From NCBI GenBank assembly GCA_011523395.1, contig WTGW01000023.1, forward strand, positions 1 through 34,925: a stretch of DNA of 34,925 nt. The letters run 5' to 3'. A program made the position numbers and the translations under genes. Shown in pieces: positions 1 to 34,925 of the stretch; the first letter of the stretch is position 1, and each line of letters starts with the position of its first letter. Below the pieces are notes generated by a model. It was not told where the DNA came from. It worked only from the letters and a program-made list of their open reading frames with translations, and made no database searches. This stretch comes from Acidimicrobiia bacterium. Its GTDB lineage: Bacteria; Actinomycetota; Acidimicrobiia; Spongiisociales; Spongiisociaceae.

Positions 1-153
1 GGAAGCGGAACGCCGCGACGGGGCACCGATGACCGCCAGAACACGCCTGGTTGTTTCGCAGACAGACCACACGCCGGAACCGGGTGGACCCCGATTCCGG
101 GTACCTTGCACGGGCTATTCTTCCGACCGACACCACTACCCGGGGAGGCCAAG

Positions 154-1038
154 ATGAGCGATATCAGCTTCGTGGACACGCACGTGCACTTCTGGGAGCG
201 ACCCCATCCCACGCTGGCCTGGGTCTGGCTGGAGGACGACTTCATCCACCCCCAGCTGGGCGACACCGTTCTCCTCAAGTCCATGAAGAAGTATGCGATC
301 GACGAGTTCGCAGCCGAGGTCGAGGGTGCGGGCGTCTCGAAGGCGGTCCACGTGCAGGCGGCCATCGGCAGCGAGGACCCGGTGGAGGAGACCAAGTGGC
401 TCCAGGCGATGGTTGACCGCACCGGCTACCCGCTGGCCATCGTAGGGGACGCCCGCATGCAGAGCCCCGACGTCGAAGCGACCATCGAGCGCCATGTCGA
501 GTACGCCAACTTCCGCGGCATGCGCGACTTCGCCCAAGGCGACTACCTGGTCGATCCGGACTTCCATCGCGGCTACGCCCTCTTGGAGAAGTACAACCTC
601 GTCTACGACCTGGACGTCTTCTGGGAGAACATGCACAAGGCAGCGGCCATGGCCGCCAAGTTCCCGAACGTCATCCTCGTGGTCGACCACGCCGGCTTCC
701 CGCAGGAACGGACCGCCGAGTACTTCTACAACTGGCAGAAGGGCATCGCCGAATTTAGGGGCATGGACAACGTCTACATGAAGATCTCCGGCCTGGGCAT
801 GGGCGACCACATGGCCGGGCGGAAGTGGACGCTCGACACCATCAGGCCATGGGTGGAGTGTTGCCTGGAGGTGTTCGGGGTGGAGCAGAGCTTCTTCGGC
901 ACCAACTGGCCGGTCGACAAGGACTACTCCACCTACCCGGTTCTGGTCGACGCCTACCGCGATCTGATCTCGGGCTACAGCGAGTCCGAGCAGACGGCGC
1001 TCCTCTCCGGCAACGCCGAGAAGGTCTACCGGATCTAG
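154..1038 (+). CDS. Amidohydrolase family 2 (COG3618-like lactonase/hydrolase)
   Basis: A 294-residue TIM-barrel metal-dependent hydrolase of the amidohydrolase_2 superfamily, whose COG3618 branch includes L-fuconolactonase and 2-pyrone-4,6-dicarboxylate lactonase. Seen in the sequence: an N-terminal DTHVHFW metal-binding motif at about residues 8-14, a central VVDHAG strand end, and a C-terminal FGTNWPVD motif, where many relatives have FGSDWP. I chose the ATG at 154 because GGGGAGG sits 5-6 nt before it; the longer frame from 106 has no ribosome site and adds an unlikely leader. An SDR gene follows 55 bp downstream, and a lactonase plus a dehydrogenase fits oxidative sugar catabolism. The exact substrate is unknown. 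The Asp-to-Asn change in the last motif could mark a one-metal or zinc-independent subfamily. Confidence 0.85.
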   Translation: MSDISFVDTHVHFWERPHPTLAWVWLEDDFIHPQLGDTVLLKSMKKYAIDEFAAEVEGAGVSKAVHVQAAIGSEDPVEETKWLQAMVDRTGYPLAIVGDARMQSPDVEATIERHVEYANFRGMRDFAQGDYLVDPDFHRGYALLEKYNLVYDLDVFWENMHKAAAMAAKFPNVILVVDHAGFPQERTAEYFYNWQKGIAEFRGMDNVYMKISGLGMGDHMAGRKWTLDTIRPWVECCLEVFGVEQSFFGTNWPVDKDYSTYPVLVDAYRDLISGYSESEQTALLSGNAEKVYRI

Positions 1039-1040
1039 TG

Positions 1041-1066
1041 GTCAGTGGTCAGTGACAACGACTGAC
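1041..1066. repeat. Short tandem and inverted repeat between amidohydrolase and SDR
   Basis: Directly after the amidohydrolase stop the heptamer TGGTCAG occurs in tandem. It runs into a 6-bp inverted repeat, GTCAGT / ACTGAC, with a 7-nt loop at 1048-1066. AATTAA follows, then the ribosome site of the SDR gene. The stem is too short and lacks a T-run to be called a terminator. It may be a weak processing site or chance. Confidence 0.3.
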
Positions 1067-1093
1067 AATTAAGGGGGTGGAAGGCCAATCGCG

Positions 1094-1789
1094 ATGAGTA
1101 GAACGGCTCTGGTCACCGGATCGGCCCGTGGTATGGGCGCGGCGATCTGCCGGGCCCTCCGCAAGGACGGTCTACGCGTGATCGGCGCCGACATCATCGA
1201 GCACGAGCACGACGACTCTGACCTCTACATCGAGATCGACCTCTCCGATCCCGCCGAATGCGAACGCCTCGTCGCCGAGGCCGGTGAAGTAGACGTGCTG
1301 GTCAACAACGCCGCCATCTTCTTCCACAAGCCGATACCCGAGTTCACCGTTGACGACTTCGACTACACCATCGCGGTGAACCTGCGCGCCAACTTCCTCA
1401 TCTGCCGGGGTCTGGTGGAGGGTATGAAGGAGCGTGGCTGGGGGCGGATCATCAACATCTCCAGCGTCGGCGCCCGCACGGGCGGGGTGTCGGACTCGGC
1501 GGTGTACAACGCCACCAAGGCGGCCATGATCTCGCTCACCAAGAACTTCGCCCGTAACTACGGCCCCCACGGCGTCACCTCCAACGCCATAGCGCCCGGG
1601 TTCGTGGAGGGCTTCATGACCAGCCACGTCACCGATGCGGACCGCGCCCTGTACCTGAGCCAGATACCCGTGGGTCGATCCTGCCAACCGGAGGAGATCG
1701 CCAACGTGGTCTCATTCCTGGCCGGGGACGGCGCCTCGTTCGTAACCGGCGCCACCATCGACATCAACGGCGGCTGGGTGATGACCTAG
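1094..1789 (+). CDS. SDR-family oxidoreductase (FabG-like)
   Basis: A 231-residue classical short-chain dehydrogenase/reductase, a soluble NAD(P)-dependent Rossmann enzyme that oxidises an alcohol or reduces a ketone. Visible motifs are the cofactor loop TGSARGMG at residues 8-15, NNAA at about 71-74, the catalytic serine in NISS (about 123) and the YNATK pair Tyr138/Lys142. The C-terminal GGWVMT tail is typical. The ATG at 1094 has a G-rich ribosome site (GGGGGTGGAAGG) upstream. The length is slightly short for the family (about 245-255). Its partner is the amidohydrolase upstream, and a LacI regulator lies 126 bp downstream on the same strand. The likely role is oxidation of a sugar, sugar acid or polyol intermediate. 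The substrate cannot be read from sequence. Confidence 0.88.
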   Translation: MSRTALVTGSARGMGAAICRALRKDGLRVIGADIIEHEHDDSDLYIEIDLSDPAECERLVAEAGEVDVLVNNAAIFFHKPIPEFTVDDFDYTIAVNLRANFLICRGLVEGMKERGWGRIINISSVGARTGGVSDSAVYNATKAAMISLTKNFARNYGPHGVTSNAIAPGFVEGFMTSHVTDADRALYLSQIPVGRSCQPEEIANVVSFLAGDGASFVTGATIDINGGWVMT

Positions 1790-1915
1790 TGGTCTCTGCT
1801 GGTAGTTGATACTTGCCGGGAGTAGCTGGCGGTGGTGTCGGAATATGTCCGCGTGGTCTTCGCTCGCCGTGGTTCCCGCGCCGGCTTGTCCTGACCAGAC
1901 TGTGAGCGAACTCCG

Positions 1916-2944
1916 ATGACTCCATCCGGGTCGAGACCGACCATCAAGGAAGTCGCACAGCGGGCCGGGGTGGCCCTCTCATCCGTGTCCCGCGTGTTGA
2001 ACGACCACCCGGACGTCAGCGAGAACATGCGGACCCGAGTGCTCGAGGCGATCGCCGAGCTGGGCTACGAACCCAACCTGCTCGCGGCCAGCCTTCGCAC
2101 GGGCAGCAGCCGCACGATCGGATTCATCGTCCCCGACCTGCGCAACCCCCTGTTCGGTTCGATAGTCACCGCCGCCCAAGACGTGTTGAGCCGGCTGGCT
2201 TATGCGGCGGTCATCACCACCTCGAGCAGCGATGCCGACCGGGACGCCGAAATGGCCCGCCTGCTGCGACACCGCCAAGTGGACGCTCTGATCGTCTCGC
2301 TCGCCGACCAGACACGTGAGGACCTGATCGAGGAGCTCCGCAGGTTCAGAGGACCGATCGTCCTCCTGGACCGCGAGGTGGCCGGACTGCCGCACGCTTC
2401 CATAGTCGAGACCGACCACGGCGGCGGGATGGGACAGGCGACCAGGCATCTCCTATCGCTCGGGCACCAACGAGTGGCCCTGTTGACCGGATCCCTGCAC
2501 GTCAAGCCCTCTGCCCAACGAGTGCAGGCCTTTCGGGAGGCATACAGAGAATCCGGTCTTGACTGCCCGGAGGATCTGGTCCGGCCTACCGGTTTCGCCC
2601 CCGAGTACGGGGAGCAGTCGACCATCGAAGTCCTGGGTATGCCCTCCCCGCCCACGGCCCTGATCGTCGGGGGCAACCAACTCCTCACCGGAGTCCTGAG
2701 GAGCCTGCAAGGCCTCGGGTTCAGTCCGGGAGTCGACATCGCGGTTATCTCGTGCGACGACGTGCCGCTGTCGCAATTCCACAACCCACCCATCACGGTG
2801 ATCGATCGCGACGTGACGGAGATAGGCAGCTCGGCCGCTCGTCTCGCCCTGGAACGTCTCGAGGATCCGGAGCAGCCTCCCCGTCGCATAGTGCTGCCCA
2901 CGACCCTGGTGCTGCGGGACTCGACCCATCCCCTCAAGAGATGA
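1916..2944 (+). CDS. LacI-family transcriptional regulator
   Basis: A 342-residue LacI/PurR-type repressor. The N-terminal helix-turn-helix is plain (TIKEVAQRAGVALSSVSRVL, about residues 8-27), followed by the hinge region LAASLRTGSS and a periplasmic-binding-like effector domain starting IGFIVPDLRNPLFGS. LacI proteins normally bind an operator as dimers and release it on binding a sugar or sugar phosphate. The ATG at 1916 has only a weak purine stretch (GAGCGA) before it. Its position after an amidohydrolase and an SDR on the same strand suggests it controls that small catabolic group. I did not find a clear LacI-type palindrome in the flanking spacers, so its target may lie outside the window. 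Confidence 0.92.
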   Translation: MTPSGSRPTIKEVAQRAGVALSSVSRVLNDHPDVSENMRTRVLEAIAELGYEPNLLAASLRTGSSRTIGFIVPDLRNPLFGSIVTAAQDVLSRLAYAAVITTSSSDADRDAEMARLLRHRQVDALIVSLADQTREDLIEELRRFRGPIVLLDREVAGLPHASIVETDHGGGMGQATRHLLSLGHQRVALLTGSLHVKPSAQRVQAFREAYRESGLDCPEDLVRPTGFAPEYGEQSTIEVLGMPSPPTALIVGGNQLLTGVLRSLQGLGFSPGVDIAVISCDDVPLSQFHNPPITVIDRDVTEIGSSAARLALERLEDPEQPPRRIVLPTTLVLRDSTHPLKR

Positions 2945-3258
2945 CGGCTACCGCGCCTCTGCTCTGAACCTACGGAAAAGAAACTCCTCGTAGACGACAC
3001 GCCGGTGGCGCCGGACGGCACCTCGTAACCTGGGATCTCGCGATGTGGCTGTGCAATCGTCAGGCTCGCGCTCCGGTCGCATGCGCGCCTGTTAGGCCAG
3101 AACGCGACGGATGGCCGCGTTGAGCGCCAGGAACTTGAAGCCCGAGAGACCCTCGATCGCGCTCTCGAAGAGGGACCGTGTCGTTGCCAGCCTCGAATGG
3201 TCCAGGAGTCCGCGCTTGGACCTTCATTCATACGACCGGTTTGAGATCGAAGACGCTC
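2945..3258. other. Intergenic stretch between convergent lacI-type gene and lipoyl gene
   Basis: This 314-bp spacer lies between two genes that point towards each other. I see no complete gene, no clear rho-independent terminator and no strong promoter. The only structure that looks coding is a start-less open frame on the minus strand, listed separately. The plus-strand frame beginning at 3178 in the ORF track is a shadow of the dehydrogenase genes. Confidence 0.5.
3092..3223 (-). pseudogene. Possible gene remnant (C-terminal-like open frame without start)
   Basis: A 43-codon frame on the minus strand runs from an in-frame TGA to a TAA and has no ATG, GTG or TTG. Its last 30 residues read like a real protein end, with balanced composition: LFESAIEGLSGFKFLALN followed by AAIRRVLA and the stop. 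It lies just downstream of the lipoyl gene, in the same direction, where an E2 gene might be expected, but it does not resemble the E2 catalytic domain. I do not recognise the family. It could be a decayed gene end or chance. Confidence 0.22.
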
Positions 3259-3483
3259 TCAGGTCTCGATGATGCAGACGGGGGTACCTACGGTTACCTC
3301 GTCGTCGATCTCGACCAGCAACTCCACGACCGTTCCGGCCACAGGCGATGGAAGCTCGGCCTCCACCTTGTCGGTCTCCACTGTCATCAGGGTGTCGCCC
3401 TCCGCCACCCTGTCTCCTACCGAGACGGTCCACTCGAGGACCAGAACCTCGTCGACGGTCTCGCCGAGTTTCGGCATCTTCAC
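3259..3483 (-). CDS. Stand-alone lipoyl-domain protein (biotin/lipoyl attachment)
   Basis: A 74-residue protein that is a single lipoyl domain and nothing else. It starts KMPKLGE, and the lipoylation loop ETDKVEAELPSPVAG places the modified lysine at residue 39 at the usual hairpin turn. In 2-oxo acid dehydrogenases this domain carries the acyl group from E1 to E2 on a swinging arm. Here it ends with a stop directly after the domain, with no E1/E3-binding domain or acyltransferase. The frame starts at GTG 3483, with an ATG two codons on. The only strong Shine-Dalgarno-like run (GGGGGG) is about 19 nt upstream, so an unusual ATT start four codons earlier cannot be excluded. It follows E1 alpha by about 110 bp, so it probably works with those subunits. 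Confidence 0.85.
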   Translation of the reverse strand: MKMPKLGETVDEVLVLEWTVSVGDRVAEGDTLMTVETDKVEAELPSPVAGTVVELLVEIDDEVTVGTPVCIIET

Positions 3484-3551
3484 GTTGCTACGAATGTCGG
3501 TCCCCCCTGTTCCAGGTTGCGGGCAATCTACCAGTGGCAGGCTCGACGATT

Positions 3552-3569
3552 GAGGCGCGCCCGCGCCTC
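3552..3569. repeat. Inverted repeat between E1 alpha and lipoyl gene
   Basis: GAGGCGCG and CGCGCCTC form a perfect 8-bp dyad around a 2-nt centre, in the spacer between the E1 alpha stop and the lipoyl start. As RNA it would fold with about 7 GC-rich pairs and a tetraloop. No T-run follows on the minus strand. It could tune the ratio of E1 to lipoyl protein by mRNA processing, or be a protein-binding dyad. Confidence 0.5.
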
Positions 3570-3591
3570 GACATCCACGCGTAGGTCTCCG

Positions 3592-4584
3592 CTACGGGGC
3601 GTAGATGTTCCGGAACATGTCGTCCACCGTCGCCGGGTCTCCGGCTGCGGCGGTGGCCTCGGCTTCCACGACGCGGCGGGCGGCCCGGGCCTCGACTTCC
3701 CCGGCCTCCTCGGCTGTGAGCACCCCCTCCTCTATGAGGCGGCTGCGGTAGGTGTTGATCGGATCGCGCTCGTACCAGCGGTCGAACTCTCCCTCAGGCC
3801 GGTAGGGAGCGGTATCGGCCCTCGAGTGGCCCGCGTAGCGGTAGGTCTTCATCTCGAGCAGGGACGGCCCGTGGCCCGCCCGAGCCCTTTCCAGAGCCTC
3901 CCCCACGGCCGAGGCCACCACATCCACGTCCTGGCCGTCGACCACGTGGCCCGGGATGCCGTAGGAACCCGCCCTATCGGCGATGTTCTCGACAGGGGTC
4001 GTCAGGTGGATGGCGCTGTACTCCCCGTACTGGTTGTTCTCGCACACGAACACCGCCGGGAGCTTCCAGATGGCGGCCAGGTTCAGCCCCTCGTGGAAGG
4101 CGCCGATGTTGGAGGCCCCGTCCCCGAAGATCGCGATCGCAGCATCGTCCGTGCCCTTCACCTGGGCGGTCAGGGCGGCGCCGGCCGCCACCGGGATGCC
4201 GGCGCCGACGATGGCGAACGTCGGGAGCAGGCCGATCGAGGTGTCACATAGGTGCATGGATCCGCCCACGCCGCCGACCGAGCCGGCTCTCCGCCCCATG
4301 ATCTCCCCCAGCACCGTCACCGGGGGCATACCCAACGCCAGGGCGTGACCGTGGCCGCGGTAGGTGCAGGTCACCGTGTCGGTGGGCCGGGCGGCCGCCG
4401 CTATCCCCACGGCCACCGCCTCCTGGCCCTGGCAGGTGTGGGTGGTGCCGTGGACGGTGCCCTCGAAGAACATGGCCTGGACCCGGTCCTCGAAGGCCCG
4501 TATCTCGCACATGGCCTCGTAGCGCCCGGCCCGGCCCGATTGGAGCCGGAGCCGCCGATCCAGGGATACGCCGGCGCCGCTCAT
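3592..4584 (-). CDS. 2-oxo acid / acetoin dehydrogenase E1 component, alpha subunit
   Basis: A 330-residue thiamine-diphosphate-dependent E1 alpha subunit. The TPP/Mg motif is clear: GDG at residues 154-156, then SNIGAFHEG, closing with CENN at about 181-184. The phosphorylation-loop-like segment YRYAGHSRAD is also present. Together with E1 beta it decarboxylates a 2-oxo acid (or cleaves acetoin) and hands the acyl group to a lipoyl arm. The length matches AcoA/PdhA of the short bacterial type. I chose the ATG at 4584 rather than the longer frame from 4803, because the longer frame is out-of-frame E1 beta coding. This ATG overlaps the E1 beta stop as ATGA and has GGGAGGTGG before it, so the two are translationally coupled. 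The substrate (pyruvate, acetoin or branched-chain) is not resolved. Confidence 0.93.
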   Translation of the reverse strand: MSGAGVSLDRRLRLQSGRAGRYEAMCEIRAFEDRVQAMFFEGTVHGTTHTCQGQEAVAVGIAAAARPTDTVTCTYRGHGHALALGMPPVTVLGEIMGRRAGSVGGVGGSMHLCDTSIGLLPTFAIVGAGIPVAAGAALTAQVKGTDDAAIAIFGDGASNIGAFHEGLNLAAIWKLPAVFVCENNQYGEYSAIHLTTPVENIADRAGSYGIPGHVVDGQDVDVVASAVGEALERARAGHGPSLLEMKTYRYAGHSRADTAPYRPEGEFDRWYERDPINTYRSRLIEEGVLTAEEAGEVEARAARRVVEAEATAAAGDPATVDDMFRNIYAP

Positions 4585-5597
4585 GCCACCACCTCCCGGC
4601 TCTCCCACCAGTGGGGCGGGCGGGTTCCGGTTTCGAGAAGGGAACCGACCTGTCGGGCGATGTAGTCGGGACCGGGGAGGTAGCGCTGCTCCAGTTCCTT
4701 CCCGTACGGCACGTGGACATCCGGGCACGTGATGCGGACGGGCGGCGCCTGGAGGTCTCCGAACAGCTCGCTCGTCACGAAGGAGGCTATCTCGCCTCCC
4801 CACCCGCCGGTCAGCGGGTTCTCCTCCACCGTCACCAGGCGTCCGGTCTTCGAGACCGACTGCGCCAACGTCTCCTTGTCGTAGGGAACCAGGGTCTGGA
4901 GGTCGATCACCTCTGCCGACCAGGATGCTCCCTCGGCAGCCGCCAGAGCGGCGGGGACCATCGCTCCCAGAGCCACGAGCGTGACATCGGACCCCTCCCT
5001 GACGGTCGCCGCCCGACCGAGCGGGATGATGGCGTCCTCCCCGGTCTGCACCATCTCCCGTTTGGCGTACAGAACCCGAGGCTCCAGGAAGACGACCGGG
5101 TTGTCGTCACGGATGGCCGCCCGCAGAAGACCGTAGGCATTGCCGGCGCCCGAGGCGACTGCCAGCTTGAGCCCCGGAGTGCTGTACATCCACGATTCCA
5201 GCGTCTGGGAATGCTGGCACCCGAAGCCGAGGCCCGCCCCGATCGACCCCCGGACGGTAAGCGGCACCGAGACCGTCCCGCGCGACAGGTAGTGGAACTT
5301 GGCCGCCTCGGTGACCAGTTGGTCGAGAGCCACCCCGATGAACTCGATGAACATGATCTCCGCCACCGGACGGAGCCCGGTCGAGGCGGCGCCCACGGCG
5401 GCCCCCATGAAACCCATCTCCGAGATCGGCGTGTCCCGCACCCGCGAGGGCCCGAACTCTTTGAGAAGCCCCGCGGAGGTCTTGAAGGGGCCTTCGGCCA
5501 CCGCGACATCCTCGCCGAACATGACCACATCGGGGTTGCTGCGCATCTCGTCGGCCAGCGCCGTGGCAATCGCTTGATTCATCCGCATCCTGCGCAT
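4581..5597 (-). CDS. 2-oxo acid / acetoin dehydrogenase E1 component, beta subunit
   Basis: A 338-residue transketolase-type E1 beta subunit. It has the characteristic early GEDVAVAEGPFKTSAGL segment, RDTPISEMGFMGAAVGAA, an EFIGVALDQL segment near residue 90, and the C-terminal transketolase domain with EVIDLQTLVPYD and TVEENPLTGGWG. It pairs with E1 alpha as an alpha2beta2 enzyme of the pyruvate/acetoin/branched-chain dehydrogenase family. The first ATG (5597) has an excellent AGGAGGTC ribosome site 5 nt away. It is the promoter-proximal gene of a three-gene minus-strand operon (E1 beta, E1 alpha, lipoyl). Missing E2 and E3 genes imply that those components are supplied from elsewhere. Confidence 0.93.
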   Translation of the reverse strand: MRRMRMNQAIATALADEMRSNPDVVMFGEDVAVAEGPFKTSAGLLKEFGPSRVRDTPISEMGFMGAAVGAASTGLRPVAEIMFIEFIGVALDQLVTEAAKFHYLSRGTVSVPLTVRGSIGAGLGFGCQHSQTLESWMYSTPGLKLAVASGAGNAYGLLRAAIRDDNPVVFLEPRVLYAKREMVQTGEDAIIPLGRAATVREGSDVTLVALGAMVPAALAAAEGASWSAEVIDLQTLVPYDKETLAQSVSKTGRLVTVEENPLTGGWGGEIASFVTSELFGDLQAPPVRITCPDVHVPYGKELEQRYLPGPDYIARQVGSLLETGTRPPHWWESREVVA

Positions 5598-5621
5598 GCT
5601 GACCTCCTAGGGTGTCGCCCG

Positions 5622-5650
5622 ACTATATACCGAGGCCCGCCGCCCTCACA
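5622..5650 (-). promoter_or_regulatory. Candidate promoter for the E1 beta/E1 alpha/lipoyl operon
   Basis: On the minus strand TATAGT (5627-5622) lies about 25 nt before the E1 beta ATG. It is preceded, 17 nt upstream, by a weak -35-like TGTGAG. The AT-rich TATATAGT stands out in this GC-rich spacer. The -35 match is poor, so an activator may be needed. Confidence 0.38.
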
Positions 5651-5679
5651 TGCCGGTGGATTCTGACGAAGGGGACCGG

Positions 5680-6099
5680 TCAGACCGAGGTGGCGCGCCA
5701 CAGCCGATGGGCCTCGACTGCGAACATGAGGGGGAGAGCAGTGTCTATCACGTGCCACACGATGGGCTTCGAATTCGAACCCCATGCATACTCGAACCAG
5801 TTGGGAACGAAGGCGAGCGCGAGCAGGACCGTTCCGTAGAACATCACGTTGGATCGGAGCCAGGGGCGAAGGTCCACCGAACTGTCACCTTCGTGCCTGC
5901 GCTTCTCCCGCCAGGTGGTCAGCATCATGAGCACCAGACCGGCGGCCATGAGCACGTCGAGTACATGCCACACGTTGTGCGCGGCATCCATGATCTCTCC
6001 GCCGGAGTCGTACGCGTACAGCGGGAACACCATGAAATGCACCGCCACCGCCACGGCTACGAGAAGCAGGTAGGCGCTCATCAGCTTGTGTACGGCCAT
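5680..6099 (-). CDS. Small four-helix membrane protein with internal duplication
   Basis: A 139-residue integral membrane protein of no family I recognise. Four hydrophobic helices are visible (about residues 8-28, 43-62, 84-102 and 114-130), joined by a charged cytoplasmic-like loop REKRRHEGDSS. The halves look duplicated: each has a hydrophobic helix, an aromatic FPLYAY/FEYAW patch, then VWHVLD (43-48) or VWHVID (114-119), and ends in an Arg/Trp segment (TTWRE, HRLWR). The repeated Trp-His-Val pairs and further histidines (4, 21, 41, 131) could bind heme or metal, but that is speculation. The ATG at 6099 has GGAG 7 nt upstream. It sits between the E1 operon and a toxin-antitoxin pair with no obvious functional link. 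Confidence 0.75.
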   Translation of the reverse strand: MAVHKLMSAYLLLVAVAVAVHFMVFPLYAYDSGGEIMDAAHNVWHVLDVLMAAGLVLMMLTTWREKRRHEGDSSVDLRPWLRSNVMFYGTVLLALAFVPNWFEYAWGSNSKPIVWHVIDTALPLMFAVEAHRLWRATSV

Positions 6100-6243
6100 C
6101 GTTAACTCCGCTTCATCCGAGCCGGTGATTCCGGAATGATCGTGCCGACTCCCGGTCGCCCTTGACGCTCGCGGGCTCTGCTCCTAACCCGTAGGGGATG
6201 GACAAGGCCTGAACCATCTCGGTCATTCTGGATGGTCCTCTGC

Positions 6244-6255
6244 GTTAGCGCAACT
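6244..6255. repeat. Short dyad upstream of the antitoxin gene
   Basis: TGCG-TTAG-CGCA is a small perfect inverted repeat about 45 bp before the Phd-like antitoxin start. Phd/YefM antitoxins usually repress their own operon by binding palindromes, so this is a candidate operator. The match is short and could be chance. Confidence 0.25.
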
Positions 6256-6295
6256 TGCTGGACCCTTCTTAGTCTGGTCTGGCTAAGCTATGTAC

Positions 6296-6553
6296 ATGGC
6301 TACCACGATAGTGAACACTCATGAGGCCAAGTCGCGACTGTCGGAGTTGATCCGCAACGTCCAGGAAGGCGGCGAGGTAGTAGTCGCCCGGAACGGACAA
6401 CCTGTTGCCAAGATCATCGCCTGGCCACCGCCGCGCCCCGAACGCCGACCGGGCGCATGGGCGGGACGGGTCATATACCACGGCGACATCGTCGGACCCG
6501 ATGAGGATGTCATTGCGATGTTCTCCGAATCGGCCGAAAGCGGGAAGGCTTGA
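6296..6553 (+). CDS. Phd/YefM-type antitoxin
   Basis: An 85-residue protein (87 if the ATG at 6290 is used) with the Phd/YefM signature near its N-terminus: TTIVNTHEAKSRLSELI, then a GGEVVVARNGQPVAKI beta segment. In this family the N-terminal half binds the operator and the flexible C-terminal half wraps the toxin. The tail here is rich in Pro, Arg, Asp and Glu, as expected. The gene ends inside the start of the PIN-domain gene (TTGA overlap), the usual toxin-antitoxin arrangement. It probably neutralises the VapC-like toxin and autoregulates the pair. Confidence 0.88.
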   Translation: MATTIVNTHEAKSRLSELIRNVQEGGEVVVARNGQPVAKIIAWPPPRPERRPGAWAGRVIYHGDIVGPDEDVIAMFSESAESGKA

Positions 6554-6930
6554 GACTGCTGGTCGACAGTCACGTAGCGCTCTGGTGGCTGGAAGGAAAT
6601 CCATCGTTGGGACCGGCGTGCCGGAACTCCATCGAGCGCGCCGATCAGGTGTTCTTCTCGGCCGTTACCCCGTGGGAACTCGGGATCAAGAAGGCTCTCG
6701 GCAAGGTCTCCTTCCCGGACGGATTGACGGACAGGCTCGAGGCCGAGGGGTTCGAAGCTCTTTCGATATCGGCACGGCATGCCGAACAGGCAGCCACCCT
6801 CCCGCCGCACCACCGTGACCCCTTCGACCGGATGCTGGTTGCCCAAGCACAACTCGAAGCCCTGGCGCTGGTGACCGCCGACCGCGTCCTCCATCCCTAT
6901 AACACGTCGATGATCGAAGCCTTGGAGTGA
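6550..6930 (+). CDS. vapC: VapC-family PIN-domain toxin
   Basis: A 126-residue PIN-domain ribonuclease. The acidic active-site residues are all visible: Asp6 in LVDSH, Glu43 in PWELGIKK, Asp93 in DPFDRMLVAQA and Asp111 in TADRVL. VapC enzymes cleave specific tRNA or rRNA sites when freed from their antitoxin. The start is a TTG that overlaps the antitoxin stop, so toxin synthesis is coupled to and weaker than antitoxin synthesis. The sequence resembles the COG3744 subgroup (WWLEGNPSLG after the first Asp). All catalytic residues are present, so the toxin is probably active. Confidence 0.9.
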   Translation: MRLLVDSHVALWWLEGNPSLGPACRNSIERADQVFFSAVTPWELGIKKALGKVSFPDGLTDRLEAEGFEALSISARHAEQAATLPPHHRDPFDRMLVAQAQLEALALVTADRVLHPYNTSMIEALE

Positions 6931-7049
6931 TCGCGCGCCGCCACCCCTCCACCGCGGGGAGAGTCCGAATTCATGACTCCATTACACCGATATCCTCCTG
7001 ACGCCATGGGAGGGCGATCGGGAGCAACTCGGGTTCGTATGCCTGTCAG

Positions 7050-8009
7050 GTGTTGAGACCCTCGGCTGCGATAAGGCGGCTTCGCGCGCTGGGATCGCGC
7101 CGGCCCCTGCTCCTGCTCAGCGTTTCGGCGGTGGCCTTCAGCACCGCACCTATCTTCATCCAGGCCTCATCGACGAGCGGTCCGGTGTTCGCGTTCTGGC
7201 GGTCATGGATCGGGATCGTGGCGATCTTCGCCGCGGTCACGCTGGCCGGCCGCATCCGCATAGCCTTCCCGCGGGGCCGCGATTGGAGGATTCCCTTCTG
7301 GGCCGGCTTCTTCAACGCCGTCTCGATGGTCTGTTTCATGACCGCTGTCAAGTTCACCTCGGTGGTGGACATCTCGTTACTGACGATGCTCAACCCGGTC
7401 CTGATCGCGTTGTGGGCGATCCCGATGTTCGGGGAACGTCCCGGGCTGCGCTTCCGCCTCTGGACGTTCGTGGCGATCCTCGGGTCCGGGGTGGTCATCC
7501 TCGGAGGATCGACGGGTCCGGACGGCGACCCGCTGGGAATCGCCCTGGGCATCATGTCGGTCCTGTGCTGGTCTTTCCAGTTCGTGAGCATGAAGCGGGC
7601 CCGCGCAACCATGGACACCATCCCGCTGATGGTCGGCATGCTGGTGGTCAGCACCCTGTTCGTGTCCTTGTTCTGCTTCGCCACCCGCGCCGCCGTCTGG
7701 AGCCTGTCCGGCGCGGACATGCTCAACGTGGTGGGAGTGGTGGTCGTGCCCGGAGGGATGGGCGCCATGCTGCTCTCCTGGAGCCTGCGTTGGGTACCGG
7801 CGAACGTCCCCCCGCTCATGTACCTGCCGGCGCCTTTCCTGGCAGGCGCCATGGCCTGGTTCTTCCTCGGGGAAGGCGTGACCCTGGTCCATGTGGGGGG
7901 CGGGGCGATGACGCTGGCGGGGGTGGCGGCCGCTCTGCTCAGCCGTTCGGGCAAGGCGCTGCTGGCGACCGAGTACACCCACCCCACGGCCTCCCCGCCC
8001 CCGGTCTGA
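7050..8009 (+). CDS. EamA-family (DMT superfamily) membrane transporter
   Basis: A 319-residue inner-membrane protein with about ten hydrophobic helices arranged as two EamA repeats. The first repeat opens at VAFSTAPIFIQ, and the second follows the LGIMSVLCWSFQF helix. The family exports amino acids, purines or other small metabolites. The start is a GTG at 7050 without a strong ribosome site; a TTG codon follows at once and may be used instead. The C-terminus carries a short Pro/Thr-rich tail. It converges with shikimate kinase, the two stops being only about 10 bp apart. The substrate is unknown. Confidence 0.87.
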   Translation: MLRPSAAIRRLRALGSRRPLLLLSVSAVAFSTAPIFIQASSTSGPVFAFWRSWIGIVAIFAAVTLAGRIRIAFPRGRDWRIPFWAGFFNAVSMVCFMTAVKFTSVVDISLLTMLNPVLIALWAIPMFGERPGLRFRLWTFVAILGSGVVILGGSTGPDGDPLGIALGIMSVLCWSFQFVSMKRARATMDTIPLMVGMLVVSTLFVSLFCFATRAAVWSLSGADMLNVVGVVVVPGGMGAMLLSWSLRWVPANVPPLMYLPAPFLAGAMAWFFLGEGVTLVHVGGGAMTLAGVAAALLSRSGKALLATEYTHPTASPPPV

Positions 8010-8018
8010 AGGCGACCA

Positions 8019-8534
8019 TCAGCGTGCTTGCCAGAGCCTCCAGACCTCCTTGGCGGCCTCCTTGCGGGTCTTCCCGTCCATGGAGATGCTGATGTGGGCG
8101 GCCTCCTCGTACAGGTGCTTGCGGGCCTCCCAGATCTCGGTGTAGCGCGCGGCCAAGTCGTCATGGCCCAGCAGCAAAGGGCGGTTCTTGGTCTTGCCCT
8201 TGGCGATCAGGGAAGCGATCGAGGGTTTGAGCCACACCACCATTCCGGTCTCACGCATCAAGGAGCGGTTCTGCTCGTCGAGGATGGCGCCGCCGCCGGT
8301 GGCCACCACCAGCCGCTCCGAACCCCCGGCGATCCTCGCCACCTCCTCGCACTCCATCGTCCGGAAGGCGGGCTCGCCGTGCGTGGCGAAGATCTCGGGA
8401 ATGGCCATCCCGGCCCGCTCCACGATCTGATCGTCCGTATCCGCCAAGCGAAACCCACTGAGTTTGGAGAGCCTCCGGCCCACCTTGGTCTTCCCGGAAC
8501 TCATCATCCCGATCAGCCACAGCTTGGAAGTCAT
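8019..8534 (-). CDS. aroK: Shikimate kinase
   Basis: A 171-residue P-loop kinase matching shikimate kinase, which phosphorylates the 3-hydroxyl of shikimate in aromatic amino-acid synthesis. Seen: Walker A GMMSSGKT (9-16), the substrate Asp in ADTDD (32-35), Arg58 in AFRTME, GGG at 80-82, the lid segment NRPLL and the C-terminal adenine loop ending EARKHLYEEAA. The length is typical. GGTGGAGGC precedes the ATG at 8534. It stands alone, not beside aroB or aroC as in many genomes, so a second copy or a related sugar-acid kinase role cannot be ruled out, but the substrate residues favour shikimate. Confidence 0.88.
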   Translation of the reverse strand: MTSKLWLIGMMSSGKTKVGRRLSKLSGFRLADTDDQIVERAGMAIPEIFATHGEPAFRTMECEEVARIAGGSERLVVATGGGAILDEQNRSLMRETGMVVWLKPSIASLIAKGKTKNRPLLLGHDDLAARYTEIWEARKHLYEEAAHISISMDGKTRKEAAKEVWRLWQAR

Positions 8535-8784
8535 GCCTCCACCCTATCCGGACGGGGCGGAGGACACTGCCGAGCATCGCTCACCGCGATCCGAGGCCGC
8601 AGGGCCAAGGGGGGTCTGGCGCTGGCGCTCGGGCGACCTGCGGGCGGGAGGACTCAACCGGGATCGCCGACCCGGTATCCCACAGGTCGTTGTTCTCCGG
8701 TCAGATGATCTACGAGATGGGGTAGGCAACCCGAGGCTTGGGAACGACAAGTTTTCTCCCCTTGTGAACACCCTCCCGCTATTT

Positions 8785-8800
8785 GTCATAATATCATGAC
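8785..8800. promoter_or_regulatory. Palindromic operator candidate over the GntR gene start
   Basis: GTCATAATATCATGAC is a 16-bp palindrome with one mismatched pair (7 of 8 pairs match). It covers the ATG of the GntR regulator and a -10-like CATAAT at 8787-8792. A possible -35, TTGTGA, lies 19 bp upstream. GntR/HutC-type regulators commonly bind such dyads at their own promoters, so autorepression that also covers the whole downstream operon is likely. It is AT-rich against a GC-rich background, which makes chance less likely. Confidence 0.55.
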
Positions 8801-9551
8801 CTTTATGAACCGACTGGATCGACACCTCCAACGTGGCCCGCTTCCACTGTGGTTCCAGATCAAAGAACAACTTCGGCGCGCAATCGACATGGGCGAGTGG
8901 GCACCAGGCGAACAGCTTCCGACCGAAAGCGAGCTAACCGAGTTCTTCGGTGTCAGCCGGATCACGGTCCGCACTGCTTTCGAACGGCTAGGCGACCAGG
9001 GCCTGGTCGTACGGACCCCGGGAAGGGGCACGTTCGTCGCCCAACGTAGTTTCGAGCAGCCGGTCACCCGTCTCGCCGGATTCCACGAGGACATGGCCAG
9101 CCGTGGCTTCGTCCCTTCCGCTCACACTCTCTCGGTGCGGATCGTTCCCGGTCCCTCCGATGCGGCATCGGCTCTCGGAGCTGAGGGCGAGGAACTGGTG
9201 GAGATCCGACGCCTCCTCCTTGCTGACGACGCGCCGATGGCAATCCAACACGGATACCTCCCCACCTGGGTCTTGGGAAACAGTGAGTTCGCCGCCGCCG
9301 ACCTTCACAACAAGTCGCTCTACAGAATCATGGAGGAACGAACCGCGTCGCATCCGGCGACCGCGGAGGAGACGATCGAGGCAGTGCGAGCCGACGACAT
9401 CCAAGCGGACCTGCTGGGCGTGTCAGGGGGGTCGCCTCTTCTACTCGCCACCCGCCTGTCTCTCGATAGGTCCGGGAGGCCCGTCGAGTGGGTACACCTG
9501 TGGTACCGGGCTGACCGTTATCGCTTCCGGGTGGAGTTGCAACTCCCATGA
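8796..9551 (+). CDS. GntR-family regulator, HutC/UTRA type
   Basis: A 251-residue regulator. Residues about 15-80 form the GntR winged helix (LWFQIKEQLRRAIDMGEW, then LPTESELTEFFGVSRITVRTA and the wing PGRGTFVA). Residues about 95-245 form the UTRA effector domain, ending in VEWVHLWYRADRYRF. UTRA regulators sense small metabolites, often sugar phosphates. It is the first gene of a plus-strand operon, and its stop overlaps the kinase start as ATGA. Two starts are possible, ATG 8796 and ATG 8805; the palindromic operator covers the first. It most likely represses the kinase/BtpA/ABC-transporter genes until their substrate or its phosphate is present. Confidence 0.93.
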   Translation: MTFMNRLDRHLQRGPLPLWFQIKEQLRRAIDMGEWAPGEQLPTESELTEFFGVSRITVRTAFERLGDQGLVVRTPGRGTFVAQRSFEQPVTRLAGFHEDMASRGFVPSAHTLSVRIVPGPSDAASALGAEGEELVEIRRLLLADDAPMAIQHGYLPTWVLGNSEFAAADLHNKSLYRIMEERTASHPATAEETIEAVRADDIQADLLGVSGGSPLLLATRLSLDRSGRPVEWVHLWYRADRYRFRVELQLP

Positions 9552-10450
9552 TCGACGTGGTGGGCGACGCCTGTGTCGATCTGGTCCTGCCGGTCCCCAG
9601 GGTGCCCGAACCGGACCAGAAAGTGCACACCCGCACCGCGGCGATGAACCCGGGAGGAGTGGCGCTCAATGTGGCGGTCGCCTTGGCTCGGCTCGGTTCG
9701 GAGGTGGCGCTACATGCCCGAATCGGCCGGGACGCCTTCGGCTCCATGGTCCTGGAGGCACTTCACCACGAGGCCGTGGACGCCACGGGCGTGGCCGTCG
9801 ACACCTCGATCGATACCTATTTCACCATGTCGCTGATCGCTGACGATTCACCGGAGAAGCGGATGGTGGTGGCGGTGACACCCGGTCTCTATCCCAAGAC
9901 GACCAGCCTGGGGCCCGCGTCCTGGGGTCATACGGCTCCCTTCCATCCGAATGCCGCGGCCCGGGTCACCGACCGCTGGCGCATGCTGGACGTCCCGTTC
10001 TCGATCGATCTGGAACCGGCATGTCTTCCGGACGATCCGACCGGCATAGCGTCGGTGACCGCCGGCGCCGACACCCTGATTGCCAACGCCCGGGCCCGAG
10101 ACCTGCTGGCAGAGTCCGCCGAGGAGGCGCTCTGTGTCCTTTCCGGACCACTGGGCGGTCGTCACGCCGTGATAACCCAGGGGGCTGACGGCATCGTGTT
10201 CCGGTCGGAAGGGACCACGGGGCGGATCCCCGCTCACCCGGTCGAGGCGGTCGACACCACCGGGGCGGGCGACGGCTTCGCCGCCGGATACATCTGGGCC
10301 CGCACCCAGGGTGCGGGGGTGGTTGAAGCACTGGAGGTCGGCGTGTTGGTGGGAGGGATGGCCTGCCGGACGATGGGAGCACTCCCATCGTTCCCGCGCA
10401 TCGCCGAAGTTGAACCCTGGCTGGGGACCCTCGGGAAGGTCGGATTGTGA
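9548..10450 (+). CDS. PfkB-family carbohydrate/nucleoside kinase
   Basis: A 300-residue ribokinase-fold kinase. The N-terminal VVGDACVDLVLPVP and the PGGVALNVAVALARLG segment (about residues 35-51) match PfkB signature 1. DTTGAGDGFAAGY carries the catalytic Asp at about residue 242 and the anion hole. Family members phosphorylate sugars, nucleosides or related alcohols with ATP. Its ATG overlaps the GntR stop and its stop overlaps the BtpA-like start (GTGA), so it is translated in step with both. In context it probably phosphorylates what the downstream ABC importer brings in. The substrate is not readable from sequence. Confidence 0.92.
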   Translation: MIDVVGDACVDLVLPVPRVPEPDQKVHTRTAAMNPGGVALNVAVALARLGSEVALHARIGRDAFGSMVLEALHHEAVDATGVAVDTSIDTYFTMSLIADDSPEKRMVVAVTPGLYPKTTSLGPASWGHTAPFHPNAAARVTDRWRMLDVPFSIDLEPACLPDDPTGIASVTAGADTLIANARARDLLAESAEEALCVLSGPLGGRHAVITQGADGIVFRSEGTTGRIPAHPVEAVDTTGAGDGFAAGYIWARTQGAGVVEALEVGVLVGGMACRTMGALPSFPRIAEVEPWLGTLGKVGL

Positions 10451-11292
10451 GTCAATTACTGCCCAAGAAGCCGGACGCCCTGTCTGATATCTTCGATCGA
10501 CCGAAACCGATCATCGGGGTAATCCATCTCCCTCCCCTTCCGGGAGCACCCCGATACGACGGTCAACCGGTGGAGGACATCTACGCCGCCGGGGTTACGG
10601 ATGGACTGGCCATGTCCCGGGCCGGTATCGACGGGATCATCGTAGAGAACGCCTTCGACCTTCCCTTTTCCCGTCCCGAGTCGATCGGCCACGAGACTGT
10701 GGCCGCCCTGACCGGGGCATGTCTGCGGGTCGGCGACGCGGTGGATCTCCCCATAGGGATCACCTGCGTCGCCAACGGAGTCATGCCTGCCCTGGCCATC
10801 GCCAAGGCGGTGGATGCCCGCTTCGTGCGAGCCAACCAATGGGCCAACGCGTATGTCGCCAACGAGGGGATCATCAACGGTCCGTCCGGCGAAGCGCTCC
10901 GTTACCGGTCGGCGATCGGGGCCCGCGACGTGCGGATCTTTGCCGACGTCCACGTCAAATTCGGCGCGCATGCGATCACGTCGGACCGTACGGTCTCAGA
11001 GCAGGCCCGCGACGCCGAGTTCTTCGACGCCGACGTGCTGATCGGTAGTGGGCAACGGACCGGATCGATGACCGAGCCGGACGAAATACGCGCCATCCAG
11101 GCCGGCACCTCGCTTCCGGTCCTGGTGGGAAGCGGCCTAGACGTGGACAACGCGGCCGGATTGCTGTCGGTGGCGGACGGCGCAATCGTGGGAAGTTCAC
11201 TCAAATACGGAGGCACCTGGTGGAACCCGGTCGACCCTTCCATCGCCAGAAGGCTGATGAAGGTCGCGCGGAGCGTAAGAGACAAGACATGA
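10447..11292 (+). CDS. BtpA/SgcQ-family TIM-barrel protein
   Basis: A 281-residue protein of the BtpA family, which includes E. coli SgcQ and cyanobacterial BtpA. The diagnostic start GVIHLPPLPGAPRYDG is at about residues 24-39. It is followed by IDGIIVENAFDLPF, FADVHVKFG and a phosphate-binding-like end, LVGSGLDVDNA and GAIVGSSLKYGG. Family chemistry is poorly established; the fold resembles phosphate-binding TIM barrels. It starts at a GTG overlapping the kinase stop, which suggests it acts on the phosphorylated product. A sugar or nucleoside phosphate lyase, epimerase or hydrolase role is inference only. Confidence 0.88.
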   Translation: MSQLLPKKPDALSDIFDRPKPIIGVIHLPPLPGAPRYDGQPVEDIYAAGVTDGLAMSRAGIDGIIVENAFDLPFSRPESIGHETVAALTGACLRVGDAVDLPIGITCVANGVMPALAIAKAVDARFVRANQWANAYVANEGIINGPSGEALRYRSAIGARDVRIFADVHVKFGAHAITSDRTVSEQARDAEFFDADVLIGSGQRTGSMTEPDEIRAIQAGTSLPVLVGSGLDVDNAAGLLSVADGAIVGSSLKYGGTWWNPVDPSIARRLMKVARSVRDKT

Positions 11293-11314
11293 AAGCAAGA
11301 CCTAGGAGGTCAAT

Positions 11315-12883
11315 ATGAAACATCACCTGCGGTTGTGGACCGCACTGTTTGCCATACTGGCTCTAGTGGCCGCATCCTGTGGCGACGCCGATGGCGACGC
11401 CGAGGTCGCCGAGCCGACCACCACGGCCGCGGCCCCCGCGCCGGAACCCGAGCCCGAGGTGACCGACCCAGGCACCCTCGGCAACATTCCCGACCCGGGC
11501 GCGGCAGCCGGGCGGTTCGACGGAGTCGAGGTTGTAGTGGCCGGACCGGCCGGCCAACTCGACTACATGAAGGCCAAGGCCGCCGAATGGGCCGCCGAGA
11601 CCGGCGCCACCGTTCGGGTCGACGAAATCCCCTTCGGCGAACTCAACGACAAGGTGCTGGCGGCGCTCTCCACCGACACCTTCATCGCCGACGTCATCAA
11701 CATCGGTTCTAACCTGGGCGGCGACCTGATGGGCGGCGGGTTCATGGCCGCCGCGCCCGAGTGGGCCCAGCAGCGGGCCGATTGGGAGGGCATCCTTCCC
11801 ATCTTCCGGTCGAACCAGTTGTCGTTCGGCGGGGTCGCCTATGGCATGCCCTGGGACGGCGACGTCCTGATGTACTACTGGCGCGCCGACGCCTTCGAGG
11901 AGTACGCCGACGAGTACGAGGCGGCCACCGGGAATGCTCTCGCTCCGGCGGAGTCGTGGAGTGAGTACGCGTCCATCGCCAAGTTCTTCACCGAGAACGC
12001 CTGGTCGGACCAGGACGAGGGGTACGGCCTGGTCGAGTTGCCCATGCGCAACAACCAGGGATGGAACGGCTTCATGACCCGGGCGGCGGGATACGCCAAG
12101 GCGCCTAACGACCCCGGATTCTTCTTCGATCCCGAGACCATGGAACCCCGGATCAACAATCCGGGCTTCGTCCGAGCTCTCGAGGACTGGGGCGCCGTGA
12201 TCGAGTACGGCCCTCCGGGAATGCTCAACTTCGGTTGGATCGAGAACGCTCTGAGCTTTGTGGGCGGCATCGCCGCGCAGGACATCCAGTGGGGAGACAT
12301 CGGCCCGATGTCCAAGTCTTCCGACTCGGTCGTCGAGGGAGCGGTCGGTTACGGCCCCGCGCCCGGCGCGGACGAGTACTGGGATCCGGTGGCCGGAGCA
12401 TGGGCTTCCGGAGACGGCCCCAACAAGGCTCCCTTCCTGGGCTTCGGTGGATGGTTCAACCTGGTTCCCGCCACGTCCAACAACCTGGCGGCCGCCTTCG
12501 ACCTGGCCTCGTTCCTCGGTAGCCCGGAAGTGCTGGCCGAGGCGGCCGTGACGGCAGGTACCGGCGTCAATCCGGGAACCGCCGCCACGCTCGATCCGGC
12601 GCTATGGGTGAGCGCCGGATGGCCCGAGGACGAGGCGAGGGCCTACACCGACGCCATCCGGGCGTCGCTCGATCACCCCAACGCGGTGTTTGACATGAGG
12701 CTGCCCGGCTTCCCCGAGTACAAGGACGCATTGGAACTGGCTGTGTCAGAGGCACTGTCCGGTCAGGCCAGCGCCCAGGACGCCCTCGACGAGGCCGCGG
12801 AGAAGTGGAACGAGATCACCGACCGCTTGGGTCGAGATGAACAACTCCGCATCTACCGCGAGGCCCTGGGGCTCGCCGGCTGA
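11315..12883 (+). CDS. ABC transporter sugar-binding lipoprotein (CUT1-like)
   Basis: A 522-residue extracellular solute-binding protein of the type that serves CUT1 sugar importers. It has a lipoprotein signal peptide (positive MKHHLR, hydrophobic core, lipobox LVAASC with Cys22 lipidated). An acidic Thr/Ala/Pro linker follows, then the binding domain from about residue 65. The ligand-cleft part is rich in Trp and Tyr (GMPWDGDVLMYYWRAD), usual for carbohydrate binding. It is longer than most relatives (about 420-450), partly through the linker. An excellent AGGAGGT ribosome site precedes ATG 11315. A perfect hairpin follows the stop by about 20 nt. The ligand is probably a sugar or glycoside. 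Confidence 0.93.
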   Translation: MKHHLRLWTALFAILALVAASCGDADGDAEVAEPTTTAAAPAPEPEPEVTDPGTLGNIPDPGAAAGRFDGVEVVVAGPAGQLDYMKAKAAEWAAETGATVRVDEIPFGELNDKVLAALSTDTFIADVINIGSNLGGDLMGGGFMAAAPEWAQQRADWEGILPIFRSNQLSFGGVAYGMPWDGDVLMYYWRADAFEEYADEYEAATGNALAPAESWSEYASIAKFFTENAWSDQDEGYGLVELPMRNNQGWNGFMTRAAGYAKAPNDPGFFFDPETMEPRINNPGFVRALEDWGAVIEYGPPGMLNFGWIENALSFVGGIAAQDIQWGDIGPMSKSSDSVVEGAVGYGPAPGADEYWDPVAGAWASGDGPNKAPFLGFGGWFNLVPATSNNLAAAFDLASFLGSPEVLAEAAVTAGTGVNPGTAATLDPALWVSAGWPEDEARAYTDAIRASLDHPNAVFDMRLPGFPEYKDALELAVSEALSGQASAQDALDEAAEKWNEITDRLGRDEQLRIYREALGLAG

Positions 12884-13804
12884 CAACTAGACCAGAGCGC
12901 GCCCTGGTCCGTCCCGGCAAGTCGCCGGGACGGACCAGGCTTGCGCCGCGCTGGTTCATCTCGCCCGCCACCACCGCGGTGCTGGCCCTGAGCATCTTTC
13001 CGCTGCTCTTCTCGCTGGGCCTCACCTTTACCAACGTCAACCTCTTCCGGCGGACGCCGCTTCGCTTCGTCGGGCTGGAGAACTGGGCGCGCATCTTCTC
13101 GGACGAGGCGCTCTTAGAGACGCTGATCAACACCGTCATCTTCGTGGGTGGCGGCGTGGCTATCCAGTACACCCTGGGCCTGGCGCTGGCGGTGGCACTC
13201 AACCGGGGACTGCGCGAACAGCGCTTGATGCGGGTGCTGTTCCTGCTGCCGATGATGGTGAGTCCCATCGCGGTGGGCTTCATCATCGGCCGGATGGTGT
13301 TCAGCGAGGGGTTCGGGCCGATCAACGACATGCTGGACGCCCTGGGACTGCCCGCCGTGGCCTGGGTCACCTCGCCGGCCACAGCCAAGTTGACCATCAT
13401 CCTGGTCGACACCTGGCAGTGGACGCCGCTGATGATGCTCCTGATACTGGTCGGTCTGCAGGGCATCCCCGGCGAACCCCTCCAGGCGGCCCCGGGTGGA
13501 CGGCGCCTCGGAATGGCAGATCTTCCGCCACATCGTCTTCCCGCTGCTGCTCCCGGTCAGTATCACCGCCATCCTGATCCGCGCCCTGGAGGCATTCAAG
13601 ATCATCGACATCATCCGGGTGGTGACCGGAGGCGGCCCGGGCCGGGCCACCGAGTCGGTGACCGCCTACGTGTACAACGTCGGCGCCAAGCAGGGAGACC
13701 TTTCATACGCCGCATCGGCCGCCTACGTCCTGTTGTTCGTGGTGATCGGGGTCAGCTTGCTGGCGCTCTATGTCATGCGCCGGGTGCAGGAGCGGTACGC
13801 ATGA
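12880..13804 (+). CDS. CUT1 permease subunit 1 (MalF-like), frameshifted
   Basis: The MalF-like inner-membrane subunit, split between two frames. The first frame runs through the early helices ([19 protein letters not shown], then [19 protein letters not shown]) to [10 protein letters not shown]. Coding then continues one base over with [16 protein letters not shown], together forming the EAA loop that docks on the ATPase. One extra C in the run at 13490-13493 explains the break. The second frame ends at 13804, overlapping the next permease as ATGA. The start is uncertain: coding extends upstream of the only standard start (GTG 12979). I place it at CTG 12880, which overlaps the binding-protein stop as CTGA. 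Starting at 12979 would cut the first helix. Either a sequencing error or a real inactivating mutation. Confidence 0.72.
12903..12939. repeat. Perfect 16-bp stem-loop after the sugar-binding protein gene
   Basis: CCTGGTCCGTCCCGGC and its exact complement GCCGGGACGGACCAGG flank a 5-nt loop (AAGTC), 20 nt after the binding-protein stop. The following bases are GC-rich with no T-run, so this is not a standard rho-independent terminator. In several ABC operons a hairpin here protects the upstream mRNA and gives more binding protein than permease. It lies in the upstream part of the permease frame, where it could also hold back permease initiation. Confidence 0.85.
13490..13493 (+). other. Frameshift site in permease subunit 1 (CCCC run)
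   Basis: The run of four C's within GGCCCCGGG interrupts the conserved EAA loop. With three C's the reading is [11 protein letters not shown], exactly as expected for the family. With four the frame passes into nonsense and later happens to join the next permease's frame, giving the artificial 552-codon ORF 12979-14637. Confidence 0.85.
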
Positions 13805-14637
13805 AGGGCCGTGTGATAACCCGGGCGTTTCTGTGGCTGGCGGCGTTCATCACCCTGTTCCCCCTCTACTGGATCATCATCACCTCGTTCAAGACCCAAC
13901 TGGACATCGGGGTGAGTCCCACCTACCTGCCCTGGGTGGACTTCTTGCCGACCCTCGAGGGCTGGCGGTGGCTGCTGTCCGAGGCGCGGGCCGACGTCAT
14001 CAGAGCCATCACGAACAGCTTGATCGTATCCGGAGGCAGCGCCGTCCTTGCCACCATGCTGGGCGCCGCCGCCGGGTACGGCCTGACACGCTATGAGTAC
14101 CGGTGGCGATTCTGGAGAAACGAGGACATCGCCTTCTGGTTCATCTCCCAGCGAATGCTGCCGCCGGTGGCCATTGTGCTGGCCTTCCTCCTCATGTTCC
14201 GGTCGCTCAGCCTGCTGGATACCCAACTGGGACTGATCATCGCCTACACCGGTTTCGCCATTCCCTTCACGGTGTGGATCATGCGCGACGCCTTCGCGCA
14301 GGTGCCGATCGAATTGGAGGAGAGCGCCGGGGTGGACGGCGCGTCGGCCGCCGGCGTCTTCTTCCGCATCTCACTTCCCCTGGCCGTCCCCGGCCTGGTC
14401 GGGTCGCTCCTGTTCGCCTTCGTCTTCGCCTGGAACGAGTATCTCTTCGCCCTCATGCTCACCTTCCAGGAAGCCACCACGGTTCCCTTGCTTCTGGCCT
14501 CCCGGATCACCTCGTTCGGAGCCCAGTGGGACCAACTCTCCGCGCTCACCCTCACCAACCTGATCCCGGCTGCGATACTGGGCGTCATGCTGGAACGGTT
14601 CTTGATTCGGAACAGAACACAAGGATCCCTCAAGTGA
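13801..14637 (+). CDS. CUT1 permease subunit 2 (MalG-like)
   Basis: A 278-residue inner-membrane permease. Six helices are visible, starting [25 protein letters not shown]. The EAA loop reads [28 protein letters not shown], and the C-terminal [12 protein letters not shown] helix is typical of MalG-like subunits. It is complete and intact, unlike its partner. The ATG at 13801 overlaps the end of permease 1 as ATGA. In the ORF track it appears fused to permease 1, which I reject because the joining segment is out-of-frame sequence. It needs permease 1 and an ATPase to work. No ATPase gene is present here, so a shared MsmK/UgpC-type ATPase elsewhere is likely. Confidence 0.92.
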
Positions 14638-15290
14638 CCACCGGCGTCACCTTCATTGCCGACGATCTGCGGCTGGGCGCATCGACCCGTCACCTCTCCC
14701 GTGCTTTCGGCGATCTCGCAGATGAGGGCTGGCTACTCGATCCCCAGCACATCGCCGGTCGCCGGAAGAGCCGCACGCCCACCATCTACTGGTCGGAGCC
14801 CTTCCAGGAGACCGCCGCGTTCGGCCTGTTCGAAGCCCCGGGTCCCCGCGCAGCCCACCGGCAGATCAGCAGGCTGGTCAAAGCGGGCTGGGGACGGATG
14901 TTCGGACGGACGAAGTGGATCGTGGGCGCCCGCGACCTCCCTCCCGCGTTGGGGGATGGACCCTTCGACCAGGGCCTGGGCTTCTTGGCGCTGTGGGATT
15001 GGAACGACGCCTGGCACGCCGCGACGCCGGAGGAGCGTGCGGTCTACGATCGTGACTGCGACGCGGCATTCGAGTACGACGTGGAACTGGGAATCGACAT
15101 CTTCGGCCGCTTCGACGCGAGCGCCGCTTCGGACTGGGACCATGCGGCGTTGTGGGAAGTGCCGGACCTTCCGACGCTCGCCGAGGCAATGCATGGCCAC
15201 GAGATCCAGGACGATTTCATGTTCACCACGTCGTATCATCTCATCGGGCGTCCGATCGCCTTCGACCAACTGGGGGAACGGCTTCGGTGA
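14634..15290 (+). CDS. Conserved-looking protein of unknown function
   Basis: A 218-residue soluble protein I do not recognise with confidence. It starts at a GTG that overlaps the permease stop (GTGA), so it belongs to the transporter operon. No signal peptide or membrane helix is visible. It is rich in Trp and Asp. Its C-terminal half (TPEERAVYDRD, then a strand, then DHAALWEVPDLPTLAEAM) has the rhythm of a ferredoxin-like dimeric alpha/beta barrel, and faintly recalls darcynin-type proteins. The N-terminal half has a similar helix-then-strand pattern, so it may hold two such units. Co-translation with kinase and BtpA-like genes suggests it handles the same substrate. Confidence 0.72.
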   Translation: MTTGVTFIADDLRLGASTRHLSRAFGDLADEGWLLDPQHIAGRRKSRTPTIYWSEPFQETAAFGLFEAPGPRAAHRQISRLVKAGWGRMFGRTKWIVGARDLPPALGDGPFDQGLGFLALWDWNDAWHAATPEERAVYDRDCDAAFEYDVELGIDIFGRFDASAASDWDHAALWEVPDLPTLAEAMHGHEIQDDFMFTTSYHLIGRPIAFDQLGERLR

Positions 15291-15604
15291 TCACCTGGAT
15301 ACACACCTACCGGCCACGGCCAGGCTGGTACGAGGAGACCGAACTCAACCGGGATGGAATGCTCGCCGGTTGGGAGGAGGCCGTCTCGGTTTCAATCGAC
15401 GAAGGGGCCACCCGGGTGGGTCCGCTGTCGATTCGAGGCCAGTCGCGGCAGGAGCGTCTGGAGGTCTGGACCTTCCCCACACTCAAGGCGCTTGAGAACC
15501 ACTGGTTGCGGCTTCGCCGGCTCGGCTACACGGATTGGCGGGAATCAGAGAACACGGTCGCAACCGAGATAGTCGAGAGCCGACTCACCGGACCGGCACG
15601 CTGA
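15287..15604 (+). CDS. Small protein of unknown function, last gene of the sugar operon
   Basis: A 105-residue soluble protein with no family I can name. The GTG start overlaps the stop of the gene before it (GTGA), which supports this short frame over the longer 15152 ORF. It begins MITWIHTYRPRPGWYEE and has two beta-rich segments (RVGPLSIRG, RLEVWTFPTLKAL), with an amphipathic helix (ENHWLRLRRLGY) between the second segment and the C-terminus. Size and pattern suggest a dimeric alpha/beta barrel, like the gene before it. It ends 92 bp before the convergent S9 peptidase stop. It may be a mutarotase- or isomerase-like accessory protein, but that is a guess. Confidence 0.68.
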   Translation: MITWIHTYRPRPGWYEETELNRDGMLAGWEEAVSVSIDEGATRVGPLSIRGQSRQERLEVWTFPTLKALENHWLRLRRLGYTDWRESENTVATEIVESRLTGPAR

Positions 15605-15695
15605 GGAACCGGAGCTCGAAGTCCCCGGCGACTCTCGATTATCCGCCTGGTTTCGCTGGCTGCGACCGAGCCAACGGGACACTTTCGGCACCCTC

Positions 15696-17993
15696 CTAGC
15701 CGACGGTGCCGACCCGGTATCCCGGGGGCGGCGCTTCTCCCAGTAGATGCTCCACGAAGAAGTCCCAGCGCCGGCGGGTGAAATACGGGTCCTCGTTCCA
15801 GGTTCCCCACGTGGCGGCATAGTCATGGTTCCGGTTGGGAAGCACCAGCAGGTCGAAGTCGCGGTTCGCCTCGATCAGAGCATCGACCAGCTGAAAGGTC
15901 GCGGCGGGATTGACGTTGTCGTCCAAGTCCCCTGTGACCAGGAGGAGCTTGCCTCGAAGGTTCTCCGCCAGCGTCCGGTTGGCCTGTGTGTCCCAGCCTG
16001 GTCCCCGAAACGGCCCGACCCAGCGTTCGCCCCATGTGACGTTGGTGAGCGCCTGGTCGTGGTTGCCCGACGACGCCACACCCACCCGGTACAGGTCGGG
16101 GTACTCCAGCATCGCCCGGACCGCGGCGTACGCGCCCGCCGAGTGGCCATAGATTCCGACCCGGCTGAGATCGAGATAGGGTCTGGCCTCGGCCAACTGC
16201 GCCAGGACTGCGGCGTGATCGGCCAGGCCTCCCGCCCCTCCCTGCCCACCGTAGGGCGCGTCGAGGAAGGCCCTGGACCTCCCCGGTGTCCCCGACCCGT
16301 CGACGGTGACCACCACGAATCCGAGGTCGGCCAGGCAGCGGGTGCTCTCGCCCACCAGGTCGGTGAAACCGCTGGGAGTTCTCGTGGCCTGCGGGCCGGG
16401 ATAGATGCTCTCGACTACCGGATACCTCGCAGCCGGGTCGAAGTCGTAGGGCAGGACGATCATCCCGTAGAGGTCGGTCTCGCCGTCGCTCGCCTTGGCG
16501 GAGAACCGTTCGGGGTACCGCCACCCCGATGCCAGGAGGGCCGAGACGTCGGCTTCGACGATCCGCGCCACCAACTCGCCCGAGGACTTCCTCAGGACCG
16601 TCCTGGGCGGTTGGTCGATCCGCGAGAAACGGTCCACGAAGTAGCGTCCATCCGGCGAGAAGTCCACCCACGGGGGCCACTCCCCGTGGGCGGCGTCCTC
16701 CGGCGTCAGCAGGCGCGGCGCCCCTCCGTCAAGGCTCACCGCATACAGGTGGTGGTAGTACGGATCCCTGGAGGCTTCCCGCCCCGTGGCCATGAAGTAG
16801 GCGGTCCGGGTCTCCTCGTCGACCCTCAACAGGTCGGTGACCAGCCAATCGCCGCTCGTCAGCTGCCTGACGGGATGACCACCACCGTCGAGCAGGTACA
16901 GGTGGCCCCAGCCGCTCCTGGCCGAGTACCAGATGATCTCCTGCCGATCCCCGCTGACCCAGACATTGGGACGGCCGTAGTAGACAGCGTTGAGGTCGAT
17001 CGGGGTCTCGCTCTCCTCCTCCACGAGCACCGAACATCCCCCGGTCGCCGGATCGCCCCAGACCAGCCGGACCGAGCGCCGGTCTCGATCCCAATGCACG
17101 AAGTACACCGCGTCGCTGCCGGCGGACCACCAGGCGTGCTCCAGCTCGATCGGGGTCAGGAACGACGACTCCAGCGGGTTCCACGACAGGTCGGCGCGCC
17201 TACCGGTCCCGGTCTCGAACACGACCAGGTGTGCCAGCGGCAACTCGGCATCGCCCGGCAAGGCCTGGCGGTAGGTGTGGATGCGTGGTCGCAGCGACCC
17301 GTCCGGCGGGGCCGGCTGCCACAGGTGCATCGTCCCGACCCGCCGCTCGTCGAGCCTATGGGTCAGGAGGTAGCGCTCGTCGGGGGACCAGAGCACCCTC
17401 GGGATCAGGTCCCGGTTCCCCAGGCGGTCGGTGACCGCCGAGTTGCGACCCTCCGGAGAGGACCCGTAGCCGAAGGCGGCCTCGGCATCATCGGTGAGAG
17501 TTGCCGACCTGCCCTCGACGTGATCGACCAGCACAAGGTCTCCCCCGGTCACCGTCACCCCGTGTCTCCCGGAGGGTGAGACGTTCCCCTGCCGGGTTCC
17601 TCCTGGGACGGGCCGCTCCCGCAACGAGGAGCCGTCCAGCCGGCATTCCCACCGGCCGCCATCCACCGCGAAACCTATCCGGGAACCATCAGCTGCGAAT
17701 TCGAACGTCTCGAACGGGAGCCGCTGGGGCTCGATCCCCCTTTCGAGGACCGCCGAGAGAGCCCTGGCCACCATCCGGTGGTCGAACGCCTCTCGCTGGT
17801 GACCGGTCTGCGCGTCCACGAGCATGAAGCGGTGGCCTGATGCCGATTCGGAGCGGTACCAGAAGGCGGTGGAATCCGGTAACCATCGTACCTTCGTTTC
17901 GAGGTTGAACACCAGGGACTTGGCATTCCGGTAGAGCATCGCTTCCGCGCGCCGGTACCGCTCCCACATGGCCGGCTGCTGCTCAGGGCCCAT
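15696..17993 (-). CDS. S9-family (prolyl oligopeptidase/DPP-IV-like) serine hydrolase
   Basis: A 765-residue two-domain enzyme. The N-terminal 480 residues look like a beta-propeller, with repeated strand motifs such as WSPDERYLLTHR and DFSPDGRYFVDR. The C-terminal alpha/beta-hydrolase has the nucleophile in YGHSAG (Ser about 618), the acid in TGDLDDNVNP and the His in NRNHDYA. The oxyanion-side segment YPGPQ is also typical. S9 enzymes cleave short peptides, often after proline; GHSAG replaces the GWSYG of DPP-IV. No signal peptide is visible, so it is probably cytoplasmic. The start at ATG 17993 has a weak ribosome site; ATG 17969 is an alternative. It is the last gene of the metal-uptake operon, 110 bp after the amidase. 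Confidence 0.9.
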   Translation of the reverse strand: MGPEQQPAMWERYRRAEAMLYRNAKSLVFNLETKVRWLPDSTAFWYRSESASGHRFMLVDAQTGHQREAFDHRMVARALSAVLERGIEPQRLPFETFEFAADGSRIGFAVDGGRWECRLDGSSLRERPVPGGTRQGNVSPSGRHGVTVTGGDLVLVDHVEGRSATLTDDAEAAFGYGSSPEGRNSAVTDRLGNRDLIPRVLWSPDERYLLTHRLDERRVGTMHLWQPAPPDGSLRPRIHTYRQALPGDAELPLAHLVVFETGTGRRADLSWNPLESSFLTPIELEHAWWSAGSDAVYFVHWDRDRRSVRLVWGDPATGGCSVLVEEESETPIDLNAVYYGRPNVWVSGDRQEIIWYSARSGWGHLYLLDGGGHPVRQLTSGDWLVTDLLRVDEETRTAYFMATGREASRDPYYHHLYAVSLDGGAPRLLTPEDAAHGEWPPWVDFSPDGRYFVDRFSRIDQPPRTVLRKSSGELVARIVEADVSALLASGWRYPERFSAKASDGETDLYGMIVLPYDFDPAARYPVVESIYPGPQATRTPSGFTDLVGESTRCLADLGFVVVTVDGSGTPGRSRAFLDAPYGGQGGAGGLADHAAVLAQLAEARPYLDLSRVGIYGHSAGAYAAVRAMLEYPDLYRVGVASSGNHDQALTNVTWGERWVGPFRGPGWDTQANRTLAENLRGKLLLVTGDLDDNVNPAATFQLVDALIEANRDFDLLVLPNRNHDYAATWGTWNEDPYFTRRRWDFFVEHLLGEAPPPGYRVGTVG

Positions 17994-18103
17994 CCGACTC
18001 GATCCGGCGACCGGCTTGGACGGCCACGCTCAGCATGCCGAGCCCGGCCCGGCGCCGCTCCAACCACGGCTGGCCCTTCGAACGAGGGGACCCCCTCCGC
18101 GGA

Positions 18104-19030
18104 TCAAACGAGTCCCCGGAGGAGTTCCTGCCTGACGCCTGCGACGTAGGTAACCGTCGGGTTCACCACCTGGGTGGCGCGCGCCTCGAGGACCTGGCTC
18201 AGTAGCAGGACGGCTTCTCGGGGTTCGAGCCCGTAGTCGGCATGGAGCCAGCGGATCAACTCGGTCACCGCCACCCTGAGGGAGCTCTCCGCCGGCCGGT
18301 CGGCCGCCACCGTGAAGATACGATCCGAGGTGACGATCCGGGGCCAGATCATCTCGGCCGGACGTGGCATGAGTTGGACCCTCAGCCGGAGGAGGGCACT
18401 CGTCTCGATACCGGTACCCGAGACCTCGCCGTCCCCCTGCACGGCGTGAACATCGCCGATATGCAGCAGGGCCCCGGGGACATTGACGACCAGACGCACC
18501 CTGGCGCCCGGCCCGACCTCCTGCACGTCCATGTTCCCGCCCCAGTTGCCGACCCGCACCGTCGACTGCGCTTCGTGAGCGGGAGCAACGGCCACCATCC
18601 CCACCATCGGGCGGGCAGGGATGGTCAATCCCCGGCTCCAGATCACATGGTCGCCACGTATCCGGACGACACGCGCCGCGGCCAAGTCTCCAACCGGAAC
18701 GGGTGAGCTCGGAAAGAGCCGGTTGCTCCCCGCGAACGTGGTGTACCCGACCGGCGCCAGTTCCATGTCCTCGATCACGACTTCTATCGCCATCCCCGGC
18801 TCGGCGCCCTCCACCCAGATGGCGCCCGAGGACGGGTTGGCACCCTCGACCTCGTAGGAATGGTGTTCCGACCACTCCTCCCGAAGGTCGTCAGGCACGG
18901 CGGAGATGTCAGGACCCCGGTTCATCTGGGTGGCCACCTCGAACACCTCGCCCGGCTCCACGCGCAGGGTGGGAGGGTTGTTCGGGCTCGCTTCGTAGTA
19001 GAGGGGAGAAGGCCCCTGGCGCCGGATCAT
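18104..19030 (-). CDS. Acetamidase/formamidase family protein
   Basis: A 308-residue FmdA/AmdA-family amidohydrolase, which releases ammonia from formamide, acetamide or related small amides. The central motif NWGGNMDVQEVGPGA, then LHIGDVHAVQGDGEVSGTGIE, is the family hallmark and carries the metal ligands. The N-terminal HHSYEVEG and PVYGAN-like segments are consistent. The length matches the shorter branch (about 300). The ATG at 19030 has GGGAGGATGA upstream, overlapping the stop of the SelA-like gene, so they are coupled. In context it could remove an amide, formyl or acetyl group from an imported compound. That role is inference. Confidence 0.9.
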   Translation of the reverse strand: MIRRQGPSPLYYEASPNNPPTLRVEPGEVFEVATQMNRGPDISAVPDDLREEWSEHHSYEVEGANPSSGAIWVEGAEPGMAIEVVIEDMELAPVGYTTFAGSNRLFPSSPVPVGDLAAARVVRIRGDHVIWSRGLTIPARPMVGMVAVAPAHEAQSTVRVGNWGGNMDVQEVGPGARVRLVVNVPGALLHIGDVHAVQGDGEVSGTGIETSALLRLRVQLMPRPAEMIWPRIVTSDRIFTVAADRPAESSLRVAVTELIRWLHADYGLEPREAVLLLSQVLEARATQVVNPTVTYVAGVRQELLRGLV

Positions 19031-19037
19031 CTGCCGA

Positions 19038-20204
19038 TCATCCTCCCAGGATCTCCGCCAACCTGTCGGCGATGATCTTCTCCTGGCCGGCCTGCAAGGT
19101 GGAGACGCGTACGTCGAGATAGTCCCGATCCGGGTCTACCCACTGGTAGTGGGGGCGAAGGATGATGCACGGCTCCCCGTCGTGTAGCTCCCTGACCACT
19201 TCCGCCAGGGTCTTGGGTGAGCGGAAGCGGTCGAACGTGACCCGCAGAGAGTCCGGCGGCTTCGGATCGGCGGTAACGGAGCCGTCCTCGTAGGAGAAGC
19301 TCAGGAACGGGAACGCCTGGAGGCGAGACCGCATGTTCTCCATGAGCCGCCGGTAGTTCCGGAAGCGCCGGCCGTGGTCCATCTCCAGCCAGTTCCTGAG
19401 CGCTGCGTAGGCAGCCATTATCTCGGCGCGACCGACCTTCATGTGCCTTCCGAACGCCTGCGCGTCCGGCCCCTCGAAGGCCAGGTAGCTGTTCCTACGG
19501 GCAGCCGCGATGCCGGCGGCCGTTCCGGTGAGGATTCCCGCCATCGAACCGGCGCCGAAGAACTTCCCGCTGTAGGTGGCGAAGTCGGCGCCGGCGCGAA
19601 CGTACTTGCTGAAGTTCTCGAGGGGGTAGACCTGCTCGGCCGCGTCGACGATCACCGCCAGGCGATGGCGCCGGGCAATCTCGAGGACCCGCTCGAACGG
19701 GACCACGTTGGGCGCACCGGGAGCGTAGAAGAAGATCCCGGCCGTCCGCTCGCCGATGACCTTCTCGATGTCTCCCTCCGAGGTGGAACACTCGTCGCCG
19801 GCCGGCACGATCCTGCCGCCGGCGCCCTCGAGACACCGGTCGTAGAAAGTCCGCCTTCCGGCCTGGACCACGAACTCGTTGCGGAGCCCGGTGGTATCGG
19901 GGATCCGCGCCACCAGGTCCTTCCTTCCTTCGGTCATGCAGGCCGCCGTGGCCAGGACTGCCGCGGCCGCGGCTCCAGGGGTCACCATCGCTGCCTCGAT
20001 CCCGAGCATCCCGGCGATCGCCTCGCCGGCCGCGTCGGAGAGGCTCTCCACCTCCAGGAAGGATTCGTTGGCTGCCGACACGGCTTCGAGCACCGTTCCC
20101 CGGGGGAGGCTGCCGCCTAGCCCCGTCAGGTCGTTGTGGGCGTTGATCACAGGACGAACACCCAGTTCGGAAAGAAGCACGTGCCCGGTCCACCCACCGC
20201 TCAT
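19038..20204 (-). CDS. SelA-like PLP-dependent enzyme (aminotransferase-V fold lyase)
   Basis: A 388-residue fold-type I PLP enzyme resembling the SelA / D-glucosaminate-6-phosphate ammonia-lyase group. The N-terminus LGVRPVINAHNDLTGLGGS is typical of that group. VIVDAAE gives the pyridine-binding Asp187, and YSGKFFGAGSMAGIL gives the probable Schiff-base Lys214. It is not likely to be selenocysteine synthase: it is shorter, and no selA/selB/selC context is visible. Relatives act on amino sugars or amino acids by beta-elimination or racemisation. A GGGGGTGG ribosome site precedes ATG 20204. It lies 42 bp after a second PLP enzyme and 7 bp before the amidase, in the same operon. Confidence 0.82.
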   Translation of the reverse strand: MSGGWTGHVLLSELGVRPVINAHNDLTGLGGSLPRGTVLEAVSAANESFLEVESLSDAAGEAIAGMLGIEAAMVTPGAAAAAVLATAACMTEGRKDLVARIPDTTGLRNEFVVQAGRRTFYDRCLEGAGGRIVPAGDECSTSEGDIEKVIGERTAGIFFYAPGAPNVVPFERVLEIARRHRLAVIVDAAEQVYPLENFSKYVRAGADFATYSGKFFGAGSMAGILTGTAAGIAAARRNSYLAFEGPDAQAFGRHMKVGRAEIMAAYAALRNWLEMDHGRRFRNYRRLMENMRSRLQAFPFLSFSYEDGSVTADPKPPDSLRVTFDRFRSPKTLAEVVRELHDGEPCIILRPHYQWVDPDRDYLDVRVSTLQAGQEKIIADRLAEILGG

Positions 20205-20246
20205 AGGGCGGACCCACCCCCGATCATCGACACGATCCGCCGCCGA

Positions 20247-21236
20247 TCATCCCTCGGCCGGGGTCGTGAGTATCTCCGCCAGCCGGTTGGCGCCGATGCT
20301 CCCGCCGCTCAGGACGCAGGCGACGGGGCCGTCCCGCCGCTCCCCGAGGGCCGCCGCCAGCGACATGGCGCCGGAGCCCTCCACGACCAGCTTGTTCCCC
20401 AGCGCCAGGCTCGCGATCGCGGTACGCACATCGTCCTCGGAGACCAGAGCCACCCTGTCAACCACGGAGCTCACCAGCGGGTACATCTCGTCGACCACGA
20501 CCGGCACGGCCGTGCCATCGCAGATCGTCGCCCCTGCTTGCACCCAGGTCGGCTTTCCGGCCTCCAGAGCCGCTCCCAGCGAGGGGCACGCCGTGCTCTG
20601 CACTCCCACCACCTCCACGGCCGGCCGAAGCTCCTTGATCACGCTGCCTATCGCCGCCACCAGACCGCCGCCACCCACAGGTATGTAGACGGCCTTCAAC
20701 TCGGGCAGCTCGTCGAGTATCTCCATTCCGATCGTTCCGGAACCCGCCAGCATCGAGGGGTCGCCCCACGGGTTGAGGTAGCTGTACGGCTCCCGCTCCC
20801 ACCCCCTGTCGAAGACGTAGTCCATCAGCGCCGAGAACGGCACCGGCACCGGGGTAACACCGTAGGAGCGGACACCGTCGACCTTCACTCTCGGGGCACT
20901 GTCCGGCAGGAGGCTCCTGGCCGGGACCCCTAGAAGCCGGGCCACGTACCCGAGGGCCTGGGCGGTATTGCCGGCGCTCTGCGTGCTCAGCCCTCTCTCC
21001 CTCTCGACGGGGGACAGCGACATGCCCCAGTTCAGCACGCCCCGCAGCTTGAACGACCCGGCCGGCTGGAGGCACTCCGCCTTGAGCCAGACCGGTTCGC
21101 CGTCCTCCATGGTCTTGTACCGCAACAGCGGTGTCCGCAACGCCACTCCTTCGATGCGGCCGGCCGCCTCCTCCACGTCCCGGATCGACGGAGGGGGAAT
21201 GGGTGGGCCGCCCGATCCGGTTCTCATCTCGCTCAT
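20247..21236 (-). CDS. Threonine/serine dehydratase-like PLP enzyme (fold type II)
   Basis: A 329-residue fold-type II PLP enzyme. GSFKLRG holds the Schiff-base Lys63, SAGNTAQALGYVA is the substrate loop (most dehydratases have SAGNHAQG), and GGGGLVAAIG binds the PLP phosphate. VEGSGAMSLAAAL near the C-terminus is also typical. The family deaminates serine, threonine or 3-hydroxyaspartate, or racemises them. No ACT regulatory domain is present, so it is the short catabolic form. I chose ATG 21236 because it overlaps the ATPase stop as ATGA. The upstream extension in the ORF track is ATPase sequence out of frame. Tight coupling to a metal ABC transporter is unusual and suggests its substrate comes with the transported complex. 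Confidence 0.9.
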   Translation of the reverse strand: MSEMRTGSGGPPIPPPSIRDVEEAAGRIEGVALRTPLLRYKTMEDGEPVWLKAECLQPAGSFKLRGVLNWGMSLSPVERERGLSTQSAGNTAQALGYVARLLGVPARSLLPDSAPRVKVDGVRSYGVTPVPVPFSALMDYVFDRGWEREPYSYLNPWGDPSMLAGSGTIGMEILDELPELKAVYIPVGGGGLVAAIGSVIKELRPAVEVVGVQSTACPSLGAALEAGKPTWVQAGATICDGTAVPVVVDEMYPLVSSVVDRVALVSEDDVRTAIASLALGNKLVVEGSGAMSLAAALGERRDGPVACVLSGGSIGANRLAEILTTPAEG

Positions 21237-22075
21237 TCGTTCAACTCCCGTCCATCGCTGCCGGAATGGATCGGAGCGTAGGGTATGCACATCGGTGAGC
21301 CGGTCTTCGGGTCGGCGACCACGGCGGCCTCGACCCCGAAGCATTCCCGGAGCAGTCCCGGCGTCAACACCTCGTCAGGAGCGCCGTCGGCGACGACGTC
21401 ACCACCGGACATGGCGATCATACGATCCGAGAACCTGGCCGCATGGTTGAGGTCGTGGAGCACCATGACGATGGTCACCCTACGGTCCCGGTTCAGGCTT
21501 GACACCAGCTCCAGCAGATCCAGTTGGTGACCGACGTCCAGGAAGGTGGTGGGCTCGTCCAGGAGGAGGATCTCGGTCTGCTGGGCGAGGGCGAGCGCCA
21601 TCCAGGCCCTCTGGCGTTCGCCCCCGGACAGCGTGTCGATGGGACGGTGGACGAATTCCTCGAGGCGGGTCAGCCGGATGGCTTCTTCGATCGCGTCATC
21701 GTCCTGGCGGCGGAGCATGCCGAGCGCGCCCACATGGGGGAACCGGCCCTGCTCCACCAACTCCACCACGGTTAGCTCGGCCGGGACCTCGTGCACCTGC
21801 GGGAGAATCGCCATCTGGCGAGCCACCTGCCGGGTCGGCAGGCCGTTTATGTCCTGGCCGTTGAGGTAAACGGCGCCCGCCAGGGGAGCGAGCAGGCGCG
21901 CCAGCGTCTTGAGGGTGGTGCTCTTCCCCGATCCGTTCGGACCCACCAGCGACGTCCTGCTCCCCTTCTCCACGCTCAGGCTGAGGCGCTGCGACACAAC
22001 GTGCCTTCCGTATCCGGTGGAGATCCCCTCGGTCAGGATGGCGGGGTCGGCGGCCATCGGCTCCCTCCCGGTCAT
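21233..22075 (-). CDS. ABC transporter ATPase, FepC/FhuC-like
   Basis: A 280-residue ATP-binding subunit of a siderophore/heme/cobalamin-type importer. Walker A GPNGSGKST (45-53), signature LSGGERQR, Walker B ILLLDEPT and the switch His in MVLHDLNHA are all intact. The segment GRFPHVGALG before the signature is characteristic of FepC/FhuC. The ATG at 22075 overlaps the permease stop (ATGA); ATG seven codons later is an alternative. It powers the two FecCD permeases upstream. The C-terminus carries an extra 20 or so residues (SGSDGRELNE) beyond the core. Confidence 0.94.
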   Translation of the reverse strand: MTGREPMAADPAILTEGISTGYGRHVVSQRLSLSVEKGSRTSLVGPNGSGKSTTLKTLARLLAPLAGAVYLNGQDINGLPTRQVARQMAILPQVHEVPAELTVVELVEQGRFPHVGALGMLRRQDDDAIEEAIRLTRLEEFVHRPIDTLSGGERQRAWMALALAQQTEILLLDEPTTFLDVGHQLDLLELVSSLNRDRRVTIVMVLHDLNHAARFSDRMIAMSGGDVVADGAPDEVLTPGLLRECFGVEAAVVADPKTGSPMCIPYAPIHSGSDGRELNE

Positions 22076-23160
22076 CGCGTGCGTTCCCGCATGAGGTAGA
22101 GGAAGAACGGTGCTCCCACCAGGGCGGTGAAGGCGCCAACCGGGATGCGGCTACCGCTTTCGGTGCGGATGTCAACGAACGGGATCCAGTCGAGCGAGAA
22201 GACGCGAGCCAGAAGGTCGGCGGCCACGAGGATGACGGCGCCCACCAGAGCGGAGCAGACCAGCAGCCTCCGGAGGTCCGAGCCCACCAGGGTGCGAGCC
22301 AGGTGGGGACCGATGAGGCCCAGAAAGGCGATACCGCCGACCACGGATACCGATCCGGCCGCCAGCACGACCGCCGTCATGAGGATGAACGCACGGGCCA
22401 ACTCGGAACGCAGTCCGAGGCTCACCGACGTGCTATCTCCCAACTGGAGCGCATTGGCCAGCGGTATGACCAGCACCACCAGGGGAAGGGCCAGCGCCGC
22501 AACGGGCACCAGGAAGACCAGGTGGTCCCACGTCCGCGTGCTCAGCGATCCCACCAGCCACCTGACGATCGAGTCGATGTGGCTACCCGAGATCAGGACC
22601 ATGAACGACGTGACCGACGAGAGTGCGGCGGCAACGACCACCCCGGTCAGGATGAGCCGGATGGGATCGGTGCCGGCGCGGCGGTAGCTGAGCACGTAGA
22701 CGATGGCTCCTGCTGCCAGACCACCCGCAATCGCCCCCAGCGGCACCAGGGCGTTCAGATCGTTCAGCGCCCCCTCCGACCCGAAGGTGATCACCAGGGC
22801 CAGGACCGCACCCAGGACGGCGCCCTGCGTCACCCCGACCGTCGCGGGAGCGGCCAGGGGATTCCGGAGAACCGACTGGAGCAGCGCCCCGGACGAGGAC
22901 AGCATCGCCCCGGCCAGCGCGGCGATCAGGACACGGGGCACCCGGACCTCCCACACCGAGATACGGTGGTGAAGCTCGTCCGCCTGATCGATCAGGGCTT
23001 TGAGGACGAGATCGGGACCGAAGACGACCGGGCCCAGCATCACGTAGGCGAACATCACGGCCAGGAGCAACGCGCCGAGCGCCACCAGTACCTGCCGGGT
23101 CCGGACCTCCGGAGTGACGCCGGCCTTCCCGCGCCGGTCTACGGCGGCGGTGACGGTCAA
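22072..23160 (-). CDS. FecCD-family iron/metallophore ABC permease (second)
   Basis: A 362-residue integral membrane permease with the FecCD pattern: RVPRVLIAALAGAMLSSSGALLQ, RNPLAAPATVGVTQGA, and the cytoplasmic coupling helix region IAFLGLIGPHLAR. About nine to ten helices are visible. I chose the TTG at 23160, which overlaps the stop of the first permease as TTGA. The ORF-track start at 23235 lies in out-of-frame coding of the partner. The protein ends FLYLMRERTR, its stop overlapping the ATPase start. It forms a heterodimer with the permease encoded just before it. Confidence 0.92.
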   Translation of the reverse strand: MTVTAAVDRRGKAGVTPEVRTRQVLVALGALLLAVMFAYVMLGPVVFGPDLVLKALIDQADELHHRISVWEVRVPRVLIAALAGAMLSSSGALLQSVLRNPLAAPATVGVTQGAVLGAVLALVITFGSEGALNDLNALVPLGAIAGGLAAGAIVYVLSYRRAGTDPIRLILTGVVVAAALSSVTSFMVLISGSHIDSIVRWLVGSLSTRTWDHLVFLVPVAALALPLVVLVIPLANALQLGDSTSVSLGLRSELARAFILMTAVVLAAGSVSVVGGIAFLGLIGPHLARTLVGSDLRRLLVCSALVGAVILVAADLLARVFSLDWIPFVDIRTESGSRIPVGAFTALVGAPFFLYLMRERTR

Positions 23161-24212
23161 GGGATGGCCCTTCGCCGCACTAGCCCTCTTTGCATGAGCA
23201 CCAGTAATGCCGGGGCGCCTAAGACGACCGTCCACAGACCGACCGCGATCTCGTGCGGATGGAGGGCGAGCCGGGCAGCCATGTCGGCGCTGACAACGAG
23301 GATCGCCCCCACCGCCGCGGAGACGGGGAGGACGATCCGGGCGTCCGAAGTCCGCAGCAACCTGCGGACGATGTGGGGCGAGACGAGCGCCACGAATCCG
23401 ATCGGGCCCGCAATGGCGATCACCGGCGCCACCAGCAGGACCGCCGCGGCGAAGAGAAGTGCCCTGGTACGCCGGACGCCGACACCGAGTCCTTCGGCCA
23501 TCTCGTCACCCAAGGCCAGGATGTTCAGAGGCCTTCCGGCGAGGAGGAAGACAACCGGCAGAGCAACGGTCCAGGGGGCCACCAAGCGCACCTCCTCCCA
23601 TTGAACGTCGGAGAGACTCCCGACCAGGAAACGGTAGATGATCGAGACACCTCCGAAGTTGGGAGCAAGCGTTATAACCGCTATCACCAGCGCGTTCAGC
23701 AGGGCCGTGAACGCTGCTCCCACCAGCAGCATGCGCATGGGGTTGCTCTTGAGGCTCACCAACGACAGGATCAGCGTTCCCGTAGCCAGTCCCGCCGCGA
23801 GAGCGGCCAGCGGCAGGGCGATACCTGGAAACGGGAGTCGGAAGGCGACGATGGTGGCGACTGCCAGCGAGGCTCCTGCGGACACGCCGATCAGCTCAGG
23901 ACCGGCGAGAGGGTTCCGGAGCGTGTCCTGCATCACCGCGCCCGAAACGCCGAGCATCCCACCCGCCACGAGTCCGCCGATCACTCTCGGAAGCCGGAGG
24001 TTCTGGACGATGAACCGCTGGTTTCCCTCGGACGTGCCCGATCCGGACAGTGCGTCCAGTACCTGCCCGACCGACAGGTCGGGGGTTCCCTGCATGAGTG
24101 ACACCACGGCCACCGCTGCGCACAGGCAGGCGATGAGGAGCACCACGATGGCAGCCCGGGCCGACCTGCCGCGGAACAGGGAGCGCCTCCTCAGTAAGCC
24201 CCGATCATTCAT
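23157..24212 (-). CDS. FecCD-family iron/metallophore ABC permease (first)
   Basis: A 351-residue permease of the FecCD family. It has the conserved LRLPRVIGGLVAGGMLGVSGAVMQ, LRNPLAGPELIGVSAGAS and GPIGFVALVSPHIVRRL segments. It starts with a basic N-terminus (RGLLRRRSLFRGR) and then the first helix. The ATG at 24212 is 255 bp downstream of the binding-protein gene, separated by a perfect hairpin. That spacing suggests the permeases are expressed less than the lipoprotein. The partners are the second permease (TTGA overlap) and the FepC-like ATPase. Confidence 0.93.
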   Translation of the reverse strand: MNDRGLLRRRSLFRGRSARAAIVVLLIACLCAAVAVVSLMQGTPDLSVGQVLDALSGSGTSEGNQRFIVQNLRLPRVIGGLVAGGMLGVSGAVMQDTLRNPLAGPELIGVSAGASLAVATIVAFRLPFPGIALPLAALAAGLATGTLILSLVSLKSNPMRMLLVGAAFTALLNALVIAVITLAPNFGGVSIIYRFLVGSLSDVQWEEVRLVAPWTVALPVVFLLAGRPLNILALGDEMAEGLGVGVRRTRALLFAAAVLLVAPVIAIAGPIGFVALVSPHIVRRLLRTSDARIVLPVSAAVGAILVVSADMAARLALHPHEIAVGLWTVVLGAPALLVLMQRGLVRRRAIP

Positions 24213-24403
24213 GGATGGAGGTTTGTGGGGGTGACGGGAATAGGTGCTCCTCGCTCCTGACCTGGGGTTATAGGCATTTTGGCAGCCCTATCTCCCGGCC
24301 GGGTGTGAAGTCAACCGCCGGGTGAAGGGTGGCTATTTCGCAAGTGATGTGCTTGACGTGGCCTGATCCGCGCCGAAGGGCTGAGAACAGGAATAGTCGG
24401 AGC

Positions 24404-24438
24404 TAGGGGAGGGTCGAGAGACCGACGACCCTCCCCTA
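24404..24438. repeat. Perfect 13-bp stem-loop after the metal-binding lipoprotein gene
   Basis: TAGGGGAGGGTCG and its exact complement CGACCCTCCCCTA flank a 9-nt loop. On the minus strand it begins about 30 nt after the binding-protein stop and lies about 190 nt before the first permease. No T-run follows, so it is more like an mRNA-stabilising or attenuating element than a full terminator. The rest of the 24213-24467 spacer shows no gene. Confidence 0.82.
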
Positions 24439-24467
24439 ACCGGCTTGCCCCCCGGGGGTGATCCCAC

Positions 24468-25664
24468 CTAGGCAGCAGGCATCCAAACCGATAGATCTCC
24501 TGGATGGTCGTAGATGGCCGGCCAGCCGGCATTCAGGTAGCACTGGTAAGCCCACTGGAGCATCAGCAGCCCGTGACCGAAGGCACCCGCCGAGTCCTCC
24601 TCACACACCCGGCCTTCGCGGTGGGCGGTGGTGTTGAGCCACACTTCCTGGGTGACGGTGTCGTAGCGGGCGCTTCCGGGCCAGGTGATCATGACCCAAA
24701 CCTCGGGATCCGTCTCCACGATGAACTCCCAGGAGAACTCGCTGTCCGGGGATCCGTATTCGGATTCGCCCTGGTCCGGGAAGGCACACGTCCCGGCCCC
24801 CTCGGAGTGGAGGAACTCGCAGAACGAGGACGAGTCCCAGATCATCCAGTTGGTATCCCCGAATCCGACGGCCACCCGGGTGTCCACGGCTCCGGCGGGA
24901 AGATCGGCCGCCAGGGCTGCGACGTTGGCCTCGAACCTGGCGATGGCCGCGGTCGCCTCTTCTTCCCTGCCCGTCAGGATGCCCACATCGATCCATCCCT
25001 CCTTGAGAGTCTCGACGCCGCCGATATCGACCAGATACACCGGGGCGACGACTTCTAGCGCGTCCCGGACCTCTTCCTCACCGACCCGTCCGATGATCAG
25101 GTCGGGCTCGAACTGGGCGACTTCCTCCACGGACATACGATCACCGAGCACCGGAATGTCAGCAGCTCCGTCGCCGTAGTAGGCGGCGGCACTACCCCAA
25201 CCATCGCCTCGATGCTGGGCGATAGGCACTATTCCCAGGTCGGAGGTGAGGTCGGTGCAGTTGTCCTGCACGCACAGGACCCGCTCGGCAGGACTGTCGA
25301 GCGTGATCTCGCGCCCGCTTCCGTCCGTGACCGTCAGGGTCATGGGCTCGTCCTCGTGCTCGTGGTCGTCCTCGTCGTCCTCGTGCTCGTGGTCGTCTTC
25401 CTCGTGCTCGTCCTCGTGCTCGTCGTCCTCTTCGTGCTCGTCCTCGTGCTCGTCGTCCTCTTCGTGCTCGTCCTCGTCCTCGTGCTCCTCGGTTGCAGGG
25501 GGCGCGGAGGTGGTGGTTGTGGCCGCGGTGGTGGTTGTGGCCGCCGTGGTGTCGCCCGCGTCCTCGCCACCGCATGCGGTCGCTACCAGAAACAGTGCCG
25601 CAACCACGACGCAGACCCGGATGCTCCGTGGGGACAAGAACTCGAAGATCCTCAGATTGACCAT
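24468..25664 (-). CDS. Metal/metallophore-binding lipoprotein with His/Asp/Glu-rich repeat
   Basis: A 398-residue FepB/BtuF-type periplasmic-binding lipoprotein. The signal peptide ends in the lipobox LVATAC (Cys31). A Thr/Ala linker follows, then about 45 residues of almost only His, Glu and Asp, partly in an exact 10-residue repeat. The binding domain begins at LTVTDGSGREITLDSPAERV and continues with the family's FEPDLIIGRVGEEEV segment. Unusual for the family are several cysteines and a Trp-rich C-terminus. The acidic His tail could bind divalent metal near the membrane. I chose ATG 25664; the TTG at 25685 is possible. A Fur/Zur-like box covers the promoter. The transported species could be a ferric siderophore, another metallophore, or zinc/nickel/cobalt. 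Confidence 0.9.
   Translation of the reverse strand: MVNLRIFEFLSPRSIRVCVVVAALFLVATACGGEDAGDTTAATTTTAATTTTSAPPATEEHEDEDEHEEDDEHEDEHEEDDEHEDEHEEDDHEHEDDEDDHEHEDEPMTLTVTDGSGREITLDSPAERVLCVQDNCTDLTSDLGIVPIAQHRGDGWGSAAAYYGDGAADIPVLGDRMSVEEVAQFEPDLIIGRVGEEEVRDALEVVAPVYLVDIGGVETLKEGWIDVGILTGREEEATAAIARFEANVAALAADLPAGAVDTRVAVGFGDTNWMIWDSSSFCEFLHSEGAGTCAFPDQGESEYGSPDSEFSWEFIVETDPEVWVMITWPGSARYDTVTQEVWLNTTAHREGRVCEEDSAGAFGHGLLMLQWAYQCYLNAGWPAIYDHPGDLSVWMPAA
25354..25492. repeat. Tandem repeat coding for the His/Asp/Glu tail (30-bp unit)
   Basis: Positions 25411-25440 and 25441-25470 are identical 30-bp units, each coding for a 10-residue HEEDDEHEDE-type block. Degenerate copies flank them on both sides. 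The array is in frame and in multiples of three, so copy-number change would lengthen or shorten the metal-binding tail without breaking the protein. The plus-strand ORFs here (runs of Leu/Val or Ser/Cys) are shadows. Confidence 0.92.
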
Positions 25665-25699
25665 GGTGAAGTAGTGCCCTTTCAATAGTCGCTCCCATA

Positions 25700-25727
25700 A
25701 TGATAATGATTCTCATTCTTATGTCAA
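25700..25727 (-). promoter_or_regulatory. Promoter overlapped by a Fur/Zur-type operator
   Basis: On the minus strand a perfect TTGACA (25727-25722) is followed, 16 bp on, by TATCAT (25705-25700), a good -35/-10 pair ahead of the metal-binding lipoprotein. The sequence TGATAATGATTCTCATTCTTA (25701-25721) matches the 21-bp Fur-family consensus TGATAATGATTATCATTATCA at 18 positions by my count. It covers the spacer and -10. Binding of a metal-loaded Fur or Zur would block RNA polymerase. Which metal is sensed cannot be decided from the box alone. Confidence 0.82.
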
Positions 25728-25912
25728 TGCCCCGGAGTGGTGCCCGCGCGCCGTTTCGACGTTGGTATGGCCGCGACTCCTGCATTTCGACAACGGTGGT
25801 GAACGCGCCCGCTCTATGAGGTAGAAGACATTTGGTTTGGCCGAGTACGCACAAGTCACTCGCGATCGCTATGTGTGAGCACTCACCAGCTATATATTTT
25901 CGCACTTACACC

Positions 25913-25921
25913 TGCTATAAT
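25913..25921 (+). promoter_or_regulatory. Extended -10 promoter for the DUF4143 gene
   Basis: TGCTATAAT is a perfect extended -10 element about 37 bp before the GTG start. It sits in an AT-rich patch (TATATATTTT just upstream) with no good -35, as usual for extended -10 promoters. CGCACT occurs on both sides of it (25901-25906 and 25924-25929), a possible operator pair. Confidence 0.6.
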
Positions 25922-25958
25922 CTCGCACTCAGACGGCTTCGAGACAAGGAGGTGGCTG

Positions 25959-27236
25959 GTGCGCGGAGCTTTGACACCGCCCGGCTACCTACCTCGCATG
26001 GTGGACACCGAGGTGGATTTCGCGCTGCGGGCCGCGCCGGCGGTTGTCATTGAAGGAGCGCGGGCAACCGGCAAGACATGGACGGGGCGCCGGTTCGCCG
26101 CCAGTGCGGTGACCATCGACGACACCGACGACGTCCGGCTGGCGGTCGCGCTTGATCCCGGCGCCCTACTCGATGGCGACACTCCCCGGCTCTTGGACGA
26201 ATGGCAGCTGGCCCCGCGCATCTGGAATCCGATGAGGCATGCCTGCGACCGCCGAGCCCGGCCGGGCCAGTTCATCCTCACCGGCTCCGCCGATCCCCCC
26301 GACGACGTGACCAGGCATTCCGGCGCCGGACGGGTGCTGCGAGTGCGGATGAGACCGATGTCGCTGTTCGAGTCGGGTGAGTCGAGCGGATCGGCGTCGC
26401 TGGGTCGGCTTCTTGACGGCGAGCGGGCCGCGGGCGGGCGCTCCGATCTGAGCATCGCCGATCTGGTGGACCTCGTGTGCCGCGGCGGATGGCCCTGGCT
26501 CCTCGGCGAGTCGCCCGATGTGGCACAGACCCGGCTGCGCGGCTACCTCGGCGAGGTGGCCAGAACCGATGTGGCCCGGTCGGGCGGCCCGGCTCATGAT
26601 CCCGTCGGCGTGCGCCGGCTGCTCGTCTCGCTCGGCCGCAACGAGTCAACGGATGCCTCCTACAAGACGCTGGCCGGCGACATGAGCGGCAGCCGGGAGA
26701 CCCCTACGCATCCCCGCACCGTCAAGCGGTACGTCGACGCCCTATCGCGGTTGTTCGTCGTGGAGGGGCTACCGGCCTGGGCGCCTCACCTGCGGTCGAG
26801 GGCGCAGCTGAGGCGTTCGGAGAAGCGGTACTTCGTTGATCCGTCCCTGGCGGTGGCGGCGCTCCGGACAGGACCCCGACGGCTACGCGCCGACCTCGGC
26901 TTCTTCGGTCTGCTCTTCGAGTCCCTGGTGATGCGAGACCTGCGGGTGTACGCCCAGACCAACAACTGCCGGGTGTCCTACTTCCGCGACAACACGTCAC
27001 TGGAGGTAGACGCGGTGATCGAGCGAGGTGACGGCGAGTGGATGGCCGCCGAGATCAAGCTCGGTGGTGAGAGGCTGATCGAGCAGGGCGTGAACTCCCT
27101 GCTACGGCTGCGCAGAAGGGTCGACACCGACCGGGTGGGCGAGCCCTCGGCAATGGCGGTCATCACGGCCACCGGCTACAGCTTCGAGCACCGCGATGGT
27201 GTCCAGGTAGTACCCATAGCGACCCTTGGCCCCTGA
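25959..27236 (+). CDS. AAA-family ATPase with DUF4143 domain
   Basis: A 425-residue protein of the widespread AAA/DUF4143 group. The P-loop is IEGARATGKT (about 31-40), the Walker B-like segment is RLLDEWQLAP, and ILTGSADP is the sensor region. The C-terminal DUF4143 part (YFVDPSLAVAALRTG, FGLLFESLVMRDLR, then EVDAVIERGDG and AAEIKLGG) resembles a PD-(D/E)XK nuclease fold. The family is common and its role is unsettled; links to toxin-antitoxin or defence islands have been suggested. I chose GTG 25959 because AAGGAGG lies 6 nt before it; the ORF-track start at 25875 includes the promoter. It stands alone, divergent from the metal operon and convergent with the next gene. Confidence 0.87.
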   Translation: MRGALTPPGYLPRMVDTEVDFALRAAPAVVIEGARATGKTWTGRRFAASAVTIDDTDDVRLAVALDPGALLDGDTPRLLDEWQLAPRIWNPMRHACDRRARPGQFILTGSADPPDDVTRHSGAGRVLRVRMRPMSLFESGESSGSASLGRLLDGERAAGGRSDLSIADLVDLVCRGGWPWLLGESPDVAQTRLRGYLGEVARTDVARSGGPAHDPVGVRRLLVSLGRNESTDASYKTLAGDMSGSRETPTHPRTVKRYVDALSRLFVVEGLPAWAPHLRSRAQLRRSEKRYFVDPSLAVAALRTGPRRLRADLGFFGLLFESLVMRDLRVYAQTNNCRVSYFRDNTSLEVDAVIERGDGEWMAAEIKLGGERLIEQGVNSLLRLRRRVDTDRVGEPSAMAVITATGYSFEHRDGVQVVPIATLGP

Positions 27237-27240
27237 CCGA

Positions 27241-28095
27241 TTACGCGAGCCGTATGGCCTCGAGTAGCCAGGCGATGCTCTCGGCGACCATGCGGTCTTC
27301 GTCGCTTCCAGGCGGAAGCGTGGCCAGTTCCACGCACAACAGTCCCTCGAACCCGACCGACCGGAGCTCCGCCAACACGCCTTGAAGGTCCAGATCGCCC
27401 GCCCCGAGTGACGTGCACGGCCACCATCCTCCCGGGTCGCCGAACCCGGCTTCCGAGAGATCCAAGTCCTTCATGTGCACCATGTCGGTCAGGGGCGCCA
27501 GCAGGCGGGCGGCTTCCACCAGATCGCTGCCTACCCGGACCACGTTGGCCGTGTCGAGCACCACGCCGAGGTTGGGGGCTTCGACCCGGCGCACGAGGTC
27601 GGCCAGGGCTTCGACCGGGAGGGCGGTGTGGGTCTCGATCGACAACCGGACTCCGGCATCCCCGGCGTGCCGGCACGCCGCCTCCACCCTGGGCACGAGT
27701 CTGTCGACGGAGACATGGGGCGGCTCCTCTCCCCAGTGGGTGAAGGTGCCGACCACGAGCCGTACCAAAGGCACGCCCATCTCCGCGGCGTAGTCGATGA
27801 CGCGGAGCAGGTCCTCGAGCCTCTCGGCGGACTTACCCATCTCCAGACCTCCGGGATGGCCCCAGGCCAGCACGGCCTCGAGGCCGGCCTCGTCCAGGGT
27901 CAGGGCCAGACGATCCCGGAAGGTCGGATCGTCAAGATCCAGGTAGCAGGTCTCCAGGCTGACCCCGTCCACACGGAGTTCGGCAGCCCGGTCGACGAAG
28001 TCCCAGGTCGTCCAGCGGGTTCCGGGATCCTCCTCACCCTCCCTTATCTCGCCGAAGAAGCGATGGTACGAGTAGGTGTCGATCCCGACCCTCAT
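27241..28095 (-). CDS. Sugar phosphate isomerase/epimerase (xylose-isomerase-like TIM barrel)
   Basis: A 284-residue AP-endonuclease-2/xylose-isomerase-like TIM barrel. The metal ligands expected for the family are visible: Glu in SLETCY or RLSIETHT, Asp in VVLDTANV, His in VHMKDLD and Glu in CVELATL. The N-terminus RVGIDTYSYHRFFGE is typical of IolE/IolI-like proteins. Members isomerise, epimerise or dehydrate sugars, inosose or keto-sugars in the cytoplasm. It lies 21 bp after the Gfo/Idh/MocA gene on the same strand, so the two probably form a dehydrogenase-plus-isomerase pair. The substrate is not known. Confidence 0.9.
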   Translation of the reverse strand: MRVGIDTYSYHRFFGEIREGEEDPGTRWTTWDFVDRAAELRVDGVSLETCYLDLDDPTFRDRLALTLDEAGLEAVLAWGHPGGLEMGKSAERLEDLLRVIDYAAEMGVPLVRLVVGTFTHWGEEPPHVSVDRLVPRVEAACRHAGDAGVRLSIETHTALPVEALADLVRRVEAPNLGVVLDTANVVRVGSDLVEAARLLAPLTDMVHMKDLDLSEAGFGDPGGWWPCTSLGAGDLDLQGVLAELRSVGFEGLLCVELATLPPGSDEDRMVAESIAWLLEAIRLA

Positions 28096-28116
28096 GGCAG
28101 GGTCTGTGGAAGACCG

Positions 28117-29214
28117 CTACTCGACGCCGGAGACCCTGGCCAATCCTCCCGTCCTAAGGCTCTCGTAGGCGGCCGCCACCACCTCGACGGACCTGGCGCC
28201 TACCTCTGCCGGTGACCGGTTGGGCACGTCCTTGCCCTGGGTGAGGTCGATCAGCGTGCTGGGCGGGCCGTCGCACTGGTACAGCCCGGCGTGATCGGGC
28301 AGCTCGGGCTTGGCATCGACCCCGTCCTCGCGGAAGTGCCAGAGGAAGTCCCGCTCCAGATCCACGATCAGCTGTCCTTCGGAGCCGTAGAAGCGCACCT
28401 GCAGCTGGTGGCGGGGCCACGGCTCGTCGGCGATGTCGCCGATACCTGCCTGGCTGGGACAGCTGGCGCCGCTCAGCACCCCGGTTGCGCCCGACTGGTA
28501 GCGGATGCTGATGGCGTCGTGCAGGTCGACCCGGGCGCCGACGTTGTTCATCAGGGCGAACACGTCCTTGGCCCGCTCGCCGCTCAGCCACAGGGCCAGT
28601 CCCATGGCGTGGCTCAGCTGCGCGGGGGCATAGCCACCTCCGGACATGGCCGGGTCGGTCCAGGTGTCCCAATCGGGCATGAAGTCGGAGGCCGAGCCCT
28701 CGTAGGCGCCGGTGGCCTTCAGCAGTTCCCTGGTTCCGGAGGCCATCGCCACGAGGATGTGCTCGATATCCCCTACCCCGCCGTCCTCGGTCATCATCCG
28801 CTTGGCCTCGATGACGGTGGGCCGGTAGTGCCAGCCAAAGGAGATCACCAGATGCCGTCCCAGCGCCTTGGCCGTGGCGTCGAGATCCCAGGCGTCGGCT
28901 GGATCGATGGTCACCGGCTTCTCGCAAAGGACGTTGGCGCCTGCCTCCATGGCGGCCTTGGCGTGCTCATGGTGGAAAACCGACGGGCTCCCGACCACGA
29001 CCGCGTCCAGATCGTGCTCGAGCGCCTCCCGGTAGTCCTCGGTGATGTGCTCGAAGCCGAAGCGGTCCTTCAGCATCTCGAGGGCATCCCAGCCCTTGCG
29101 AACGGCCACCACCAGTTCCACGTCGTCCCGCGCCTTCAGTACGGGGATGTGGTTGCTCGCCGCCCAAGAACCGGCGCCGATCACACCTACCCGCACCCGA
29201 TCGTTCGCACCCAT
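28117..29214 (-). CDS. Gfo/Idh/MocA-family oxidoreductase (copy 1)
   Basis: A 365-residue NAD(P)-dependent dehydrogenase. The Rossmann motif VIGAGSWAASNHIP is at about residues 11-24, the family hallmark CEKPVTI at about 96-102, and SHAMGLALW holds the likely catalytic His in the C-terminal domain. Relatives oxidise sugars, inositols or sugar lactones. GGAGGG precedes the ATG at 29214. The second copy at 30793-31890 has the same length and shares long blocks (for example PWPRHQLQVR), so they are recent paralogues with probably different substrates. It is co-transcribed with the TIM-barrel isomerase and divergent from the rhamnose mutarotase gene. Confidence 0.92.
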   Translation of the reverse strand: MGANDRVRVGVIGAGSWAASNHIPVLKARDDVELVVAVRKGWDALEMLKDRFGFEHITEDYREALEHDLDAVVVGSPSVFHHEHAKAAMEAGANVLCEKPVTIDPADAWDLDATAKALGRHLVISFGWHYRPTVIEAKRMMTEDGGVGDIEHILVAMASGTRELLKATGAYEGSASDFMPDWDTWTDPAMSGGGYAPAQLSHAMGLALWLSGERAKDVFALMNNVGARVDLHDAISIRYQSGATGVLSGASCPSQAGIGDIADEPWPRHQLQVRFYGSEGQLIVDLERDFLWHFREDGVDAKPELPDHAGLYQCDGPPSTLIDLTQGKDVPNRSPAEVGARSVEVVAAAYESLRTGGLARVSGVE

Positions 29215-29345
29215 GAACCCTCCATTCCGCTGTCGATACCGAGCCCTCCGAACAATAATCGCGGCTCGGGGCCGGTCACATTCCCGGAGTACCGGGTCAG
29301 GCAGGCCCCAAGGCAGACAGTGCGGGTGTCGGCCGGCGTCTCAGA

Positions 29346-29356
29346 GTTGCTAGATT
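29346..29356 (+). promoter_or_regulatory. Candidate promoter for the rhamnose mutarotase gene
   Basis: TTGCTAGATT contains an extended -10-like TGC-TAGATT about 35 bp before the mutarotase ATG, in the spacer shared with the divergent Gfo/Idh/MocA gene. No convincing -35 is seen. Confidence 0.35.
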
Positions 29357-29391
29357 CGAGCGGGCACCCAGACGGTTTGGAGGAGGCTTCC

Positions 29392-29706
29392 ATGGAACGA
29401 GCGTGCTTCACGTTCGAGATCTATCCGGACAAGGCCGACGAGTACAAGAAGCGCCACGATGAGATCTGGCCCGAACTTGTCGAGGAGATTCAGAAGGCCG
29501 GGCTCAAGAACTACAGCCTGTTCCGCCGCGGCACCCAGGTCATCGCCTACGTGGAGGCCCACCCGGATGTGGCCACCGCCTTCAGCAAGATCGGACCCAC
29601 CGAGGTGAACGCCCGCTGGTCGAAATGGTTCGAGGATGTGATCCTCAGCCTCGTCGACGAGGACGGCAACCTCTACTGGGCCGAAGAGGTCTGGCACCTC
29701 GACTGA
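29392..29706 (+). CDS. rhaM: L-rhamnose mutarotase
   Basis: A 104-residue protein of the RhaM/RhaU family, dimeric alpha/beta-barrel enzymes that interconvert alpha and beta L-rhamnose (and fucose in some cases). Typical segments are CFTFEIYPDKADEYKKRHDE with the catalytic His, IWPELVEEIQKAGLKNYSLF, and the end YWAEEVWHLD. The true start is ATG 29392, with GGAGGAGG 5-8 nt upstream; the ORF-track frame from 28291 is a long upstream run-through. It is the only gene of its direction here, between two dehydrogenase operons, which suggests the region handles a 6-deoxy-hexose. Confidence 0.93.
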   Translation: MERACFTFEIYPDKADEYKKRHDEIWPELVEEIQKAGLKNYSLFRRGTQVIAYVEAHPDVATAFSKIGPTEVNARWSKWFEDVILSLVDEDGNLYWAEEVWHLD

Positions 29707-29714
29707 CCACCTCC

Positions 29715-29730
29715 ACGGCCGCGAGGCCGT
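29715..29730. terminator. Small hairpin between convergent genes
   Basis: ACGGCC-GCGA-GGCCGT is a 6-bp GC stem with a tetraloop between the mutarotase stop and the convergent dehydrogenase stop. No T-run follows, so it is only a weak candidate for a shared bidirectional terminator. Confidence 0.3.
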
Positions 29731-29737
29731 CCAAGCC

Positions 29738-30793
29738 TCAAGACCTGCCCGGAGGCCGACGCGGGGCCAACCACGGCGCGGTAGGTTGTAGCCGCGCCGG
29801 GGGGTAGAAGCCGGGCCGGGCCGCCAGGACGGCGGGAACCGCATTGACGAGCAGGGCCGCGGTGGTCGAAACGGCCGGCATACCCGGCTCCATCGTAAGG
29901 TAAAGTTCGTTCTCCCCGTAGATCCGGATGCGGTCGCGGGTCTGCCAACCGACCTCGCCCGGAGCCACGTGCAGGGAGAGTTCGAAGCGGAGCCACTCCT
30001 GTCCCTCGACCCATGCCGTGGCTAGCTGGACGACCCCTGCGGTCTCGGGCGGTTCGATCGTGTAACCGGCCAGGACGTGGACACGATCGGCCAGCACCGG
30101 CTCGATCTCCTCCTCGAACCGCTCGATCTCCAACCCCATCCCGTCCGCCACGATACGAGCGCTCTCCGCGAAGCCGATATGCCCGCGGACCCTGCGGGAA
30201 CGGACGGCGCTCCGGAACTCGGCCTCGCTGTAGCCGACACCGAGCGAACGGTGTACGTCCCGGCCGAACACGGATGCGTCGAGCGTGCGCTGGACGACGA
30301 TCCGCGAGACGTCCCAGGCGGCTGCCGCGAGCACAAGCGGGAGGGCGTCGAAGGCGAAGCCCGGATTGATGCCGGTGGCCGCGATCACCACCCCGGCCTC
30401 CTCGGCGGCGCGTTGCAGCGAGGCGCCGGCTCCCGGCTGTTCCACATCCGGCCAGGAGAGTTCCTCGCTGGTACTTACGACGTGAACACCCTTCCGGGCA
30501 CACAGCCGGATCAGGGGAAGTACGGAGCCGAGTTCGGACCTGGTCGCTATGAGCGCGACTTCGGGGCGTGCCTCATCGAGCATGGCTTCCGGGTCCGTCC
30601 AGATCCGTACGCCGGTCCAGGCGCCGGCGGTCGACCGGGCGGCAGCCGATGAGGGGCTACGGACGGCAGCGGTGACGGCCATCCAGGAGCGTTGGCGGCA
30701 CAGGTTCAACGCCGCGGTCGCGACGCTGCCCACACCGAAGAAAGCGATCCTCACCCGCTCCGACGTGTCGAGGTTCGCCTCCGGTAACTCCAT
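29738..30793 (-). CDS. DapB/Ord-like NAD(P)-dependent dehydrogenase
   Basis: A 351-residue protein with an N-terminal Rossmann fold (IAFFGVGSVATAALNL, about residues 16-31) and the segment GINPGFAFDALPLVL. That segment is characteristic of the dihydrodipicolinate-reductase-like group that includes 2,4-diaminopentanoate dehydrogenase. The C-terminal part is a mixed alpha/beta domain with a Pro/Arg-rich tail. I chose ATG 30793, which overlaps the stop of the Gfo/Idh/MocA gene as TGATG. The five-codon extension in the ORF track is not needed. It is the third gene of the VOC, Gfo/Idh/MocA, DapB-like operon. The substrate is unknown; an amino or keto acid derived from sugar breakdown is plausible. 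Confidence 0.85.
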   Translation of the reverse strand: MELPEANLDTSERVRIAFFGVGSVATAALNLCRQRSWMAVTAAVRSPSSAAARSTAGAWTGVRIWTDPEAMLDEARPEVALIATRSELGSVLPLIRLCARKGVHVVSTSEELSWPDVEQPGAGASLQRAAEEAGVVIAATGINPGFAFDALPLVLAAAAWDVSRIVVQRTLDASVFGRDVHRSLGVGYSEAEFRSAVRSRRVRGHIGFAESARIVADGMGLEIERFEEEIEPVLADRVHVLAGYTIEPPETAGVVQLATAWVEGQEWLRFELSLHVAPGEVGWQTRDRIRIYGENELYLTMEPGMPAVSTTAALLVNAVPAVLAARPGFYPPARLQPTAPWLAPRRPPGRS

Positions 30794-31890
30794 CAGGCCT
30801 CCTGCCAAGACACCTGAGCGACGGCTCCGGTGCTCGCGCTCTCGTATGCGGCGCTCAACAGCTCGACGGTCCTGGCTCCCACATCAGCGGGAGATCGGTT
30901 CTCCGCCGCCTTGCCGAGGGCCAGATCGATCAGCACATCGGGTGGGTCCTCGCACCCGTAGAGACCGGCGCCCGGTGGCAGCTCGACCTTGACATCCCTG
31001 CCGTCGTCGCGGAAGAGCCACAGGAAGTCCCGTTCCAGATCGGCCACGAGATGGCCCTCCGTGCCATACACCCGGACCTGCAGCTGGTGCCTGGGCCATG
31101 GGGCGTCCTCGTGGTCGACCGCGCTCCCGCCGGGTGGTGACGACGCGCCGGATATCGAACCCGTGGCTCCGGAGCGGAACCGGACGCTGATCGCGTCATG
31201 AAGGTCGACGGCGGCGCCCTCGTTGTTCATGAAGGCGAAGACCTGGGAAGCACGCTGGCCCGTGACCCACAACGCCAGCCCGAGGGCGTGGCTCAGGGCC
31301 GCCGGGGCGTACCCGCCGCCGGACAGCCTGGGGTCGGTCCAGGTCTCCTGGGCAGGTCGGAAGAATGAATCCTGGCCCCGGTAGCTCCCCGTGCCGTGGA
31401 GGAGCCCGCGCAGGCCGGAGGCCATTGCCACCAGGACGTGCTGGACTTCTCCGACACCGGGATCCTCCATCAGGCGCTTGGCCTCTACGGCGGTCGGACG
31501 GTAGTTCCAGCCGAGCGCGAGGACCAGGTGACGGCCGAGTTCCGAGGCGATGTCATGGAGTTCCCAGGCGTGGTCCGGTTCGGTGGTGAAGGGCTTCTCG
31601 CACAGCACGTGGGCGCCCGCCTCCAGCGCCGCTCTCACATGCTCGTAGTGGAGCCCCGCCGGGCTGGCCACGACCAGTGCGTCCAAGTCGAGCGCCAACG
31701 CGTCCCGGTAGTCGTGGCTGACATGTTGGAACCCGAACTTGTCAGCCAGCATGGCCAGCGCCTCACGGTTGGTACGGACGGCGCTCACCAGCTCGACATC
31801 GTCCCGTCCGGCCAGGATCGGGATGTGGTTGGCGATCGCCCAGGAGCCGGCGCCGATCACACCCACCCGGACCCGGCGACCCGATCCCAT
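30793..31890 (-). CDS. Gfo/Idh/MocA-family oxidoreductase (copy 2)
   Basis: A 365-residue dehydrogenase, paralogue of copy 1. It has VIGAGSWAIANHIP at about 11-24, CEKPFTT at about 96-102 and LSHALGLALW in the substrate domain. The shared length and block-by-block agreement along the whole protein show duplication of a complete gene. Differences cluster in the middle (GTGSYRGQDSFF against GAYEGSASDF), where the substrate pocket lies in relatives. It begins 5 bp after the VOC gene stop and overlaps the DapB-like gene, so it is in a three-gene operon of its own. Confidence 0.92.
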   Translation of the reverse strand: MGSGRRVRVGVIGAGSWAIANHIPILAGRDDVELVSAVRTNREALAMLADKFGFQHVSHDYRDALALDLDALVVASPAGLHYEHVRAALEAGAHVLCEKPFTTEPDHAWELHDIASELGRHLVLALGWNYRPTAVEAKRLMEDPGVGEVQHVLVAMASGLRGLLHGTGSYRGQDSFFRPAQETWTDPRLSGGGYAPAALSHALGLALWVTGQRASQVFAFMNNEGAAVDLHDAISVRFRSGATGSISGASSPPGGSAVDHEDAPWPRHQLQVRVYGTEGHLVADLERDFLWLFRDDGRDVKVELPPGAGLYGCEDPPDVLIDLALGKAAENRSPADVGARTVELLSAAYESASTGAVAQVSWQEA

Positions 31891-31895
31891 GTGCG

Positions 31896-32399
31896 CTAGC
31901 CGTAGGGGTTGACGAACGGGCTCTCGACCTCGAACGGCCTTCCCCCGTCGGCGAACTGGATCAACTCGATCGAGATGCCGTCCGGGTCGCGCAGGTAGCA
32001 GGTGAGGGCGCCCTCGTACCTACCCCAGGCGCAGCGGACCGGCTCCGCCGACACGAACACGGCGTGGTCGCGCATCCGTTCGTAATCCCGGTAGATGTCC
32101 TCTGTCTCCAGGCACAGGTGCGTGTTGCCGGCGTTGTAGGTGGCCATGTCCACCCGGCCGGGCGGCGGGTTGTGGTACTGCAGCATCTCGAGCACCGAAC
32201 CACCCGGCAGCGCCCAGAACGCTCCCGACATGTCACAGTTGGGGTATCCCACGATCTTGCCCACGTAGTCCTCGATGTCGGCGGCTATCCAGGTGCCCTG
32301 CATGAACGGCTCCTCCTCGAGGAACCGGGTCCACCAGGGAACCGATACTTCCAGGTCGGTTACCGCCACCCCGACGTGGTCGATCGAAAGAAAGCTCAC
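31896..32399 (-). CDS. VOC-fold (glyoxalase/dioxygenase-like) protein
   Basis: A 167-residue vicinal-oxygen-chelate protein. The metal ligands of the family are in place: His8 in SIDHVGVAV, His in NTHLCLETED and Glu in ISIELIQFAD. Two beta-alpha-beta-beta-beta modules are visible. VOC enzymes act as lyases, epimerases or dioxygenases on small metabolites. The true start is GTG 32399, with GGGAGGT 7 nt upstream; the ORF-track start at 32639 runs through the divergent promoter. It heads the operon with Gfo/Idh/MocA copy 2, so a sugar-derived substrate is likely. Confidence 0.87.
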   Translation of the reverse strand: MSFLSIDHVGVAVTDLEVSVPWWTRFLEEEPFMQGTWIAADIEDYVGKIVGYPNCDMSGAFWALPGGSVLEMLQYHNPPPGRVDMATYNAGNTHLCLETEDIYRDYERMRDHAVFVSAEPVRCAWGRYEGALTCYLRDPDGISIELIQFADGGRPFEVESPFVNPYG

Positions 32400-32480
32400 C
32401 GGTCTACCTCCCTGGCCGTCCCATCCACCACCGCGGAGCGATGGCCCTCCGTCTACTGTCCACGAACAAGTTAGTGATGC

Positions 32481-32511
32481 TTGACAGCCGCTGCACGGTC
32501 CGGCGTACCAT
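32481..32511 (+). promoter_or_regulatory. Candidate promoter for the metallophosphoesterase-fusion gene
   Basis: A perfect TTGACA at 32481-32486 is followed by TACCAT at 32506-32511 with a long 19-bp spacer, about 64 bp before the ATG. The long spacer suggests that an activator or a different -10 is used. Confidence 0.42.
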
Positions 32512-32574
32512 CCGACCGGATCCGGTCTCGATCCGCAACGACTCAGGGGACGACCCAACCGAGGAGGTCCACGT

Positions 32575-34620
32575 ATGCCCAGCTTCGACCGCTCAGACGT
32601 ACCGCAGGCCGACCTGGAGTTCGTGGTGATCGCCGACACCCATCACCTGGTCGATCCGGGTATGTACTCGACCAAGGGCGATTCGGTCACTCCGGAGATC
32701 GTGCGCGAGTGGTCTGACCGGGGTGACTGGGCACTGGCTCTCACCAAGGCGACCGAGACCGAGCTGGTCTTCCATGTGGGGGATCTTGCCCAGGAGTACC
32801 CGGGATCCCGATTCTTCGACACCGGGAGACGAGCCGCCGTAGCCCAGTTCGAGGAGTCGGGCCTGGAGGTCAACTTCGCGGCCGGCAACATGGACATCGG
32901 CGACAAGCCGGATCCCACGGTGCCCGCCGGCTGGGTGGAACCGGGATTCCTGAAACGCTGGGACGAGGACTTCGGCAAGTCGTTCTTCAGCCGGACCGAA
33001 GGCGATACTCACTTCGTCGTCCTCAACTCCCAGATCATGAACACCACCCTCCCCGAGGCGATAGAACAGCGCGAGTGGGTGGAGGCCGACCTCGCCGCCC
33101 ACGCCTCGTACCGGATCTTCTTGTTCATGCACCTTCCGCCATACCTCGTCGACGAGGACGAGCCCGGCCTGGGCAGCTACGACGTGCTCGGCAACCCGGA
33201 CCGGACCTGGCTGCTGGACCTGTGCAGGCGCTACGAAGTCGAGGCCCTGTTCAGCGGTCACACCCATTTCCAGGTCTTCAACCGAACCGGCGGCACCCGC
33301 TTGTACACCCTTCCCTCGACGACCACCACCAGGCCGGGCTTCTACGAGGCCTTCAACGTGTGTCCGCCCGACCGGGGATGGATCGACACCACCAAGCTCG
33401 GTTTCTTCCTGGTCCGGGTCACCGATGACGCGACCTCGGTACATCTCATCCGCACCAGCGGGGAGACCCACGCCAACCACCCGGCCGGGTCCCGGATCCT
33501 GACCGGCACGACCGTCGATGTGCCCCACTCCCCCGCAGCCACCTACCTGCGACTGCCCATCACCAACCAGAGCGACGGGGCGATCTCCTATCCCAACCAC
33601 GTGAGGCACAGGATCCGTGACGACTACCCCCTGCTCTCCTGCGTAGAGGCGGGTATCCGCCATGTGCGGTTCCCGATCCATGACCTAGACGTGGCTCTAC
33701 AGGCCGGACAACTCGCTGTGCTGCGGAGCGAAGGGGTGCAGCTGACCGCGACCGTCCTGTGTCCGAGGCCCGGCCACATAGCCGCTGCGGCTCGGAAGGC
33801 CTCCGAAGCAGACTTCATCGAGGTCCAGCTGACCAACCGTTTCCTGCCGGAGGGTGAGGATCTCGAGGCCCTCGCGGAGCTGCGGGAAGCGGGAGTTGGG
33901 GTTGCGATGGCCCCGCTGGCGCTGGAGGACACCGGCAAGGTGCACCTGCGAAGCCGGACCGGCTTCCGACCCCGGGAACTGCCGGACCTCGACGACATGG
34001 TCAGCGAACATGGCGTTCATCTGGACCGGGCGGTCTGCATGGTCGACGACTCGGAGTCGGTGTGGAACGACATCCGGGCCTTCGACACGCCGCTCCGCTC
34101 CGTGGGAGGTCTCGACTTCCTAGTCCCGCTTGGCGCCGACGACGGAGCCAACGCCCAGGCGGCCGCCGAGGCCCTGTTCGCAGCCGCCACGATGCCCGGT
34201 TGCCGCCTCTATCTCGACCCGCTACAGGATCTCGACCGGGTGACCAAGGTCGTAAACGGGCTGCTCGACCGGTTGTCGAACCCGCGCCCGGCCTTCCACG
34301 TGACGAGGGTACTGAACACCGTGCTGTTCGGGGAAGGTCGCAGACCGGGAACCTACACACCTGTGGGTTCCGGCGGGCTACCGGGTGCCGCAGACGTACG
34401 GGTAATCAAGGATCGGAGAGCCGAGTTCTGGCTGGTGCCCGATCAGGAGAGGCGGAGGGCTGCCGAGACCCTGCGGCAGGAGATCGACGAGCACCAAACT
34501 CTTAGGCTGATTGACCCGATAGCCGGAATGTCCTGGCAGATGCCACGCGGACCTGTGGCTGACCTGGTGGCCTCCCCCGAAAGCGGCCCGATGCCGGTGG
34601 TTCAGATCCCTTCGTTGTGA
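32575..34620 (+). CDS. Metallophosphoesterase fused to a C-terminal alpha/beta domain
   Basis: A 681-residue protein. The first 290 residues are a calcineurin-like phosphoesterase: VVIADTHH (Asp21, His23), HVGDLAQ, AAGNMD (where the family usually has GNHD/E), LFMHLPPY and SGHTHFQVF. Missing the GNH His would remove a catalytic proton donor. The last 320 residues contain repeated strand-helix units (IRHVRFPIHD, TATVLCPRP, FIEVQLTN, GVAMAPLAL, DFLVPLGADDG) that look like a TIM barrel, with no family I can name. No signal peptide is seen, so it is probably cytoplasmic. A GAGGAGG ribosome site precedes ATG 32575. It lies divergent from the VOC operon and may process a sugar-phosphate diester. 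Confidence 0.82.
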   Translation: MPSFDRSDVPQADLEFVVIADTHHLVDPGMYSTKGDSVTPEIVREWSDRGDWALALTKATETELVFHVGDLAQEYPGSRFFDTGRRAAVAQFEESGLEVNFAAGNMDIGDKPDPTVPAGWVEPGFLKRWDEDFGKSFFSRTEGDTHFVVLNSQIMNTTLPEAIEQREWVEADLAAHASYRIFLFMHLPPYLVDEDEPGLGSYDVLGNPDRTWLLDLCRRYEVEALFSGHTHFQVFNRTGGTRLYTLPSTTTTRPGFYEAFNVCPPDRGWIDTTKLGFFLVRVTDDATSVHLIRTSGETHANHPAGSRILTGTTVDVPHSPAATYLRLPITNQSDGAISYPNHVRHRIRDDYPLLSCVEAGIRHVRFPIHDLDVALQAGQLAVLRSEGVQLTATVLCPRPGHIAAAARKASEADFIEVQLTNRFLPEGEDLEALAELREAGVGVAMAPLALEDTGKVHLRSRTGFRPRELPDLDDMVSEHGVHLDRAVCMVDDSESVWNDIRAFDTPLRSVGGLDFLVPLGADDGANAQAAAEALFAAATMPGCRLYLDPLQDLDRVTKVVNGLLDRLSNPRPAFHVTRVLNTVLFGEGRRPGTYTPVGSGGLPGAADVRVIKDRRAEFWLVPDQERRRAAETLRQEIDEHQTLRLIDPIAGMSWQMPRGPVADLVASPESGPMPVVQIPSL

Positions 34621-34642
34621 CCTGTCTGGTCGGATGAATCCG

Positions 34643-34660
34643 GCCTTGAGTCAGCAAGGC
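34643..34660. terminator. Small hairpin between convergent genes
   Basis: GCCTTG-AGTCAG-CAAGGC forms a 6-bp stem with a 6-nt loop in the 69-bp gap between the phosphoesterase-fusion stop and the convergent SDR stop. There is no T-run. It is a weak candidate for a two-way terminator. Confidence 0.3.
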
Positions 34661-34689
34661 TCCAGGACCACCTCAAACCCGGCAGGCTT

Positions 34690-34925
34690 TCAGTACATGA
34701 GGGCGCCGCCGGTGACGCTGATGGCGGCGCCGCTTATGTAGCTCGCGTGATCCGAGGCCAGAAAGACGACCACCGAAGCGACCTCGGACGGTTGGCCCAG
34801 CCGCCCCAGCGGGCACGCGGCTACTCCGGCCGCCACGACCTCCTCGGTGTTGTCGGTGTGCTGCATGGGCGTGTCGATCGGTCCGGGAAGGAGGGAATTG
34901 ACGGTGATCCCGTGCGGCCCGTACC
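34690..34925 (-). CDS. SDR-family oxidoreductase, C-terminal part (cut by window edge)
   Basis: The last 77 codons or so of a short-chain dehydrogenase on the minus strand; the gene continues past the right edge. The visible part has YGPHGITVNSLLPGPIDTPM, then PLGRLGQPSEVASVVVFLASD and the end ISGAAISVTGGALMY. These are the standard C-terminal SDR blocks. The active-site Ser-Tyr-Lys lies outside the window. It is absent from the ORF track because it has no start here. It converges on the phosphoesterase-fusion gene and is probably part of the same sugar-catabolic neighbourhood. Confidence 0.9.
   Translation of the reverse strand, partial: YGPHGITVNSLLPGPIDTPMQHTDNTEEVVAAGVAACPLGRLGQPSEVASVVVFLASDHASYISGAAISVTGGALMY

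Follow-up and report, generated by a model that had tools for sequence, protein, structure and literature searches.

A conserved fusion of a calcineurin-like phosphoesterase to a glycosidase-like barrel in Acidimicrobiia and other bacteria

Introduction

What might a metallophosphoesterase do when it carries a second, barrel-shaped domain and has methionine in place of the histidine usual in its fourth motif? The question is raised by a gene in the window, the whole stretch of DNA that was analysed (34,925 nucleotides from an Acidimicrobiia bacterium), which is one entire contig of a 3.1-Mb draft genome with Acidimicrobiia MAGs as its closest named kin. Pfam cannot see the barrel and the protein would be labelled merely "metallophosphoesterase", a label that would hide a conserved fusion known from five or more phyla, whose bacteria are mostly uncultured. 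In the literature that we covered, which takes in few subscription papers, we found no account of such a fusion. We report that the two-domain architecture is real, conserved and apparently undescribed.

Results

The fusion gene and its surroundings comprise the following features.

32575..34620, plus strand: whole gene of a 681-aa two-domain protein (ATG start; full-length relatives)
32562..32567 (approximate), plus strand: likely ribosome-binding site GGAGG, 7-8 nt 5' of the ATG (read from the sequence)
32575..33468, plus strand: calcineurin-like phosphoesterase domain, residues 1-298 (Pfam PF00149, 35.5 bits; Foldseek to Rv0805, 2.6e-10)
32884..32895, plus strand: GNMD motif, residues 104-107, with Met106 at the usual general-acid His site (sequence and alignment)
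33535..34344, plus strand: predicted (beta/alpha)8 barrel, residues about 321-590, PslG/GH39-like in fold and without the acid/base Glu (AlphaFold2, Foldseek, alignment with n = 54)
34357..34617, plus strand: small alpha/beta tail, residues 595-681 (AlphaFold2, comparison with relatives)
31896..32399, minus strand: divergent glyoxalase-family gene with a likely GTG start at 32399 (genomic context)
27241..31890, minus strand: sugar-catabolism-like cluster with a xylose-isomerase-like barrel, two GFO/IDH/MocA dehydrogenases and a DAP-dehydrogenase-like protein (context, kept in relatives)

Differences between the fusion gene and its orthologue at locus L021 are distributed over the three codon positions as 55/45/116, and this third-position excess indicates that the open reading frame is a real coding gene. 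The N-terminus of the protein runs straight into the first phosphoesterase strand and no signal peptide was seen by eye, and the protein is therefore probably cytoplasmic. We also observe that genome G001 holds a second copy of the fusion (L018, G001:C60:4763-6796), 90% identical to that of the window, which may represent a second strain, the G001 assembly being 5% contaminated.

Next, we investigated how widely the fusion is distributed. The 54 relatives come from named Acidimicrobiia, Chloroflexota, Planctomycetota, Latescibacterota and Gemmatimonadota and from further genomes, and both domains are present wherever the contig allows. Most genomes of the window's genus have a relative (one of them cut by a contig end), as do 2 of the 5 other genomes of its family that were searched, other families of its order and 36 of the 64 genomes in the phylum to which G313 belongs. 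Additional relatives were found in Caldilineaceae, Thermomicrobiales, another Chloroflexi MAG (L037) and Latescibacterota, Gemmatimonadetes and Planctomycetota records. The original prediction had proposed a search for stand-alone homologues of the C-terminal part, and across 564 genomes (199 of Actinomycetota, 301 from the G311 phylum and 64 from the G313 phylum) no stand-alone barrel occurs among the matches inspected, a set outside of which lies one 162-aa fragment in G816. Three short barrel matches (L116, L130, L133) are truncated at the edge of a contig, with part of the phosphoesterase left. As every barrel match inspected was either fused to a phosphoesterase or a contig-cut remnant of the fusion, the fusion is the unit of inheritance.

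Two loci need separate mention. An apparent fusion to a sulfatase at L035 was rejected, since it came from the wrong reading frame; the right frame is 9977-12043 and the sulfatase is the next gene. In the Chloroflexi groundwater copy (L037:9920-12173), a frame change breaks the phosphoesterase and the tail carries an odd insert, reflecting either an assembly error or a pseudogene.

We then examined the N-terminal domain, which Pfam Metallophos matches over residues 16-231 with 35.5 bits against a gathering cut-off of 21.5, and for which Rv0805 and GpdQ are the top Foldseek matches in the PDB. The metal motifs of the window protein are D21-x-H23, G69-D70, G104-N105-M106-D107, H186 and G228-H229-x-H231, so that all seven metal ligands (D21, H23, D70, N105, H186, H229, H231) are present, and the same seven are invariant in every covering row of the 54-member alignment, which extends down to about 28% identity. 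By profile and by ligands the protein belongs to the calcineurin-like metallophosphoesterase superfamily, and phosphoester hydrolysis is predicted on this basis. In place of the GNH[D/E] fourth motif of the class III cyclic-nucleotide phosphodiesterases (subclasses A/B: Rv0805, CpdA, PdeM) the window protein has GNMD; it is not filed under these subclasses, yet its function may be like theirs. It also differs from the YfcE-type subclass C, of about 183 aa and with GNCD, in having 681 aa and GNMD, and its score against the NCBIfam yfcE model, 17.2, lies below the cut-off of 56.25. The motif extends in the fusion protein to GN[HM]D[IV]GDKP, and the genomes of the window's own family also contain other metallophosphoesterases, with GNHD or GNHE.

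At position 106, directly after GN, 33 of the 53 covering rows of the alignment have His, 18 have Met and 2 have Gln. All Met rows form one clade (SH-aLRT 100) in a tree built without the position-106 column, and the direction of change is likely from His to Met, as read from this quickly built, midpoint-rooted tree with some long branches. One of the two Gln (GNQD) rows, L109 (match G699:C9:3088-3912), may be sister to the Met clade (support 87) and the other, L119 (match G816:C34:28000-28827), is placed elsewhere, so that on this tree they need two independent changes. An artefact or sequencing error at Met106 was ruled out, the residue being common to 18 relatives of a single clade. YfcE carries GNCD and hydrolyses bis(pNPP) (PMC4320098), and LpxH carries at the same position an Arg, which binds the substrate phosphate (PMC5016852). 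Because Met106 is inherited within a clade and the position already varies (Cys in YfcE, Arg in LpxH), it is, on the alignment and by analogy with these enzymes, to be read as an inherited clade-specific variant and not as the mark of a dead enzyme. The replacement of GNHD by GNMD that the original prediction singled out is thus real but less remarkable than it appeared, a clade-specific state at a position where active metallophosphoesterases also vary. With three different residues (His, Met or Gln) in the general-acid place and the rest of the dimetal site intact, the family provides a natural comparison in which the role of this residue is testable.

To the C-terminal part we applied structure prediction, with 19 window and database sequences as input to AlphaFold2. 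The full-length model has a mean pLDDT of 80 and a pTM of 0.88, and the C-terminal part alone reaches a pLDDT of 84 and a pTM of 0.87. The predicted region is a complete (beta/alpha)8 barrel at about 321-590, with strands at 321-324, 363-367, 389-396, 414-420, 442-449, 483-489, 510-517 and 543-547, and a separate tail at 595-681, which is largely absent from the Acidimicrobiia His-type relatives. Model confidence is lowest in the loops round both presumed active sites (pLDDT < 50 at 108-116, 196-208, 253-269 and 330-349), and for this reason the model does not fix how the barrel is turned relative to the metal site. The TIM barrel postulated from the sequence is therefore borne out in the model as a domain separate from the phosphoesterase, and the possibility that it is an ordinary extension of known phosphoesterases is disfavoured by its closest fold, a GH39-type glycosidase.

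Sequence profiles reveal little of this relationship. For residues 336-681 no Pfam model matched and the NCBIfam search gave a sub-threshold match alone (12 bits, where the cut-off is 310); a Pfam scan of 13 family barrels gave no convincing match, a single-protein sequence search against the PDB returned nothing useful, and Pfam PF01229 matched nothing in the window genome, nor anything in 58 genomes from the same order. In a Foldseek search of the PDB, PslG (5bx9) ranked first for the barrel (5.2e-9, TM 0.5), three orders ahead of GH30 xylanases (from 6e-6), which were followed by generic barrels. PslG was also first in a profile HMM search, with a weak match (E = 0.095) that covers the segment following beta-8, which reads GLLDLDANPKP in PslG versus GLLDRLSNPRP in the window protein, the two having D-L-D...GLLD..NP.P in common. 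Against classical GH39 profiles the HHalign probability is 5%, with a weak match at beta-8. Overall, the barrel agrees with the GH39 type in its predicted fold and weakly in sequence; it would be GH39-like in fold and not a GH39 member, and its putative link to PslG consists of the fold and one short sequence match.

We further asked which glycosidase residues the barrel retains. PslG catalysis involves Glu165 and Glu276 (PMC11912335). In the beta-4 region the family has WE[IV]Q[LI]P or similar, of which W-E-[IV] is akin to the WEVWNEP stretch of GH39 proteins, and the GH39 acid/base Glu of the NE motif after beta-4 is absent in 54 of 54 members, the Asn-Glu being replaced (matched by motif, not by superposed coordinates). 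Position 518, that of the beta-7 nucleophile, is not Glu in the Met clade, the window protein having Pro there; 23 of 54 members, most of them His-type, do have Glu. The two-step enzyme of the original prediction accordingly loses ground, and survives only as a bifunctional enzyme with a chemistry other than GH39 hydrolysis.

The barrel is nevertheless strongly conserved at R344, R348, D350, P367, D370, E416, G463, D552, D554 and R555 (invariant, 54/54). By model secondary structure, the invariant R344, R348, D350, D370, D552, D554, R555 and D565 are in front loops, whereas E416 is in beta-4, and at least 90% conservation is observed at 15 of 93 positions in front loops versus 1 of 28 in back loops. 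The front loops are those at the strands' C-terminal ends, on the face where such barrels usually have their active site. Since the invariant charged residues are mostly on that face, the alignment and the model suggest that the barrel has not decayed but still holds a ligand site, in which Arg and Asp abound.

Finally, we examined the genomic neighbourhood. The sugar dehydrogenases said to accompany the gene are there, as two GFO/IDH/MocA oxidoreductases adjoin it, together with a DAP-dehydrogenase-like protein, a xylose-isomerase-like barrel and the divergent glyoxalase. In relatives, as in the window, the fusion gene and a glyoxalase gene point away from each other, and beside the fusion gene are the GFO/IDH/MocA pair, the DAP-dehydrogenase-like protein and usually the xylose-isomerase-like barrel; a ribose-type ABC transporter is found in relatives on the opposite side of the fusion gene. 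Among other loci, a GFO/IDH/MocA gene directly follows the fusion gene in L032, sulfatases and GH130 are neighbours in L035, a xylose-isomerase-like barrel, PhyH proteins and a sulfatase in L148, and a sugar nucleotidyltransferase and a GHMP kinase in L154, with relatives of both in L142 and L156. The neighbours of the Acidimicrobiia His-type fusion genes are unrelated to sugars, and when a substrate-naming neighbour gene was sought across clades, no one neighbour spanned them all. Carbohydrate genes mostly recur beside the fusion gene across clades, with no universal partner.

Additional gene arrangements were observed around these loci. In L032 (13016-15254) and its Caldilineaceae counterparts L027-L031, two tandem ketol-acid-reductoisomerase-like genes and then an amidohydrolase gene are downstream of the fusion gene. 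A conserved cluster surrounds the His-type fusion gene in L148 (5946-14087) and its counterparts L144, L146, L147 and L150; it contains the xylose-isomerase-like barrel, a ferredoxin-thioredoxin-reductase-like protein, two PhyH dioxygenases and a protein without a Pfam match, with the sulfatase further on, and not every part was called in every locus. Within the window, GntR/UTRA regulator, PfkB-family kinase and BtpA-family genes lie in a row at 8796-14637, followed by solute-binding protein and ABC permease genes, resembling a separate sugar-uptake operon.

Discussion

We propose, with a probability of roughly one half, that the fusion protein works in the cytoplasm as a dimetal phosphohydrolase on a phosphate linked to a sugar or cyclitol, and that substrate recognition falls to the barrel, itself derived from a glycosidase. 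The N-terminal domain would be a phosphodiesterase or phosphatase of the Rv0805/GpdQ type, hydrolysing its substrate by means of two metals and a bridging hydroxide. This metal chemistry is predicted because it follows from the superfamily; the substrate, the role of the barrel and the replacement of the general acid are what we infer beyond it. The barrel would no longer cut glycosides, and would instead hold a phosphorylated substrate by its sugar or cyclitol part and present it to the metal centre, perhaps also binding an anionic group, given its several arginines. In the Met clade the leaving group could be protonated by another residue (the invariant K111 and D110 are candidates) or by water, or might need no protonation, and the product would feed a local sugar-catabolic pathway.

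Other readings place the activity differently. The barrel may keep an active site of its own and, with a different chemistry, work in sequence with the phosphoesterase; its invariant charged residues (R344, R348, D350, D370, E416, D552, D554, R555) exceed what a decayed scaffold would be expected to keep, Glu persists at beta-7 in the 23 mostly His-type members, and the two domains always occur together. The loss of the acid/base Glu throughout the family and of the beta-7 Glu in the Met clade, along with the lack of a convincing Pfam family for any of the 13 barrels scanned, speaks against such a bifunctional enzyme, which we consider doubtful. A more far-reaching version, a hitherto undescribed family of two-domain enzymes whose glycosidase barrel was turned into a new catalytic site for a different phosphosugar chemistry, coupled to a dimetal phosphoesterase that dispensed with its general-acid His in one clade, appears to us slightly less credible still.

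Conversely, the barrel could be an inert structural part, serving stability or dimerisation of an ordinary phosphoesterase. Stand-alone metallophosphoesterases of 280-345 aa, without the barrel, are indeed present in the window's order, but conservation is strongest in the front loops of the barrel and not on a hydrophobic outer face, which makes this explanation improbable. We give marginally less credence to the Met clade having become a non-catalytic sensor or scaffold, a binding or regulatory protein without the general-acid His. This would be in keeping with the replacement of the catalytic His in 20 of 53 relatives, but the Met clade keeps all metal ligands invariant across five phyla, metallophosphoesterases without this His are active (PMC5016852, PMC4320098), and the protein has no signalling domain.

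Comparison with known systems

The class III phosphodiesterases Rv0805 and GpdQ are like residues 1-298 in fold and in all seven metal ligands, but are single-domain proteins with GNHD, whereas the fusion protein has GNMD, the extended GN[HM]D[IV]GDKP motif and the barrel. PslG and GH39 (clan GH-A) offer the closest fold to the barrel and have in common with it the short segment after beta-8; they possess a catalytic Glu pair, in contrast to the fusion family without the acid/base Glu (54/54) and the Met clade without the beta-7 Glu. In YfcE (GNCD) and LpxH (Arg) the same His is replaced as in the Met clade, although the replacing residue is another one and both are small single-domain proteins of other sequence groups than the fusion family. 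Also close are the GNHD-type relatives of the window's order and of the phylum of G313, which have His at 106 and, in Acidimicrobiia, mostly no C-terminal tail, but which have the same two-domain build, those of the window's order with 28-33% identity to the window protein over its full length.
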